From Pseudolactococcus hodotermopsidis (GTDB taxonomy: Bacteria > Bacillota > Bacilli > Lactobacillales > Streptococcaceae): a stretch of 64,000 bases of DNA. Position 1 is the stretch's first letter, and each line of letters starts with the position of its first letter. The position numbers were made by a program, and so were the translations under genes. This document shows, in pieces, positions 1-64,000 of the stretch. The notes below the pieces were generated by a model. The model saw nothing but the letters and a program-made list of their open reading frames with translations. It was not told the origin of the DNA and did no database searches. The stretch is from the NCBI RefSeq assembly GCF_011170085.1, contig NZ_BLLI01000003.1, positions 1 through 64,000 on the forward strand, in the 5' to 3' direction.

Positions 1-1
1 T

Positions 2-109
2 GCTAAAATCAAAACCTTTAAGTGTATGGCTCAGAAATATCGTAATCGAAGAAAGAGGCACTTACTTCGTGCGTCCTTAATTTGTGGTATTATCAATTTC
101 GAAATTTAA
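2..109 (+). CDS. IS transposase, C-terminal end only (5' part outside window)
   Basis: An open frame enters at the left edge and ends at TAA 107-109. Its 35 residues include QKYRNRRKR and end with SLICGIINFE. This matches the C-terminus of the IS transposase at 35.6 kb, which has YRNRRRR and then ELICGIINFE, so it is the end of a related but clearly diverged DDE transposase. The sequence after the stop does not contain the terminal repeat of the 35.6-kb element, so it belongs to a different IS. Whether the gene is intact cannot be judged here. Confidence 0.7.
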   Translation, partial: AKIKTFKCMAQKYRNRRKRHLLRASLICGIINFEI

Positions 110-340
110 TTTCGGGAGAAGTCTAATCAATAATTTTGGTATTTCAAAATATTTCTACGAAAATAACTTTTAAAATAGATTAACTAAAAATTAAATCGAC
201 AACTTACATGTATATTCCAGAAAAATTAAATTTGTGAAACGCCCGTGTCGAATCGTTAATAAATCTAGCGAAATCATAGCAAATATGATAAAATAAAGAG
301 TACAAGTAAAAAATTTGTAAAAATGAAAGCGAGAAATAAA

Positions 341-898
341 ATGGTAGCAGCAAACGAGCTCAAGGCAGGAATGACTTTTGAATCAGATGGCAAACTTTTG
401 CGTGTTCTTGAAGCTAGTCATCACAAACCAGGTAAGGGCAATACAATCATGCGGATGAAACTGCGTGATGTTCGTACAGGGTCAACTTTTGACACTTCTT
501 ACCGTCCTGAGGAAAAATTCGATCAAGCCATTATCGAAACGCACAATGCCCAATATCTCTATAAAATGGATGATACAGCGTATTTTATGGACAATGAAAC
601 TTATGACCAATACGAAATTCCAGTGGCAAATGTTGAAAATGAATTGAAGTTCATCCTTGAAAATGCTGAAGTGAAGATTCAATTTTTCGGTAATGAAGTC
701 ATTGGTGTGTCTGTACCATCAACTGTTGTCCTTGAAGTCGTTGAAACGCAACCGTCTATCAAGGGCGCAACGGTCACTGGTTCAGGAAAACCAGCTGTTA
801 TGGAAACGGGACTTGTTGTCAATGTGCCAGATTTCATTGAAATCGGTCAAAAACTCGAAATTAACACTGAAACTGGTGCTTATTTGAAGCGCGCCTAG
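341..898 (+). CDS. efp: Elongation factor P
   Basis: EF-P enters stalled ribosomes and helps form peptide bonds at proline runs. The protein has 185 residues, the usual length, with the N-terminal KOW-like domain, an OB domain and a typical C-terminus (KLEINTETG then a basic end). The tip loop reads HHKPGKGN with lysine at position 32, the residue modified in Bacillus-type EF-P. The ATG at 341 is chosen over an in-frame ATG at 323 because [11 protein letters not shown] aligns with the family N-terminus. An extended -10 (TGaTAAAAT, 286-294) lies upstream. It is followed by asp23-like and nusB genes, a common Firmicute order. Confidence 0.95.
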
Positions 899-940
899 AC
901 TGTTTCTTATTATCATTAATTGAGTATAGAAAGGAAAAAC

Positions 941-1348
941 ATGTCAGATATTATTAAAAGTCATCCCGAATCACTCGGAGAAATCGTCATTGCTCCACAA
1001 GTTGTCGAAACGATTGTTGCTATTGCTGCAGCAAAAGTTGAGGGTGTTTATGCCTTACGCAACAAGCGCTTTGCTGACCGTATTGGCAAAAAAGCTGACG
1101 GGCGTGGTGTTTATGTTCAACAAACTGACGATAAAATTATCGTTGACATCTATGTTTACTTGACTTACGGCGTTTCAGTGCCAAATGTTGCCATGGAAAT
1201 GCAACGTGTCGTTAAAGATAACGTTCGTGATATGAGTGACATCGTGATTGATGACGTCAATATTCACGTATCAGGTATTATCCCTGAAAAAACACCGAAA
1301 CCTGATTTCAAAGAACTCTTTGACGAGGACTTTTTGGATGCCGACTAA
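941..1348 (+). CDS. Asp23/Gls24 family envelope stress response protein
   Basis: This 135-residue protein belongs to the Asp23 (DUF322) family, cytoplasmic proteins that associate with the membrane and are linked to envelope or alkaline stress. The family signature GEIVIAPQVVETIVAIAA begins near residue 12, and VEGVYALRNKR follows. The ATG at 941 has a good ribosome site (AAAGGA about 8 nt upstream) and is preferred to the upstream TTG at 920. The gene sits between efp and nusB and overlaps nusB by 11 bases, so the three are probably co-transcribed and coupled. The exact function in this organism is not known. Confidence 0.9.
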   Translation: MSDIIKSHPESLGEIVIAPQVVETIVAIAAAKVEGVYALRNKRFADRIGKKADGRGVYVQQTDDKIIVDIYVYLTYGVSVPNVAMEMQRVVKDNVRDMSDIVIDDVNIHVSGIIPEKTPKPDFKELFDEDFLDAD

Positions 1349-1760
1349 GCCCTTAAGTCAGCACGAAATTCGTATTCGTGCGGTTCAAACCCTGTATTTA
1401 CTTGAAAATCAAGCTGATGAAACGGTTGAAAATGCCTTAGACTTTGCGCTTGGCTATGACGGTGACGTAAGAAAAGTAAGTGAGATCCCAGCCTTTTTAA
1501 CAGAGCTGATTTATGGTGTTCGCACAAAAAAAGCAGAACTTGACGAAAAAATCACAACGCATTTGGCGAAAAACTGGTCAGTCAAACGACTTGCGCCAAT
1601 CAATCGTGTCATTTTGCGACTCGGTACATTTGAGATTTGTTTTGCCGAAACGCCGCGTGTTGTTGCGATAAACGAAGCTATTGAACTTGCAAAAGCCTTC
1701 AATGATGAAAAAGATGCTAAGTTTATCAATGCGATTTTGACGAAAATTGAAGCAGAATAA
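1338..1760 (+). CDS. nusB: Transcription antitermination factor NusB
   Basis: NusB binds boxA RNA with S10 and supports antitermination of rRNA operons. The 140-residue product has the all-helical NusB pattern, with RIRAVQTLYLLE at the N-terminus and INRVILRLGTFEI plus VAINEAIELAKAF in the C-terminal half. The ATG at 1338 lies within the end of the asp23-like gene and is preceded by GAGGA. A longer frame open from 1248 is only the upstream extension inside that gene. A hairpin with a T run follows. Confidence 0.95.
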   Translation: MPTKPLSQHEIRIRAVQTLYLLENQADETVENALDFALGYDGDVRKVSEIPAFLTELIYGVRTKKAELDEKITTHLAKNWSVKRLAPINRVILRLGTFEICFAETPRVVAINEAIELAKAFNDEKDAKFINAILTKIEAE

Positions 1761-1812
1761 TCACTGATGAAACAAGTGATCATAGTTGCTTGTTTTTACA
1801 TGAATAAATTAT

Positions 1813-1860
1813 AAAAACACATGAATTACGTTTTTAAAACGCTGATTTCATGTGTTTTTT
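1813..1860. terminator. Bidirectional intrinsic terminator between nusB and the PASTA gene
   Basis: AAAAACACATGAA (1813-1825) pairs with TTCATGTGTTTTT (1847-1859), with A/T runs on both sides. It can end nusB transcription and the convergent PASTA gene. Confidence 0.8.
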
Positions 1861-1869
1861 GGCGCATTT

Positions 1870-3072
1870 TTAATGGCTACTAGAAGATGATGAACTACTA
1901 GACTTGCTGTCATCAAATCTTGACGAAATTTTTAGTAGCAACATATCGTTATTGACTGTTGCTGAGATGATTCTACCTGATGCCAAGCTACTTTTATTAT
2001 CAAATGAAACACGGAAATCAATGCCTAAATCTTTAAGTGTTTTAAACGCAGCAGACGAGTCCATATTGACGAGTGATTTTGGATCGATCTGGTCAATCGC
2101 TTTTTCGTATGCTTTCGGACTTTCCATAATCAAGGTTACAAAAGAATTGTCCATCATAACCATGGTGTCAGGTGCAATCGTCTGTTCCTTGACAATCGTT
2201 GTTTTAACGCCACTATAAGTAATATGATCAAGCGGATAGCCCATGGCATTCAAGGTTTGTAAGGCATTATCATAGCTCATGCCAATCAAACTTGGGAAAG
2301 CTACGGTTCTAAGAACGCTACCACTTGAGACGGTAAAGCTAATGTCCTCAGGAGATTGGAGGGAATAGTTATCATTTTTTTCGGGAGTTTGTCGGATAAT
2401 TTTCCCGATGTCAACGACTGTCGAATTTTCATAATTAACCTTGATTTTTTCAGCGGCAACACCCATTTCAATCAGCTTATCACGAGCTTCAGTCAAAGAT
2501 TTATTAACCCAGTCACTCATCAAAAAAGCATCTTTTCCGTCACTAATTGTTATTTTTAAAATATCAGAGTGGCTATTGAAATTTTTGAAAGTTGTTTTAT
2601 TTAAAATTGTTCCCGCTTTTTTAGATGAATATTGTCGTGTAATTTTAAGATTTTTATCGGTTAATTTATAATCTTCCCGAAGCTGATTAAGCGAGCTATC
2701 AGCCATTTTTCCTTGATAATCAGGAATGTCAACGCCCTTAAATTCACTGATATAAATGACAATATTGCCCAAATTTTTGGCAGCAGAACCCGCCTCAGGT
2801 GAAGTTTTCAGTGCAATGTTACTCTCACCATCATAAGTTGTGAATTTATAAGAGATTTTCTTGAAACCAACAGTGGTTAATTTATTGGACGCGTCAATTT
2901 TTGATAAGCCCTCAACATCAGGGACAATCAAATTTTTCGAGCTGTCAAAGAAGATATAGATAGCCGTTCCAGCACCGATTGCTGCAGCAAGAGCAATAAA
3001 TAAAGCGAAACGACCAAAATAATGCCATAACGTTTTGAAAAAATGTTTTTCTTGTTTTCTAAAAGTTGTCAT
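1870..3072 (-). CDS. Membrane-anchored PASTA-repeat protein without a kinase domain
   Basis: A short cytoplasmic basic N-terminus (1-20) and one membrane helix (about 22-43) precede an extracellular part with about four PASTA-like repeats of 60-70 residues. They start near NLIVPDVEGLS (47), GVDIPDYQGKM (113), a more divergent unit near 183, and VAFPSLIGMSY (258); a degenerate region and a C-terminal run of nine serines follow. PASTA domains bind muropeptides or beta-lactams and normally sit on PknB/StkP kinases or class B PBPs, but here no kinase or transpeptidase domain is present. A role in cell-wall sensing or septal organisation is an inference. Confidence 0.8.
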   Translation of the reverse strand: MTTFRKQEKHFFKTLWHYFGRFALFIALAAAIGAGTAIYIFFDSSKNLIVPDVEGLSKIDASNKLTTVGFKKISYKFTTYDGESNIALKTSPEAGSAAKNLGNIVIYISEFKGVDIPDYQGKMADSSLNQLREDYKLTDKNLKITRQYSSKKAGTILNKTTFKNFNSHSDILKITISDGKDAFLMSDWVNKSLTEARDKLIEMGVAAEKIKVNYENSTVVDIGKIIRQTPEKNDNYSLQSPEDISFTVSSGSVLRTVAFPSLIGMSYDNALQTLNAMGYPLDHITYSGVKTTIVKEQTIAPDTMVMMDNSFVTLIMESPKAYEKAIDQIDPKSLVNMDSSAAFKTLKDLGIDFRVSFDNKSSLASGRIISATVNNDMLLLKISSRFDDSKSSSSSSSSSH

Positions 3073-3282
3073 AGTTCTATTATAAATTAAAATGTTTAGA
3101 TTTTCAAAGAAATAATAACTTTAAGATGAATTTTGTCTTGAAGTTGGGTTGTGTAGGCAATTGATTTCATTTATATTAGTGTTAATTCTTATCAGTTACA
3201 CGATAGTTTCACTAAAAAATATTATGAATTTCTAAACAAAATTATCAAAATCTCATATTATAAAAAATATGAAGATAATAAG

Positions 3283-4170
3283 TCAAATTAATGTTTGATG
3301 TGACTCATGTTCTTTTTGATTGACATCAATTTCGATTGCTGAAAAGGCGACATCATGGTTTTTTAAAATTTGTCGTGCAACAGATTTTGCGCGTTTGTTA
3401 TCAGAAATTTCTATCGTCATGTGCATCATAGCAGCATGCTTTTCACCATCAATGGACCAGATACAAAGTTCTGTTATTTTGCTAATTTCTGGCAAATTTT
3501 CTAATTCTCTGACTAATTTTTTGTAGTCAATCGTTTCAGGTGCTGCCTCCATTAGAATACGTAAAGTCCCGAAAAATTTGGGTATCGCTTCAGTCAGGAT
3601 GAAAATAGCAATCCCTAGTGAAAGCAGTGGGTCGAGCCAATACCAAGGCTGAAAGTGCATAACGATTGACACGACTAGAACAGCAGCCCAACCAAGCACA
3701 TCTTCCAACATATGCAGGTTAAGGATACTTTCATTGCGCGAGCTACCACGTGTCATCAGAAAAGCGCCGTAGCTATTAGCGACAATGGCGAAAATAGCTA
3801 GCCAAAACATGCCTGTTGTTTCAACAGGTCTTGGATGAATCAAGCGTGGTATTGCCTCAATGACTACAAAAACTGATCCAGTAAGGAGTATAACGCTTGT
3901 AATCAAAGCGCCGAGAAGTGAAAAACGTCGATAGCCCAAAGTAAAGGAAGTATCAGATTTTTTGCGTGAAATTTTCTCGAAAAACCAAGCAAAGCCAACA
4001 GCAATCGCATCGCCTGTATCATGGACAGCATCGGACATAATGGCGACTGAGCCAAACATAGCGCCGAAAATAAATTCGAGTACCGCAAAAGTTGCATTGA
4101 GCGCAAAAACAATCGTGATTCGTTTGCCCGCTGCGGCAGTTTTAGGGTCAGTGGAAGAGTTCTGGGTCAT
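3283..4170 (-). CDS. Cation diffusion facilitator family efflux pump (Zn-type)
   Basis: CDF transporters export Zn2+ or related metals against protons. The 295-residue protein has six predicted membrane helices and a C-terminal cytoplasmic domain of about 80 residues. Paired metal-site motifs are visible: H-x3-D in helix 2 (SDAVHDTGDA) and H-x3-D in helix 5 (HMLEDVLG), the pattern of zinc transporters of the ZitB/CzcD kind. The start overlaps the end of an upstream CzrA/SmtB-like repressor gene by 23 bases, giving a two-gene operon typical for zinc homeostasis. Metal identity is inferred, not proved. Confidence 0.9.
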   Translation of the reverse strand: MTQNSSTDPKTAAAGKRITIVFALNATFAVLEFIFGAMFGSVAIMSDAVHDTGDAIAVGFAWFFEKISRKKSDTSFTLGYRRFSLLGALITSVILLTGSVFVVIEAIPRLIHPRPVETTGMFWLAIFAIVANSYGAFLMTRGSSRNESILNLHMLEDVLGWAAVLVVSIVMHFQPWYWLDPLLSLGIAIFILTEAIPKFFGTLRILMEAAPETIDYKKLVRELENLPEISKITELCIWSIDGEKHAAMMHMTIEISDNKRAKSVARQILKNHDVAFSAIEIDVNQKEHESHQTLI

Positions 4171-4477
4171 GAATATGGTCGCTTTCTAGCTCCTTGGCAT
4201 GGTCAATGGAGACTTTTAAAAGTTGTAAAATGTGGCTATCGCCAATTTGATAAACACTGGCTTTACCAACTCTAATGTTGGCAACAAGCAAATGTTCTTT
4301 GAGTAATTTCAATTGATGAGAAACAGCAGATTGCTCTAAACCTAATTTTTCAGCGAGTTGTGAAACGTTTAAAGGACTTTCTGACAAGAGTAGGAGAATT
4401 TTGACACGAGTTGCATTTGCCAAAATCTTATGAATATGAACAATTTCTTTGACAATAACATCTGAATATTTTTTCAT
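4148..4477 (-). CDS. ArsR/SmtB family metal-responsive repressor, CzrA-like
   Basis: This 109-residue winged-helix protein has the ArsR recognition helix (SQLAEKLGLEQSAVSHQLK). Its last helix carries D-S-H at the start and H eleven residues after the first H (DSHILQLLKVSIDHAKE). This matches three of the four zinc ligands of CzrA-type alpha-5 sites (Asp, His, His); the fourth His position is Glu. A His-rich tail (HIHDPELFH) follows. It is the first gene of an operon with the CDF pump, so it probably derepresses the pump when zinc is high. A 22-bp palindrome overlaps its start. Confidence 0.88.
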   Translation of the reverse strand: MKKYSDVIVKEIVHIHKILANATRVKILLLLSESPLNVSQLAEKLGLEQSAVSHQLKLLKEHLLVANIRVGKASVYQIGDSHILQLLKVSIDHAKELESDHIHDPELFH

Positions 4478-4496
4478 ATGAATAGTTTATCATATG
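4475..4496. promoter_or_regulatory. Candidate operator of the zinc repressor
   Basis: Imperfect palindrome with perfect 7-bp arms: CATATGA (4475-4481), 8-nt spacer, TCATATG (4490-4496). It covers the repressor's own start codon and resembles the 12-2-12 sites bound by SmtB/CzrA proteins. Assignment rests on position and symmetry. Confidence 0.5.
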
Positions 4497-4529
4497 TTTA
4501 ATCAAATAGCAAGAGTAGATGTAATTAAC

Positions 4530-4779
4530 TCACGGAAATTTCATGGTTTATTACAATTATGTAACAAAAACAATAAAAGCCTTGAAAACATTGAGATTTT
4601 CATACTTTTTGCTATTTCTATAAGTTTGTCGTGCATATAAAAATTTTGAACTCTTTTGTAGAATTTTTATCTGTCATTTTTAAGACGATCTTACTTAAAG
4701 TCTTGATTTACAAGGCGTTTAGTGTATTTTAGAAATTGTGATGTCATTTACCTGTAACAAACCGTGAAATTTCCGTGGC
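4530..4779. mobile_element. 250-bp MITE-like foldback element with target-site duplication
   Basis: Non-coding segment with imperfect terminal inverted repeats of about 27 bp: CACGGAAATTTCA at the left end (from 4531), with the matching inverted end finishing at 4777. Inner inverted segments continue (GCCTTG near 4579 pairs with CAAGGC near 4721), and the midpoint at about 4654 is itself palindromic (ATAAAAATT against its complement), so the whole element can fold back on itself. The flanks carry the same 7 bases, AATTAAC, at 4523-4529 and 4780-4786, which fits a target-site duplication. No ORF is present. It fills most of the 438-base gene-free stretch between the repressor and manA. Confidence 0.75.
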
Positions 4780-4915
4780 AATTAACCGTTGGCTAGAACT
4801 GACGAAGAACAAAAATGGCATTATTCTTTTTTAGTTAATCAAGTATAAAATCAGTCATTTTTATGGTAAAATAAATTATATACTTATTTATAAACTAGAA
4901 AGAAGTTCGACTATT

Positions 4916-5860
4916 ATGACACAACCATTATTTCTCAACTCTGTCTTGCAAGAAAAGATTTGGGGTGGTAATCATCTCAAAGATTTTGGTTACGATTTGC
5001 CGAGCGATAAAATCGGCGAATATTGGGCGATTTCAGCGCATCCCAATGGCGTTTCAGTCGTTAAAAATGGCGAATTTGCTGGTCAAAAGTTAGATGACCT
5101 TTACAAAAATCGTCGTGATTTGTTTGGTAACTCGAAAAAAGAAGTTTTTCCTTTATTGACTAAAATTCTTGATGCCAATGACTGGCTCAGTGTGCAAGTT
5201 CATCCTGACGATACTTATGGTCTGGCTAATGAAGGCGAACTTGGTAAGACGGAGTGTTGGTACATTATCTCGGCTGAGCCTAACGCTGAAATTATTTATG
5301 GGCATAATGCCAAGAATAAAGCGGAATTGCGTGCTATGATTGAATCTGGCGACTGGGATCATCTTTTAACGAAAGTTCAAGTTAAGGCGGGCGATTTTTT
5401 CTATGTGCCAAGTGGGACGATGCACGCGATTGGTAAAGGCATTTTGATTCTTGAAACGCAACAATCTTCTGACACAACTTATCGTGTTTATGATTTTGAC
5501 CGTAAAGATGACAAGGGTAACTTGCGTGAGCTGCATATTGATAAATCTATTGATGTGCTGAATTACGGCGCACCCGCAAACACCGTGCCAGTTGTCACAA
5601 ACGAAGAGAATCTCGTGAGAACCTCATATGTTTCAAATGATTTCTTCACAGTTGAAAAATGGGAAATTTCAGGTCTTGTCAAATTCATCAAGACTGCGCC
5701 TTATATGCTTTGCTCGGTTTTAGAGGGACAGGGAATCTTACGTGTTTGTGGCGAAAGTTATGCGCTTAAAAAAGGCGATCATTTTATCTTGCCAAGCGAC
5801 ATAGCTGCTTGGGAATTTGAGGGGAATTTAACCTTGATTGCTAGCCATGATGGCGAATAA
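4916..5860 (+). CDS. manA: Mannose-6-phosphate isomerase, class I
   Basis: It interconverts mannose 6-phosphate and fructose 6-phosphate, linking mannose use to glycolysis and sugar-nucleotide synthesis. The 314-residue length fits the short Firmicute type I enzymes. Zinc-site and active-site signatures are visible: QVHPDD (around residue 97), the glutamate in KTECWYI, and the histidine in GTMHAIGKG. The ATG follows AGAAAGAAG. The gene stands alone, with its own upstream AT-rich promoter region and a terminator directly after it. Confidence 0.95.
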   Translation: MTQPLFLNSVLQEKIWGGNHLKDFGYDLPSDKIGEYWAISAHPNGVSVVKNGEFAGQKLDDLYKNRRDLFGNSKKEVFPLLTKILDANDWLSVQVHPDDTYGLANEGELGKTECWYIISAEPNAEIIYGHNAKNKAELRAMIESGDWDHLLTKVQVKAGDFFYVPSGTMHAIGKGILILETQQSSDTTYRVYDFDRKDDKGNLRELHIDKSIDVLNYGAPANTVPVVTNEENLVRTSYVSNDFFTVEKWEISGLVKFIKTAPYMLCSVLEGQGILRVCGESYALKKGDHFILPSDIAAWEFEGNLTLIASHDGE

Positions 5861-5873
5861 GTGTTAATATTAT

Positions 5874-5908
5874 AAAAAAATAGTCTCTTGACAGCAGACT
5901 ATTTTTTT
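5874..5908. terminator. Bidirectional terminator between manA and yidC
   Basis: AAAAAAATAGTCT and AGACTATTTTTTT form a 13-bp stem around a 9-nt loop, with T runs on either strand. Confidence 0.85.
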
Positions 5909-5938
5909 TATTTTATATCAATCAAGTTCTTTTAAATT

Positions 5939-6874
5939 TTAACGTCTTTGTTTCCCAGCATTTCGGTTTTTCTTATTTTTGTTAGCAGAAACACTGTTAT
6001 TAAATTCTGTCTTAGTATTTATCACGTTTTTGGGTGTCACGTCTTTCAAGACTGTTGTCTTAACGACGGGAGGATTTTCTTCAAATTCTCTGTCAATTTT
6101 CGCACGCAAGTGCGGCTTAATCATGAACGTCACGATGATTTGTTGGATAACGCCGAACAAACCGCCGACAACCCAGTAAAGCGTCACACCTGCAGGCGAG
6201 CTAAATGAGAACATGATAATCATCAAGGGACTCATGAACATCATCGTTTTCATCTGTTTCTTTTGCTCTTCGTCAATGCCGATAGTTGAGAGGAAACTTT
6301 GCAAGAAATAGAAAGCACCCGCGACTACTGTCAAGACAAGACTTGATTTGCCAAGGTCAATGCCGAGGAAAGTCGCCTCTGTAATGCCATTCGTATAACG
6401 CGCAGCATAAAAGAGTGCAGAGAAGAATGGCATTTGAATCAGCATTGGCAGACAGCCCATAGAGGCGAACATGTTGATGCCATTTTCCTTTTGTGCTTGC
6501 ATCAGCTCTGTTTGTGCCGCCATTTTTTCTTCGTTATTAGTCGCCTTGTTCACTCTTTGTTGAATCGGTTCAAGGACAGGTTTCAGATAACGCATTTTTT
6601 CTTGCATATAGCTTGATTTGTAGGCTTGATTCAGACCAAGAGGTAAGATTAGCAAACGAACAATGACTGTGACAAGAATAATTGCAAGTCCAAAGCCAAA
6701 ACCAAGGTCATTTGCAAAAAATTCAACTGCCTTACTCATCGGTTTGACAAGCAAATTATAAACCCAACCTTCACCAGTCGGCTGACCTTTTTTTGTTTTG
6801 ACACAGCCAGTTAAAAATAGCAGTGCTGTTAGCATAAAGCCAGATAAAAAGAGTCGTTTAGTTATTTTTTTCAA
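5939..6874 (-). CDS. yidC: Membrane protein insertase YidC/OxaA (lipoprotein type, YidC2-like)
   Basis: YidC inserts membrane proteins alone or with SecYEG. The 311-residue protein starts with a lipoprotein signal and lipobox LTGC (cysteine at 24), followed by the five-helix YidC core with the conserved arginine in VRLLILPLG (about 73). The long C-terminal tail ends in KNKKNRNAGKQRR; such a basic tail marks the streptococcal YidC2 type that contacts ribosomes. The start is TTG at 6874 with TAGGAA upstream. In many streptococci yidC2 sits beside acyP, but here acyP is 21 kb away. Confidence 0.93.
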   Translation of the reverse strand: MKKITKRLFLSGFMLTALLFLTGCVKTKKGQPTGEGWVYNLLVKPMSKAVEFFANDLGFGFGLAIILVTVIVRLLILPLGLNQAYKSSYMQEKMRYLKPVLEPIQQRVNKATNNEEKMAAQTELMQAQKENGINMFASMGCLPMLIQMPFFSALFYAARYTNGITEATFLGIDLGKSSLVLTVVAGAFYFLQSFLSTIGIDEEQKKQMKTMMFMSPLMIIMFSFSSPAGVTLYWVVGGLFGVIQQIIVTFMIKPHLRAKIDREFEENPPVVKTTVLKDVTPKNVINTKTEFNNSVSANKNKKNRNAGKQRR

Positions 6875-6919
6875 TGTTATTCCTAATTTCTAAATTATAG
6901 TCACTAACTATTTTACCAC

Positions 6920-6966
6920 AAAAAAACAAGATTTTGATACGTCCTAAGACTGAAATCTTGTTTTTC
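6920..6966 (-). terminator. Terminator after phosphoglucomutase
   Basis: AAAACAAGATTT and AAATCTTGTTTT flank an 18-nt loop. Read on the minus strand, the stem ends in a run of seven T, just downstream of the phosphoglucomutase stop. Confidence 0.7.
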
Positions 6967-6972
6967 TGTGAT

Positions 6973-8676
6973 TTATTTGATAAAGTTTTTAATTTCTTGG
7001 TCAAATTTGACGAGTTTTTCAGCTGAAAGGTCATTGGTTTCAGCAACAGCTGCCAGATAGAATTTGATTTTTGGCTCAGTGCCAGAGGGGCGAACAGCAA
7101 TCCATGACCCGTCTTCGAGATGATATTTGAGGACATCTGACGGTGGTGTTGTCAATTTTTCAACTCTACCATCAAGAGAAGTTGCCGTATTTTCAAGGAA
7201 ATCTTCAGTCAAGATAACTTTAATACCATTAAAAGCTGTCGGTTGATTGCCACGGAATTTATCCATAACCGCTTTAATTTGCGCTGCGCCATCAATTCCC
7301 TCAAGCGTGACAGAAACGGTATTTTCAAGATAGTAGCCGTATTCCGCATAAATAGCTTGAATGCCGTCATACAGAGTCTTACCGAGCGATTTGTAGTAGG
7401 CAGCGACCTCACAAATCAAAAGGAGCGCTTGAATCGCATCTTTATCGCGAACGAAAGGTTTGATGAGGTAGCCAAACGACTCCTCAAAGCCCATCATATA
7501 AGTCTGTGAGCCAGTTTCTTCAAATTCTTGGATCTTTTCAGCAATGAATTTGAAACCTGTCAAGACGTTTAACATTTTGACATCGTAAGACTTGGCAATC
7601 GCTGTCACCAATTCTGTGGAAACGATTGATTTGACAATGGCAGCATTACTAGGGAGCGTGCCAGCCTGTTTGTGCGCCTCAAGGATATATTTTGCCAAAA
7701 CAGCGCCGATTTGATTACCTGTCAAAGGTTGATAATCGCCATTTGGCAAGCGCACTTCAACACCGATACGGTCAGCATCCGGGTCAGTTGCGACCAACAT
7801 ATCAGCATCAACTTTGCGACCAAGTTCTTCAGAATAGGCAAAAGCAGCTTGATTTTCAGGATTTGGTGATTTCAAAGTTGGGAAATCGCCGTCAGGAATG
7901 GCCTGCGCTTCAACAACGGCGATTTTTTCAAAGCCAGCCTGTGCCAATGTTTTACGACCAAGCATCTCGCCTGTGCCATGGAGCGGTGTGAAAACGATAT
8001 TGAGGTTTTTGCCAAATTCGTCAATGACTTTTTGGTTAATGGTCACAGATTTAACATTTTCAAGGTATTTTTTATCAATTTCATCGCCAATGACCGTGAT
8101 GAGCTCGCTATTTTCATCAGCTAATTTGATTGTGAAAATATCATCAATCTCTTTGATATAGTCTGTCAGTTTATCCGCATCTTCTGGCGGCATTTGTCCG
8201 CCATCCTCGCCATAAACCTTGTAACCATTGTACGGCGCAGGATTGTGCGAGGCGGTAATCATGATACCAGTCAGCGTATTGAGCTCACGAATGGCAAATG
8301 ACAGCTCGGGTGTCGGGCGCAAAGACTCGAAAACATAAGACGGAATGTCGTGTTGCGCCAAAACGCGTGCCGCCTCAAAGGCGAACTCACGAGAAAAATG
8401 GCGTGAATCATAAGCAATCGCAACGCCACGTTTTTTAGCGTCCCCCTTAGAGTCCATGAGACGTGCAAGACCCTCAGTCGTTTCGCGTGCTGTGTAGATG
8501 TTCATGCGGTTAGTTCCCGCACCAATCAAGCCCCGTTGCCCCGCCGTCCCGAAAGCAAGTGAGGTATAAAAGGCATCCTCCCTTGTTTTTTCAGTCATGT
8601 TGGCAAGTTCAGTTTTGAGATAGTCAGGCAATTCTGCGAAGTCAGCCCATTTTTGATAAGTTTCTTTATAAGACAA
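6973..8676 (-). CDS. Alpha-phosphoglucomutase / phosphohexomutase
   Basis: It interconverts glucose 1-phosphate and glucose 6-phosphate, feeding cell-wall polysaccharide and UDP-glucose synthesis. The 567-residue length matches the PgcA-type enzymes of Firmicutes. All four active-site loops are visible: the phosphoserine loop TASHNPAPYNGYKVYG, the magnesium loop DPDADR, the sugar loop GFEESFGY and the phosphate loop RPSGTEPKIKFY. The start is TTG at 8676 with AAGGAGAC nearby. It is monocistronic, bounded by terminators on both sides. Confidence 0.93.
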   Translation of the reverse strand: MSYKETYQKWADFAELPDYLKTELANMTEKTREDAFYTSLAFGTAGQRGLIGAGTNRMNIYTARETTEGLARLMDSKGDAKKRGVAIAYDSRHFSREFAFEAARVLAQHDIPSYVFESLRPTPELSFAIRELNTLTGIMITASHNPAPYNGYKVYGEDGGQMPPEDADKLTDYIKEIDDIFTIKLADENSELITVIGDEIDKKYLENVKSVTINQKVIDEFGKNLNIVFTPLHGTGEMLGRKTLAQAGFEKIAVVEAQAIPDGDFPTLKSPNPENQAAFAYSEELGRKVDADMLVATDPDADRIGVEVRLPNGDYQPLTGNQIGAVLAKYILEAHKQAGTLPSNAAIVKSIVSTELVTAIAKSYDVKMLNVLTGFKFIAEKIQEFEETGSQTYMMGFEESFGYLIKPFVRDKDAIQALLLICEVAAYYKSLGKTLYDGIQAIYAEYGYYLENTVSVTLEGIDGAAQIKAVMDKFRGNQPTAFNGIKVILTEDFLENTATSLDGRVEKLTTPPSDVLKYHLEDGSWIAVRPSGTEPKIKFYLAAVAETNDLSAEKLVKFDQEIKNFIK

Positions 8677-8728
8677 TGTTGTCTCCTTTCGCTTGTAAGC
8701 ATTCCAATACGTTCAATTCCATTTTATC

Positions 8729-8755
8729 AAAAAAAAGCGTGAATTTCACGCTTTA
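8729..8755 (-). terminator. Terminator after the ECF S component gene
   Basis: AAAGCGTGAA / TTCACGCTTT hairpin followed on the minus strand by a run of T residues, directly after the stop at 8762. Confidence 0.85.
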
Positions 8756-8761
8756 ACTGCT

Positions 8762-9343
8762 TTACTTTCTCATTTTGCTTAAAATGGGGACTAATGCAGC
8801 TGTTAAGACTGTTGCTGCAATACTTTCAGCGATTGAATTTGTTGCAATGATTGAGGCAATCAAGGCTTTAAAAGTCATATTCAATTCATTATTGAAAAAA
8901 AGGAAAGCTGAACTCAAGACGAGAACGGTATTGGTCGCAGAGCCAAAAAAGCCAGAAAGACCCGCACCAAATCGGTTTTTAGCTAACTGATAAATGAAAA
9001 AGGGCAGAATCCCGACAATAATCCGAGGAATAAAGGCAACGAAAAGTGACCAACCATTACCATGAGGCGCAAAAGGAGAGAATAAAAAGGAGGTTGGAAT
9101 CGGCGCAAATGTCGAGTTCAAAAAGGAAATCATTCCCATGGCAAAGCCTAAAAATGCTCCTTTGCGCCAACCGAGAATAATCGAGCCAATAATCACTGGA
9201 ATATGAACCAAAGTCGGTTGAATCGGAAAAGGCCAGACGGTATAAACGATTTTGGAAAGCAACTGAATCACTACCATAATGGCGATAAAAATACCAAGAA
9301 TGGCAATATCAGAGGCTTTTGAGTGTTTTTTGGAGTTTGTCAT
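8762..9343 (-). CDS. panT: ECF transporter S component, probably pantothenate-specific
   Basis: S components bind a vitamin and work with a shared EcfAA'T module encoded elsewhere. This 193-residue protein has about six hydrophobic helices and the first-helix segment SDIAILGIFIAIMVVI that carries the small-residue face contacting EcfT. Substrate is inferred from context: it lies directly downstream of coaC and coaB, the two enzymes that follow pantothenate kinase in CoA synthesis, as for PanT-type proteins in Lactobacillales. An extended -10 (TGCTATAAT, minus strand, near 9400) suggests it also has its own promoter. Confidence 0.75.
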   Translation of the reverse strand: MTNSKKHSKASDIAILGIFIAIMVVIQLLSKIVYTVWPFPIQPTLVHIPVIIGSIILGWRKGAFLGFAMGMISFLNSTFAPIPTSFLFSPFAPHGNGWSLFVAFIPRIIVGILPFFIYQLAKNRFGAGLSGFFGSATNTVLVLSSAFLFFNNELNMTFKALIASIIATNSIAESIAATVLTAALVPILSKMRK

Positions 9344-9434
9344 GTGAGATGATAAGCCAACTTAAAAAGTCAGACTCAAATCCTTTCGTGTTTTTGTTTA
9401 TTATAGCACAAATTTAGCTGATTTCAGTAAATTT

Positions 9435-9980
9435 TCAAGAATTTGTGATAATTTCTTGAATTTTTTCAACAATATCGGAAACATCTGCCAAAGCGCCCTT
9501 ACCTAAATCGCCACAGGCTAATAAAGCAATTTTTGGCTCAATTTCGGTAAAACCAATGTTTTTTAAAGTCTGGATATTACGTTGCGTTAAGCTATTTTCA
9601 TACATGTTGGTGTTCATAGCGGGGGCAATGACTTTCTTGACACCTTGCGGGAGCGCTAGCGCCACGCTTGATACAATATCATCTGCTCGACCTTGCGCCA
9701 AGCGCGCAATCGTATCAGCAGAGGCGGGTGCAACGAGGAAAATCTCGGTATGTTTTGCCAAATCAATGTGGTTGACGACCTCGGCTCGCTCCTCAGCCAT
9801 GACACTGGTATGAACAGGGCGTTTGGACAGGACTTGCAAGGTCATGGGCGTGATGAAAGCCTGTGCAGCCTCTGTCATCAAAACGGTTACGTCGTGACCG
9901 AGTTTACCTAAGCTAGATGTGATGTCAGCGGCCTTGTAGGCGGATATGCTACCAGTTACGGCGAGTGTGATTTTGGTCAT
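9435..9980 (-). CDS. coaC: Phosphopantothenoylcysteine decarboxylase
   Basis: CoaC is an FMN flavoprotein that decarboxylates 4'-phosphopantothenoylcysteine to 4'-phosphopantetheine. The 181-residue protein has the N-terminal FMN-binding signature TGSISAYKAADI, the catalytic histidine region NHIDLAKH and the substrate motif PAMNTNMYEN. The start ATG at 9980 is set by AAGGAGACT just upstream; an in-frame start at 10004 lacks one. It overlaps coaB by 32 bases. Streptococcaceae keep CoaB and CoaC as separate proteins, unlike the fused Dfp of most bacteria. Confidence 0.92.
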   Translation of the reverse strand: MTKITLAVTGSISAYKAADITSSLGKLGHDVTVLMTEAAQAFITPMTLQVLSKRPVHTSVMAEERAEVVNHIDLAKHTEIFLVAPASADTIARLAQGRADDIVSSVALALPQGVKKVIAPAMNTNMYENSLTQRNIQTLKNIGFTEIEPKIALLACGDLGKGALADVSDIVEKIQEIITNS

Positions 9981-10662
9981 AAGTCTCCTTACTTTTTGCG
10001 ACAATCAAGTCGGCAATGTCAAGTTTCGTCTTTGCTTCTATTATAGCATTTTGGCTGACGAGCAGCCCGAGATGGCGCTCAGCCGTGATAGTCGTCAGGT
10101 CATTTGCTAGGATAAAATCTGCCTTATTTTGGGTTAATGATGTGCTGGCAACTTGAATGAGATGTTCTTTTGGGACATCAACCAGCAACTTGAATCCAAA
10201 TAAAATAACATTTTGGTTAATCGTTTTAATTGATTTTATAACTTTTGGGGTCTTTTTCAAAAACAGAACTTGATAATCAGAATGAGAAGAAATTTTCTTT
10301 TCTTCATTACTAGCGCTCAGAAATTCTGTTATATCATCAGACTTGGCTACCGTCTCAAAGTCAGTCATATAAATGGGCGTATAGTCAGAAACCGCCATAC
10401 TATGCACAACGACATCAACAGTTGGCAGATAATTTTGCATAGTTTCAAGCAAATTAGCGACACCAGAAATCCGAATAATCGTCAAATTATCATGATTGTC
10501 AGGCACAAGTGCTTGCAATCCAGCTAATAAAATAACTTCATGATTTTGAATAAGAAAACGCTCGGCAATAAGTTTTCCCAGCCTACCAGTCGCAAAATTG
10601 GTAATACCACGAACGCTATCAATGTTTTCAGTCGTCCCGCCAGACGTAATAAGAACGCGCAT
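9949..10662 (-). CDS. coaB: Phosphopantothenate-cysteine ligase
   Basis: CoaB joins cysteine to 4'-phosphopantothenate using CTP. The 237-residue product begins MRVLITSGGTTENIDSVR, the nucleotide-binding start of CoaB. It also has TNFATGRLGK, HSMAVSDYTP and the C-terminal DFILANDLT segment. ATG at 10662 has AAAGGAG upstream. It is the first gene of the coaB-coaC-panT set. The promoter carries a long perfect inverted repeat, suggesting control by a repressor that is not encoded nearby. Confidence 0.92.
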   Translation of the reverse strand: MRVLITSGGTTENIDSVRGITNFATGRLGKLIAERFLIQNHEVILLAGLQALVPDNHDNLTIIRISGVANLLETMQNYLPTVDVVVHSMAVSDYTPIYMTDFETVAKSDDITEFLSASNEEKKISSHSDYQVLFLKKTPKVIKSIKTINQNVILFGFKLLVDVPKEHLIQVASTSLTQNKADFILANDLTTITAERHLGLLVSQNAIIEAKTKLDIADLIVAKSKETYDQNHTRRNW

Positions 10663-10690
10663 AAAACTCCTTTCTCAACCGTTTTTGTTA

Positions 10691-10731
10691 TTATATCATA
10701 AAATTCGCAGCCAGTGAACTTTATGATATAA
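10691..10731. promoter_or_regulatory. coaB promoter with 12-bp perfect inverted repeat
   Basis: TTATATCATAAA (10691-10702) and TTTATGATATAA (10720-10731) are perfect inverted repeats 17 bases apart. On the minus strand the arm nearest coaB contains a TATAAT -10, and TTCACT 17 bases upstream is a plausible -35, so the repeat brackets the promoter as an operator would. No regulator is identified. Confidence 0.65.
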
Positions 10732-10761
10732 TTTTGCATCTTATTTTGTTAAAAATAAATG

Positions 10762-10797
10762 CAAAAAAGCGTTATGTAGTCAGATACGTAGCGCTTT
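10762..10797 (-). terminator. Terminator after the tautomerase gene
   Basis: AAAGCG...CGCTTT hairpin (arms include TACGTA), followed on the minus strand by six T residues; it ends the tautomerase transcript and sits upstream of coaB. Confidence 0.6.
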
Positions 10798-10920
10798 GTG
10801 TTGGCGTTCACAACCCAAATTATGATTAAACTATACCACAAAAAGTTATGTTGTCAGATTTTAAGAAATAGTCATCAGTTTGAGCTTAATCTTTATACAG
10901 AACTCGCTTTTCGTAGCAGT

Positions 10921-11106
10921 TTAATCAACTTTTTTCATTTCACCCTCTGGGAAATAAGTGCCTTCTTTCATGTCATTGATAAAAACATGAATGGCACTTT
11001 TGGGCGCAGTTGTATTTTTGAGGACAGCCTCAGTAATATCACGAGCGAGCTGATTTTTTTGCTCTTGCGTGCGACCTTCAAATAATTCTACACGGACAAA
11101 TGGCAT
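10921..11106 (-). CDS. 4-oxalocrotonate tautomerase family protein
   Basis: A 61-residue protein of the small tautomerase superfamily. After Met removal the N-terminus would be the catalytic proline (MPFVRVELFEGRT), and EQKNQLARDITEAV and HVFINDMKEG fit the family. The ATG at 11106 is chosen because the proline must follow it and AAAGAGG lies upstream; the frame stays open to 11148. Substrate unknown; such proteins in Lactobacillales have no assigned pathway. It is a single-gene unit. Confidence 0.85.
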   Translation of the reverse strand: MPFVRVELFEGRTQEQKNQLARDITEAVLKNTTAPKSAIHVFINDMKEGTYFPEGEMKKVD

Positions 11107-11255
11107 AATTTTAGTAACCTCTTTTCTTGTTTGATAATATTTTTGCATATTTTTCCTAAAATATCAAGTAAATAGATTGATTATGCTAGGAATTTCATAT
11201 ATTTAGTGAAAAATGGTATAATTGAAGTAGTAAATACTTGACATGGAGAGATAGT

Positions 11256-11957
11256 GTGGGAAAAATTATAACTTTTCTTGAAAATATTTTGAATTATTTA
11301 TGCACGATTACAGCAGATGGTTTACTAGGTTTTTTGGGAGCATTAGTTGGAGTTTTTGGTACATTTTTTGTAGTAAGATACCAAATTAAAAAAGAGCGAG
11401 AAATCGCTAAGGAAAATGATAGACCAATTCTAAAATCAACTAACTCAACTGGATACATAGATTTTGATGATGAACAGACTAAATCTATTGAATTGAATAT
11501 TGTTAATGCAGGAGAAACACCTGCTTTAGATATTCATGTTGAAGTACGTACTTTCTATAAAAATTATTTTCTTAAGGTAAAAGAAGAACTTTCTATTGAT
11601 AAGATTTTTGATAGGAAGTATGATGTACTGATGGGTGGAGATTTACTAAAAATTCCTATTGTCGTAAATAACTTTGAAAAAATGAGGAAAAATAGTGAAG
11701 GTTGCTCAATTTTTATTGATCAATTAAATAGTACTTTGGAACAAAATAATAATATGACGTTTTTTCTGAAAATAACATTTACTAATAGAGATGGGAAGAG
11801 TACTGAAGAAAAAGCAATTTTCAATTTGAAATGGTCAAACTTGAAATTTACTGATGAAAGTAGGACAATTCTTAGTTATGTGAATTTTGTTTTGGAAGCT
11901 GGTTGGGGCAAAGTTCCAGAAGGGTTTGATAGATTGAATTACAAAAAAATACATTGA
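11256..11957 (+). CDS. Unknown single-pass membrane protein
   Basis: I do not recognise this 233-residue protein. It starts with an amphipathic segment, has one clear membrane helix (about 23-43, GLLGFLGALVGVFGTFFVV) followed by basic residues (RYQIKKERE), then a soluble domain of about 175 residues rich in beta-prone and charged sequence. The start is GTG at 11256 with GGAGAG 5 nt upstream. A promoter-like GTATAAT lies at 11215-11222. The 5' region is closely copied at 13.28-13.33 kb. Base composition is more AT-rich than in neighbouring housekeeping genes, consistent with accessory DNA. Confidence 0.65.
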   Translation: MGKIITFLENILNYLCTITADGLLGFLGALVGVFGTFFVVRYQIKKEREIAKENDRPILKSTNSTGYIDFDDEQTKSIELNIVNAGETPALDIHVEVRTFYKNYFLKVKEELSIDKIFDRKYDVLMGGDLLKIPIVVNNFEKMRKNSEGCSIFIDQLNSTLEQNNNMTFFLKITFTNRDGKSTEEKAIFNLKWSNLKFTDESRTILSYVNFVLEAGWGKVPEGFDRLNYKKIH

Positions 11958-12133
11958 TTTTTCAAATTCATTTAATGTTAATATATAAATATAAGCTCAA
12001 AAAGTTCAAATGTTCTGCAAAGAAAATATCAACCAACATTTAGCATATCGTTAGCAAGTTTGCCGAAGTTTGAGGTGGTGGAATGAGAAATGCACTCAAA
12101 CTCGCAAAAACGTGTGAAATTTCAAATGAAATG

Positions 12134-12173
12134 AAAAAAGCAAGGAATGCTTGCATACACATGCCTTGCTTTA
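12134..12173 (-). terminator. Terminator after fic
   Basis: AAAGCAAGG and CCTTGCTTT pair around an 18-nt loop and are followed on the minus strand by six T residues; it begins at the fic stop codon. Confidence 0.8.
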
Positions 12174-13067
12174 TTTTTTGTAGTCAATTCTAAAATAATC
12201 TAGGTGTTTTTTAAATTTATCTTGTGCCGTCAAACAAGTATCTATCAAATACCCATGTTCCTCTTCCCATTGAGATAACCCTCGATAATAAAATAGTTTC
12301 AGATTATCTTCAATGATGAAAGGCACGATATTATTTCGGAGCAATTCTTTGAACATTAGCAAACGCCCAACACGACCATTGCCGTCTTGAAAGGGATGAA
12401 TAGACTCAAAGGCATAATGAAAAGCTAAAATTTCTTCAAAAGTTTTGATTTTGTTGCTATTGTAGGTTAGAAGAAGTTGTCTCATCTTTTTAGACACTTC
12501 TTCTGGTTGACAACTTTCCTTGCCACCAACCTCGTTTGGGATCTTTTTATAATCGCCAACCGCAAACCATTCTTTTCTTGAATCACTTGTTCCATTTTTT
12601 AAGATAAAATGAAGTTCTTTAATCAATTTTTCAGTAAGCGGCTTTTTCGCCTGTTCAATGATGAGGTCAATACACCGAAAATGATTAGCCGTTTCCACAA
12701 TATCATCTACATTGAGGCTATTAGAATTTATGCCAACCGTATTTGTTTCAAAAATATATCTCGTTTGGTCATGCGTTAGCGTACTGCCCTCGATATGGTT
12801 GGAATTGTAGGTTAGGTCGATTTGGATTTTATGGTAAATCCCGCCCTTTACTTTCCCACGTTCTTCATCTTGCAAAATTTCAAGTAGTGTTCTATGATTC
12901 GAGATTACTTGATTTTTTCGTCTAGGTTTTTCAGCATTGTCGGGAATCAACCAAGTTTTTCCTTTTAATTTTGCACCTGCAATCCGACCTTGATTGGCAT
13001 AGTTACGCACTGAACGCTCTGATAGTTGCCATTTTTCTGCGATTTCTGATACTGATAAGTCTGCCAT
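12171..13067 (-). CDS. Fic/DOC family protein with N-terminal helix-turn-helix
   Basis: Fic domains transfer AMP or other groups to target proteins. The full motif HPFQDGNGR is at residues 224-232. An upstream SNHIEG (89-94) fits the inhibitory-helix motif [S/T]xxxE[G/N], so this is a class II, self-inhibited Fic protein. Residues 1-45 (SVSEIAEKWQLSERSVRNYA) form a MerR-like DNA-binding helix-turn-helix, so it may also regulate its own promoter, which carries a 13-bp inverted repeat. ATG at 13067 has GGGAAGGG upstream. Target unknown. Neighbours are accessory genes. Confidence 0.9.
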   Translation of the reverse strand: MADLSVSEIAEKWQLSERSVRNYANQGRIAGAKLKGKTWLIPDNAEKPRRKNQVISNHRTLLEILQDEERGKVKGGIYHKIQIDLTYNSNHIEGSTLTHDQTRYIFETNTVGINSNSLNVDDIVETANHFRCIDLIIEQAKKPLTEKLIKELHFILKNGTSDSRKEWFAVGDYKKIPNEVGGKESCQPEEVSKKMRQLLLTYNSNKIKTFEEILAFHYAFESIHPFQDGNGRVGRLLMFKELLRNNIVPFIIEDNLKLFYYRGLSQWEEEHGYLIDTCLTAQDKFKKHLDYFRIDYKK

Positions 13068-13087
13068 AAACCCTTCCCATATATTTA

Positions 13088-13152
13088 TTATACCATTTTA
13101 TCGGCAAAATAAATCATTTATATATTATTAAAATAATAAATTTTGCCGATAA
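13088..13152. promoter_or_regulatory. fic promoter with inverted-repeat operator
   Basis: On the minus strand TATAAT lies at 13088-13093. TTATCGGCAAAAT (13098-13110) and ATTTTGCCGATAA (13140-13152) are perfect 13-bp inverted repeats; the first arm lies between the -10 and -35 positions. The HTH of the Fic protein is the obvious candidate binder. Confidence 0.6.
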
Positions 13153-13164
13153 TCAAGCGAAGAA

Positions 13165-13237
13165 CTCAAATTTTACTCGAAACTGACAAAAAAGCACATA
13201 AATATGCTGTAATGAGAGTTATGCTCTCTATTTTTGA
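13165..13237. repeat. Left copy of a direct repeat of the tdk promoter region
   Basis: This 73-base segment matches 19669-19744 at roughly 85 percent, in the same orientation: CTCAAATTTTACTCGAAAC, GCACATAAA, and GCTCTCTATTTTTGA are shared. The right copy carries the tdk promoter. The copies bracket the R-M and toxin-antitoxin genes. Confidence 0.75.
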
Positions 13238-13276
13238 ATTTGCTAAATTTTATTTAGGTTAGAAAAACGAATATTT

Positions 13277-13329
13277 CTAAAAAGTGATATAATTAAACTA
13301 TTAAATAATTGACATGGAGAAATAAAGTG
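13277..13329 (+). repeat. Copy of the promoter and start region of the gene at 11256
   Basis: The stretch from AAAAAGTGATATAATTAAAC through TTGACATGGAGA and GTG resembles 11211-11258 at about 80 percent, including a TATAAT-like -10, the GGAGA ribosome site and the GTG start. After the GTG the sequences diverge: here the heptamer array begins. Confidence 0.65.
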
Positions 13330-13383
13330 ATACAATTGGACAGCCAACAGCCAACAGCCAACAGCCAACAGCCAACAGCGTAA
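13327..13383 (+). CDS. Leader ORF carrying heptanucleotide repeats, 18 codons
   Basis: GTG at 13327 has GGAGA about 8 nt upstream and opens a frame that encodes MIQLD and then glutamine-, proline- and threonine-rich residues from the CAGCCAA array, stopping at TAA 13381-13383. None of the three frames of the array contains a stop. The ribosome site is homologous to that of the gene at 11256. One added repeat would move the stop to 13461-13463, and one lost repeat would move it to 13457-13459; both lie at the ATG of the downstream methylase gene. A regulatory role is inferred. Confidence 0.55.
   Translation: MIQLDSQQPTANSQQPTA
13341..13380. repeat. Tandem heptamer array (CAGCCAA, about 5.6 copies)
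   Basis: Five perfect copies of CAGCCAA plus a partial CAGC unit. The unit length is not a multiple of three, so slippage would change the reading frame of the leader ORF. Confidence 0.95.
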
Positions 13384-13410
13384 ATTTTACGTTTTTTCGT
13401 CATATTTTAA

Positions 13411-13444
13411 TAAAAAGTCGTACTCTCAAGAGTGCGACTTTTTT
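13411..13444 (+). terminator. Intrinsic terminator-like hairpin ahead of the R-M operon
   Basis: AAAAAGTCGTACT (13412-13424) pairs with AGTGCGACTTTTT (13431-13443; one G-U pair), 6-nt loop, followed by a run of six T. It lies between the leader ORF stop and the methylase ATG at 13456, so it can attenuate transcription into the operon. Confidence 0.75.
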
Positions 13445-13455
13445 GGTGCTCTCAT

Positions 13456-14139
13456 ATGAATAAACGTCTAATTAAAAGTAAGCATCGTGTTCAAAAACAT
13501 GGAGAAGTTTTCACGCCCAGTTGGATGGTTGAGAAAATGTTAGATATTCAAGGTGTGAAAGAAGACACTTACGATGTGACGAAAACATTTTTAGAGCCAG
13601 CAGCAGGAGATGGAAATTTTCTTGTAGCGATTTTAAAGCGAAAATTAGTAGGTGTTAAAGAGACTTTCAGTCCAAAATATTGGCAAACAAAATCACTTTT
13701 TGCTTTGTCATCTATTTATGGTATTGAATTTTTGGCAGATAATCTTGAGATTGCTCGTTATCGGATGTTTCTTTATTATTTAGATTGGTATGAAGAAACA
13801 TTTGGTCAAAAATTGAATAGTAGAAAAGACATCTATAAGTCTGCTTATTTTCTTATCCAAAAAAATATTGTTCGTGGTAATACTTTAACAAAGTGTCATC
13901 CTGAAACCGGTGCGCCTATCGTATTTAATGAGTGGCGACGAGTCAAGGGAAGTGCAAGCAAAGTGGAAAGGGTTGAATTTTCTTTTGCGGAATTGTTAAA
14001 TGAGAAAATTACTTTAGAATCAGGCATTTCAGAGGGACAATTAAGTTTATTTGACCTAGAGGGCGACGATACTGAACAAAAGAAAATAATAGCTACAATC
14101 ATTGATATACAGAAAGTTTACCAATTGGAGGGAAAGTAA
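13456..14139 (+). CDS. N6-adenine DNA methylase, SAM-binding half (split methyltransferase)
   Basis: A 227-residue protein with the N-terminal part of a gamma-type adenine methylase: motif X-like HGEVFTP (15-21) and SAM-binding motif I in LEPAAGDGNF (46-55), then YGIEFLADNLEIAR. The catalytic NPPY motif is absent; it occurs in the next gene instead. The ATG at 13456 has no ribosome site of its own and follows a terminator-like hairpin. The upstream leader ORF could be coupled to it. A GTG at 13432 in frame lies inside the hairpin and is less likely. Stop TAA is immediately followed by the ATG of the next gene. Probably one subunit of a restriction-modification enzyme. Confidence 0.8.
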   Translation: MNKRLIKSKHRVQKHGEVFTPSWMVEKMLDIQGVKEDTYDVTKTFLEPAAGDGNFLVAILKRKLVGVKETFSPKYWQTKSLFALSSIYGIEFLADNLEIARYRMFLYYLDWYEETFGQKLNSRKDIYKSAYFLIQKNIVRGNTLTKCHPETGAPIVFNEWRRVKGSASKVERVEFSFAELLNEKITLESGISEGQLSLFDLEGDDTEQKKIIATIIDIQKVYQLEGK

Positions 14140-17100
14140 ATGACATCAAATTTTGAATTTTTGATGGTTGAGACGGATACAGCTATTCTTTTTGAAACAG
14201 CTAATTTTGCTGAACAAAATTATATCCAAAAAGATTATGAGGGCACATTGACTAAAGTCGGGAAAATGGCTAAAAAAGTTGCATTTTCTACCGCGGAACA
14301 GGAAAATATTATTTTGCCTGAACGTTCGACGTTTAATGATTATCTCTCTGAACTCAAACAAAATAATATCGAATCTTATATTTTAGATGGATTTTATAGT
14401 ATTAAGGGAATAGGAAATAAAGCAGCTCATGTGATTAATTCACAAGAGGCGACAAAGGAAAATGCTTTAAAAGCGCTTAATCACATCTTTATTATTCTTG
14501 TTTGGTATGTCAAGAGGTATACAGATACAGATATTCAAACAGCTTATTTGGATTTTTTGGAGCCAGAGGCTGAAAAACGTTATCAAACTGCTGAGAGAAA
14601 ACTAATTTATATTCAAAGCGGTAAGTGGTCGCAATATGATGGCTATGAAAAAATTGGTGATGCCTCAATAGAAGATTTTGAAATTGACCAGTCTCCTAAT
14701 AGTAAAGATTTGCAAAAAGCCGCAGATAATACAGTTCGTGCTTATATGAATAGGGCGGGTGTACCTTATACCATTCATTGGGCAGAACTTGCTTACTCTA
14801 AAATAGAAAAGCGCTTTTTTAGAGATTACGATGTTCATGAAGTATTAAAACGTTCGGGATATAGTCCAAAAGAATTTGGTCAAGGAAATGAGTTTTATCC
14901 TGTTGATGTTGAAACGGCAAAATCAGCTATAAAAGCTGTTAAAGAGGGGAAATCAGCACTTCAAGGAATTGCTGAGGCAAAATCAGAATATGACATTACA
15001 CTGCGTCCTGAGCAAGATGCTGCGGTTGCGAAAACTAAAAAATCCTTTAAGAAAAAGGACAAAATGCTTTGGAATGCCAAAATGCGCTTTGGGAAAACGC
15101 TGACTGCTTTGCAACTGGTAAAAGAAGAGCAATTTCAAAAAGTACTGATTATGACCCACCGTCCTGTTGTCTCAGATTCATGGTTTGAAGATTTTAACAA
15201 GATGAAAATGGCGGATTCGGGCTATTTTTTCGGTTCATATGATAAAGGTGAACGTTTAGAAAAACTCAAAACAGGCAACCAACCCTTTATTTATTTTGCC
15301 TCTATCCAGTTACTTAGGTATGGCAATGGACAAGCCAATCTTGGGCAGTTTTCAGATATTGACTGGGATTTGATTATTGTTGATGAAGCTCATGAAGGCA
15401 CGCAAACGGCGCTTGCAGAAGAGGTTTTAAAAACACTTAAAAAAGATAAGACAAAAACGCTTGAGCTTTCAGGCACGCCCTTTAACCTCCTTGACCAATA
15501 CGAAGAGAGCCAAGTTTATACATGGGATTATACCATGGAGCAGACGGCGAAACTCAAATGGTCGCTTGAAAGTCCAGATAAGCCTAATCCTTACGAGGGC
15601 TTGCCCAAGGTCTCGATGTTCACTTTTGATATGAGGCATAAAGAACATTATGCAGATGAATCAAAAGCCTTTAACTTCCGAGAATTTTTTAGCGTAGATG
15701 ATAATGGTGATTTGGTACATTTTAATGACGTGACGGCTTTTTTGGATAATCTGACTAATCCAGACAAGTTATCAAATTATCCATTTTCAACACCAGAATA
15801 TCGTGAGGAATTAAGACACACACTTTGGTTATTGCCAGGTGTCAAAGAGGCGGCAGCGTTTGAAAAATGTTTGAAAGCGCATCGGATTTTTGGACAGGAG
15901 TATGACATTATCAATGTTGTGAAAGACGGTGATGATGAAGTAGCTAGTCAAAACGATTTGGATAAGGTTAGAAATGCGATTACAAAAGACCCTAGCCAAA
16001 CTAAGACGATTACGTTGACTGTGCGTAAATTGACAACAGGTGTGAATATTCCTGAGTGGACAGCAGTATTTTTCTTGTCAAATACGACTAGCGCCATGAA
16101 TTATCTTCAGGCAGCCTTTCGAGCACAAACACCATTTTCTCATGAAAAATTAGGCATGAAGAAAAATTGTTATATCTTTGATTTTGCACCAGACCGTGCC
16201 TTGTCCGTTATGGCTGAAAGTGCGCAAATCAACTCGGATGTTGGTAAGAAAAACACCCAAGAACAAAAAGATGCCATGACACGTTTGTTGAACTTTATGC
16301 CGATTCTGGGTAGTTCTGATACTGGTATGAAAACTTTTAATGTTGATAGTATGCTGACACAGCTTAAAAAGGTCTATGCTGAGAAAGCCGTCCGTTCTGG
16401 CTTTGAAGATGATAGTCTCTATAATGATAAATTGCTGACCTTGACCGTAGGCGATGCTGAGATGTTTAAAAATCTGAGTACGATTGTCGGTAAAACGCAA
16501 GGACAGAAAAAAGTATCTGACATCGTGATTGCTGATAATGGCTTGACTGACGAAGAATACGATAAGGGAGAAAAAGCTAAGCAAAAACCAATACGCAAGC
16601 GGACTAAAGAAGAAAAGGAACTGATAGAGAAAATCAATGCTGCTAAAAAACAGCGCAAAACCATGATTTCTATCTTGCGTGGTGTCTCTATCCGTATCCC
16701 GATGATGATTTACGGCATGCAAGTTGAGCTTTCCAAAGATATTACGATAGCAGATTTTACGAAACAAGTGGATGATAAGTCTTGGCAAGAATTTATGCCT
16801 AAGGGATTTACTAAAGGCATGTTTAAGGACATTTCCCAGTATTATGATGCGGAAGTCTTTATCGAGGCAGGAAGATTAATTCGTCAACGTGCTAAATCCT
16901 ATGATAAATTGGACTTTATCGAGCGTGCTGAACGTATCGCTGAACTTTTTTCTAGCTTTAAAAATCCCGATAAAGAAACGGTTTTGACACCATGGCGTGT
17001 GGTCAATCTGCAACTTGTTAAAACCATTGGTGGCTTGAATTTTTACGATGATGATTTTGTGTCAACGACTGGTAATGCTATCTCTAGTTTACACTGGGTT

Positions 17101-18525
17101 GATAAAGACGATACGAAAGTTGTCTATACGCCTGTGAGCAAAATTCTTGAAATTAATACCAAGACAGGACTTTATCCACTTCATGCGGCGATGAGCTTAT
17201 ATTATCAAGTGCTTAATGCCAATGATGACAGTCATTTTGATGCAGATAAAGTTTATCGAAAAATTCTCAAAGAAAATATCTATGCGATTGCCAAAACGCC
17301 AATGGCGAAAACGATTACCGAACGGACCCTTGCGGGGTATCGAGATTTTGAGATGAATGTTGAATGTATTGAGGATTTTGTCGAAACGATTAAAAAAAGT
17401 CCAGAAAAAGGCAAGGAAAAAGTAGAAAAGGTGTTTGATAATATGAAATTTGATGTTGTGATTGGCAATCCGCCTTATCAGGAAAATCAGGCAAATAATA
17501 ATAAAGGGGAAGCTCTCTATCATTATTTTTATGATGTAGCAGAAAAGATTGCAGATAAATATTGTTTGATTACACCAGCGAGATTCTTGTTTAATGGAGG
17601 TTTGACTCCGAAACCTTGGAATCAAAAAATGCTCAATGATAAACATCTAAAAGTTAAATATTTTGCTCAAAATTCTAGTGAAATTTTTCCAAATACAGAT
17701 ATAAAAGGTGGGGTTGCTGTTTTATATAGAGACTCTAAAAAAGATTTTGGAGCAATTAAGACTTTTGTTCCAGACCCAATTTTAAATGGTTTATCTAGAA
17801 AATTTGAAGATAATCTAGACAAAAATTTACCTTCGATTATTTTTGGCGGGCGTTCGGATTTGAAATTTAACGATGAATTTTTAAAAGATTATCCAGAGAC
17901 AGTCCGAATGAGGCTTGCACAGATACAGATAAAGTATCCAGATGTTACAACTTTGAGTGCAAATGAAGAATATGAATTAAAATCATCTACTTTTGAATCA
18001 TTGGATGCTGTTTTCTTGAAGGAAGAACCTGCAGATAAAGATAATTATTATAAAATACTCGGACTTTATCAATCTAAACGAGTTTATCGCTGGATTCAAA
18101 AGAAATATATGGCACCTCGCTATGAAAAATCAAATAATATTGAAAAATACAAAGTATTTGTCCCTAAAGCAAATGGTAGTGGGGCAATTGGAGAAGTTCT
18201 CAGTGCGCCGCTCATCGGTGCGCCGCTCACTTCTGCAACGCCTACCTTTATTTCTATTGGCGCTTTTGATACAGAATTAGAAGCAGAAAATTTATTGAGT
18301 TATGTCAAAACAAAGTTTGCAAGGAGTTTACTTGGAATTTTGAAAATTACCCAAGATAATCCTCCATTCAAATGGGCGCATGTCCCCCTCCAAGACTTCA
18401 CAGCAAACTCAGATGTGCCATGGGAAAAATCAATCGCTGAAATCGACCAGTTTTTCTATCAAAAATACGGACTTGATGATCATGAAATTACCTTTATTGA
18501 AACAAAAGTGAAAGAGATGCTGTGA
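14140..18525 (+). CDS. Restriction-modification protein: nuclease-helicase-methylase/target recognition
   Basis: A 1461-residue multidomain protein. Residues 1-140 resemble the DUF4145-type N-terminus of restriction subunits. Residues about 150-270 look like a T5orf172/GIY-YIG-type nuclease (LIYIQ, YEKIGDAS, an arginine near 199, GVPY, KIEK near 222, GNEFYPV near 249); this is an inference from pattern only. An SF2 helicase follows at about 300-680, with MRFGKT near 315, DEAH near 414, SGTPF near 443 and TGVNIPEW near 633. NPPY, the methylase catalytic motif IV, is at about 1110 in VIGNPPYQEN, and the C-terminus is probably the target-recognition part. Methylase motif I is missing here and lies in the preceding gene. 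Confidence 0.8.
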   Translation: MTSNFEFLMVETDTAILFETANFAEQNYIQKDYEGTLTKVGKMAKKVAFSTAEQENIILPERSTFNDYLSELKQNNIESYILDGFYSIKGIGNKAAHVINSQEATKENALKALNHIFIILVWYVKRYTDTDIQTAYLDFLEPEAEKRYQTAERKLIYIQSGKWSQYDGYEKIGDASIEDFEIDQSPNSKDLQKAADNTVRAYMNRAGVPYTIHWAELAYSKIEKRFFRDYDVHEVLKRSGYSPKEFGQGNEFYPVDVETAKSAIKAVKEGKSALQGIAEAKSEYDITLRPEQDAAVAKTKKSFKKKDKMLWNAKMRFGKTLTALQLVKEEQFQKVLIMTHRPVVSDSWFEDFNKMKMADSGYFFGSYDKGERLEKLKTGNQPFIYFASIQLLRYGNGQANLGQFSDIDWDLIIVDEAHEGTQTALAEEVLKTLKKDKTKTLELSGTPFNLLDQYEESQVYTWDYTMEQTAKLKWSLESPDKPNPYEGLPKVSMFTFDMRHKEHYADESKAFNFREFFSVDDNGDLVHFNDVTAFLDNLTNPDKLSNYPFSTPEYREELRHTLWLLPGVKEAAAFEKCLKAHRIFGQEYDIINVVKDGDDEVASQNDLDKVRNAITKDPSQTKTITLTVRKLTTGVNIPEWTAVFFLSNTTSAMNYLQAAFRAQTPFSHEKLGMKKNCYIFDFAPDRALSVMAESAQINSDVGKKNTQEQKDAMTRLLNFMPILGSSDTGMKTFNVDSMLTQLKKVYAEKAVRSGFEDDSLYNDKLLTLTVGDAEMFKNLSTIVGKTQGQKKVSDIVIADNGLTDEEYDKGEKAKQKPIRKRTKEEKELIEKINAAKKQRKTMISILRGVSIRIPMMIYGMQVELSKDITIADFTKQVDDKSWQEFMPKGFTKGMFKDISQYYDAEVFIEAGRLIRQRAKSYDKLDFIERAERIAELFSSFKNPDKETVLTPWRVVNLQLVKTIGGLNFYDDDFVSTTGNAISSLHWVDKDDTKVVYTPVSKILEINTKTGLYPLHAAMSLYYQVLNANDDSHFDADKVYRKILKENIYAIAKTPMAKTITERTLAGYRDFEMNVECIEDFVETIKKSPEKGKEKVEKVFDNMKFDVVIGNPPYQENQANNNKGEALYHYFYDVAEKIADKYCLITPARFLFNGGLTPKPWNQKMLNDKHLKVKYFAQNSSEIFPNTDIKGGVAVLYRDSKKDFGAIKTFVPDPILNGLSRKFEDNLDKNLPSIIFGGRSDLKFNDEFLKDYPETVRMRLAQIQIKYPDVTTLSANEEYELKSSTFESLDAVFLKEEPADKDNYYKILGLYQSKRVYRWIQKKYMAPRYEKSNNIEKYKVFVPKANGSGAIGEVLSAPLIGAPLTSATPTFISIGAFDTELEAENLLSYVKTKFARSLLGILKITQDNPPFKWAHVPLQDFTANSDVPWEKSIAEIDQFFYQKYGLDDHEITFIETKVKEML

Positions 18526-18601
18526 GATGGATAATACGGCAGTTTATGATATAGAATGTTTTAAAAAATTATTGATTTAACCAAAATAAAGCAGTAAACT
18601 T

Positions 18602-18651
18602 CTTTACATTTTCCTTACTTTGAGCTATAATGAAGTAAAGAAAATGTAAGG
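18602..18651 (+). promoter_or_regulatory. Promoter and operator of the toxin-antitoxin operon
   Basis: TTTACA (18603-18608), 17-base spacer and TATAAT (18626-18631). A nearly perfect 19-bp inverted repeat (CTTTACATTTTC... at 18602-18620 and ...GAAAATGTAAGG at 18633-18651) covers the -35 and the region after the -10, as expected for autoregulation by the antitoxin. Confidence 0.8.
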
Positions 18652-18660
18652 AGAAAGATA

Positions 18661-18936
18661 ATGCGAGTTCAAACTAAGGTGGAGGCAACCCTATCTTCTA
18701 AAGGTCAATTGACGATTCCAAAAAATATCCGTCAATTACTTAATATCAAGACTGGTAGTAAGGTGGTTTTTATGGTATTGGCTGATGGTAAAATTGAAAT
18801 TGATAATGCGGACAATCTTCAATCAGAAAAAGATGTGCAAAATGAATTAGCAAATTATTATCGAAAATATGGTCAGGTAGAACTTGAAGAAACAGATCGT
18901 ATGCTAGAAGATTTTGTAGGAGATTGGGTTAGTTGA
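18661..18936 (+). CDS. AbrB/MazE-like antitoxin
   Basis: A 91-residue protein with a SpoVT/AbrB swapped-hairpin DNA-binding domain at residues 6-50 (SSKGQLTIPKNIRQLLNIK) and an acidic C-terminus that would bind and block the toxin. ATG has AAGGAGAAAG upstream. The stop overlaps the toxin ATG (TGATG), the standard antitoxin-first arrangement. The promoter has a long palindrome suited to autoregulation. It sits directly downstream of the restriction-modification genes and may help keep the island. Confidence 0.88.
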   Translation: MRVQTKVEATLSSKGQLTIPKNIRQLLNIKTGSKVVFMVLADGKIEIDNADNLQSEKDVQNELANYYRKYGQVELEETDRMLEDFVGDWVS

Positions 18937-19280
18937 TGAAATACGGCGAAGTTTATATGGTCGATTTTAACCCTGTTGTTGGAAGTGAGCAAGGCAATTT
19001 TCGACCAGTAGTGATTGTGAGTAATGACCTCTACAATAGAGGAACAAAGATGCGGGTTGTTATTCCCATTTCTAGTGTTGAGAAGTACGGCACAGAAAAG
19101 AAGTGGCTTGATTATCCTTTGATACAAAAAGTGCCTGAGGAACAAGTTGTTCATGGCTTTGCTTTGTGCAATCAATATAAAACGGTTGATTTGAGGGCGA
19201 GGAAAGGGCAATTTAAAGGGGCATTTTCTAAAGAATTTGTTGATAGATTAGCCTTGATTGTTAGAAGTACGATTGGCTGA
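18936..19280 (+). CDS. MazF/PemK family endoribonuclease toxin
   Basis: A 114-residue MazF-type toxin that would cut mRNA when not bound by its antitoxin. Family signatures include YGEVYMVDFNPVVGSEQGNFRPVVIVSN at the N-terminus (shown here in part as GSEQGNFRPVVIVSN), the VIPISS strand and the C-terminal QYKTVDLRARKG. The ATG at 18936 overlaps the antitoxin stop by one base. Length and motifs are complete, so it is probably functional. Confidence 0.9.
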   Translation: MKYGEVYMVDFNPVVGSEQGNFRPVVIVSNDLYNRGTKMRVVIPISSVEKYGTEKKWLDYPLIQKVPEEQVVHGFALCNQYKTVDLRARKGQFKGAFSKEFVDRLALIVRSTIG

Positions 19281-19319
19281 TATTGAAATTTAGAAGTGTC
19301 TATTTTAAGTCTACAAACT

Positions 19320-19437
19320 GACTTTATGACAGTCCATAGAGAGGAACGAGTGATTGAAAATGAACTGGTTCAAAATGTGACGAAATTCCTATTTGAACTG
19401 GCAATTTTGCCAGTGGCTAATCAATCGAAAGATTATA
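19320..19437 (+). pseudogene. Possible remnant of a DUF1016/YhcG-type nuclease gene
   Basis: A short frame in this stretch contains ENELVQNVTKFLFEL, which resembles the helix before the nuclease core of DUF1016 (YhcG) proteins. No start-to-stop gene exists and the frame runs into the MITE at 19438. Weak evidence; it may be chance. Confidence 0.25.
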
Positions 19438-19591
19438 GGGCATCTCTAAAAACTCAAATTCGCCCATTTTTGCTAAAATTTCCTTAGTCGTCGTCATTCC
19501 TCCTCGACTTGCACCAGCAAGCCTTCGTCGGATTTCCTAGCCTAAGAAAATTTTATCTAAAAATGAACAAAAGCAGTTTTTAGAGGTGCCC
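19438..19591. mobile_element. 154-bp MITE-like element
   Basis: Terminal inverted repeats start GGGCATCTCTAAAAACT at the left and read GGGCACCTCTAAAAACT inward from the right; similarity extends to about 50 bases (CATTTTTGCTAAAATTTC against CATTTTTAGATAAAATTTT). TATA is present on both flanks (19434-19437 and 19592-19595), a possible target duplication. The centre is relatively GC-rich (TCGTCGTCATTCC, CCTTCGTCGG). No ORF inside. Probably mobilised by an IS not present in this window. Confidence 0.75.
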
Positions 19592-19668
19592 TATACAAAT
19601 TCTTAGTTAAATTATTAATCAAGAACATCACAACCAGTCTAGTGAGTGAGGATAGAGATGCCCTTAAT

Positions 19669-19744
19669 CTCAAATTTTACTCGAAACCCACAAAAAAAGC
19701 ACATAAACATGATATAATAGAGAGTATATGCTCTCTATTTTTGA
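19669..19744. repeat. Right copy of the direct repeat, carrying the tdk promoter
   Basis: Same sequence family as 13165-13237. It contains ATGATATAAT (a good -10, 19708-19717), then a small hairpin AGAGAGTATATGCTCTCT in the tdk leader. Confidence 0.75.
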
Positions 19745-19778
19745 TGAGATAGCGTTTTTTGAAAGAGAAAATGAACGA

Positions 19779-20369
19779 ATGGCAAAATTGTACTTCAAAT
19801 ACGGCACGATGAACAGTGGCAAATCAATTGAGATTCTTAAAGTTGCGCACAATTACGAGGAACAGGGGAAGCCCGTCGTTATCATGACAAGCGCGCTTGA
19901 CAATCGTGATGAGATTGGCGTGGTCAGTTCGCGTATTGGCATGCGCCAAAATGCTGTCTCGATTGATGAGACGTTTGATATTTTTGATTATGTGGCTAAG
20001 CTTCCTGACAAACCTTACTGCATTTTGATAGATGAGGCACAATTTCTCAGCAAAAAAAATATCTATGACTTTGCTAGAATTGTTGACGAACTAGATGTGC
20101 CAGTTATGGCATTCGGGCTGAAAAATGATTTCCAAAACGAGTTATTTGAGGGGAGCAAATATTTACTTCTCCTCGCCGATAAAATCGAAGAAATCAAGAC
20201 AATCTGCTGGTTTTGCAGTCAAAAAGCAACCATGGTTCTCCGCACCGAAAACGGAAAACCAGTCTATGAAGGCAGTCAAATTCAAATCGGTGGCAACGAG
20301 ACTTATCTGCCTGTTTGTCGCAAGCATTGGCTCAATCCCGACCTAGAAAAAATGAAAGAAATGAGATAA
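19779..20369 (+). CDS. tdk: Thymidine kinase
   Basis: Phosphorylates thymidine to dTMP for salvage. The 196-residue type II enzyme has the P-loop GTMNSGKS, the Walker B-like LIDEAQFL, and C-terminal zinc-type CWFC and CRKH pairs. The ATG at 19779 is chosen because [16 protein letters not shown] matches family N-termini; the frame is open upstream to 19728. It precedes prfA by one base, as in many lactic acid bacteria. Its promoter lies in the right direct repeat, so the accessory insert sits immediately upstream. Confidence 0.95.
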
Positions 20370-20370
20370 A

Positions 20371-21444
20371 ATGTTCGATCAATTACAGATTATGGCTGAC
20401 CGCTACGAAGAATTAGGTGGTCTGCTCAGTGACCCAGAGGTTGTTAGCGACACCAAGCGTTTCATGGCATTATCTAAAGAAGAGGCAGCATTGCGTGAAA
20501 CAGTTGCTGCTTACGAACGCTATGTTGCTGTTACGACAGGCATTTCTGATGCTGAGGACATGTTGTCAGATGCAAGTCTTGATGCGGAAGAATCTGACAT
20601 GTTCAAGGAAGAACTCAAAGACTTGAAAAATGAGAAAACACAACTTGAAGAAGACATCAAAATCTTACTTTTGCCAAAAGATCCCAATGATGATAAAAAT
20701 ATTATCCTCGAAATTCGAGGTGCAGCAGGTGGCGATGAGGCGGCATTATTTGCGGGCGATTTGTTAGCTATGTACCAAAAATATTCGGAAAATCAAGGCT
20801 GGAAATTTGAAATTTTGGAATCAAATGTCACAGAAATTGGTGGTATCAAAGAAGTGTCAGTCATGATTTCAGGCAACAGTGTTTATTCCAAACTTAAATA
20901 TGAGAGTGGCGCTCATCGGGTACAACGTGTGCCAAAAACAGAGACACAAGGGCGTGTCCACACGTCAACAGCAACGGTGCTTGTTATGCCCGAAATCGAA
21001 GATTTCGACATTGACATTGATCCAAAAGATTTGCGGATAGACATCTATCATGCCTCGGGCGCTGGTGGGCAAAATGTTAATAAGGTGGCAACAGCCGTGC
21101 GGATTGTGCATGAGCCGACGGGGATTAAGGTCGAGATGCAAGAGGAGCGCAATCAGCAAAAGAATCGCGATAAGGCGATGAAAATCATCAATGCTCGCGT
21201 TTATGACCATTTTGCGCAGATTGAGCAGGATAAAAATGACGAGATGCGCAAGTCAACCGTTGGGACAGGCGACCGTTCTGAGCGGATTCGCACCTATAAT
21301 TTTCCGCAAAATCGCGTGACAGACCACCGTATCGGGCTAACTTTGCAGAAACTGGACACGATTTTGTCGGGCAAACTTGACGAAGTGATTGATGCGCTGA
21401 TTCTTTTTGACCAAACGCAGAAACTTGAGGATTTGAAACAGTGA
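20371..21444 (+). CDS. prfA: Peptide chain release factor 1
   Basis: RF1 reads UAA and UAG and triggers peptide release. The 357-residue protein has the GGQ loop in [11 protein letters not shown] and the usual RF1 domains. It begins one base after tdk. The C-terminal end overlaps mutY by four bases (GTGA). PrmC, which methylates the GGQ glutamine, is encoded two genes downstream. Confidence 0.97.
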
Positions 21445-22493
21445 CGAGCTGGCATTTATCTCAGGAAATGGTGGCTGAGTTTCGGAGAACGTTGCTTGAT
21501 TGGTATGACGAAAGTGGTCGGCCCCATTTGCCTTGGCGGAAGAATACGGACGCCTATCACGTCTGGGTCAGCGAAATTATGCTCCAACAAACCCAAGTTG
21601 AAACGGTCATTCCCTATTATGAGCGATTTCTAGCAGAACTACCAACTATCGCAGATTTGGCGGCAGCAGATGAAGAAGTCTTGCTAAAACTTTGGTCGGG
21701 TTTGGGCTATTATTCACGTGTGCGCAATATGCAAAAGGCGGCGCAACAGATTATGGCAGATTTCGGCGGTCAATTTCCGACAACGAGCCAAGCACTCCAA
21801 ACTCTAGCAGGTATCGGCCCTTACACAGCAGCAGCTATTGCCAGTATTTCATTTGGTGAAGTTGTCCCAGCACTTGACGGTAATATGTTTCGTGTGTTTT
21901 CACGTCTGCTTAAAATTGAGGCGGATATTGCCCAGCCAAAATCTCGAAAAATTTTTTATGACCTTATTGCGCCAATTGTTGATCCTGTGCGACCTGGCGA
22001 TTTTAATCAAGCGATTATGGACCTAGGAACATCCTTGATGAATGCGAAAACGCCAACGCTTGCCACATCGCCATTTGCACGCTTTAATCTGAGTTTTCAA
22101 GATGGCACGGAGCTTGATTTTCCAGTCAAATCTAAAAAAGTCAAGCAAAGACAGAAATTTTATGCAGCACTGATTTCTGAGAAAAATGGTCATCTTGCCT
22201 ATGAACAGCGCTCGAAAACGGGTTTACTGGCAAATTTTTGGACCTTTCCCTTGCTTGAATTTGACTCGTGGGATGCTGTTTATGACGGCGTTTCAGCGCA
22301 ATTTGCAAATGCAAAACAATTGACAATAACACCTGTCACGCATATTTTTACGCACCAGAAATGGCAAGTCATGTTAGTTCAAATTGATGAGTTTTCAGAA
22401 AATTGGACGTATTTTTCTGAAAAAGATTATGACACCTTGCCCCAAACGACTTTACAGCTGAAACTTCAAGTGGCTTTGAGAGAGAATTTATGA
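21441..22493 (+). CDS. mutY: A/G-specific adenine glycosylase, cysteine-free (no Fe-S cluster)
   Basis: MutY removes adenine mispaired with 8-oxoguanine. The 350-residue protein has the catalytic region LPWRKN...[10 protein letters not shown] (glutamate), the helix-hairpin-helix [12 protein letters not shown] and the catalytic aspartate in LDGNMFRV, plus a NUDIX-like C-terminal domain. In place of the usual Cys-x6-Cys-x2-Cys-x5-Cys cluster loop the sequence reads [20 protein letters not shown], and the whole protein has no cysteine. Cluster-less MutY is known in some Lactobacillales. Start GTG at 21441 overlaps the prfA stop. Confidence 0.93.
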
Positions 22494-23305
22494 CTTATTT
22501 GCAGACTTTCCAGACTTATGAAAAGCAGTTGACGCGCCCTGAGGAGTTGCGCTATGTCTTTCGTTATGCGCGGAATTTGTCCTATACAGACTTTGTCATG
22601 TTGCTCAATACCGAAATTTCAGCTGAAGATGAAAATTTCATGAAAATGATTTTCAAACGGTTGCAAAAAGATGAACCAGCCCAGTATATTGTCGGCGAGA
22701 CTGAATTTTACGGCTTGACTATCACTGTTGATAGACGTGCCTTGATTCCGCGACCCGAAACAGAAGAATTGGTTGACTTGATTTTGGCAGAAAATGCGAC
22801 AGAAGGGTTAAAAGTGCTAGATATTGGGACAGGGACGGGTGTCATTGCCCTGTCACTCGGCAAACATCAGCCGACTTGGCAACTGACAGCGACCGATATT
22901 TCAGCAGAAACTTTAGAATTAGCTGCTCAAAATGCCGAAAAAACTAAGATTTCAAATCTTACTTTCATCCAATCAGATGTTTTCAGTCATATTTCAGAAA
23001 AATATGACATTATCGTGTCAAATCCGCCTTATATTGCAGATTTTGAAAAAGCTGATATGGCAAAAAACGTGCTAGAGTACGAGCCACATCTCGCCTTATT
23101 TGCGGAAAATGACGGTTTAGCCATTTATCAAAAAATGGCTGAAAATGCCAGTCAATTTTTGACAGAAACGGGTAAGCTCTATCTGGAAATTGGCTATTTA
23201 CAGGGTCAGTCAGTCAGTCAGCTTTTTCAGCACCATTTTCCCCAAAAACGTGTGCGTGTTTTGCAAGATTTATCTGGAAAGGACAGGATGATTGCCATTG
23301 ACTGA
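22490..23305 (+). CDS. prmC: Release factor glutamine N5-methyltransferase
   Basis: PrmC (HemK) methylates the glutamine of the GGQ motif in RF1 and RF2. The 271-residue protein has an N-terminal helical substrate domain, SAM motif I in VLDIGTGTGVIALSL and the catalytic NPPY (SNPPYIADF). ATG overlaps the mutY stop (ATGA). Sits in the prfA operon with its substrate. Confidence 0.95.
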   Translation: MTYLQTFQTYEKQLTRPEELRYVFRYARNLSYTDFVMLLNTEISAEDENFMKMIFKRLQKDEPAQYIVGETEFYGLTITVDRRALIPRPETEELVDLILAENATEGLKVLDIGTGTGVIALSLGKHQPTWQLTATDISAETLELAAQNAEKTKISNLTFIQSDVFSHISEKYDIIVSNPPYIADFEKADMAKNVLEYEPHLALFAENDGLAIYQKMAENASQFLTETGKLYLEIGYLQGQSVSQLFQHHFPQKRVRVLQDLSGKDRMIAID

Positions 23306-23909
23306 GTTATTATCAGCTAAGGACTTAGCAAGAGCGGTTGCGCTTATCAAGTCTGGTCAACTTGTCGCCTTACCAACCGAAACAGTTTATGGTTTATTTG
23401 GCTTGGCGCAAAACGATGAGGTAGTTAGGCAAATTTACGAGCTCAAAAACCGAACGTTCGACCATATGCTCAACTTAAATATCGCCAGTTACGAAGATTT
23501 GAAAATTTTTTCACAAAATCACCCAAAATATCTGGAAAAGTTGTATAATAAATTTATGCCTGGCAGTCTAACGATGATTTTAGAGGCTAATGAAAATGTG
23601 CCGAAACTGGTCAATAATGGCTTAACAACTGTTGGTTTTCGCGTACCCAAAACACCTGTAACGCTTGATATTATACGACAAACAGGAACGCTAGTCGGTC
23701 CGTCTGCCAATTTGACAGGCAAGCCTAGCCCCAAAACAGCACAAGAAGTGCTGGCTGATTTTGACGGCAAGATTGCGGCGATTTTGGTAGCTGATGACAG
23801 TATTTCTGGTCTTGATTCGACGATTGTCGACTTGACGGGCGCGACACCTAAAATTTTGCGCCAAGGCGCAATCACATTAAAAAAAATTAACGAGGTAATT
23901 CACACATGA
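23292..23909 (+). CDS. tsaC: L-threonylcarbamoyladenylate synthase (Sua5/YrdC family)
   Basis: Makes threonylcarbamoyl-AMP for the t6A modification of tRNAs that read ANN codons. The 205-residue protein has the signature [28 protein letters not shown] and [11 protein letters not shown], which form the ATP and threonine site. The usual KxR-P motif here reads [11 protein letters not shown], so one proline pair is altered. Start is probably TTG at 23292 (AAAGGA upstream); TTG at 23298 is possible. Overlaps prmC by 14 bases and glyA by 4. Confidence 0.9.
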
Positions 23910-25153
23910 TTTTTGACAACCCTAACTACGAAACATATGACCAAGACCTTTGGCAAGCGGTTCATGCCGAAGAAAAACGTCAGCAACAAAATATTGAGCT
24001 GATTGCCTCTGAAAATGTTGTCTCAAAAGCTGTTATGGCAGCTCAAGGGACACTTTTGACTAATAAATATGCCGAAGGTTATCCTGGTAAACGCTATTAT
24101 GGTGGTACTGAGTGTGTTGATGTTGTTGAAACGCTTGCTATTGACCGTGCCAAAGCCCTTTTTGGTGCTGAGTTTGCCAATGTTCAGCCACATTCTGGTT
24201 CACAAGCCAATGCTGCGGCTTATTTGGCTTTGATTGAGCCAGGTGATACGGTAATGGGGCTTGACCTCGCTGCTGGTGGGCATTTGACTCACGGATCGCC
24301 TGTCAACTTCTCGGGAAAAACGTATCATTTTGTCGGTTATAATGTTGACAAGGAAACAGAATTACTTGACTACGATCAGATTTTGGCACAGGCTAAAGAA
24401 GTGCAACCGAAATTGATTGTGGCTGGCGCGTCTAGCTATTCTCGCACGATTGATTTTGCTAAATTCCGTGATATTGCGAATGCTGTTGGTGCGAAACTCA
24501 TGGTTGATATGGCGCATATTGCTGGTTTGGTTGCGGCTGGTTTGCACCCTAACCCAGTCCCATATGCTGATATTACAACGTCTACGACCCACAAAACGCT
24601 CCGTGGACCGCGTGGTGGTCTGATTCTTACAAATGACGAAGACTTGGCAAAGAAAATCAATTCGGCTATTTTCCCAGGTATTCAAGGTGGGCCACTCATG
24701 CACGTTATTGCAGGCAAAGCGGTTGCTTTTAAAGAGGCGCTTGACCCTGCTTTCAAGGTTTATCAAGCACAAGTTATCAAGAATACCAAAACAATGGCGG
24801 ATACTTTTGAAAAAGCGGGAATGCGCGTGATTTCTGGCGGAACTGATAACCATATGTTCATGCTTAATGTAACAGGTTTTGGTATTAACGGCAAAGAGGC
24901 ACAAAACTTATTGGACACTGTGTCTATTACTTTGAATAAAAATGCGATTCCTTATGAAACTTTGAGTCCCTTTAAAACTTCTGGTGTGCGAATTGGTGCA
25001 GCGGCAATGACGTCGCGTGGTTTCAAGGAAGATGAGGCTGTCAAGGTTGCTGAATTTATCATTCGAGCTTTCCAAAATAAAGATAATCAAGTGATTCTTG
25101 ACCAAATCAAAGCTGATGTGATTGCTTTGACTGATCAATTTCCGCTTTATTGA
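23906..25153 (+). CDS. glyA: Serine hydroxymethyltransferase
   Basis: PLP enzyme that converts serine plus tetrahydrofolate to glycine and methylene-THF, the main one-carbon source. The 415-residue protein has the PLP lysine in [15 protein letters not shown] and the N-terminal LIASENVVS. The ATG overlaps the tsaC stop (ATGA). Downstream metF uses the same methylene-THF pool but is a separate transcription unit. Confidence 0.97.
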
Positions 25154-25155
25154 TA

Positions 25156-26139
25156 ATGGATATTTATATTAAAAAGGCGATTTTACACGCTTTTGACCCA
25201 GGCAATCCTGAGATAACTTTTTCGGAAAATCTGATGGAATTGACACCTGTGATGTTGGACTATGTGACCAAAAAAGTTGAGAAAATTTATTCTGATGATG
25301 CCAAACGTGGTGTTTTGTCGGCTGAAAATCAATTTTTGTCACATGTGACGGATGATTTTATTCCCGCAACGGTGGCTGTTGCTAATTTTTGGCGGGAAGA
25401 ATTTGTCTTGTCTGAAAAACAAAAGCAAAATGACTTGCTTTTTGTCGATTATGAATTGGCAACGCAACCGCATTTTGCCTTTATTCGCTTGTCATTGCGT
25501 GATTCTTTTTCGCATGATTTCGATTTGGCAAATGGTCAAATCAAAATTCGCAAGAGCGAGTCGTCATTGCCTGGGGCTGGCAGTGCTGCTGATGAGGCAA
25601 TTGCTGTCAATCGTGTGACTTTAGCTTACCATTTGTTAGAAAAACGTATCAAATATAATGGTAAAAATTACAATTATTTTTCAGAAAATCTGCTTGCGGA
25701 AAAACCTGAAATTTCTGTCAAAAAAGCGATTAAAGCGATTAAAAAAACAGCTGAAACGGTTGCTAAATCTTATGATGACGATGATTTTGCTTTCTCGCAA
25801 AAGGTGCAAAATGCGGTTTTTCATGCGGTCGAAAAACAGGATAATCTCAATCCAGAAGTGCTTGCAGACCAGCTTTTTGCTGATAATCTGACAGCCCGTT
25901 TGGCATTTAAGGACAAAGTCAAGGAAGAAATTCCCGAAAAAGTCAATTTTGAGCAAATGCCTATGGAGAAAATCGAGAAGCAGTTAGCCAATCAGAAACT
26001 TTCGCTGTCAAATGGCATTGAGATGACTGTGCCGCAAAGTCTTTACGAGGATGCAGAAACAGTTGAATTTATCCAAAATGATGACGGAACTTATTCGATT
26101 TTGATTAAAAATATCGAAGAAATTAAAAACAAATGGTAA
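25156..26139 (+). CDS. Nucleoid-associated protein, NdpA/YejK family
   Basis: A 328-residue protein of the 37-kDa nucleoid-associated family: IYIKKAILHAFD at the start, FFI-like core AVANFWREEFV, and a C-terminal domain with KVNFEQMPMEKIEKQ. The function in Firmicutes is not established. ATG at 25156 is preferred to TTG at 25150; it lies three bases after the glyA stop. The pair glyA - this gene - lysozyme-like gene is conserved in streptococci. Confidence 0.82.
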   Translation: MDIYIKKAILHAFDPGNPEITFSENLMELTPVMLDYVTKKVEKIYSDDAKRGVLSAENQFLSHVTDDFIPATVAVANFWREEFVLSEKQKQNDLLFVDYELATQPHFAFIRLSLRDSFSHDFDLANGQIKIRKSESSLPGAGSAADEAIAVNRVTLAYHLLEKRIKYNGKNYNYFSENLLAEKPEISVKKAIKAIKKTAETVAKSYDDDDFAFSQKVQNAVFHAVEKQDNLNPEVLADQLFADNLTARLAFKDKVKEEIPEKVNFEQMPMEKIEKQLANQKLSLSNGIEMTVPQSLYEDAETVEFIQNDDGTYSILIKNIEEIKNKW

Positions 26140-26166
26140 GAGAATAGTGACAAAAGGAGGGGAATT

Positions 26167-26760
26167 TTGTTTAAATTTATTAGAAATCTGTTCCTCCTAA
26201 TCGTCATTTTGGGGACTGGTTTTTGGATTTATCGCACACATGAAAATGTGAAAGCAGTTATGAAATATGATGATTTTGTGACACAAACCCTTGAAAAACA
26301 TGATGTTTCAGGTAATCGTGAGTTGGTACTCGCTATTATCTATACTGAAACCAAGGGGCAGCGCACGGATGTGATGCAGTCGACCGAGTCCACTGAGGAA
26401 GAGATTGAGACCGAAGAGGAGAGCATTCATCAAGGCATTAACAATCTGACGGAGATGCTAGAGTACGCACATGAGCGTGATGTTGACGTTTGGACAGGGG
26501 TTCAAGCTTATAATTTTGGTAAGGCTTATGTTGATTATATCGCTGAGAATGGCGGTGTGAATACGCTGAAGTTAGCTGAAATTTATTCTAAAGATGTCGT
26601 TGCACCAAGTCTTGGTAATATGACTGGCGAAGCATATTATCATGTCACAGTCAATTCGCTTTTGTTCAACAAAGGTAAACTTTACAAAAATGGCGGGAAT
26701 ATCTTTTATGCTAAAGAAGTCCGTTGGAATATGAAAATACTGCAAGCATTCAACTGGTGA
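26167..26760 (+). CDS. Lysozyme-like membrane-anchored muramidase (PvaA-type)
   Basis: A 197-residue protein with an N-terminal membrane anchor (residues 3-22) and a lysozyme-like domain related to CwlT and pneumococcal PvaA. AIIYTETKGQ carries the likely catalytic glutamate, and VMQSTESTEEE, GVQAYNFG and GEAYYHVTVNSL follow. It probably cuts glycan strands at the cell surface. The start is TTG at 26167, with AGGAGGGG upstream. Follows glyA and the NdpA-like gene as in Streptococcus. Confidence 0.82.
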   Translation: MFKFIRNLFLLIVILGTGFWIYRTHENVKAVMKYDDFVTQTLEKHDVSGNRELVLAIIYTETKGQRTDVMQSTESTEEEIETEEESIHQGINNLTEMLEYAHERDVDVWTGVQAYNFGKAYVDYIAENGGVNTLKLAEIYSKDVVAPSLGNMTGEAYYHVTVNSLLFNKGKLYKNGGNIFYAKEVRWNMKILQAFNW

Positions 26761-26806
26761 AAATCAGTTGTTTTTTGTTATAAGAAATAACTATAACAAA
26801 TCGCTC

Positions 26807-26846
26807 ATTTTAACAAGTTTTAAAGAATAACAAAATTTGTTAAAAT
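26807..26846 (+). promoter_or_regulatory. metF promoter with inverted repeat
   Basis: ATTTTAACAA (26807-26816) and TTGTTAAAAT (26837-26846) are perfect 10-bp inverted repeats. The right arm contains an extended -10 (TGTTAAAAT) that ends only 6 bases before the metF ATG. Confidence 0.55.
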
Positions 26847-26852
26847 AGAGTT

Positions 26853-27722
26853 ATGAAAATTACAGATATTTATAAAGAAAAAAATGCGCAACATCAATCG
26901 GTCATTTCGCTAGAGATTTTCCCGCCAAAAACGAATGTGGGTGTTGAAACAATCTATAAGACAGTTGCAGGTTTGACTAAAAAGCCTGATTTTATCAGCG
27001 TAACTTATGGCGCTATGGGGAGTTTCGGTCGTGAGAATAAGACACTTGAGATTGCCGAAAAAATCAAGAAAGATGATGGCATTGAGACAATGCACCATCT
27101 GACGTCAATTAACAATAATCCTGAGCAAATTACCGAGATTCTTGCTGACATCAAGGCAAAAAATGTCAAAAATATTCTTGCTTTGCGTGGCGATGTTCCC
27201 GCAAATGCCTGTCGTGCTGATTTTCCTGACGTTTACCACTATGCGCATGAGTTGATTGCTGACATCAAAAAAGCAGGCGATTTTGATATTGGAGCGGCGA
27301 TTTATCCTGAAGGGCATGTTGATAGTCCGTTTGAGAGGGAAAATATTGACCATGTTAAAGCTAAGCACGATGCGGGCGCTAACTTTTTTGTCAGTCAGCT
27401 TTTCTTTGATAATGATAAGTTTCTAAGGTTAAATGATGCCGTGAAAAACGCGGCTATTGAGGTGCCGATAGCCGCAGGTATTATGCCAGTACTCCAAAAA
27501 TCACAGGCGGAGCGGATGATTTTTTTCGGCGCTAGTTTACCGACAAGATTGATTAAAATTATCAATAAATACAAAGACTCGCCCGAAGATTTGCAAAAAG
27601 CAGGGATGGCGTATGCTTGTCAGCAGATTGATGAACTTCTCTCACAAGGTGTGGACGGTGTGCATATCTATACCATGAACAAGCCATTTGTAGCAAATGG
27701 CATAATGGCTAAATATTTGTAA
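26853..27722 (+). CDS. metF: Methylenetetrahydrofolate reductase
   Basis: Reduces 5,10-methylene-THF to 5-methyl-THF for methionine synthesis, using FAD. The 289-residue protein has the N-terminal catalytic glutamate in SLEIFPPKT, FISVTYGAMGS, and LALRGDVP. No ribosome site precedes the ATG, and the -10 is so close that the mRNA probably starts at or within a few bases of it. A terminator follows. No partner gene (metE/metH) is near. Confidence 0.95.
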   Translation: MKITDIYKEKNAQHQSVISLEIFPPKTNVGVETIYKTVAGLTKKPDFISVTYGAMGSFGRENKTLEIAEKIKKDDGIETMHHLTSINNNPEQITEILADIKAKNVKNILALRGDVPANACRADFPDVYHYAHELIADIKKAGDFDIGAAIYPEGHVDSPFERENIDHVKAKHDAGANFFVSQLFFDNDKFLRLNDAVKNAAIEVPIAAGIMPVLQKSQAERMIFFGASLPTRLIKIINKYKDSPEDLQKAGMAYACQQIDELLSQGVDGVHIYTMNKPFVANGIMAKYL

Positions 27723-27728
27723 TAATTA

Positions 27729-27762
27729 AACCTTTCAACTAGCATTTTAGTTGAGAGGTTTT
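27729..27762 (+). terminator. Terminator after metF
   Basis: AACCTTTCAACT and AGTTGAGAGGTT form a 12-bp stem with an 8-nt loop and T-rich 3' side. Confidence 0.8.
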
Positions 27763-27781
27763 GTGTTATAATAAGGATACT

Positions 27782-27997
27782 ATGATTAATAAAAAACGAA
27801 AGTTTTACGATAAATTTGATAGTTTGGTTGATACTTCAACTAAGCCTATGTCTGGGATTTTTGCGAACTTATTTAAAAAAGGCGTGTTGCCAAAAACTGC
27901 TGAATATTACAGAGTAAGAGGCTTATCTGAGGAGGATATTCCTGTTTTTCGTGAGATGATTATCATCAAATATTTATCGAAAATATTGAGATTTTAA
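27782..27997 (+). CDS. Small protein of unknown function, 71 residues
   Basis: Basic, soluble protein beginning MINKKRKFYDKF and ending YLSKILRF; no membrane helix or known motif. ATG has AAGGA five bases upstream and an extended -10 TGTTATAAT (27764-27772) just before it, so the leader is a few bases long at most. The presence of a promoter, ribosome site and following hairpin argues it is real. Confidence 0.5.
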   Translation: MINKKRKFYDKFDSLVDTSTKPMSGIFANLFKKGVLPKTAEYYRVRGLSEEDIPVFREMIIIKYLSKILRF

Positions 27998-28022
27998 AGA
28001 CTGAGATTGAGGTGGGAGCTGA

Positions 28023-28062
28023 AACTAGCCAAAAGAACTAAGCGTAATTTCTTTGGCTAGTT
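28023..28062. terminator. Hairpin between the small gene and acyP
   Basis: AACTAGCCAAA and TTTGGCTAGTT with extension (AGAA/TTCT) form a strong stem between convergent genes; T runs are short, so termination strength is unclear. Confidence 0.55.
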
Positions 28063-28336
28063 AGTTCAACATTGTAAACTTCTTAAAATCTGGAAAATTA
28101 GCTAATTTAACATCCAAATAGTCGACTCTACCGAATTTTGCGGGCGATTTTCGGACTTCATTGATGAATGTTTGCATGTTTAGTGTTTTATCGGTTTGTG
28201 CTTGAATCGTGACTGAACCGTTGTCTTCGTTTTTAACTGTTCCTTTGATGTCAAGGCTTAGTGCTAGTTGATAGGTGGCAAAGCGAAAACCCACGCCTTG
28301 AACTCTGCCGCTTACATTCATGATAACCTTTTTCAT
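28061..28336 (-). CDS. acyP: Acylphosphatase
   Basis: Hydrolyses acyl phosphates. The 91-residue protein has the phosphate loop GRVQGVGFR with the catalytic arginine and the catalytic asparagine in VKNEDNGSV. ATG at 28336 follows GGAGG, so it is chosen over the in-frame upstream start at 28351. Divergent from the TrmH-type methylase, the order common in streptococci and lactococci. Confidence 0.92.
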   Translation of the reverse strand: MKKVIMNVSGRVQGVGFRFATYQLALSLDIKGTVKNEDNGSVTIQAQTDKTLNMQTFINEVRKSPAKFGRVDYLDVKLANFPDFKKFTMLN

Positions 28337-28436
28337 AGTGTTTACCTCCATTTTAGCTGAATCTCTTTATGAAAATTATACCAAAAATTCATGATTTTAG
28401 CCCACATTTTTTTGAGAATATGCTAAAATAAAAGCT

Positions 28437-29171
28437 ATGGAAATGATAAGTTCAAAAGATAATATACGCGTGAAAACTGCCAAGAAACTTTATAAAAAGA
28501 AATATCGCACGACTTCTTATTTGATTGAGGGTGTGCATTTGTATGAGGAAGCATGCAAGGCTGGCGCTGAATTTGTACAGATTTTTGTGACTGAAAAATT
28601 TGCTAATATCGAAAATGCGAGACTTGTTTCAAGTGAGGTTATGAAATTTTTGTCAGATACCGAGACACCGCAAGGCATTATTGCTGAAATCAAGTTGCCG
28701 ACACTTGAGATGACCTCTGAAACCTTGCAAAGACTTTTGATTTTGGAGAATGTTCAAGATCCAGGTAATGTCGGCACGATGATTAGAACGGCTGATGCGG
28801 CGGGGTTTGATGGTGTTATTTTGACGGCTGGCAGCGCTGATATTTATTCGCCAAAAGTTCTGCGCACGATGCAAGGGTCGCATTTTCATCTGCCGATTTT
28901 TCTGGAAAATGATATACAGGCTTTATATGCACGGCTGAAAACACAGAAAACGACAGTGATTGCGACCACATTATCTGCTGAGTCAATTGATTATAGGACG
29001 ATTGCTAAACCCGAAAAATTAGCCCTTGTCATGGGGAATGAAGGAAGTGGGATTAGTGCTGAAACAGCAAAATCTGCTGATATTCTTGCTCATATTAACA
29101 TGATCGGTCAAGCTGAGTCTTTAAATGTTGCCGTTGCAGCGGGGATTATGATTTTTTCCTTGACAGATTAA
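28437..29171 (+). CDS. TrmH family 2'-O-ribose RNA methyltransferase
   Basis: SpoU/TrmH-type methylase that would act on rRNA or tRNA. The 244-residue protein has an N-terminal substrate-binding domain and the knotted catalytic domain with LENVQDPGNVGTMIRTADA, VMGNEGSGIS and SLNVAVAAGIM, the three SpoU motifs. Target not determined. The extended -10 TGCTAAAAT ends 7 bases before the ATG and no ribosome site is visible, so the mRNA is probably leaderless. The stop region contains the -35 of the rpsD promoter. Confidence 0.92.
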   Translation: MEMISSKDNIRVKTAKKLYKKKYRTTSYLIEGVHLYEEACKAGAEFVQIFVTEKFANIENARLVSSEVMKFLSDTETPQGIIAEIKLPTLEMTSETLQRLLILENVQDPGNVGTMIRTADAAGFDGVILTAGSADIYSPKVLRTMQGSHFHLPIFLENDIQALYARLKTQKTTVIATTLSAESIDYRTIAKPEKLALVMGNEGSGISAETAKSADILAHINMIGQAESLNVAVAAGIMIFSLTD

Positions 29172-29188
29172 CATTTTCATGATATACT
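29160..29188 (+). promoter_or_regulatory. rpsD promoter
   Basis: TTGACA (29160-29165) and TATACT (29183-29188) with a 17-base spacer; the -35 overlaps the last codons of the TrmH-type gene. Confidence 0.85.
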
Positions 29189-29194
29189 AGATGA

Positions 29195-29350
29195 GTTGAA
29201 GTAATGCAGCCGTGAACTAGGGTGTCGTCAACATTGTAAAGAGGTGTTTCAAAACTGGCACCAAGCTAACGAGTAACCGAAGCTGTGAGGCGAATTTACA
29301 ATGCACGAACCTGAAAGTCACATGAGTTATTTCTTCAAATCAAATTTTTG
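29195..29350 (+). ncRNA. Structured rpsD leader (Lacto-rpsD type)
   Basis: About 150 nt between promoter and gene can fold: CATTGTAAA (29232-29240) pairs with TTTACAATG (29295-29303), enclosing GC-containing inner helices. Ribosomal protein S4 represses its own mRNA through such leaders, and a conserved Lactobacillales rpsD leader is described; assignment here is from position and folding. Confidence 0.75.
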
Positions 29351-29363
29351 AAGGAGACATCAA

Positions 29364-29975
29364 ATGTCACGCTACACAGGTCCATCATGGAAACAATCAC
29401 GCCGTCTTGGCGTATCACTTACAGGCACTGGTAAAGAAATTGCACGTCGTAACTACGTACCAGGTCAACACGGTCCAAATAACCGCTCTAAATTGTCTGA
29501 GTACGGTTTGCAATTGGCTGAAAAACAAAAACTTCGTTTCACTTACGGTGTTTCTGAACGTCAATTCCGTAACTTGTTTGTTCAAGCAACAAAAGTTAAA
29601 GAAGGTAAACTTGGTTTCAATTTCATGGTGCTTCTTGAACGTCGTCTTGACAATGTTGTTTATCGTCTTGGTTTGGCGACAACACGTCGTCAAGCGCGTC
29701 AATTCGTCAACCACGGTCATATCTTGGTCAATGGTTCACGTGTTGATATTCCGTCATACCGTGTCAATATTGGCGATGTGATTTCAGTTCGTGAAAAATC
29801 ACTCAAAGTACCAGCGATTCTTGAAGCAGTTGAAGCAACGCTTGGTCGTCCTTCTTTCATCTCGTTTGACGGTGAAAAACTCGAAGGGACACTTGTTCGT
29901 TTGCCAGAACGCGACGAAATTAATCCAGAAATTAACGAAGCACTTATCGTTGAATACTATAACAAACAAATGTAA
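29364..29975 (+). CDS. rpsD: 30S ribosomal protein S4
   Basis: Primary 16S rRNA binder and assembly protein. The 203-residue protein has the typical N-terminus [15 protein letters not shown] and the S4 RNA-binding domain [21 protein letters not shown]. It lacks N-terminal cysteines, so it is the zinc-free form. AAGGAG precedes the ATG. Codon use is strongly biased, as for highly expressed genes. A terminator follows at once. Confidence 0.98.
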
Positions 29976-29980
29976 TTTTA

Positions 29981-30019
29981 AAAGCTCTGACCTTTTTATT
30001 TGTGAGGTTAGAGTTTTTT
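29981..30019 (+). terminator. rpsD terminator
   Basis: AAGCTCTGACCT and AGGTTAGAGTTTTTT form a stem with one G-T pair and a six-T tail. Confidence 0.85.
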
Positions 30020-30144
30020 GTTTGATAATAGGCAGATTATGCCAGTTTTGCATGATTTCTTCTATTTTCCAAAAATGCCCCTAAAACAACCAATCAATCG
30101 GCTGTTTTTGTTATAATAGACTTATTATGTTTTAGGAGCATTTT

Positions 30145-30867
30145 ATGGAAAATTATAAATTTACGGATGGCATCAAGTCCGCTATGCCCGTTACGATGGG
30201 GTATATTAGTATTGGTGTGGCATTTGGCATTGTCGCTGCGGCACAAGATTTCAGTGTGTGGCAAGTCTTTTCTATGTCCGTTTTTCTCTATGCGGGCGCG
30301 GGTCAGTTTATCATTGCTGCCATGATAGCCGCACACACGCCAGTTTCGATTGTTGCTGCAACGATTTTTCTGGTCAATTTTCGTATGTTTTTACAAAGTT
30401 TTACTGCCACACAGATTTTCCCTGACCAGTCGCTGAGATCTGGTATTGCCATGGGGACGCTGATGACGGATGAATCTTTTGGGGTTTTGACTTTGGAACA
30501 TGCTAAAAGAACGCCGATTACGGCTGTTTGGATGCAAGGCGTAAATGTTATGAGCCATCTGTCTTGGGTGTTTGCGACAGTAGTTGGTGCTGGCGTTGGC
30601 AACTTAATTCCGAATCCGCAAAAATTTGGCATTGATTATGCCTTGACGGCGATGTTTGTTGGTCTTTTTATTTTGACGGCAGATTCAATGTTTCAAAATG
30701 AGCGTGTCAAAGTGGTGCTAACTGTTATTTTATCATCAACGATTATTTATTTTTTAGCAGGAATTATCATGACAACTTATGTAGCAATTTTAATTGCGAC
30801 GGTTATTGGTGCAGTAATTGGTGCGGCTTTTACCTCACCAAAGAATAAAGAAGTAGGTGTGGTCTGA
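30145..30867 (+). CDS. azlC: Branched-chain amino acid exporter, AzlC family large subunit
   Basis: AzlC and AzlD form a permease that exports branched-chain amino acids and analogues. The 240-residue protein has about seven hydrophobic helices and AzlC signatures MPVTMGYISIGVAFGI and FLYAGAGQFI. ATG has TAGGAG upstream and a TGTTATAAT -10 (about 30109-30118). Overlaps azlD by one base. Confidence 0.9.
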   Translation: MENYKFTDGIKSAMPVTMGYISIGVAFGIVAAAQDFSVWQVFSMSVFLYAGAGQFIIAAMIAAHTPVSIVAATIFLVNFRMFLQSFTATQIFPDQSLRSGIAMGTLMTDESFGVLTLEHAKRTPITAVWMQGVNVMSHLSWVFATVVGAGVGNLIPNPQKFGIDYALTAMFVGLFILTADSMFQNERVKVVLTVILSSTIIYFLAGIIMTTYVAILIATVIGAVIGAAFTSPKNKEVGVV

Positions 30868-31181
30868 TGTATTTTTATTTAGCACTTTTTTCAGCTGTTC
30901 TCGTGACTTGGTTGCCACGAATATTGCCATTTCCTTTGGCAAAAGTCCTAACTTTTCCTGATTTTTTCAAACGTTTTCTGAGTTATTTATCATTATCAAT
31001 GATGACAACTTTATTGGTGTCGGAGCTTTTGGTTTTGCATAAAAATGCTTTGCCAACGCTTGATTTGCTAAAATTTTTAGCAATGATTCCAGCTGTTATC
31101 GTTGGCTATGTCAGAAAATCCTTGATGTTAGCTGTTGTTGTCGGTGTTGTGACAATGGCGATTTTACGTTTTATTTTTTGA
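30867..31181 (+). CDS. azlD: Branched-chain amino acid exporter small subunit, AzlD family
   Basis: A 104-residue membrane protein with about three to four helices and the AzlD N-terminal pattern TWLPRILPFPLAK. It partners the AzlC protein encoded directly upstream, with overlapping stop and start. Confidence 0.88.
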   Translation: MYFYLALFSAVLVTWLPRILPFPLAKVLTFPDFFKRFLSYLSLSMMTTLLVSELLVLHKNALPTLDLLKFLAMIPAVIVGYVRKSLMLAVVVGVVTMAILRFIF

Positions 31182-31267
31182 AAATAGGTCTAAAGTCCCA
31201 TGAAAATTTTCTGAAAGTGATGTATACTTAAACAGAACTTAATTTTATAAAAAAGGAAAAGTAGTCA

Positions 31268-33262
31268 ATGTCAATTTTAGAACTTAAAAATATCAAAAAA
31301 TCTTACTTTCTCGGTAAAGAAGAATTTCCCGTCCTGACAGGCTTAGATGTCAGCTTTGATAGGGGAGACTTTATCTCAATTCTTGGCGAGTCTGGTGGCG
31401 GTAAATCAACGTTGATGAACATTATCGGTGGACTTGATAACAAGTACGATGGCGAGGTTAAGGTAGGTGGTGTCAAGCAAGCAGATAAAAATTTGCGTGC
31501 CATGGACGAGTATCGCCGTGATACGATTGGTTTCATCTTCCAATCTTTTAATCTCGTGAGTTATCTGAGTGTTTTGGATAATGTGCTCATTTCGCTAAAA
31601 ATGACGAATCTGTCACACAAAGCGCAAATCAAGAAAGCTGAAGAATTGCTCAAACAAGTTGGGCTATTGGAACACAAGAAGAAAAATCCGAATCAATTAT
31701 CGGGTGGGCAAAAGCAACGTGTTGCCATTGCCAGAGCTTTGGCAAATGATCCAGATATTATTCTTGCTGATGAACCGACTGGTGCGCTTGACTCACAAAA
31801 TACTAGGGATGTACTTGAAATTCTGTCCGACATTGCCAAAAGTGGTAAGACGGTTATCGTTGTGACGCACTCGCAGGAAGTTGCCGATTATGGCACGCGG
31901 ATTGTGCATTTGGCGGACGGGCAGATTATCTCGGATGAGCGAATTAAGCCAGCTTATGAGAGTAAGCTAAAAACACGTGAGTTCAAAACGAGGGCGCTGT
32001 CATTCTCAGCCAAATCGCGCATGGCGACCCAGCATTTTTTACATAATTGGAAACAAAATCTGATGATTATGATTGGCGTGGCAATCGGTCTGTTCTCGGT
32101 CATGTTTTTCCTTGGCTTAGGCAATGGGGCTAAAGGATATATGAATAAAATGATTACAGACCTTGCTAATCCAAATGTTCCCATGGTTTTGAAACGTGTG
32201 ACCGAGGATAATAAAAAGTCGAATGAAGAGGCGATGGGCGAAACGCAACAACTTGCAGTGACTAATTCGCCTAAAGTAGCGATTTCTGATGCGCTTGTCA
32301 CAAAAGTTGAAAAAATTAAGTATGTTACAAAAGTTGAGAAGGCTTTTGATGTCCTACCTGTCGAGTTGACGGCAACGATTGGTAAGGTAACAGAATCATT
32401 TCCAGAAATTCAAACGTGGAATAATACAAATACGGCTAGCTCACTTTTAGTTGGGAAGAAACCTAGCGAAAATGAAGTGGTTATTCCTGACAGTTTGGCG
32501 AAAAAATGGGATAAGAATAACTGGCGGAAAATGGTCGGTCAAACGATTCATCTTGCGTATAAAATGCCGGTCGAAAATGGCACGCCTATCAGTATTTCTC
32601 AAGATGTTAAAGTGTCAGGTATTACCAAGAGCAGTCCAGCGCAAAATGTGTTGACTTTGAATTTCAAATCATTGTCGAAAACATTTAAAGAAAATAATCT
32701 TGTTAGTGAGCCGAACCTTATCGTGCCAACGATTGATGATAGTCATCATGTGGACGGTGTGATTAAGAAAATTCAAGCGCTTGAAACTGACGGTCATAAG
32801 GATTTCGTGACTTTCTCAGTTGGTGCAATCTTGAAACCGATTAACAAAATTACGTCAATTGTTTCGATTGTTTTGGCGTTAATTGCGGGTATTTCGCTCT
32901 TGGTTAGTTTGATGATGATTATTGCGACAACTTACATGTCGGTTGCCGAACGCACGAAAGAAATTGGGATTCTTCGTGCACTTGGAGCGCGCCGTGGGGA
33001 TATTCGCTCGCTTTTTGTGGTTGAGACAGTTCTTCTAGGTTTCGCTTCGGCTGTTCTAGGGATTATTGTTGCTTTCATCGGTCAATTTGGTGTCAATGCG
33101 GCAGTGAGTGGTCTGTTGGATAAGTTCGATATTATCCAAATTTCTCTTGCTGCGGTTATTGGCAGTGTGATTGTTGCAATTGTCATTGCTTTATTTGCAA
33201 GTTTGATGCCCGCTGGAAAAGCAGCCAAGCTCAATCCGATTGAGGCTTTGTCAAATGATTAA
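31268..33262 (+). CDS. MacB-type ABC exporter (ATPase fused to FtsX-like permease)
   Basis: A 664-residue half-transporter. Residues 1-230 are the ATPase, with Walker A GESGGGKST, signature LSGGQKQRVAIARAL and Walker B IILADEPTGALDS. A first membrane helix at about 265-285 is followed by an extracellular domain of about 240 residues and three C-terminal helices of the FtsX domain (about 540-655). MacB-type proteins export or sense peptides and toxins. ATG has AAAGGAAAAG upstream. No two-component genes are adjacent, so the substrate is unknown. Confidence 0.9.
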   Translation: MSILELKNIKKSYFLGKEEFPVLTGLDVSFDRGDFISILGESGGGKSTLMNIIGGLDNKYDGEVKVGGVKQADKNLRAMDEYRRDTIGFIFQSFNLVSYLSVLDNVLISLKMTNLSHKAQIKKAEELLKQVGLLEHKKKNPNQLSGGQKQRVAIARALANDPDIILADEPTGALDSQNTRDVLEILSDIAKSGKTVIVVTHSQEVADYGTRIVHLADGQIISDERIKPAYESKLKTREFKTRALSFSAKSRMATQHFLHNWKQNLMIMIGVAIGLFSVMFFLGLGNGAKGYMNKMITDLANPNVPMVLKRVTEDNKKSNEEAMGETQQLAVTNSPKVAISDALVTKVEKIKYVTKVEKAFDVLPVELTATIGKVTESFPEIQTWNNTNTASSLLVGKKPSENEVVIPDSLAKKWDKNNWRKMVGQTIHLAYKMPVENGTPISISQDVKVSGITKSSPAQNVLTLNFKSLSKTFKENNLVSEPNLIVPTIDDSHHVDGVIKKIQALETDGHKDFVTFSVGAILKPINKITSIVSIVLALIAGISLLVSLMMIIATTYMSVAERTKEIGILRALGARRGDIRSLFVVETVLLGFASAVLGIIVAFIGQFGVNAAVSGLLDKFDIIQISLAAVIGSVIVAIVIALFASLMPAGKAAKLNPIEALSND

Positions 33263-33264
33263 AT

Positions 33265-33304
33265 GAGATAGAAAAAGAGCGATTCTTCGCTCTTTTTCTA
33301 TCTC
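33265..33304. terminator. Strong terminator between the ABC exporter and pyrDA
   Basis: An 18-bp perfect stem (GAGATAGAAAAAGAGCGA against its complement) with a 4-nt loop. Confidence 0.85.
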
Positions 33305-33342
33305 TAAATTCTTATATGAATAGTGGGTATTTCAGCAACGCT

Positions 33343-34287
33343 TTAATCTAAAGTACCCAATTTCCCTTTAAATTCAGCGATTGACTGATAACCTTTTTCC
33401 TCAAGTACAGCCAATAATTCGGCAGTTAAGCGTTCAAATACATGCACGCCCTCTTTTTGCAATTGTGTGCCAACTTGTACCATTGATGCGCCACAAAGCA
33501 AGTGTTCATATGCATCACGTCCAGTCAAAATGCCACCAGTACCAATCACTTCAATTGTCGGATTGAGCCGTTGCTTCAAGGCACGGACATTTGCCAAAGC
33601 CGTTGGTTTGACGTACTCGCCGCCGATGCCACCAAAACCACCTTTTGGTTTAATAACGACGGTATCAGTTGTTTCGTCAATATAAAGCCCATTGCCGATA
33701 GAATTGATACAGTTGACAAATTTCAGATCAAATTGATTTAAAACGTTAGCGATTTTATCGAAATGTTGCATATCGAAATAAGGTGGCAATTTCACGCCAA
33801 ATGGCTTAGTATAAAACTTGAAAATCTCAGTCAACAAGCGCTTAGTGTCTTCAAAGTCATAAGCCATTTGCGGTTTGCCAGGGACATTTGGACAAGAAAG
33901 GTTAAGCTCGACAAGCCCAGTATAAGCGCTGTCTTGAATTTGGCGCATATTGTCCACATATTCGTCAAAGCCTTGATACGAGGCAACGCTCATGACAAAG
34001 GGCGCATCTGGCTGACTTTTCTGGCGCAAAATAGCGTAGTTGAGATAGTAGTCAAGCCCGAGATTTGGCAAGCCCATGGAGTTGATACTGCCGAGGTCAA
34101 GGTTGACGTAGCGCGGTTCGGGATTGCCTTTGCGACCGTCAGCAGTCGCTGATTTTGTGACAAATGACCCCGCCGCAGAACTAGCGAGTTCGTCAAGTTC
34201 CGTCACATCCATGCAGTGTACGCCAGATGCGTTCATGAAAGGATTGTCGTAGGTGTGTCCGTAAAATGTCGTTTCTAAAGTTGGCAT
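33343..34287 (-). CDS. pyrDA: Dihydroorotate dehydrogenase A, fumarate-dependent (class 1A)
   Basis: Oxidises dihydroorotate to orotate in pyrimidine synthesis, using fumarate. The 314-residue FMN protein has the class 1 active-site cysteine in [21 protein letters not shown] and the FMN loop GTGGI. No pyrK-type partner is next to it, consistent with the soluble 1A form known in Lactococcus and Streptococcus. ATG at 34287 follows AAGGAAAA; an upstream in-frame start at 34326 is not favoured. Confidence 0.93.
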
Positions 34288-34343
34288 GAGATTTTTTCCT
34301 TTTCTTTGATACTTCCATTTTAACAAAATAATCAGAATGATAC

Positions 34344-34374
34344 AAAAAATGACAAGCGCAATCTTGTCATTTTT
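34344..34374 (-). terminator. Terminator after the nitronate monooxygenase-like gene
   Basis: AAATGACAAG and CTTGTCATTT pair around a 6-nt loop, with a T run on the minus strand. Confidence 0.8.
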
Positions 34375-35476
34375 AAAATGATGCTGTCAATTCATCAAAA
34401 ATCGCCTTAACCGTTGTGATTTCGTTGATACGATAACCATTTGTTCCAGAAAACAGCAAGCCCATATCGGTGTTGTGTTCGACCGAATTGAGCAAAGCTT
34501 CGCTGATACAATAAGGAATTGTCTTACGGTCGCAAAGTTTTGTTTGTAAACAATTTAAACAGCTAGCAATTGGAATAAGTGGCGTTTTCGGTGCATCTTG
34601 TGCCTTATAGTCAGCAAGCCCATTTTTGATAATTTCAGTAAATTTGTTATCAATCGCTCGACCAGGTAGCCCAACAGGCGAGGTTGTCAAGTGAATATCA
34701 TTTTCGTTTGCTTGAATAAATCGATCTTTAAAATCATCAGGCGCATCACATTCGACTGTGCCAATAAAACGTGTCGCCATTTGTACGCCTGAACAGCCAA
34801 GACTGAGATAATGCGCAATATCTGAACGATTCCAAACACCACCTGCAAAAATCACAGGGATTGATATGTTAAATTTTTCTTCATACTCCTTAACGTGTGC
34901 GATGATTTGAATAATCTCATCGTCCATACCAAGAATGGCTTCTTCAATTTGATTAGCCTTAAACCCTAGATGACCGCCACCTTCAGGTCCTTCAATAACA
35001 ATGAAATCAGCAGTTCGATTGTATTTCTTTGCCCAATTGCGCAAAATAATCTTGGTAGCCTTAACTGATGAAACAATCGGTGCAATTTTTGTTTTGGCAT
35101 TGCCAACAAGCTCTGGTAGATTCATTGGCAGACCCGCACCTGAGATAATCACGTCAGCACCAGCTTCAACACAATGTTTGACGACATCATCATAGCGAAA
35201 ACATGCTACCATAACATTAAAGCCGAGAATACCCTCTTTAGCAATAGCGCGTGCCTTATCAAGTTGCGTTTGAATCGCCTTAAGATTTGTTTTAACAGGA
35301 GCACGCCGAAAATTTTCCTCTTGAAAGCCGATTTGTGCTGTTGATAAAATGCCGATGCCGCCTTGTGCGGCAACATTTCCAGCTAATTTGTGGAGAGAAA
35401 TTCCAATTCCCATCCCACCTTGAATGATAGGGACTCTAGCTGTCAAATCACCAATCTTTAATTCTGGTAGTTTCAT
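34373..35476 (-). CDS. Nitronate monooxygenase-like FMN protein (FabK paralogue)
   Basis: A 367-residue TIM-barrel FMN protein of the 2-nitropropane dioxygenase/FabK superfamily: [32 protein letters not shown] and IPVIFAGGV. It is a paralogue of fabK at 38.4 kb. The C-terminal part has a cysteine cluster ([10 protein letters not shown] and YC) that FabK lacks, so a metal site or disulfides are possible. The real substrate is unknown; nitronate detoxification and enoyl reduction are both possible. Its leader carries a GTTTGATGTCAAAC palindrome like the FabT boxes of the fab cluster. Confidence 0.8.
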
Positions 35477-35494
35477 TACTTATCCTTAAATTTT

Positions 35495-35508
35495 GTTTGA
35501 TGTCAAAC
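35495..35508. promoter_or_regulatory. FabT-like palindrome in the leader of the nitronate monooxygenase-like gene
   Basis: GTTTGATGTCAAAC is a perfect palindrome between transcription start and ribosome site. The fab-cluster boxes are TTTGA-N3-TCAAA; here the central spacing is two, so binding by FabT is uncertain. Confidence 0.45.
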
Positions 35509-35577
35509 ATCTAGTTTTTGTAACTAGATGAAATGATTTATACAACTCTATTGTAACAAAACATCTTTTAATGTCAA
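35508..35577 (-). promoter_or_regulatory. Promoter and leader hairpin of the nitronate monooxygenase-like gene
   Basis: On the minus strand TTGACA (35572-35577) and TACAAT (35550-35555) with 16-base spacer form a promoter. A 9-bp hairpin CATCTAGTT-N5-AACTAGATG (35508-35530) lies in the leader next to the palindrome. Confidence 0.6.
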
Positions 35578-35601
35578 GAATTTTAGTAAATAGACTTGTT
35601 C

Positions 35602-36000
35602 CTAAACCATCGCTCTTTCAAAATTGATAATGCCACAAATTAATTCAGCCCGACAATCAAAGCGTCTTCTGCGATTCCGATAAGGAAGTGCCATAATTTG
35701 AAAGGTTTTGAATACCGCATTAAAGTGCTCAATCTCCATACGTATTCGAGAAATTTCTCGATTCAGTGCCTTCTCCTCTTCATTCAACTCATGATTTTTA
35801 GAACGCTTTGCAGGAATAAAAGTATTTTCATGAAAATTAAGAATGCCTAGATAACCTAAATCAACAACAAGAAGAAGGTCTTCTGGCAGAGTGCCACCTA
35901 TGCTTTCCTTGAAAAGCTTAAAATCATGACAATGCCCTTCAGCGAAGGCAAGACTCACGACACGATGAGTGGTAAAATCAAGCAAAACTTGCGTTTTCAC
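35602..36000 (-). CDS. IS transposase, C-terminal frame
   Basis: A 132-residue frame with the second catalytic aspartate in VVDLGYLG and the catalytic glutamate in RMEIEHFNAVFK. It lacks its own ribosome site and should be made as a fusion with the upstream frame by slippage. The frame is open upstream past 36000 through HYSGKKHRHTVKTQ, a sequence typical of the middle of this transposase. Confidence 0.85.
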   Translation of the reverse strand: MKTQVLLDFTTHRVVSLAFAEGHCHDFKLFKESIGGTLPEDLLLVVDLGYLGILNFHENTFIPAKRSKNHELNEEEKALNREISRIRMEIEHFNAVFKTFQIMALPYRNRRRRFDCRAELICGIINFERAMV

Positions 36001-36359
36001 GGTATGTCGGTGTTTTTTTCCTGAATAGTGGTCACGTTGGTTTTTTTTGGACGTTGAATTGGACTTTCTGTCACATCAATCGCAAACCAATGATCCTTGT
36101 CTTTGACTCCCTCAATATCAAAACTCCCCTCTTCATGGAGCGTATTTTCTACCCAAGTGATGGTTCTTGAAACACAAGAAAGAGGCACATCAAAATCAAA
36201 AGCAATGAGACGTTGAGTGGGATAATGCCGCCAATACCGTAAAGTGAGCAAAAGCTGATTTTCTAAACTCAGGCAACGTGGACGCCCACCAGTCAGATGT
36301 TCTGCTTGATAAGCTTTGTTCAAAATTTCAAGCATGTGAGTAAATGTCGAGCGCTTCAC
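35997..36359 (-). CDS. IS transposase, N-terminal frame
   Basis: A 120-residue frame with a helix-turn-helix part (HTH_Tnp_4-like; YWRHYPTQRLIAFDFDVP) and the first catalytic aspartate in AIDVTESPIQRPK. At the codons CCA AAA AAA ACC (eight A; plus-strand T run 36041-36048) a -1 slip joins it to the second frame, giving RPKKNQRDHYSGKKH. The true N-terminus may lie upstream of 36359, since DSLFKQLIGVKRSTF continues the family pattern but has no ATG. Confidence 0.85.
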   Translation of the reverse strand: MKRSTFTHMLEILNKAYQAEHLTGGRPRCLSLENQLLLTLRYWRHYPTQRLIAFDFDVPLSCVSRTITWVENTLHEEGSFDIEGVKDKDHWFAIDVTESPIQRPKKTNVTTIQEKNTDIP

Positions 36360-36500
36360 ACCAATAAGTTGTTTGAATAAACTGTCATTGAGGGAGCTAG
36401 TTTTTGCATAAATATCTGCCTAACATTAGTTTAACATTTTTTGTACGGTTTAGGAACAATTCTAATATAATTCTTTTTTAAAATATTTTCTAATAAAATC

Positions 36501-36557
36501 TTGACAATAAAAAAATAACTTGGTATAATTTGATAGTCAAATAATTTGATTATCAAA
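36501..36557 (+). promoter_or_regulatory. fabT promoter with two FabT boxes
   Basis: TTGACA (36501-36506), 17-base spacer, TATAAT (36524-36529). TTTGATAGTCAAA (36529-36541) and TTTGATTATCAAA (36545-36557) follow and straddle the expected transcription start, so FabT would repress its own operon. Confidence 0.9.
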
Positions 36558-36570
36558 ACTAGGGGGGAGA

Positions 36571-37023
36571 GTGCAAGCAGATATGGTGGTCGAATATGAA
36601 AAAATCAATAAATATCTTACGCACATTTTCAATAATGTTTTGATTATCGAAGAGGCAACCTTGCGATCTTCGCGTTTTTCAAACGTCTCAATCAAAGAAA
36701 TGCACACTATTGACAGTATCGGGGAGGCAGGCATGACGACCCCTAGCGACATTGCCAAAAAACTGATGTTGACAGTCGGCACGGTAACGGTTTCGCTCAA
36801 TCGGCTAGAAAAAAAGGGCTATGTTGAGCGTTATCGTAGTGATAATGATAGGCGTGTTGTCAATGTTTCGCTCTCTCGTAGTGGTCGCTTGCTTTACCGC
36901 TTGCACCGCAAATTTCATCGTGAAATGGTCAAACGTTTCGTGGCTGATATGCCAGAACCCTCAGTTAAAATTTTGCAAACTGGTCTGGAAAATCTTCACA
37001 CATTTTTGGAGGAAATCAAATGA
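36571..37023 (+). CDS. fabT: MarR-family repressor of fatty-acid synthesis, FabT
   Basis: FabT binds acyl-ACP and represses the fab cluster so that membrane lipids follow available fatty acids. The 150-residue MarR protein has the recognition region [28 protein letters not shown] and the wing RYRSDNDRR (given here in part). GTG at 36571 follows AGGGGGGAG and is the likely start; ATG at 36583 is possible. Stop overlaps the fabH ATG (ATGA). Confidence 0.93.
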
Positions 37024-38000
37024 CTTACGCAAAAGTCACGGCAACTGCGCACTATGCGCCTAATCAAGTCGTGAAAAATGACGATTTGGCGAAAATCATG
37101 GATACATCTGATGAGTGGATTTCATCACGGACAGGTATTCGTCAGCGGCATATTTCAGTTGACGAAAATACCTCGGAGTTAGCGACAAAAGTTGGACGGC
37201 AGCTCCTTGAAAGAAGCGGTCTTTTGGCTGAAACGCTTGATTTCATCATCGTAGCGACAGTTTCCCCAGATGGCAATATGCCAAGTACAGCAAGTCTTGT
37301 TCAAGCTAATCTAGGTGCGGTAAATGCTTTTGCCTTTGACTTGACGGCTGCTTGTAGTGGTTTTGTTTATGCGTTGTCAATGGCAGATAAACTGCTTGCA
37401 AGTGGTGTTTATCAAAATGGATTGGTCATCGGCGCTGAGGTTTTGTCAAAAGTGATTGATTGGACAGATCGAGCGACAAGTGTTCTGTTCGGTGATGGTG
37501 CAGGTGGCGTGATTGTTCAGGCAATAGCTGAAGAACCACTGATTTTAGCAGAATCGCTCAAATCTGACGGCAGTCGTGGTATGAGCTTGACGAGCCATTT
37601 GACCCAGCCCAATTCCCCCTTTTCAAAGGCTAAGTTGGCAGATGACAACTTCCTAAAAATGGATGGACGTGCGATTTTTGATTTTGCCGTGCGTGATGTG
37701 CCAAAAAATGTTTTGGAGGGTCTTGAAAAAGCGAATTTGACGACAAATGAAATTGATTATTTTTTACTTCATCAGGCAAATTCACGGATTCTTGATAAAA
37801 TGGCACGAAAAATCAAAGCAGACCGTCAAAAATTTCTGCAAAATATGCGGGATTATGGTAATACAAGTGCAGCAAGTATTCCGATTCTCCTATCAGAATC
37901 GGTTGAAAATGGTACGATTAAACTTGATGGTACGCAAACGTTAGTACTAACAGGGTTTGGTGGTGGCTTGACATGGGGGACACTTGTTGTTAAAATTTAG
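37020..38000 (+). CDS. fabH: 3-oxoacyl-ACP synthase III
   Basis: Starts fatty-acid chains by joining acetyl-CoA to malonyl-ACP. The 326-residue protein carries the catalytic triad: Cys in [11 protein letters not shown], His in [10 protein letters not shown] and Asn in [10 protein letters not shown]. Co-transcribed with fabT and acpP. Confidence 0.96.
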
Positions 38001-38044
38001 GTAACAAAAGATTTTAAAAATATAGAAAATTGGAGATTACAATC

Positions 38045-38272
38045 ATGGCAGTATTTGAAAAAGTTCAAGAAATTATTGTTGAGGAACTCGGTAAAGAAGC
38101 AAGTGAAATTACGCTTGAAACATCATTTGAATCGCTTGATGCGGATTCGCTTGATATTTTCCAAATCATCAACGAAATTGAAGAAGAATACGAAATCGCA
38201 ATCGAAACAGAAGAAGGTCTCAACACAGTTGGTGACTTAGTTAAATTTGTTGAAGCGAAAGTCGCTGAATAG
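38045..38272 (+). CDS. acpP: Acyl carrier protein
   Basis: A 75-residue acidic carrier protein; the phosphopantetheine serine lies in [11 protein letters not shown]. The usual DSL context is complete. The ATG at 38045 follows GGAG; an upstream TTG at 38030 is not needed. Followed by a strong terminator, so the fabT-fabH-acpP unit is separate from fabK onwards. Confidence 0.95.
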
Positions 38273-38274
38273 TC

Positions 38275-38312
38275 AAAAATTCTGGGAACGTGCGAACGTT
38301 CTCAAAATTTTT
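38275..38312 (+). terminator. Terminator between acpP and fabK
   Basis: AAAAATTCTGGGAACGT and ACGTTCTCAAAATTTTT form a stem of about 17 bp; it divides the fab cluster into two transcription units. Confidence 0.85.
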
Positions 38313-38318
38313 ATGCTA

Positions 38319-38357
38319 ATAGTTTGATTGTCAAACTATTTAATCGAATGATAAAAT
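38319..38357 (+). promoter_or_regulatory. fabK promoter with FabT box
   Basis: ATAGTTTGA-TTG-TCAAACTAT (38319-38339) is a perfect 9-bp palindrome of the FabT type. TTGTCA (38328-38333) inside it and TAAAAT (38352-38357) with 18-base spacer form a possible promoter, placing the -10 three bases before the fabK ATG. Confidence 0.8.
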
Positions 38358-38360
38358 AAT

Positions 38361-39317
38361 ATGAAAACTAAAATTACAAAATTACTAAATATAGATTATC
38401 CTATTTTCCAAGGTGGTATGGCGTGGATCGCAGACGGCGATTTGGCTGGTGCAGTTTCTAAAGCTGGTGGCTTTGGCATTATCGCTGGTGGTAATGCACC
38501 TAAAGAAGTCGTTAAAGGGCATATTGACCGTATTCGTGAGATTACGGATAAACCTTTTGCGGTTAATATCATGTTGCATTCACCTTTTGTTGATGATATT
38601 GTTGACCTTGTTATCGAAGAAGGTGTGAAAGTGGTCACGACTGGTGCGGGTTCTCCTAAAAAGTATATGGCGCGTTTCAAAGCGGCAGGGATGATTGTCA
38701 TTCCAGTGGTTGCGAGTGTCGCTCAAGCCAAGTCAATGGCGCGTCTCGGTGTTGATGCCATTGTCGCTGAGGGCATGGAGGCTGGCGGTCATATCGGACA
38801 ATTGACGACGATGACCTTGGTACGCCAAGTGACAGAGGCGGTAGAATTGCCTGTTATTGCAGCCGGCGGTATCGCTGACGGCAAGGGCATGGCAGCAGGC
38901 TTTATGCTAGGTGCTGAGGCTGTTCAAGTCGGAACGAGATTTATTGTCGCAACAGAATCAAACGCGCATCAAAACTATAAAGACAAGGTTTTGAAAGCTA
39001 AAGATATTTCGACGGTTGTGTCAGCCAGTCATTTTGGTCATGCCGTTCGTGCCATTAAAAATCAGTTGACGAAAGATTTTGATAAGGCAGAACTTGCCGC
39101 ATTTAAGCAAGACGAGCCAGATATGAGTGTTTTTGATGAAATGGGCGCAGGTAAATTGCCAGCATCCGTGATTCATGGTGATGTTGACAATGGCTCAGTT
39201 ATGGCGGGTCAAATCGCTGGTTTGGTCAATAAGGAAGAAACAGTTGAAGAAATCATTTTGGATTTGTATACTGGATTTCAAGCTGAAATCAAAGCAGCTC
39301 AAAAATGGCTTGACTAA
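38361..39317 (+). CDS. fabK: Enoyl-ACP reductase II
   Basis: FMN and NADH-dependent reductase for the last step of each elongation cycle, in place of FabI. The 318-residue protein shows PIFQGGMAWIADG, FGIIAGGNAP, TTGAGSP, EGMEAGGHIG and GGIADGKG. No ribosome site is visible before the ATG. Head of the second fab transcript. Confidence 0.95.
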   Translation: MKTKITKLLNIDYPIFQGGMAWIADGDLAGAVSKAGGFGIIAGGNAPKEVVKGHIDRIREITDKPFAVNIMLHSPFVDDIVDLVIEEGVKVVTTGAGSPKKYMARFKAAGMIVIPVVASVAQAKSMARLGVDAIVAEGMEAGGHIGQLTTMTLVRQVTEAVELPVIAAGGIADGKGMAAGFMLGAEAVQVGTRFIVATESNAHQNYKDKVLKAKDISTVVSASHFGHAVRAIKNQLTKDFDKAELAAFKQDEPDMSVFDEMGAGKLPASVIHGDVDNGSVMAGQIAGLVNKEETVEEIILDLYTGFQAEIKAAQKWLD

Positions 39318-39343
39318 GTGACCTGAAAAAATTGGAGTAGAAA

Positions 39344-40264
39344 ATGACAAAAACAGGCTTTTTATTTGCGGGTCAAGGTGCTCAAAAATTGGGTATGGCG
39401 CGCGATTTGTATGATAATTTTACAGTTGTTAAAGAAACTTATGATGAGGCATCTGAAATTCTCGGTTACGATTTGCGTGAGCTGATTGATTCTGATGCAG
39501 ATAAATTGGGAGAAACGAGATTTACGCAGCCAGCGATTTTGACGACTTCGGTGGCAATTTTACGTTTGCTTGTCTCACGTGGCATCAAGCCAGATGTGGT
39601 TGCGGGTCTTTCCTTGGGTGAGTACTCAGCACTTGTCGCTAGTGGCAGTTTACCATTTGCCAAAGCCGTAAAATTAGTCGCAAAACGTGGGCAATACATG
39701 GCGGATGCAGCGCCGACAGGCTCTGGCAAAATGGTCGCAGTCATGAATACGGATGCGAAAGTTATCGAGGAAGTCTGTCAACAAGCTTCAAGCAAAGGAA
39801 TTGTCAGCCCAGCCAACTACAACACACCAGCCCAAATCGTGATTGGTGGTGAAGTGGCGGCAGTTGACTATGCGGTCGAACTGCTCACAGAGGCGGGTGT
39901 CAAACGGATGATTCCGCTGAAAGTCTCAGGACCATTTCACACTGCTTTGCTCAAATCGGCATCTGAAAAGTTAGCGATTGAGCTAGAGGATGTTGCCTTT
40001 AAAGACTTTGAGCTACCATTGATTTCAAATACAACGGCACAAGTCATGGCTTTCAATGACATTAAATCTTTGTTGACACGTCAAGTTATGACACCAGTTA
40101 AATTTTACGAGTCAGTTGAGACGATGATTGCTTTGGGTGTAACCGATTTTATTGAAATCGGACCAGGTAAGGTTTTATCAGGATTTGTTAAGAAAATTGA
40201 CAAGGCAGTTAATATCACAAATGTTGAAGATTTGGCAACATTAAACGCAATTTTGGAGAAATAA
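39344..40264 (+). CDS. fabD: Malonyl-CoA:ACP transacylase
   Basis: Loads malonate onto ACP. The 306-residue protein has AGQGAQ at the N-terminus, the nucleophile elbow GLSLGEYSAL with the catalytic serine, and the catalytic histidine in GPFHTALLK. Two bases separate it from fabG. Confidence 0.96.
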   Translation: MTKTGFLFAGQGAQKLGMARDLYDNFTVVKETYDEASEILGYDLRELIDSDADKLGETRFTQPAILTTSVAILRLLVSRGIKPDVVAGLSLGEYSALVASGSLPFAKAVKLVAKRGQYMADAAPTGSGKMVAVMNTDAKVIEEVCQQASSKGIVSPANYNTPAQIVIGGEVAAVDYAVELLTEAGVKRMIPLKVSGPFHTALLKSASEKLAIELEDVAFKDFELPLISNTTAQVMAFNDIKSLLTRQVMTPVKFYESVETMIALGVTDFIEIGPGKVLSGFVKKIDKAVNITNVEDLATLNAILEK

Positions 40265-40266
40265 AA

Positions 40267-41001
40267 ATGGAAATTATCAATAAAAATGTCTTAATCACAG
40301 GCTCAACACGTGGCATTGGTCTTGCTATTGCGCATGAATTTGCGGCAAATGGTGCCAATATTATCCTAAACGACTTGTTTGAGATTTCATCAGAACTTAT
40401 CGGCGAATTTGAACAGTATAATGTGCAAGTTGTTGGTATAATGGGCGACGTGAGTAAGTCTGACGATGCGAAACGGATTATCGCTGAGGCGACTGAGGCA
40501 TTAGGAAGTGTAGACGTTTTGGTCAATAACGCTGGCGTTACCAACGATAAGCTGATGTTGAAAATGACGGAAGAAGATTTCGAGCGGGTGCTTAAAGTTA
40601 ATCTGACGGGTGCTTTCAACATGATGCAAGCAGTCCTTAAACCGATGACTAAGGCGCGCCAAGGTGCGATTATCAATATGGCATCAGTCGTTGGTCTTAT
40701 GGGTAATGTTGGGCAAGCTAACTATGCTGCATCAAAAGCTGGGCTGATTGGTCTGACTAAGACGGTTGCGCGCGAAGTTGCGGGACGTAACATTCGTGTC
40801 AATGCGATTGCACCTGGTTTTATCGAAAGCGCCATGACGGCTGTTTTGTCTGATAAAGTTAAGGATGCCATGAAAGCGCAAATTCCAATGAAACAGTTTG
40901 GTCATGCAAAAGAAATTGCAACAACAGCGCTTTTTCTTGCCACACAAGAATATATCACAGGTCAAACAATCGCCATTGACGGCGGTTTGACGATGCAATA
41001 A
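40267..41001 (+). CDS. fabG: 3-oxoacyl-ACP reductase
   Basis: NADPH-dependent SDR enzyme of the elongation cycle. The 244-residue protein has TGSTRGIGLAIA for nucleotide binding, the NNAG motif, catalytic serine in NMASVVG and YAASK with catalytic tyrosine and lysine. Confidence 0.97.
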   Translation: MEIINKNVLITGSTRGIGLAIAHEFAANGANIILNDLFEISSELIGEFEQYNVQVVGIMGDVSKSDDAKRIIAEATEALGSVDVLVNNAGVTNDKLMLKMTEEDFERVLKVNLTGAFNMMQAVLKPMTKARQGAIINMASVVGLMGNVGQANYAASKAGLIGLTKTVAREVAGRNIRVNAIAPGFIESAMTAVLSDKVKDAMKAQIPMKQFGHAKEIATTALFLATQEYITGQTIAIDGGLTMQ

Positions 41002-41059
41002 AAAATTAAGAGGGATTCGCTTTTTTGGTAATGAATCTTGAATTTGAGGAGTAAAGACA

Positions 41060-42310
41060 ATGACAAATCGTGTAGTCATCACAGGTTACGGCGTAACATC
41101 GCCGATTGGGAATACACCAGAAGAGTTTTGGACAAATCTTGAAGCGGGAAATACTGGGATTGACGTCATCAAAAAATTTGATGCGACAGAGACAGGGATA
41201 ACCGTTGCAGCTGAAGTTAAAAATTTTCCTTTTGACAAATATTTTGTTCATAAAGATAAAAAGCGTATGGACACTTTTAGTCTTTATGCGATTTATGCGG
41301 CACTTGAGGCGCTCGACATGGCGGGTATTGATACTGAAAATGATGAAAATTTGAATCATGATCGTTTTGGTGTTATTATTGGATCGGGGATTGCTGGTTT
41401 GCCAGTCATTCAAGAACAAGGAAAACGTTTGGCATTAAAAGGTCCTAAACGTGTGGCACCGCTTTTTGTACCACTTTCGCTTGTAAATATGGCGACAGGT
41501 AATATCGCAATGCGTGTTAAAGCAAAAGGTGTCAGTCGTGCTGAGGTTACTGCTTGTGCGGCGGGAACAAATGCCATTGGTTCAGCTTTCCGTGAAATCA
41601 AAAACGGTTATGCTGATGTTATGCTAGCTGGTGGCACAGAGGCAGCCATTTGTGAATTTGGTGTAGCTGGTTTTGCCAATTTGACAGCTTTGACAAGTGA
41701 GACAGATCCCAAACGTGCTTCAATTCCATTTGATAAAGAGCGTTCAGGTTTTGTTATGGGTGAAGGTTCTGGGATTCTCGTTCTTGAGAGTCTTGAACAT
41801 GCCAAAGCGCGTGGTGCCAATATCTTGGCAGAAATCGTTGGCTACGGCTCAACAAACGATGCTCATCATATGACAACGCCATTACCAGACGGCTCTGGTG
41901 CTGCTAAAGCTATGCAACTGGCGCTTGATGAGGCAGGGATTGCGCCGAGTGAAGTGGGCTACATCAACGCTCATGGCACGTCTACACAAGCCAATGAAAA
42001 AGGTGAGGCACTTGCCATTCACACTGTTTTTGGCGACGATGAAAATGTCCTTGTCTCTTCAACGAAAGCCTTGACAGGACACGCACTCGGTGCTGCTGGC
42101 GGGATTGAGGCGGTGGCAACTTTAGAAGCTATTCAGCACCAATATGCACCTGTCAATGCTGGGACGACTGAACTTGATGAAAATACATCTATTATAAACG
42201 TTGTCCTTGGTCAAGGTAAGCCACATAACATCAAGTATGCGATTTCAAATTCACTTGGCTTTGGCGGTCACAATGCTGTTATTGCCCTCAAAAAATGGGA
42301 GGATGACTAA
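41060..42310 (+). CDS. fabF: 3-oxoacyl-ACP synthase II
   Basis: Main condensing enzyme for elongation. The 416-residue protein has the catalytic cysteine in VTACAAGTNAIG, the two histidines in INAHGTSTQANE and LTGHALGAAGG, and NSLGFGGHN at the end. GAGGAG precedes ATG. Confidence 0.97.
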   Translation: MTNRVVITGYGVTSPIGNTPEEFWTNLEAGNTGIDVIKKFDATETGITVAAEVKNFPFDKYFVHKDKKRMDTFSLYAIYAALEALDMAGIDTENDENLNHDRFGVIIGSGIAGLPVIQEQGKRLALKGPKRVAPLFVPLSLVNMATGNIAMRVKAKGVSRAEVTACAAGTNAIGSAFREIKNGYADVMLAGGTEAAICEFGVAGFANLTALTSETDPKRASIPFDKERSGFVMGEGSGILVLESLEHAKARGANILAEIVGYGSTNDAHHMTTPLPDGSGAAKAMQLALDEAGIAPSEVGYINAHGTSTQANEKGEALAIHTVFGDDENVLVSSTKALTGHALGAAGGIEAVATLEAIQHQYAPVNAGTTELDENTSIINVVLGQGKPHNIKYAISNSLGFGGHNAVIALKKWEDD

Positions 42311-42311
42311 G

Positions 42312-42782
42312 ATGTCAATTCAGATTAGTGAAATCAAAGACTTATTGAGTCAATTTGACGCATCGTCTTTACGTGAATTTTCTTATGCGACGAGTAAGTT
42401 TTCTCTGTCATTTTCTAAAAACAATGGTGGACAGGCAACAGTAGCTGCACCTGTCGAAAAAGTGGTCGCACCACAGGTACAGGTTTCTGAAACGATTAAC
42501 TTGTCAGAAGTATCAGTTCAAGCTGAAATGCCTGTTGCCATTGCCGAAGGCGACGTTGTAAAAAGCCCGCTCGTAGGTGTGGCATACCTCAAACCCGCGC
42601 CCGACAAATCAGACTTTATCGCAGTTGGCGAAACAGTCAAAAAAGGTCAAACCTTGCTGATTATCGAGGCGATGAAAGTCATGAATGAAATCCCTGCACC
42701 GCACGACGGTGTTATCACAGAAATTTTGGTATCGCCAGAAAGCATGGTCGAATACGGAGAGGAATTGGTACGCATTAAATGA
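42312..42782 (+). CDS. accB: Biotin carboxyl carrier protein of acetyl-CoA carboxylase
   Basis: A 156-residue carrier with a short N-terminal helix, a variable linker, and a biotinyl domain with the biotinylated lysine in [14 protein letters not shown] at 42312 follows GGAGG at the end of fabF; the longer open frame upstream lies within fabF. Stop overlaps the fabZ ATG. Confidence 0.95.
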
Positions 42783-43204
42783 CGATTGATATTAACCAAA
42801 TTAAAGAGGCTTTGCCTCATCGTTACCCAATGTTATTAGTTGATCGTGTCTTGGAACATTCTGATGATGAAATCACGGCGCTTAAAAATGTTTCTGTCAA
42901 TGAAGAATTTTTCAACGGACATTTTCCAGGCTATCCAGTCATGCCAGGGGTACTGATTATGGAGGCATTGGCGCAAACAGCTGGTGTTTTAGAGTTGTCA
43001 AAAACTGAAAATAAAGGCAAACTCGTCTTTTACGCAGGCATGGATGGTGTGAAATTCAAAAAGCAAGTTGTGCCAGGAGACCAGCTTATCTTGCATGCTA
43101 AATTCATCAAACGCCGTGGACCAATCGCTGTTGTTGAGGCAAAGGCGACAGTTGACGGGAAGTTAGCGGCTAAGGGGACTTTGACTTTCGCTATTGGGGA
43201 GTAG
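42779..43204 (+). CDS. fabZ: 3-hydroxyacyl-ACP dehydratase
   Basis: Hot-dog dehydratase of the elongation cycle, 141 residues. The catalytic histidine and glutamate lie in [20 protein letters not shown]; the N-terminal [13 protein letters not shown] is typical. Overlaps accB by four bases. Confidence 0.96.
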
Positions 43205-43259
43205 TAGAGACATCTTTAAAAATAAGCCTGAAATGGCAATTAATAAAAAAGAGTAAATT

Positions 43260-44648
43260 ATGTTTAAAAAAATATTAATCGCCAATCGTGGTGAAATTGC
43301 GGTACGGATTATCCGTGCGGCGCGTGAGTTAGGTATTGCAACGGTCGCTGTCTATTCTGAGGCGGATCGAGATGCCTTGCATACTTTGCTTGCTGATGAG
43401 GCGGTCTGTATTGGTCCTGCTAAAGCGAGTGAGTCTTATCTCAACATGCACCAAATCATCTCGGCAGCTGTGACTTTGAAAGCTGAGGCCATTCATCCTG
43501 GCTTTGGTTTTTTGAGCGAGAACTCGAAATTTGCCAATCTTTGTGAAGAAGTTGGCGTGAAATTTATCGGACCGTCTGCCAAAGTCATGGATACCATGGG
43601 CGATAAAATCAATGCTAGAGCGCAGATGATTGCGGCAAATGTACCGGTCATTCCTGGGTCTGACGGCGAGGTTTACAGTGCGAGTGAGGCGCTTGAAATT
43701 GCTGAAAAGATTGGTTATCCAGTTATGCTCAAGGCATCAGCAGGTGGCGGTGGTAAGGGCATTCGCAAGGTAACTTGCAAAGAGGAATTACTGCCGAATT
43801 TTGAGTCAGCTCAAGCCGAGGCAAAAGCCGCTTTTGGCAATGGTGCGATGTATTTGGAGCGCGTGATTTACCCTGCGCGTCATATTGAAGTACAGATTTT
43901 GGCTGATGAGTATGGTAATGTCGTCCATTTGGGCGAGCGAGATTGTTCTTTGCAACGTAACAATCAAAAAGTCTTGGAAGAGGCACCGTCAATTGCGATT
44001 GGTCATACTTTACGTGGCAAAATAGGTGCTGCAGCAGTTGCCGCGGCGACGCATGTTGGTTATGAAAATGCGGGAACGATTGAATTTCTACTTGATGAAA
44101 AATCTGGTGCGTTTTACTTTATGGAGATGAACACACGGATACAAGTCGAACATCCTGTCACTGAGTTTGTAACCAATGTTGATATTGTCAAAAATCAGAT
44201 AAAAATTGCTGCTAGAGAACCGCTTGATTTCACGCAAGATGATATTAAAATTACAGGTCATGCGATTGAATGTCGCATTAATGCGGAAAATCCTAAGTTT
44301 AATTTTGCCCCAAGTCCAGGTAAAATTACAGATTTGTACTTGCCGTCAGGTGGTGTTGGCTTGCGTGTTGATTCTGCTATGTATCAAGGCTACACGATTC
44401 CGCCGTATTATGACAGTATGATTGCAAAAATCATTGTTCATGGGGAAAATCGTTTTGAGGCGCTGATGAAAATGCAGCGTGCCCTTGTTGAGCTTGAGGT
44501 TGAGGGTGTTCAGACCAATACTGATTTTCAAATGGACTTGATTTCTGACCACCGTGTTGTTGCTGGAGATTACGATACAGCTTTTCTTGGCGAAACATTT
44601 CTGCCGAAATATCTAAGTGATGAGGATATAGCTAATGGCATTATTTAA
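43260..44648 (+). CDS. accC: Biotin carboxylase subunit of acetyl-CoA carboxylase
   Basis: ATP-dependent carboxylation of biotin on AccB. The 462-residue ATP-grasp protein shows [18 protein letters not shown], the glycine-rich loop [11 protein letters not shown], and the catalytic [10 protein letters not shown]. Overlaps accD by 14 bases. Confidence 0.97.
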
Positions 44649-45501
44649 GAAAAAAAATAAATATATCCGTATCAAACCTAATCATTTACGGCTTGATACG
44701 CAAAATGCGACACCAGAAGTGCCAGATGAGCTTTTTGCCAAATGCCCGAGTTGCAAGTATACGATTTATACCAAAGATTTGGGGCGAGAAAAAGTTTGTC
44801 CGTTTTGTAGTTACAATTTTAGGATTTCTGCTTTAGAACGCTTGGCAATTGTTGCGGACGAGGACTCTTTCAAGGAATTGTTTACAGGTATTGAGACGAC
44901 TAATCCCTTAGATTTTCCAGATTATATGGCAAAGTTAGCGACAGCTAAGTCGAAAACTGGTCTTGATGAGGCTGTTTTGACAGGAGTTGCAACGATAAAA
45001 GGTCAGAAAACGGCGCTTGCCATTATGGACTCGAATTTTATCATGGCATCTATGGGCATGGTTGTCGGGGAAAAAATCACACGTCTGTTTGAATATGCGA
45101 CGGTTGAAAAATTGCCAGTCGTTATTTTCACGGCATCGGGTGGTGCGCGCATGCAGGAGGGCATTATGAGTCTCATGCAAATGGCAAAAATTTCGGCAGC
45201 AGTTAAGCGCCATTCTAATGCGGGCTTACTTTATATCACTGTTTTGACTGATCCAACAACTGGTGGTGTGACGGCTTCTTTTGCTATGCTTGGTGATATT
45301 ATTTTGGCTGAACCGCAGACTTTGATTGGCTTTGCTGGACGGCGCGTGATTGAGCAGACGGTGCGAGAAAATCTGCCAGATGATTTTCAAAAGGCTGAGT
45401 TTTTACAGGCTCATGGTTTTGTTGACAAGATTGTCAAGCGGACGGCGCTTGTTGAGGTTCTCGGTCAAATTTTGACATTGCATGATAAGGAGAACGAGTA
45501 A
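44635..45501 (+). CDS. accD: Acetyl-CoA carboxylase, carboxyltransferase beta subunit
   Basis: Forms malonyl-CoA with AccA. The 288-residue protein has an N-terminal zinc ribbon (CPSCKYTIY and CPFCSYNF) and crotonase-fold motifs such as [10 protein letters not shown] and [11 protein letters not shown]. Confidence 0.97.
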
Positions 45502-46260
45502 ATGGCTGAAACAGCAAATAAAATTGTCCAACTGGCACGCAGTCAAGATAGATTGACGACTTTGGACTATGCGAGACAGATTTTTGATGATTTTATCGAA
45601 TTTCACGGAGACCGTAATTTCAGAGATGACGGTGCTATCCTTGGCGGCATTGCTAGTCTTGCTGGACGTCCTGTGACCATTGTCGGCATTCAAAAAGGGA
45701 AGAGTCTGCAAGATAATCTTGACCGTAATTTTGGGCAACCGCACCCCGAGGGCTATCGCAAGGCTTTGCGGCTCATGAAACAGGCGGAAAAATTTGGTCG
45801 TCCGATTATTACTTTCATCAATACGGCGGGCGCTTTTCCGGGTTCTGGCGCTGAGGAGCGTGGGCAGGGTGAGGCGATTGCGCGCAATCTGCTTGAGATG
45901 AGCGATCTCAAAGTGCCGATTATCGCCATTATCAACGGCGAGGGTGGTTCTGGCGGTGCGCTTGCTCTGGCAGTAGCTGACCGTGTTTGGATGCTTGAAA
46001 ATGCCATGTATAGCATTTTGTCGCCCGAGGGATTTGCGACGATTCTCTGGAAAGATTCTTCACGTGCACCTGAGGCTGCCGAACTCTTGAAAATTACATC
46101 CAAAGATTTGCTTGCAAATGGCGTGATTGATCGAATTATTTCTGAGGAAAATACGGTTGAGCATTTGAAAACGGCTTTGATTGCTGAACTTGAAGTTCTT
46201 TCAAAACTCTCAGTTGATGACTTGATAAATGCACGTTATGCGCGTTTTAGGAAATATTAA
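45502..46260 (+). CDS. accA: Acetyl-CoA carboxylase, carboxyltransferase alpha subunit
   Basis: The 252-residue partner of AccD, with [38 protein letters not shown] and [15 protein letters not shown]. Starts right after the accD stop. Last gene of the fab/acc cluster; a strong terminator follows. Confidence 0.97.
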
Positions 46261-46270
46261 AAAATAATTT

Positions 46271-46319
46271 AAAAAATCTCCGAACAATTTTTGCTTTTTA
46301 TGGCTGTTCGGAGATTTTT
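46271..46319 (+). terminator. Terminator of the fab/acc operon
   Basis: AAAAATCTCCGAACA and TGTTCGGAGATTTTT form a 15-bp perfect stem with a T run. Confidence 0.9.
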
Positions 46320-46455
46320 ATTTTTGAACTATGACTATTTAGAATAGTTGACAATGCTTTTATTAAAACTTGCTTATGATGACAATATCATATTTTTCAA
46401 AAAATTTCTGTATTTATTTGAAGCTGTTTGGAAATTTTTTTGTTATAATTAAGAA

Positions 46456-47490
46456 ATGAAGAAATTAATAAAAAGTATTTTAAGTCTAATTGTACTCGTT
46501 CTTATTGTCATTGCTGGTTATGTTGCCTATGTTATTATTCAATACCATCGTTTGCCCGATAATCAGAATTTGGTGGTCAAAAATGTGGCTAACCATGAGC
46601 AAATTTTGCCGAATAAGTCTTATAAAATCATGACTTTTAATATTGGCTATGGTGCTTATCCTGCAGATTACACCTTTTTTATGGCGGGTGGTAAGGAATC
46701 GCGTGCGCGTTCCAAAGCTGATGTTTTGGCAAATCTGGCGGAGAGCAATAGCTTGATAAAAGCTGAAAATCCTGATTTTGTGACCTTGCAAGAGGTTGAT
46801 TATGAGGGAGATAGATCATTTAAAGTTGACCAGCCAGCCTTTTTTACTGAGGAAAATGCAGCGTATGGTAGCGTTTTTGCTAATAACTATGATTCAGCTT
46901 ATCTTTTTTATCCTGTGACCAAGCCAATTGGTAAGGCGAAGTCAGGCTTGTTGACACTCTCAAAAGCTGAGATGACAAAATCAACACGTTTTAGCTTGCC
47001 GATTGAGAAAAATTTCAATAAGTTTCTTGACCTTGACCGTGCCTTTAGTGCAAGTGAAATTCCTGTTGAAAATGGCAAGAAACTTTACATTTACAATGTT
47101 CACATGTCGGCATTTATCAAAGATGAAGTGATTCAAGTTGCGCAGCTGACCAAACTTTTTGACAATATGAAACTGCACGCTGACAATGGCGATTATGTTA
47201 TTTGTGGTGGCGACTATAACCATGTGTTGACAGGTAAGGCGCATCCTGAGTTGACTTGGATGAAAGTATTGCCAACCGAAAAAATGGCGACGAATATGCG
47301 CGTTGTTGCCCCGACCAATGCGCCGTCTGTTCGGAGTAATGGAACAGTTTACGGTGATACCTCAACGCTTGGCATTATCGACGGTTTTCTTGTCACGAAT
47401 AATGTTAAGGATGTAAGCATTCAAACCATTCAAAATTATTTTAAATCAAGTGATCATAATCCTGTTGTGATGCAATTTGAGTTAAATTGA
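46456..47490 (+). CDS. Membrane-anchored endonuclease/exonuclease/phosphatase (EEP) family protein
   Basis: A 344-residue protein with an N-terminal membrane helix (6-28) and an EEP fold outside. Signature blocks are MTFNIGYG, TLQEVD, NVHMSAF, GGDYNH and SSDHNPVV, with the usual Asn, Glu, Asp and His residues for metal-dependent phosphoester cleavage. Substrate could be a nucleic acid or a phospholipid head group. TGTTATAAT ends 6 bases before the ATG, so the mRNA is probably leaderless. Confidence 0.85.
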   Translation: MKKLIKSILSLIVLVLIVIAGYVAYVIIQYHRLPDNQNLVVKNVANHEQILPNKSYKIMTFNIGYGAYPADYTFFMAGGKESRARSKADVLANLAESNSLIKAENPDFVTLQEVDYEGDRSFKVDQPAFFTEENAAYGSVFANNYDSAYLFYPVTKPIGKAKSGLLTLSKAEMTKSTRFSLPIEKNFNKFLDLDRAFSASEIPVENGKKLYIYNVHMSAFIKDEVIQVAQLTKLFDNMKLHADNGDYVICGGDYNHVLTGKAHPELTWMKVLPTEKMATNMRVVAPTNAPSVRSNGTVYGDTSTLGIIDGFLVTNNVKDVSIQTIQNYFKSSDHNPVVMQFELN

Positions 47491-47504
47491 AATAAGGAAA
47501 AATA

Positions 47505-49103
47505 ATGTTAAGAATAACACAAATCAAACTGTCAATCAACGACGACATCGGTCAAGTGAAAACGTTAGTTGCCCGCAAATTGAAACTCAAACCAAATGAA
47601 ATTTTAGAGTTCAGAATTTACAAGGAATCAATTGATGCGAGAAAGCGTGGCGAGATTAATTTTATCTACACTGTTGATGTTAAGGTTAAGGACGAGGCAA
47701 AATTTCTGACTGGCAAGTTGAAAAATGTTGCGCTTGCTCCTGATTTGACCTATCAAAATCCTAAAATTGGCAAGCAAAAGTTGGAAAATCGACCGCTTGT
47801 CATTGGTTTTGGCCCTGCTGGCATGTATGCAGCTTTGCTCCTTGCGCAAATGGGTTATAAACCGCTTGTGCTTGAACGTGGCGAGGCGGTTGAGGCGCGT
47901 GTTAAGTCAATTGAGCGATTTTGGACGACAGGCGAGTTAAATCCAAACTCAAATGTTCAGTTTGGCGAGGGGGGTGCGGGGACATTTTCAGATGGCAAGC
48001 TGACCAGTCGGGTTAAGGACTTGCGTGGTCGTAAGGTTTTGCAAGAATTGGTCAATAACGGTGCGCCAAAGGAGATTCTTTATAAGGCACATCCGCACGT
48101 CGGAACTGACCTGTTGCGAGATATTGTCAAAAATATGCGTGAAACAATTATCGCACTTGGTGGCGAGATTCGTTTTAATGCGCAAGTGGCGCATTTTGCT
48201 GTGAAAAATGGGACACTAACAGGCGTACAACTTGATTCAGGTGAAGAAATCGCTTGTCAACAAGCGATTTTAGCGATTGGCCATAGTGCGCGCGATACTT
48301 TTCATGCGCTTTATGATAATGGCGTTCAGATGACGGCGAAACCTTTTGCTGTTGGTGTGCGAATTGAACATCCGCAGACGGTAATCAACAAGGCGCAGTA
48401 TAAGGAATTTGCAGGTCATTCAAAACTAGGCGCTGCGGAATATCGTTTGACTTATAAAGCGAGTAATGGTCGTGGTGTTTACACCTTTTGTATGTGTCCT
48501 GGTGGACTTGTTGTGCCGTCAACATCTGAAGTGGGGCATTTGGTAACAAATGGTATGAGTGAACAGGCACGTGACCAAAAAAATGCCAATAGCGGCTTGT
48601 TGGTGCAAGTTTTTCCAGAAGATTTTCCAAGTCATCATCCGCTTGCGGGCATTGATTTTCAGCGAGAATTAGAGCAAAAAGCCTTTGAGCTTGGTGGAAG
48701 TACCTATCAAGCGCCAGCCCAATTAGTTGGCGATTTTCTCCAAAATAAGCCCTCAACAGCTATGGAAAGCGTTGTACCGAGTTATTGTTTGGGTGTGAAA
48801 CCAACGAATCTGGCAGACTTGTTTCCAGATTATATCACGGTTGCTATGCGAGAATCTTTGACTGAATTTGATAAAAAATTGCACGGCTTTGCCATGGCTG
48901 ATGCTGTGATGACAGGTGTTGAGTCACGTTCATCTTCGCCTTTGAGAATTAATCGCGACGAGGAAAGTTTTCAATCTGTTTCAACAACTGGCATTTATCC
49001 GAGTGGTGAAGGAGCAGGCTTTGCAGGTGGCATTGTCTCAGCTGCGATTGATGGTTTGAAATGTGCTGAGGCGCTGATTCGAGAGTTTTCGCCTGTTGAT
49101 TGA
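47505..49103 (+). CDS. NAD(P)/FAD-dependent oxidoreductase, unknown substrate
   Basis: A 532-residue flavoprotein with an unusual N-terminal ferredoxin-like part (1-95), then the FAD site VIGFGPAGMYAALLLAQMGY and a conserved block NVQFGEGGAGTFSDGKLTSR. Near the end GIYPSGEGAGFAGGIVSAA completes the flavin site. The family is widespread in Firmicutes and annotated only as FAD-dependent oxidoreductase. It follows the EEP gene by 14 bases, likely in one transcript. Confidence 0.88.
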   Translation: MLRITQIKLSINDDIGQVKTLVARKLKLKPNEILEFRIYKESIDARKRGEINFIYTVDVKVKDEAKFLTGKLKNVALAPDLTYQNPKIGKQKLENRPLVIGFGPAGMYAALLLAQMGYKPLVLERGEAVEARVKSIERFWTTGELNPNSNVQFGEGGAGTFSDGKLTSRVKDLRGRKVLQELVNNGAPKEILYKAHPHVGTDLLRDIVKNMRETIIALGGEIRFNAQVAHFAVKNGTLTGVQLDSGEEIACQQAILAIGHSARDTFHALYDNGVQMTAKPFAVGVRIEHPQTVINKAQYKEFAGHSKLGAAEYRLTYKASNGRGVYTFCMCPGGLVVPSTSEVGHLVTNGMSEQARDQKNANSGLLVQVFPEDFPSHHPLAGIDFQRELEQKAFELGGSTYQAPAQLVGDFLQNKPSTAMESVVPSYCLGVKPTNLADLFPDYITVAMRESLTEFDKKLHGFAMADAVMTGVESRSSSPLRINRDEESFQSVSTTGIYPSGEGAGFAGGIVSAAIDGLKCAEALIREFSPVD

Positions 49104-49201
49104 AAAAGTTTAGCTATTTTTTGTTTTAAGGTTTTTTCAGCGATGAAACCAACTTCTAAATATTTAGATAAAATAAAAACTTTGCACATAGCAGCAAAAT
49201 C

Positions 49202-50143
49202 TCATCTAAAAACCAACGCAACAGCAATACTCAATGCCAAACTACCATTAAAAATCATTAAATTCCGAATGGACAAGATGAAAGTCTCTCTTTTATCTTG
49301 TTTTTTTAGAAATTTCATTACATGTCGCAGAATTAGTGGTGTACACAGAGACATTAGAAGGACTGTTTTTGGTAGTATGCCAAAAATGATGGCAAGCAAA
49401 ACACAAACACTAGCCAAAAGATACATGCCAACAAATAATTTGAGCGCATTTGGGATGCCAATAAAATGTGGTAAAGTTAGGCGACCATTTTTTTCGTCTT
49501 GTGTGAGGTCGCAGATATTGTCAGCTAACATTACATTAAAATTCATACAAAAACACATGATACCGACCAAGATAATTGGTAACAGCACCGCCAAATCCAT
49601 GTTAAGTGTCAGCATGAGTTTGTCAAATTTTAGTGAAAAATAACCTTTATCAAAGGAATTGATATAAATGCCGAAAAAGAAACCACAGATGCCTTCTGCA
49701 AAGCCAGCCAACATTTCCCCAAGTGGAAATCGGGAAAAGGCGAATGGGCCGAAAGTGTAGAAAATGGCGATGATAAAGCAAAGCGCGCCGACAGGGAGAA
49801 TGGCGAGGTTGGTCGTAAGCACGACAGCAATGCCGACAATCACGTCAACAGCAAGGAGGGCGAGACAAATCTTTAGCGCAAGACTGGGCGCAATATGGCG
49901 CGTTGAGAGGATGTTTTCGTGTGTCTTGTAGTGGGGGTCAAGCGCCTTTTGATAGTCCATGAGGTTGTTCCAGGCGCTGACAAAGAGGTTAATGGCAGTC
50001 AAGCCGATGAAAAACAGGACAGTCGGTAGGAGATGAAAACTCTGGAAATAATAAAGTGAAAAAATCACGCCAGCAATGGGCGACAAAAGCGCAGCAGGGA
50101 GGGTTTGAATGCGCGTGAAATTGAGAAAAGTTTTAAAAGTCAT
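49202..50143 (-). CDS. menA: 1,4-dihydroxy-2-naphthoate prenyltransferase (UbiA family)
   Basis: Attaches a polyprenyl tail to dihydroxynaphthoate in menaquinone synthesis. The 313-residue membrane protein has about eight to nine helices and the two aspartate-rich motifs NNLMDYQKALD and ADNICDLTQDEKNGR that bind prenyl diphosphate through magnesium. ATG at 50143 follows GGAAAGG; an upstream start at 50164 is not needed. No other men gene is nearby. The 180-nt leader carries a terminator, so expression is probably attenuated. Confidence 0.88.
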   Translation of the reverse strand: MTFKTFLNFTRIQTLPAALLSPIAGVIFSLYYFQSFHLLPTVLFFIGLTAINLFVSAWNNLMDYQKALDPHYKTHENILSTRHIAPSLALKICLALLAVDVIVGIAVVLTTNLAILPVGALCFIIAIFYTFGPFAFSRFPLGEMLAGFAEGICGFFFGIYINSFDKGYFSLKFDKLMLTLNMDLAVLLPIILVGIMCFCMNFNVMLADNICDLTQDEKNGRLTLPHFIGIPNALKLFVGMYLLASVCVLLAIIFGILPKTVLLMSLCTPLILRHVMKFLKKQDKRETFILSIRNLMIFNGSLALSIAVALVFR

Positions 50144-50235
50144 GTTTTTCCTTTCCAATGACATTGCTTAGCAGCTTGTATCAGAGCAAGTCGAATGCGT
50201 TATTTAAAACTTTGCATAATGCTTGCACCTTAAAA

Positions 50236-50326
50236 CAAAAACGAGACAACTGAAAGCTATCTCGTTCAGATTTTATTCTGTTTAATCAGTACTGGAATAG
50301 GGCGCTAAGCTCCCATCCGACGATAA
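50236..50326 (-). ncRNA. Candidate structured leader and attenuator of menA
   Basis: A transcript from the minus-strand promoter would begin near 50324, form a GC-rich hairpin around GGATGGGAGC...CGCCCTATTCC, a small CAGA-N6-TCTG hairpin, and then an intrinsic terminator (AACGAGA-N13-TCTCGTT plus T run, 50236-50267). About 90 nt follow before menA. This is the layout of a riboswitch or other attenuator, or of a small RNA. It does not match any class I can recall. Confidence 0.55.
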
Positions 50327-50330
50327 GTTT

Positions 50331-50359
50331 ATTATACAGGAAAATGGTTCTGAAATCAA
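50331..50359 (-). promoter_or_regulatory. menA leader promoter
   Basis: On the minus strand TTGATT (50354-50359), 17-base spacer and TATAAT (50331-50336). Confidence 0.75.
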
Positions 50360-50447
50360 GAATTAGGCAAATTTTCACAAGTAAATGACAAAATTTTCAA
50401 ACAACTTATTGGAAATTATGGTATAATATTATTTAACGTGATGATAG

Positions 50448-50472
50448 ACTCGTTTTCATGTTTGAACGAGTT
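50448..50472 (+). promoter_or_regulatory. Leader hairpin before the ACT-domain gene
   Basis: ACTCGTT and AACGAGT flank an 11-nt loop between a GGTATAAT -10 (50419-50426) and the ribosome site AAAGGAG. No T run follows, so it is not an obvious terminator; it may stabilise the mRNA. Confidence 0.45.
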
Positions 50473-50498
50473 ATTAAAATAGTTTAAAGGAGAATCAA

Positions 50499-50765
50499 AT
50501 GCGCGCGATTGTAACAGTTATCGGACAGGACAAAACAGGAATTGTAGCGGGCGTTTCAACTCGTTTGAGTGAACTCGAAATCAATATTATTGATATTTCG
50601 CAAACGATTATGGACGGTTTTTTCACCATGAATATGGTCGTTGAAATTGACGAAACCCACCATTTTGCTGACGTTAAGGCAAATCTTGAAAAATTGGGTC
50701 AAAGCTTAAAAGTTGACATTAAAATCATGAACGAGGCAATTTTCGAGGCGATGCACCAATTGTAA
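50499..50765 (+). CDS. ACT domain protein (UPF0237 family)
   Basis: An 88-residue single ACT domain ([20 protein letters not shown], then [18 protein letters not shown]) as in small amino-acid or ligand-sensing proteins. It is encoded 28 bases before the DUF711 protein; the two are paired in many Firmicutes, suggesting a shared but unknown role. AAAGGAG precedes ATG. Confidence 0.9.
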
Positions 50766-50793
50766 GAAATATAGATTCCAGAAAGGAAACGAC

Positions 50794-52131
50794 GTGAAAC
50801 AAACTCAAATTCTTGAAACAATTCGCATGATTGAAGAGGAAAATCTTGACATCAGAACGATTACAATGGGAATTTCACTTCTTGATTGTATTGACAGCGA
50901 TATTGATTGTGCGTGCGAGAAAATATATCAAAAAATAACAACAAAGGCGCGTGATTTGGTTAAAATTGGCAACGAAATCGGCGATGAACTTGGGATTCCA
51001 ATTATCAATAAACGGGTCAGTGTGACACCGATTGCGATTATCGGTGCTGCGACAGATAGTGATGACTACACGCCATTTGCCTTGGCGCTTGACCGTGCTG
51101 CCAAAGAAATCGGTATTGATTTTATCGGTGGGTTCACGGCACTTGCGCAAAAAGGTTACCAAAAAGGCGATAAAATTCTGATTGACTCGATTCCAAAAGC
51201 CCTTGCGGCGACTGATTTTGTCTGCAGTTCGGTCAATGTTGGCTCGACTAAAACAGGCATTAATATGGACGCAGTCCGTGATATTGGTGAAGTCATTGTT
51301 GCTGCAGCGAAACTTGACGATATGAGTTGTGCCAAACTTGTCGTTTTTGCCAATGCTGTTGAGGACAATCCATTCATGGCAGGCGCTTTTCATGGTGTCG
51401 GCGAGGCTGATGTTGTTATCAATGTTGGTGTTTCAGGTCCTGGCGTTGTCAAGCGTGCGCTTGAAAAAGTGCGTGGTGCATCGTTTGACGTGGTTGCCGA
51501 AGTGGTCAAAAAAACAGCCTTCAAAGTCACGCGTATGGGGCAGCTTGTCGGTAAAATGGCATCCGAACGTCTAGGTGTCGAGTTCGGCATTGTTGACCTA
51601 TCGCTTGCCCCAACACCCGCAGTTGGTGACTCCGTTGCCCGCATTCTCGAAGAGATGGGACTGGAAATGGTCGGCACGCACGGCACAACGGCGGCGCTTG
51701 CCCTCCTCAACGACCAAGTTAAAAAAGGCGGTGTCATGGCGTGCAACCAAGTCGGCGGTCTTTCAGGCGCTTTCATCCCCGTTTCTGAGGACGAAGGCAT
51801 GATTGCTGCGGTAAATGCTGGTGTGCTCAATCTTGAAAAACTGGAAGCGATGACTGCGATTTGTAGTGTCGGATTGGATATGATCGCTGTTCCAGAAGAT
51901 ACACCAGCGACAACGATTTCTGCCATGATTGCTGACGAGGCAGCGATTGGCGTGATTAACATGAAAACGACAGCTGTTCGGGTCATTCCAAAAGGTAAAG
52001 TAGGTGAGCAAATTGAATTTGGCGGTTTACTTGGCACAGCGCCAGTCATGCCAGTTCACAAAGAATCTTCTGCTGCCTTTATCGCACGTGGTGGACATAT
52101 CCCAGCGCCGATTCATAGTTTTAAAAATTAG
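50794..52131 (+). CDS. DUF711 / UPF0210 family protein
   Basis: A 445-residue protein of the PFL-type DUF711 family ([20 protein letters not shown] at the start; [17 protein letters not shown] near the end). It is distantly related to glycyl radical folds in structure, but no glycyl radical motif is evident; function unknown. GTG start with AAAGGAAA upstream. Paired with the ACT gene. Confidence 0.9.
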
Positions 52132-52238
52132 ATAAAATAGAAATTTTTACAAAGAATAGATCACAAAAGATAGCGAATTTCTTCTTTTTTTGTTAAACTA
52201 TATAAAAGAACGCTTTTTCAAAGTGGAGTATAAAATAA

Positions 52239-52928
52239 ATGGTAAATGTATATGTAGTGAGGCATGGAAAAACCATGTTTAACACTATTGGTCGGGCACA
52301 GGGGTGGTCAGATACACCGCTAACAGCCTTTGGAGAGCTTGGTGTTAAGGAGCTTGGCGTCGGATTTGGGGCGAAAAATATCAGATTTGACCGTGCTTAT
52401 TCGTCTGATAGTGGGCGCACAATTCAAACGATGAGTTATGTTTTGAAGTATTCGGAAAATGAAGATATTCCTTACAAGATGGATAAACGTCTGCGTGAGT
52501 GGTGTTTTGGTAGTCTTGATGGCGGTTTTGACGGTGAACTTTTCGACGGCGTTTTGCCGCGAACAGATGCTTACAAAGGGAAAACTTTTGAGGAGCTGAC
52601 CTATCAAGATATTGCTAATGGTATTCTTGAAGTAGACACAGCAGGATGGGCAGAGCCATGGGAGGTTCTGAGGAAGCGGATTTTAGATGGCTTTTTTGAT
52701 GCGGCTAAAAAAGCTGAGGAAACTGGTGCTGAAAATATCATCATTGTCAGTCATGGCATGACGATTGCAACTTTTATCAAATTGATTGATAGTCATCAAC
52801 CGAAATTTTTAGGATTGGATAATGGTTCAGTGACACGCTTAACTTATTTTAATGGTAATTTTATGATTCACGAGGTGGGCGATATGAGTTATCGCGAGCT
52901 CGGAAGGGAGATTTTAGATGCAGAATAA
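52239..52928 (+). CDS. Histidine phosphatase family protein (phosphoglycerate mutase-like)
   Basis: A 229-residue protein with the catalytic RHG motif (VVRHGKTMFN) and the second histidine in IVSHGMTIATF. Such proteins are often broad-specificity phosphatases rather than true mutases. It overlaps the carboxypeptidase gene by 11 bases, implying a joint transcript and possibly a cell-wall related role. Confidence 0.9.
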   Translation: MVNVYVVRHGKTMFNTIGRAQGWSDTPLTAFGELGVKELGVGFGAKNIRFDRAYSSDSGRTIQTMSYVLKYSENEDIPYKMDKRLREWCFGSLDGGFDGELFDGVLPRTDAYKGKTFEELTYQDIANGILEVDTAGWAEPWEVLRKRILDGFFDAAKKAEETGAENIIIVSHGMTIATFIKLIDSHQPKFLGLDNGSVTRLTYFNGNFMIHEVGDMSYRELGREILDAE

Positions 52929-53739
52929 ACGGAGTCAACGTAAACGTAGTGACAGAATGAAAAAACCACATTATGGTAGGATATTTGGGACATTATTTGT
53001 TCTTATTTTGGTCATATGTGTTGTGATATTTGCAGTTCGAGGTTTAGGAACTAAAAAAGATAAGGCGACAGGCTCTCAAACGTCTAAAACAGAGCAGTCA
53101 GTTAAAAATTCATCAGCCTCTCAAACAACGACCCCAGAAACAGATACACCAATAGAAAAAACGGGCGATGAACTTCCTGATAGTCAAAAAACAGACTGGG
53201 AGTTGGTTTTGGTCAATCGGGAGAATCCTAAGGACGAGATGAATCCTGAACTGATAGAACTCGGCAATATTTTTGTTGATTCACGAATTGCCACAGCAGC
53301 CGAAAACTTTTTAACGGCAGCGCAAGAAATCAATCCGTCAGAACACTTTATCTCAGGCTATCGTAGTGTAGACTACCAAAGTGAGTTATATAATGGATAT
53401 GTTGAAGAAGAAATGGCAGCTGATTTCTCATTAGATCGTGAGGCAGCTGAAAAAATTGTTCAGACTTATTCACAGCCACCAGGTATGTCTGAACATCAGA
53501 CAGGTCTTGCGATTGACCTTTCAGATATTGATGCTCTCAATGAATCAGAGACAGCTAAAGAAATTGCTGCACTTGCACCTGAATATGGCTTTATCCTACG
53601 TTTCCCAGAAGGTGGCACTGATAGCACGGGTGTGGGTTACGAGGACTGGCATTTTCGTTATGTTGGTGTTGAAAATGCCAAATATATCACGGCACATCAA
53701 TTAACGCTTGAAAATTATCTTGAATTGCTGAAAAAATGA
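52918..53739 (+). CDS. D,D-carboxypeptidase, LAS/M15B (VanY/DacB-like), membrane-anchored
   Basis: A 273-residue protein: basic cytoplasmic N-terminus, one membrane helix (about 22-42), a Ser/Thr-rich linker, then the M15 peptidase domain. Zinc-site motifs are SEHQTGLAIDLSD (SxHxxGxAxD) and YEDWHFRYVG (ExWH-like). It would trim D-alanine or similar residues from peptidoglycan stem peptides at the surface. Starts within the end of the phosphatase gene. Confidence 0.92.
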   Translation: MQNKRSQRKRSDRMKKPHYGRIFGTLFVLILVICVVIFAVRGLGTKKDKATGSQTSKTEQSVKNSSASQTTTPETDTPIEKTGDELPDSQKTDWELVLVNRENPKDEMNPELIELGNIFVDSRIATAAENFLTAAQEINPSEHFISGYRSVDYQSELYNGYVEEEMAADFSLDREAAEKIVQTYSQPPGMSEHQTGLAIDLSDIDALNESETAKEIAALAPEYGFILRFPEGGTDSTGVGYEDWHFRYVGVENAKYITAHQLTLENYLELLKK

Positions 53740-53848
53740 CTACTTTTTGCCGAAAGGTCATCATCTTTTCATGTTTTTCAAATGGCAAAATTGATGTTTG
53801 AGTGAAAATAAGTTCATAAATAAATAGTTATAGGAGCAAAAAAGTCTC

Positions 53849-54271
53849 ATGTTTTCAGGAAAAACCCCGACAAGTATTGTCATAACCAATATTGGTTTGT
53901 TGATTTATGCAACTTGGACAATGATTAACAGTATCTTGCCGAATTTGAAAATTTTCAATTTTGTTTACGAATCAATTCTCAATGTTTTTCAAGCTTTCAA
54001 ATTACAATCGACGATTTCAATGACGAATGTGCAATTTTTGGCGTATATTGTTTTACTGGTTGCTTTTCTCGCTTTACTGGTTAAGTTCCGACATTTTGCC
54101 ATTTATGCCTTGCTATTTTTTGTTTTCATCATTGTATGTAATTTTGTTTATTACGTTATTGTTGTTGGGGCAGATTCTACGGAATGGTTTGTTTTTGTCG
54201 TAATGTTTGTGAGTTTTGTCAATGTTTTCATTACGGCTAGAGGGACTGAAAGTACTAAGAAAGAAAAGTAA
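53849..54271 (+). CDS. Unknown membrane protein, 140 residues
   Basis: About four hydrophobic helices with a short charged C-terminus (ARGTESTKKEK). No motif recognised. TAGGAG lies 13 bases before the ATG. The gene is followed directly by a perfect CIRCE element that also forms a terminator. Confidence 0.65.
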   Translation: MFSGKTPTSIVITNIGLLIYATWTMINSILPNLKIFNFVYESILNVFQAFKLQSTISMTNVQFLAYIVLLVAFLALLVKFRHFAIYALLFFVFIIVCNFVYYVIVVGADSTEWFVFVVMFVSFVNVFITARGTESTKKEK

Positions 54272-54281
54272 ATTTAAAAAA

Positions 54282-54318
54282 TTAGCACTCAATATAAAAG
54301 AGTGCTAATTTTTTTATG
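54282..54318. promoter_or_regulatory. CIRCE element 1, also a terminator
   Basis: TTAGCACTC-N9-GAGTGCTAA (54282-54308) is a perfect CIRCE operator for HrcA. Preceded by A residues and followed by seven T, it also has the form of an intrinsic terminator for the upstream membrane-protein gene. Confidence 0.9.
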
Positions 54319-54326
54319 CTTTTCTC

Positions 54327-54355
54327 TTGACAAAAAAAGTGTAGAATTATATAAT
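54327..54355 (+). promoter_or_regulatory. hrcA operon promoter
   Basis: TTGACA (54327-54332), 17-base spacer, TATAAT (54350-54355), lying between the two CIRCE elements. Confidence 0.9.
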
Positions 54356-54365
54356 AATAATGTAG

Positions 54366-54392
54366 TTAGCACTTAGCAACTAAGAGTGCTAA
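54366..54392. promoter_or_regulatory. CIRCE element 2
   Basis: TTAGCACTT-N9-GAGTGCTAA, one mismatch from consensus, just after the transcription start. A further half-site (CAGTGCTAA) follows at about 54396. Confidence 0.9.
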
Positions 54393-54420
54393 ATACAGTG
54401 CTAAAAAAGAGGTGTAGAAC

Positions 54421-55470
54421 GTGATAACCAAGCGCCAACAACAAATTCTTAATATGATTATCTCGCTTTATACGCAAAATCATAAAGCGATTGGCTCAAA
54501 GGCGCTCATTGCGTCAATCAAAGCCTCTAGCGCAACAATCAGAAATGATATGAAGCGTTTGGAGGAGCTAGGCTTTATTCAAAAAGAGCACACATCGTCT
54601 GGTCGTGTCCCGAGTGTGATAGGCTATAAATATTTTGTTGAAAACTTTTTGAAACCAGGTAAACTTGATAATAACGATGTTTATCAGGTTATGAAAAATT
54701 TTGATGGCGAGTTTTATAGGTTGGATGTTCTTTATCAGCGAGCGGCGCAAATACTTGCTGATTTAACAGGATTTTCGGGATTTGTCCTCAATGTTTCCAT
54801 GAAAAATCAAGTCTTGTCGAAGTTCGATATTGTGCAACTTGATAGTCATTCGGCAATGGCAGTTTTAACCTTGGATACAGGGCTTGTTAAGACTATTCAG
54901 TTTATTTTGCCGCGCTCAATGTCGCTGGATGATTTGACAACGTTTAAGTTTATTTCTGACGAGCGCTTGGTTGGCAAGAAGATTTTGGATATTCATTATT
55001 CCTTGTTGACAGAAATTCCACAAGTTGCCCAAAAGTATTTTGCGATAACAAATGATGTGTTACAGTTATTTGAGCATGTCTTTGCTGATTTATTCAAGGA
55101 AACGCTGATTTCATCGGGACGGCAAAATTTATTGGAGTATTCTGATGATGTGGTTTCACTTTACAAAATTCTCATGGATGATGAGGCAATTATTCATGAA
55201 ATACGTGATATGGTGTCAGATGATGAAGTTAGAAGTGTCAAATTTGACTCAAATCTGACGGAAAATCATCAGATTACCAAAAATATCACGCTTATCACGC
55301 AACAGTTTGTCGTCCCTTATCGTGGATTGGGAACTTTGGCGATGATGGGACCTGTGGATCTCAACTATCAAAAAGTTGTCTCCACCATGGACCTTGTCGC
55401 AAAGATATTAACTATGAAACTGACAGATTACTACCGTTATCTTGACGGTAACCATTATGAAATGATTTAG
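54421..55470 (+). CDS. hrcA: Heat-inducible transcription repressor HrcA
   Basis: HrcA binds CIRCE and represses chaperone genes; GroEL keeps it active. The 349-residue protein has the N-terminal winged helix ([22 protein letters not shown]) and [17 protein letters not shown] start with GAGGTG upstream. First gene of the operon that it controls through two CIRCE sites. Confidence 0.96.
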
Positions 55471-55478
55471 GAGAGAAA

Positions 55479-56015
55479 ATGTCTAAGAAAAAGAAAAAAC
55501 AAGACATCGAAAAAGAATTAAACGAAGAACTTGAAAATGAAACGGTTCTTGAGGCAATTGTAGACGAAGAAATCGACGAAGTAGCGGAATTACAAGCCAA
55601 GTTAGATGAGATGGAAAATAAATATCTCAAAGCGCATGCTGAAATGCAAAATATTCAGCGCCGTGCCAATGAGGAACGTCAAACTTTGCAAAAATATCGC
55701 TCGCAAGATTTGGCGAAAAAAATCTTGCCAAGTTTGGATAATCTGGAACGTGCACTTGCAGTTGACGGTTTGACAGATGATGTGAAAAAAGGTCTTGAGA
55801 TGACGCAAGAAAGTTTGCTCAATGCGCTTAAAGAAGAAGGCGTGACCGAAATTGAGATCATTGAAAACGAAACGAAAATGGATCACAATTTTCATATGGC
55901 GATTCAAACTGTTGAAAGTGATGCGGAGACGGATACGATTACACAAGTTTTCCAAAAAGGCTATGTTCTCCATGATCGTATTCTACGCCCAGCCATGGTT
56001 GTTGTAGCGCAGTAA
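55479..56015 (+). CDS. grpE: Nucleotide exchange factor GrpE
   Basis: Releases ADP from DnaK. The 178-residue protein has an acidic N-terminus, a long coiled coil (about 40-90) and the C-terminal beta domain ending [18 protein letters not shown]. Starts 9 bases after hrcA and overlaps the YccF gene by one base. Confidence 0.96.
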
Positions 56016-56380
56016 TGAGGTTGATTGGTAATCTAATCTGGCTTATCTTTGGTGGTCTTAGTTCGTGGCTAAGTTGGACAATTGCAGGGCTACTTTGGTG
56101 TCTGACAATTGTCGGGATTCCCATTGGTATGCAATGTTTCAAAATCGCAAGTTTTGGCTTTGCACCATTTGGCAAACATCTTGAAAATCAAGGTGGTAGC
56201 GTGAGTTTCCTTGTCAACGTCATCTGGTTCGTCCTATTTGGTTGGGAATTGGCAATAACACATCTTGTCAGCGCTTTTTGCCTAGCAATTACGATTGTCG
56301 GGATTCCCTTTGCTGTGCAACAGTTGAAAATGGTGGGCATTTGTCTAGCACCATTTGGCAAAATTGTTGTGAGAGATTAA
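56015..56380 (+). CDS. YccF-domain (DUF307) inner membrane protein
   Basis: A 121-residue protein with two copies of the YccF motif, each ending in TIVGIPIGMQCFKIASFGFAPFG (shown in part as TIVGIPIGMQC and TIVGIPFAVQQLK) and each part of a membrane hairpin. Function unknown. It lies inside the heat-shock operon, with TAATG overlap to grpE, so it is expressed with the chaperones. This position is unusual compared with the simple hrcA-grpE-dnaK order. Confidence 0.88.
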   Translation: MRLIGNLIWLIFGGLSSWLSWTIAGLLWCLTIVGIPIGMQCFKIASFGFAPFGKHLENQGGSVSFLVNVIWFVLFGWELAITHLVSAFCLAITIVGIPFAVQQLKMVGICLAPFGKIVVRD

Positions 56381-56388
56381 CGAAATAA

Positions 56389-58287
<1,899 letters not shown>

Positions 58288-58299
58288 GTTTTGATTGAG

Positions 58300-58327
58300 A
58301 ACGGACTTGAAAAAGTTCGTTTTTTTT
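58300..58327 (+). terminator. dnaK terminator
   Basis: ACGGACTT and AAGTTCGT form a short stem followed by a T run. Confidence 0.75.
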
Positions 58328-58338
58328 GCAAAAAATTG

Positions 58339-58380
58339 TTGACAAGGTTGAAAATGTATAGTAAACTATACGTATAGTTT
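58339..58380 (+). promoter_or_regulatory. Promoter and 18-bp palindromic operator of the XRE gene
   Basis: TTGACA (58339-58344), 17-base spacer and TAAACT (58362-58367) form a promoter; the perfect palindrome AAACTATACGTATAGTTT (58363-58380) overlaps the -10, as expected for autorepression. Confidence 0.75.
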
Positions 58381-58422
58381 ATTTTACGTAAAGCTAACTG
58401 TACAAAAATGAGGAGGTGTCCC

Positions 58423-58623
58423 ATTAATAAAATCAAGGAATACCGTAAGCAATATGGTGTGTCGCAAGAGACTTTGGCTGAGGAAATGGAAGTGACCAGA
58501 CAGACAATCATTTCCTTAGAGAAAGAAAAATATACTGCCTCGTTGAATCTAGCCTATAAATTGGCGCAGTATTTTCAGACAACGATTGAGGATATTTTCT
58601 TTAGTGATGAGGAAGGAGGATAA
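58423..58623 (+). CDS. XRE-family transcriptional regulator
   Basis: A 66-residue helix-turn-helix protein (KIKEYRKQYGVSQETLAEEM and TRQTIISLEKEKYTASL) of the small Cro/C1 type, DNA-binding only. AGGAGG (58411-58416) lies 6 bases before ATT at 58423, and family members begin MNKIKEYR-like, so ATT is the likely start codon. The only in-frame ATG (58408) overlaps the front of that ribosome site and adds MRRCP. It heads a set of small membrane proteins and probably represses its own promoter. Confidence 0.85.
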   Translation: MNKIKEYRKQYGVSQETLAEEMEVTRQTIISLEKEKYTASLNLAYKLAQYFQTTIEDIFFSDEEGG

Positions 58624-58627
58624 GAAA

Positions 58628-58762
58628 ATGACACTTAAAATTGGTAAAAAGAAAAGTGATTTATCAAAAGATGAAGTGACTGAAATAACCACTATTTTTG
58701 CTTTGGGACTGGTTTTTGTAGCATCAAATTTTCTGATATGGCATGGAATAATTGAATGGTGA
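58628..58762 (+). CDS. Small membrane protein, 44 residues
   Basis: ATG at 58628 follows GGAGGA at the end of the XRE gene and codes for a basic N-terminus (MTLKIGKKKSDLSKDEV) and one membrane helix (about 23-40, IFALGLVFVASNFLIW). Stop TGA at 58760-58762. The good ribosome site and position in the operon support it. Function unknown. Confidence 0.65.
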   Translation: MTLKIGKKKSDLSKDEVTEITTIFALGLVFVASNFLIWHGIIEW

Positions 58763-58769
58763 GAAATTA

Positions 58770-59096
58770 ATGTTTAAATATTTAGTCTTAAAAAATGTCA
58801 AAACGGATAGTGACTTCAAAACCTATCAACTCTTTTGGTTAGCAATTACATTTCTAAGGCTTAGTGGGCTGTTGCTAGTTGTCTTTTATTCTGGTAAGGA
58901 CAGTGGTTTTGTGTATACTGCAATCGTCATGCTAATTGTAAACAGTATCGATGTTATCTTGCTCATCTCAAATCCCAAACCTCTTCATCAGCAACGAGTG
59001 GCGCTGACAGATGAGCGGCTACATGCTGAACGACTTAAAATGGCGGAAAGCCAGTTAGTGAAAGAAAATCTGTTATTAGTATCTGCTTATTTATAG
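58770..59096 (+). CDS. Unknown membrane protein (paralogue of the next gene), 108 residues
   Basis: Begins MFKYLVLKNVKTDSDFK, then two membrane helices (about 22-42 and 52-70), then a charged C-terminus with LTDERLHAERLKMAES. The pattern K-x-KTDSD-[FY]K at the start and TDER after the helices is repeated in the next gene. ATG at 58770 is preferred to TTG at 58752. No known family recalled. Confidence 0.7.
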   Translation: MFKYLVLKNVKTDSDFKTYQLFWLAITFLRLSGLLLVVFYSGKDSGFVYTAIVMLIVNSIDVILLISNPKPLHQQRVALTDERLHAERLKMAESQLVKENLLLVSAYL

Positions 59097-59118
59097 AGTT
59101 TAGGAGAATAGGAAATCA

Positions 59119-59556
59119 ATGTTAAAGTATTTATTTAAGAAAAATATAAAAACGGATAGTGACTATAAGAAGAATCTTTTACTGACTTGTCTGAACGTGG
59201 TAATGCTTGAGATGATGTTTGTTATCTTTGCTATTATGTCAACAGGAGAAAGGCAAAGAGGTGTATGGGGTGGTGTAGTTGGTAGTGGCAGTTTTTTGAT
59301 TGGTTATGTGATTTGGATAATCAGACTTTTATTGTCGCCTAAACGTTTGCGTGCTGCCAGACTTAGATGCACAGATGAGCGACGAAAGTTGTTGGAGCAA
59401 AAAGTTTATACGCATATTGGTATTTTCATGATGAGTTTGTTAATCATTTTATCACTTGTTTCATTGCTCTGGCAGCCTGTGGTGCTTGAACCGGTACCAA
59501 TGATAGTTTTACTTTATCTAATCCTTGGTTATCGGATTATTCGTCTTAGAAAATAA
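59119..59556 (+). CDS. Unknown membrane protein (paralogue of the previous gene), 145 residues
   Basis: Begins MLKYLFKKNIKTDSDYKK and has about four membrane helices, with CTDERRKLLEQK in the middle loop. Shared N-terminal and TDER motifs show that it is a diverged duplicate of the gene before it, extended by two helices. ATG has TAGGAG upstream. It lies before the NatA-like ATPase gene and may belong to the same system. Confidence 0.7.
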   Translation: MLKYLFKKNIKTDSDYKKNLLLTCLNVVMLEMMFVIFAIMSTGERQRGVWGGVVGSGSFLIGYVIWIIRLLLSPKRLRAARLRCTDERRKLLEQKVYTHIGIFMMSLLIILSLVSLLWQPVVLEPVPMIVLLYLILGYRIIRLRK

Positions 59557-59665
59557 GAAAAAAAATATAGTCAATTCAAGCAATATCTTTTATTTTTTGA
59601 TATAACAGTACTTGGGGTATTTCTAAAAATTCAGATTTGCACATTTTAAAAAAAGGAGCGACAAT

Positions 59666-60559
59666 TTGTTAGAATTAAAAAATATTACCAAGCAATTTGG
59701 TGATAAGACCGCTGTTAATCATCTCAATATGACCGTTAAATCGGGTGAAATTATGGGCTTGATTGGGCAAAATGGTGCGGGAAAAACGACGACTTTTCGG
59801 ATGATTTTGGATTTTATCAAGGCTGACCAAGGTCAGATTACTTGGAATGGTGCGCCGATTACTCAAGAAATTAAGCAAAGAATTGGTTTTTTGCCAGAAG
59901 AACGGGGACTTTATCAGAAATTATCTGTTGAAGAACAGATTTTGTATTTTGCTGAATTGCATGGTATGAAACGTGCTGAGGCGAAGTCGGAACTGGCGAA
60001 ATGGATGGAACGTCTTGAAGTTGTTGGTAAAGTAACGGATAAGGTGCAAGCCTTGTCTAAAGGGAATGCGCAGAAAGTTCAATTTATCGCGACTTTGATG
60101 CACCGACCTGATTTTCTGATTCTTGACGAACCCTTTACTGGTCTCGATCCAGTGAATACAAGCCTATTGATGTCTGAAATCAAAACACTCAAAGAAAATG
60201 GTGCTGCGATTATTTTTTCAAGTCATAATATGAGTGGGGTTGAGTTGCTTAGTGATAATCTGACCATGCTGAAAGCTGGCGAAACTGTGCTGCAAGGCGA
60301 TGTTTATGGTATTCGAGATAGTTTTGGGCGCACGCAAGTTTATGTCGAAAGTGATGTCTCAGATAGCGAGCTGTCGGCGATTGTCGGCGTTGAGTCGATT
60401 GAAAAACAAGGGATGGGGCGCATGATTCATATCGCTGATGAAAGTGTCGGTCGTGATATTTTCACAAAAGTTACTGAAAATGGTTACGTTCAGGCTTTTG
60501 TGCAATCACCGCCAACGCTTGATGAAATTTTCCGTAAGGAGGTCGCTGAAAATGTTTAA
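59666..60559 (+). CDS. ABC transporter ATPase, NatA-like
   Basis: A 297-residue ATPase: Walker A GQNGAGKTT, a signature region LSKGNAQKVQFIATL (LSKGN variant) and Walker B FLILDEPFTGLDP, then a C-terminal extension. The LSKGN signature is typical for NatA-type exporters of sodium or drugs. TTG start at 59666 follows AAAGGAG. Overlaps the permease gene by 8 bases. Confidence 0.9.
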   Translation: MLELKNITKQFGDKTAVNHLNMTVKSGEIMGLIGQNGAGKTTTFRMILDFIKADQGQITWNGAPITQEIKQRIGFLPEERGLYQKLSVEEQILYFAELHGMKRAEAKSELAKWMERLEVVGKVTDKVQALSKGNAQKVQFIATLMHRPDFLILDEPFTGLDPVNTSLLMSEIKTLKENGAAIIFSSHNMSGVELLSDNLTMLKAGETVLQGDVYGIRDSFGRTQVYVESDVSDSELSAIVGVESIEKQGMGRMIHIADESVGRDIFTKVTENGYVQAFVQSPPTLDEIFRKEVAENV

Positions 60560-61775
60560 ACAACTCAAATTAGTCGCGGGACAAGTTTACCGCTCGAAAA
60601 TCAAAACACCGAGTTTTTGGGTAACGGTTTTAAGTCCTTTGCTTTTTCCAGTCGTTATTTTGATTCTTAGTTTTATTATCGGAAAAACAACGAGTGATTC
60701 ACCTGCGAACCTTGCGATTGTTGATAATCCAGTGCTTGTGCAAACACTCAAATCTGGAAAATTGTTAGATGCGAAACTCTCAGAAGTTGCTGATGTCGAG
60801 ACGGCAAAGAAAAAAATAATTGATGGGAAAATTGACGGTTATCTGGTCAAATCAGATGATAAATATACCTTGGTAACGTCAACTGATGGAACGACAAAAT
60901 TTAATGAAACGACTGTCAAAACCGTTCTATCACAGATTGATTTGGCAGAAAAAGCAGCTCAGCTGAATCTGAGTGCTGAAGATTTAGTCATTTTACAAAC
61001 ACCAGCTGATTTGACTATGAAAACTTTGAGTGCCAAAGGTGAATCTAGTGGTGGCGATAGTAAAAATTGGGCGAATTATATGATTTCTGTTATCGTTTCG
61101 GTTTTCATCTTCATATTACTTATGGCGTATACGCAAATGGTTGCACAAGAAATCTCTAATGAAAAGTCAAGTCGGATTATGGAGACTTTACTTGCTGCGA
61201 CAAGTGCTAAAGTGCAGTATTATGGAAAAATCTTGGGTGTTACCTTGCTTGTTTTAACACATATCTTATTTTATATTGTTTTAGGTCTTGTGGCTAGCCT
61301 TGTTTTGAAAGGAAATGAGACAGTTAAATCCGTTCTAAAAATGGTAAATGGCGTTGACCTTAATTTCCTAGTGTTTGCTATCCTCATGATTTTGGTTTCT
61401 ATCCCAGCTTATCTCTTTTTGACGGCGATTATTGCTAGTCTTGTTAATGATCAAAGTCAAGTTCAGCAAGCGGTTTCACCGATTGTGTATCTGTCAATGA
61501 TTGGCTATATGAGTAGTGTCATCACGTCAAGCATTCCTAACAATATCATTGCGAGAGTTTTGAGTTATCTGCCCTTTATCTCATCAACGTTTATGCCGAG
61601 TCGTTTGGCAACGGAAGTCTCTTCATATAGTGATGCCTATATTGCCCTTGCTTTGCAAGCGGTCGCCCTTGTTTTAGTGGCAAAATTTGGCGAAAATATT
61701 TATGCGAAAAATGTCTTAAGCTATTCTGATGAGAAAATATTTAAACAATTTATCCGTAATTTGCGAAATAAATAA
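60552..61775 (+). CDS. ABC transporter permease, NatB-like
   Basis: A 407-residue permease: one helix near the N-terminus (24-44), an extracellular domain of about 120 residues, then five helices (ABC2 type, from about 178). YTQMVAQEISNEKSSRIMETLLA is the conserved NatB/YhaP block (shown in part as QEISNEKSSRIMETLL). With the ATPase it forms an exporter of unknown substrate. ATG at 60552 lies within the ATPase end. Confidence 0.9.
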   Translation: MFKQLKLVAGQVYRSKIKTPSFWVTVLSPLLFPVVILILSFIIGKTTSDSPANLAIVDNPVLVQTLKSGKLLDAKLSEVADVETAKKKIIDGKIDGYLVKSDDKYTLVTSTDGTTKFNETTVKTVLSQIDLAEKAAQLNLSAEDLVILQTPADLTMKTLSAKGESSGGDSKNWANYMISVIVSVFIFILLMAYTQMVAQEISNEKSSRIMETLLAATSAKVQYYGKILGVTLLVLTHILFYIVLGLVASLVLKGNETVKSVLKMVNGVDLNFLVFAILMILVSIPAYLFLTAIIASLVNDQSQVQQAVSPIVYLSMIGYMSSVITSSIPNNIIARVLSYLPFISSTFMPSRLATEVSSYSDAYIALALQAVALVLVAKFGENIYAKNVLSYSDEKIFKQFIRNLRNK

Positions 61776-61790
61776 ACAATATCGCGAGCA

Positions 61791-61832
61791 AAACCCCCTA
61801 TTTTTACGTATAGGTAAGTAGGAGGTTTTTTT
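61791..61832 (+). terminator. Terminator overlapping comEA control region
   Basis: AAACCCCCTA at the left pairs imperfectly with TAGGAGGTTT (61819-61828) and a T run follows. The right arm contains the comEA ribosome site, so upstream transcripts would hide it. Confidence 0.65.
61801..61812 (+). promoter_or_regulatory. Candidate ComX (cin) box of comEA
   Basis: TTTTTACGTATA closely resembles the ComX-dependent box TTTTTACGAATA (one difference in TACGAATA). It lies 20 bases before the comEA ATG, leaving room for a short leader with AGGAGG at 61820-61825. Confidence 0.65.
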
Positions 61833-62462
61833 ATGCTCGAAAAAATGAAAGAAAATGTCAAGATGATTGGCGTTGGTCTTGCGATTTTACTGATTGCGGC
61901 TATTTTTGTTGTGAAAACACTTGCCAGTCATTCTGATGATAATGCCATTGATGCGCAAAGTTTAATGGTTGCAAGCACCTCGCAATCGTCAGAAGAAAAG
62001 TCTGAAAAAGCAAGCACTTCAGAGCGCTTAATCATTGATGTCAAAGGCGCTGTTAATAAGCCGAGTATTTATGAAGTGGCAAAAAATGCACGCGTCAACG
62101 ATGTGATTGAGCTTGCAGGAGGGCTGACAGCAGACGCGGATGTCAAATCAATCAATCTAGCACAGAAATTGACGGATGAAATGGTTGTTTATGTTGCAAC
62201 CGTTGGCGAAGAGGTGAGTGCAGTAGCAACAACGGCGACTGATACGAGAACAGCGACAACAAATACGACCAAAGTCAATCTCAATACAGCTGACCTAGCA
62301 CAGTTGCAAACATTGAGCGGTGTTGGTGCGAAAAAAGCGCAAGATATTATTGACTATCGCGAGCAAAATGGCAACTTTAAAACGGTTGCTGACCTTGGTA
62401 ATGTCTCGGGTTTTGGGGAGAAAACGATTGAAAAACTTAAAGAAAGTATCACAGTGGATTAG
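61833..62462 (+). CDS. comEA: Competence protein ComEA
   Basis: DNA receptor at the cell surface for transformation. The 209-residue protein has an N-terminal membrane helix (10-30), a Ser-rich linker, an SLBB domain (LIIDVKGAVNKPSIYEV) and C-terminal helix-hairpin-helix DNA-binding repeats (VNLNTADLAQLQTLSGVGAK shown as 20 residues). AGGAGG precedes ATG. Overlaps comEC by 35 bases. Confidence 0.95.
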   Translation: MLEKMKENVKMIGVGLAILLIAAIFVVKTLASHSDDNAIDAQSLMVASTSQSSEEKSEKASTSERLIIDVKGAVNKPSIYEVAKNARVNDVIELAGGLTADADVKSINLAQKLTDEMVVYVATVGEEVSAVATTATDTRTATTNTTKVNLNTADLAQLQTLSGVGAKKAQDIIDYREQNGNFKTVADLGNVSGFGEKTIEKLKESITVD

Positions 62463-64000
62463 CCTACCATCGATATTTATCGCTTATTTTACAGTGATTT
62501 TATATTTTTTAGTCTTACGTTTTTCGTGGTTAATGGTCATTTATTTTCTGTTGTCGATGTTAGTTTTCATCTGGCAAAATGGTCTGAACTCTTTTGCTAA
62601 ATTATCGGTTATTTTAGTCATTTTTGCTAGTCTTTTTGCGGGTGTTAGTTACCAAGAAAAGCAAGCAGTCACACATGAAATAGCCGTACCGAAAATAAGA
62701 CCAATTTTAGACACGGTACAGGTCAATGGTGATTCGCTTTCTCTTAGAGGTCAGTTTGGCGGTCGTACTTACCAAGTCTACTATACCTTACAAACACAAG
62801 AAGAACAGCAGTATTTTAAAACTTTAGATAAAAATGTGACTTTGTACATCTCAGCAAGCCAAGAAATAGCAGTTGGACAACGCAATTTTAACGGTTTTGA
62901 CTATCAAACTTATCTCAAAACACAAGATATTTATCGCGTTTTGACGATTGATAGTCTTGATAAAATAACAGAAAATAAGTTTTTTGATTTACATTTGTTA
63001 AGACGACAAGCGATTTTATTTTGTGAACAGAAATTTCCAAAGCCGATGTCGGCTTATATGACCGGTTTGCTTTTTGGGTATTTAGGCAAAGATTTTGATG
63101 AAATGGGTGATATTTACACAAGTTTAGGTATTATGCACTTATTTGCGCTTTCGGGCATGCAAGTGTCATTTTTTGTTGATTTTTTGCGTAAAATGTTATT
63201 AAAAATTGGTGTGAGACGTGATAATGTTGACTGGTTACAGATTCCTTTTTCTGTTATTTATGCGGGTGTGACTGGCTTTTCAGTTTCTGTTATTCGGGCG
63301 CTGATTCAGAAGATTTTAGCAAATTTCGGTGTGAAAAATCTTGATAATTTTAGTCTAACTTTGCTTATTTTATTTCTCTTTATGCCTAAATTTTTGCTGA
63401 CAACTGGTGGCAGTTTGTCAATTTTATTTGCCTTTGTTATCAGCATGTTTGGCGATAAATTTGAAAGTTTATCGAAAATGAAACGGATTTTCGCCGAAAG
63501 TTTGGTGCTGTCTTTTTCTGTATTACCTTTGTTGATGTTATATTTTCATAGTTTTCAACCCCTTTCAATTCTGTTTACATTTGTTTTCAGCTTTCTCTTT
63601 GATGTCTTATTTTTGCCGAGTTTATCGGTGCTTTTCCTTTTGGCAATGGTTACTGGTATTAAAATCACATCAATCAATTTTATTTTTAACTGGCTTGAAA
63701 GCCTTATCAAATTAACAGACCGCTGGTTTCATTATCCTTTTATTTTTGGAAAACCTCAAGCGCTTGTTTTTTTGCTCATGTTGCTTTTGATTGGATTTTT
63801 GATTGATTACTGGTCACGTAAAAAGTTTAGGTATATCTTTCTTACCAGTCTTGCTGTTTTATTTTTCATCACAAAACATCCGCCTTCTCAAACCATTACC
63901 ATTGTTGATATTGGGCAAGGCGATAGCATTTTTTTGCAAGATCGTTTTAACAAGAGAAATATACTCATTGACACAGGCGGGCGCGTGAGTTTTGGCGAAA
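62428..64000 (+). CDS. comEC: DNA uptake channel ComEC (5' part; runs past the window edge)
   Basis: ComEC forms the membrane pore for single-stranded DNA. TTG at 62428 has GGGGAG upstream and starts a frame that stays open to the window end (524 codons). It begins with MKNLKKVSQW and hydrophobic helices, has the competence-domain hallmark GIMHLFALSGMQVSFF near residue 235, more helices, and the beginning of the metallo-beta-lactamase-like domain (VDIGQGDSIFL) near the end. No internal stop was found at the points checked. Confidence 0.9.
   Translation, partial: MKNLKKVSQWISLPSIFIAYFTVILYFLVLRFSWLMVIYFLLSMLVFIWQNGLNSFAKLSVILVIFASLFAGVSYQEKQAVTHEIAVPKIRPILDTVQVNGDSLSLRGQFGGRTYQVYYTLQTQEEQQYFKTLDKNVTLYISASQEIAVGQRNFNGFDYQTYLKTQDIYRVLTIDSLDKITENKFFDLHLLRRQAILFCEQKFPKPMSAYMTGLLFGYLGKDFDEMGDIYTSLGIMHLFALSGMQVSFFVDFLRKMLLKIGVRRDNVDWLQIPFSVIYAGVTGFSVSVIRALIQKILANFGVKNLDNFSLTLLILFLFMPKFLLTTGGSLSILFAFVISMFGDKFESLSKMKRIFAESLVLSFSVLPLLMLYFHSFQPLSILFTFVFSFLFDVLFLPSLSVLFLLAMVTGIKITSINFIFNWLESLIKLTDRWFHYPFIFGKPQALVFLLMLLLIGFLIDYWSRKKFRYIFLTSLAVLFFITKHPPSQTITIVDIGQGDSIFLQDRFNKRNILIDTGGRVSFGE

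Follow-up and report, generated by a model that had tools for sequence, protein, structure and literature searches.

A heptamer-repeat leader peptide as a probable phase-variable attenuator of a restriction-modification operon in Streptococcaceae

A restriction-modification (R-M) operon in the window, the 64,000-nucleotide stretch of DNA analyzed here, is preceded by a short leader open reading frame that runs through an array of CAACAGC heptamers and is followed by a predicted terminator. Judging from the sequence, we consider it quite likely that this leader-peptide attenuator, whose frame depends on how many CAACAGC units are present, is a phase-variation switch for the R-M operon. The switch is probably real; the anatomy of the locus, its frames, the recurrence of the arrangement and a polymorphism of a (TA)n version were observed. 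The window is part of contig C3; the genome, of 2.3 Mb, is from a Streptococcaceae genus, probably Pseudolactococcus (Lactococcus_A), that was represented by 12 species.

Transcription is predicted to start at about 13300 from a promoter/5'UTR cassette with an extended -10 element (TGATATAAT, 13285-13293, + strand), positioned from the sequence and present in all four cassette copies. The Shine-Dalgarno (SD) sequence GGAGA of the leader (13316-13320, +) lies 6 nt 5' of the start codon GTG 13327, a spacing that is identical in a second module on contig C18 (ATG) and in a third cassette copy (GTG 11256). As claimed in the preliminary description, the frame opened by this GTG runs through the heptamer array (13340-13379, +), which holds 5.7 copies with a 100% match and is the top-scoring tandem repeat of the whole window. 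In its present frame the leader encodes 18 aa (13327-13383, +) and ends at TAA 13381-13383. The terminator-like hairpin described before the methylase gene was likewise recovered as a predicted intrinsic terminator at 13412-13443 (+), with a folding energy of -18.3 kcal/mol (z = -5.1 versus dinucleotide shuffles) and a T run on its 3' side (13439-13444); it is conserved in the sister species G011. A simple terminator scan did not list this hairpin because the A/T tract was absorbed into the stem. The methylase gene starts within ATGAATAA (13456-13463, +). Its ATG 13456 had been described as lacking a ribosome site, which has to be corrected, as a weak SD-like GGTG (13445-13448, +) lies 7 nt upstream, with a duplex energy of -7.1 kcal/mol that is about average for the long ORFs of the window. 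A comparison with Rfam yielded no leader match above gathering score, and an origin of the leader from an Rfam family or a riboswitch was rejected on this ground.

The leader was then translated in silico with 0, +1 and +2 and with -1, -2 and -3 heptamer units. With the present count, translation ends at TAA 13381-13383, 28 nt before the hairpin (OFF frame), and in the other two repeat states the frame crosses the hairpin and stops at TAA 13461-13463 (one unit more) or TGA 13457-13459 (two units more), both of which overlap the methylase start. These three states and their stops are exactly those given in the preliminary description. Of the three leader frames, it is the closed one that is in phase with the methylase, and a leader-methylase fusion protein is therefore not possible. 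An ordinary in-gene frame switch was excluded, since the in-phase frame is closed in C3, in C18 (TAG 2711) and in the (TA)n loci described below. When the 76-nt spacer between array and gene was subjected to dinucleotide shuffling, exactly two open frames, both ending within -3 to +8 of the ATG, were obtained in 2.5% of the shuffles for C3 and in 1.5% for the independent C18 module; these frequencies apply per module and carry no correction for the fact that the C3 site was chosen beforehand in the preliminary description. The C18 module was found through the similarity of its cassette and not through its frames.

According to the proposed mechanism, transcription would begin at about 13300 and ribosomes would enter at GGAGA/GTG 13327. 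With the leader in the OFF frame, they would leave at TAA 13381, the terminator would form and, save for leakage, the operon would stay untranscribed. Once one or two units have been gained or lost, translation would proceed across the hairpin and prevent it from closing, and the ribosomes would be released on the methylase start codon, where reinitiation at the ATG, aided by the weak GGTG, might follow. Two of the three repeat states would thus be ON, and the sequenced genome would be OFF. Of this course, we infer that the leader is translated, that the terminator is active, that the frame switches and that ribosomes reinitiate. Switching may be slow with arrays as short as those of C3 and C18 (5.7 and ~3.3 copies). 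Frame-dependent ribosomal antitermination, with two of three states ON and the present one OFF, had already been put forward in the preliminary description, and this core is backed by the C18 module, by R-M relatives with other repeats, by the (TA)n polymorphism between identical flanks and by the pil1 precedent. Neither a requirement for the restart at the ATG nor a copy number that varies within this species is supported so far: as the sequences read, reinitiation is accessory, because the methylase has the weak GGTG and the other loci, including the Streptococcus versions, have good SDs of their own.

The mechanism is not new in kind, as pil1 and pil3 of Streptococcus gallolyticus, a member of the same family, operate in this way. 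In pil1, GCAGA repeats alter the length of the leader peptide, and out-of-frame counts raise transcription (Danne, 2014; PMC3894217). Chloramphenicol had the effect expected for a dependence on translation, mutation of the leader start led to loss and deletion of the terminator to gain, and the switch works in Lactococcus lactis (PMC3894217). Leaders that end at least 28 nt before the hairpin represent the low state (PMC3894217). The OFF gaps found here match this rule, and the R-M operon is therefore probably switched by ribosomal antitermination. Both systems have a non-triplet tandem repeat in a short leader ORF with an SD, a terminator between the leader and the first gene and one low frame that stops at least 28 nt before the hairpin, and in the heptamer modules, as in pil1, two of three states are ON. 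However, pil1 controls pili and has GCAGA units, whereas heptamer, TA or TTCC units precede R-M genes here. The ON frames of pil1 end at or within the hairpin or just before or after it, and pilA lies ~130 bp further on, whereas the ON frames described here traverse the entire hairpin and have their stops directly on the start of the gene, adding a possible termination-reinitiation. Because the genes behind the leader are R-M genes and not sortase-assembled pilus genes, the locus is a variant of the pil1-type mechanism and not a pil locus.

In methyltransferases of the modA type and the Campylobacter Cj0031 type, slipped-strand repeats lie inside the methylase gene and the in-frame state is ON. 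They share with the present locus the control of a DNA methylase, and of restriction, by slipped-strand repeats, but here the in-frame state is closed, the methylase has its own start and the repeat lies outside the methylase ORF. In the attenuators of the Firmicutes resistance genes tet(M), msr(D) and bmrB, a translated leader decides on terminator formation in response to a drug-affected ribosome. The leader-terminator logic is the same, whereas the state of the present locus would be written in the DNA as a repeat number.

The promoter/SD cassette recurs on contig C18 of the same genome (G000, locus L156). The first 50 bases are like those of C3 and are followed by ~3.3 heptamers and by an unrelated spacer with its own terminator, behind which a full-length MmeI-type R-M gene is located. 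In C18, one frame meets an early stop at TAG 2711, again 28 nt before the hairpin, and the other two continue as far as the gene start, where they end with TAG at +5 and TAA at -2; by its frame, C18 is presently ON. At this locus (L156:2795-7175), genes that are PDC-S32-like and helicase-like lie behind the MmeI gene, and the three form a defence cluster at the contig end. The third cassette copy (11209-11258) has no repeats and precedes a gene for a 233-aa protein (region 11209-11957) that has no Pfam or PADLOC match, and the cassette is therefore indicated to comprise promoter, SD and start codon. The orthologous locus of G011 harbors 6 perfect units in the same frame as C3 and the same hairpin, and both overlapping stops are kept, with TGA in place of TAA in one of them. 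In a relaxed search of the family, the hits outside the genus were mainly a recurring site ending in GACATG or GATATG and not the cassette; a pattern of three heptamers, applied to genome contigs, matched for the most part unrelated arrays of other phyla, and no cassette match was present in the viral contigs.

A second promoter-like match, TTGACA-16-TACAAT (13309-13336, +), which is absent from the preliminary description, overlaps the leader start. If used, it would give rise to a transcript that begins inside the array and does not contain the leader start codon, which could speak against the switch. The leader would then never be translated, the repeats and open frames would be incidental and the terminator would merely limit expression. 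Although the match in C3 agrees with the consensus at 11 of 12 positions and has an extended -10, and a similar match exists in C18, we regard this explanation as highly improbable: the upstream TG-TATAAT and the SD are common to all four cassettes, the third copy has no second (TACAAT) -10 but keeps SD and start codon, the streptococcal leaders lack the TTGACA-TACAAT promoter, and a chance origin of the frame pattern has the low frequencies given above in two independent sequences.

The upstream DNA was also examined for MmeI protein homologues from across the family and the order. Nine Streptococcaceae homologues have the order SD, leader ORF, terminator and gene, seven with (TA)n, one with (TTCC)n and one without an array. 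The seven (TA)n genomes belong to the large genus g5 (inferred to be Streptococcus); their arrangement is SD, ATG, (TA)n, terminator, SD and ATGGCTAA, with n = 8, 15, 5, 10, 16, 6 and 10 and predicted states, in the same order, of OFF, OFF, ON, ON, ON, OFF and ON. In all eight of these nine loci that have an array, (TA)5-16 or (TTCC)5, exactly one frame reaches ATGGCTAA, and in the (TA)n loci it stops at +5 to +7. G352, with (TTCC)5, follows the same frame logic and is predicted to be OFF, and the open leader of G115, which has no array, is predicted to be ON. One of three states is ON in the TA and TTCC loci, where two frames stop early and one crosses, versus two of three in the heptamer modules. 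The OFF gap between early stop and hairpin, 28 nt in both C3 and C18, is ~29-34 nt in the TA loci and ~37-41 nt in the TTCC locus. A stop at +5 to +7 of the MmeI gene was found in 9/9 leader-bearing loci versus 1/15 of the other loci examined, a comparison that ignores kinship. Among viral contigs, MmeI relatives of the (TA)n type were absent, and plasmids and phages gave no match to the (TA)n leader.

The position of the stops might also be explained by a mainly translational switch, in which the terminator leaks and ribosomes that end on ATGAATAA reinitiate at the methylase start. Both ON stops overlap this start codon, the stop at +5 to +7 goes along with a leader and the SD of the methylase is weak. 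However, C18 and the (TA)n loci keep the same plan with good gene SDs (duplexes of -12.3 and -10.7 kcal/mol), so that coupling alone would not be needed; a strong terminator is predicted at every array-bearing locus examined except G309, where it has decayed; and pil1 acts at the RNA level (PMC3894217). Such a switch is thus very unlikely to be the main mode of control, and attenuation by the terminator is preferred.

The best evidence here for arrays of this type changing in length, and with it the predicted state, comes from two species, G242 and G131, whose (TA)n loci have 194/194 identical flanking positions and 99.6% identity over the first 900 bases of the gene, yet n = 16 (ON) in G242 and n = 6 (OFF) in G131. 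A constitutive attenuator that formerly switched, with an array too short to slip usefully, would instead be stably OFF in C3 and stably ON in C18. The arrays are indeed short, the two sister-species copies of the C3 locus are in the same frame, and G309 ((TA)5, decayed terminator) and G115 look locked ON. The 100% intact array of C3 and the 6 perfect units of G011, on the other hand, argue for recent slippage or conversion, and the unit count differs between C3 and C18. A locked state of the C3 and C18 loci is therefore considered unlikely.

Candidate attenuators with unrelated slippery repeats (heptamer, TA and TTCC) occur repeatedly before R-M genes of Streptococcaceae, and we lean towards the view that they represent a widespread, unrecognized class of transcriptional phase switches for phage defence and the methylome. 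This recurrence with three repeat types is of greater interest than the single locus. An R-M case of a leader-attenuator phase switch was not found in the literature searched, which mostly excluded subscription papers, and surveys of repeats centred on genes would miss such switches, as the methylase gene itself does not contain the repeat. If the proposal is correct, restriction and methylation would toggle as whole transcription units, phage resistance, DNA uptake and methylation patterns would be affected, and strain-specific methylomes and apparently silent methylases would be explained in part. Any genome can be searched with the rule of frame and terminator, by which the ON or OFF state would be predictable from the sequence.

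The operon behind the C3 leader encodes an N6-adenine methylase subunit of 227 aa with motif I, which is MmeI/Eco57I-like (13456-14139, +), and a type IIG-like R-M protein of 1461 aa with a helicase and an Eco57I-type methylase domain (14140-18525, +). The adenine methylase is apparently split (13456-18525), with motif I in the 227-aa protein and the NPPY motif in the 1461-aa helicase protein, and the small separate subunit is kept in homologues. In other genera, homologues of this operon are leaderless and are preceded by an ordinary promoter and SD, so that the repeat switch is not an essential part of the R-M system. Plasmid homologues of the C3 R-M genes align only from ~13468 onward and the leader is absent from them. 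The R-M operon, together with a MazEF/PemK pair, is flanked by an imperfect direct repeat of ~73 bases (13164-13236 and 19668-19743), an arrangement suggestive of an island of 6.5 kb that was inserted at the 5' region of tdk; the second copy is situated right where the thymidine-kinase gene begins. A divergent gene at 12171-13067, which encodes a Fic-domain protein with an HTH and matches the PADLOC candidate PDC-S04, adjoins the operon.

Outside R-M genes, sixteen perfect CAACAGC units were found within a leader ORF of another genome (L158; G006:C3, ~48325-48450), ~400 bases before a gene for a 1190-aa surface-protein-like product. One frame extends 59 bases beyond the array to TAATG, shortly before a strong hairpin, and the same switch possibly acts on an adhesin there. 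At three further loci (L267, L268 and L278) a Cro-like HTH gene lies before the MmeI homologue and adjoins or overlaps the start codon of the latter, a different partner in the same position. Five leaderless streptococcal MmeI homologues (L222, L225, L226, L229 and L231) share long inverted repeats in the promoter region, for example GATATACTACAGTATATC followed by TTGACA, which resemble operator sites.
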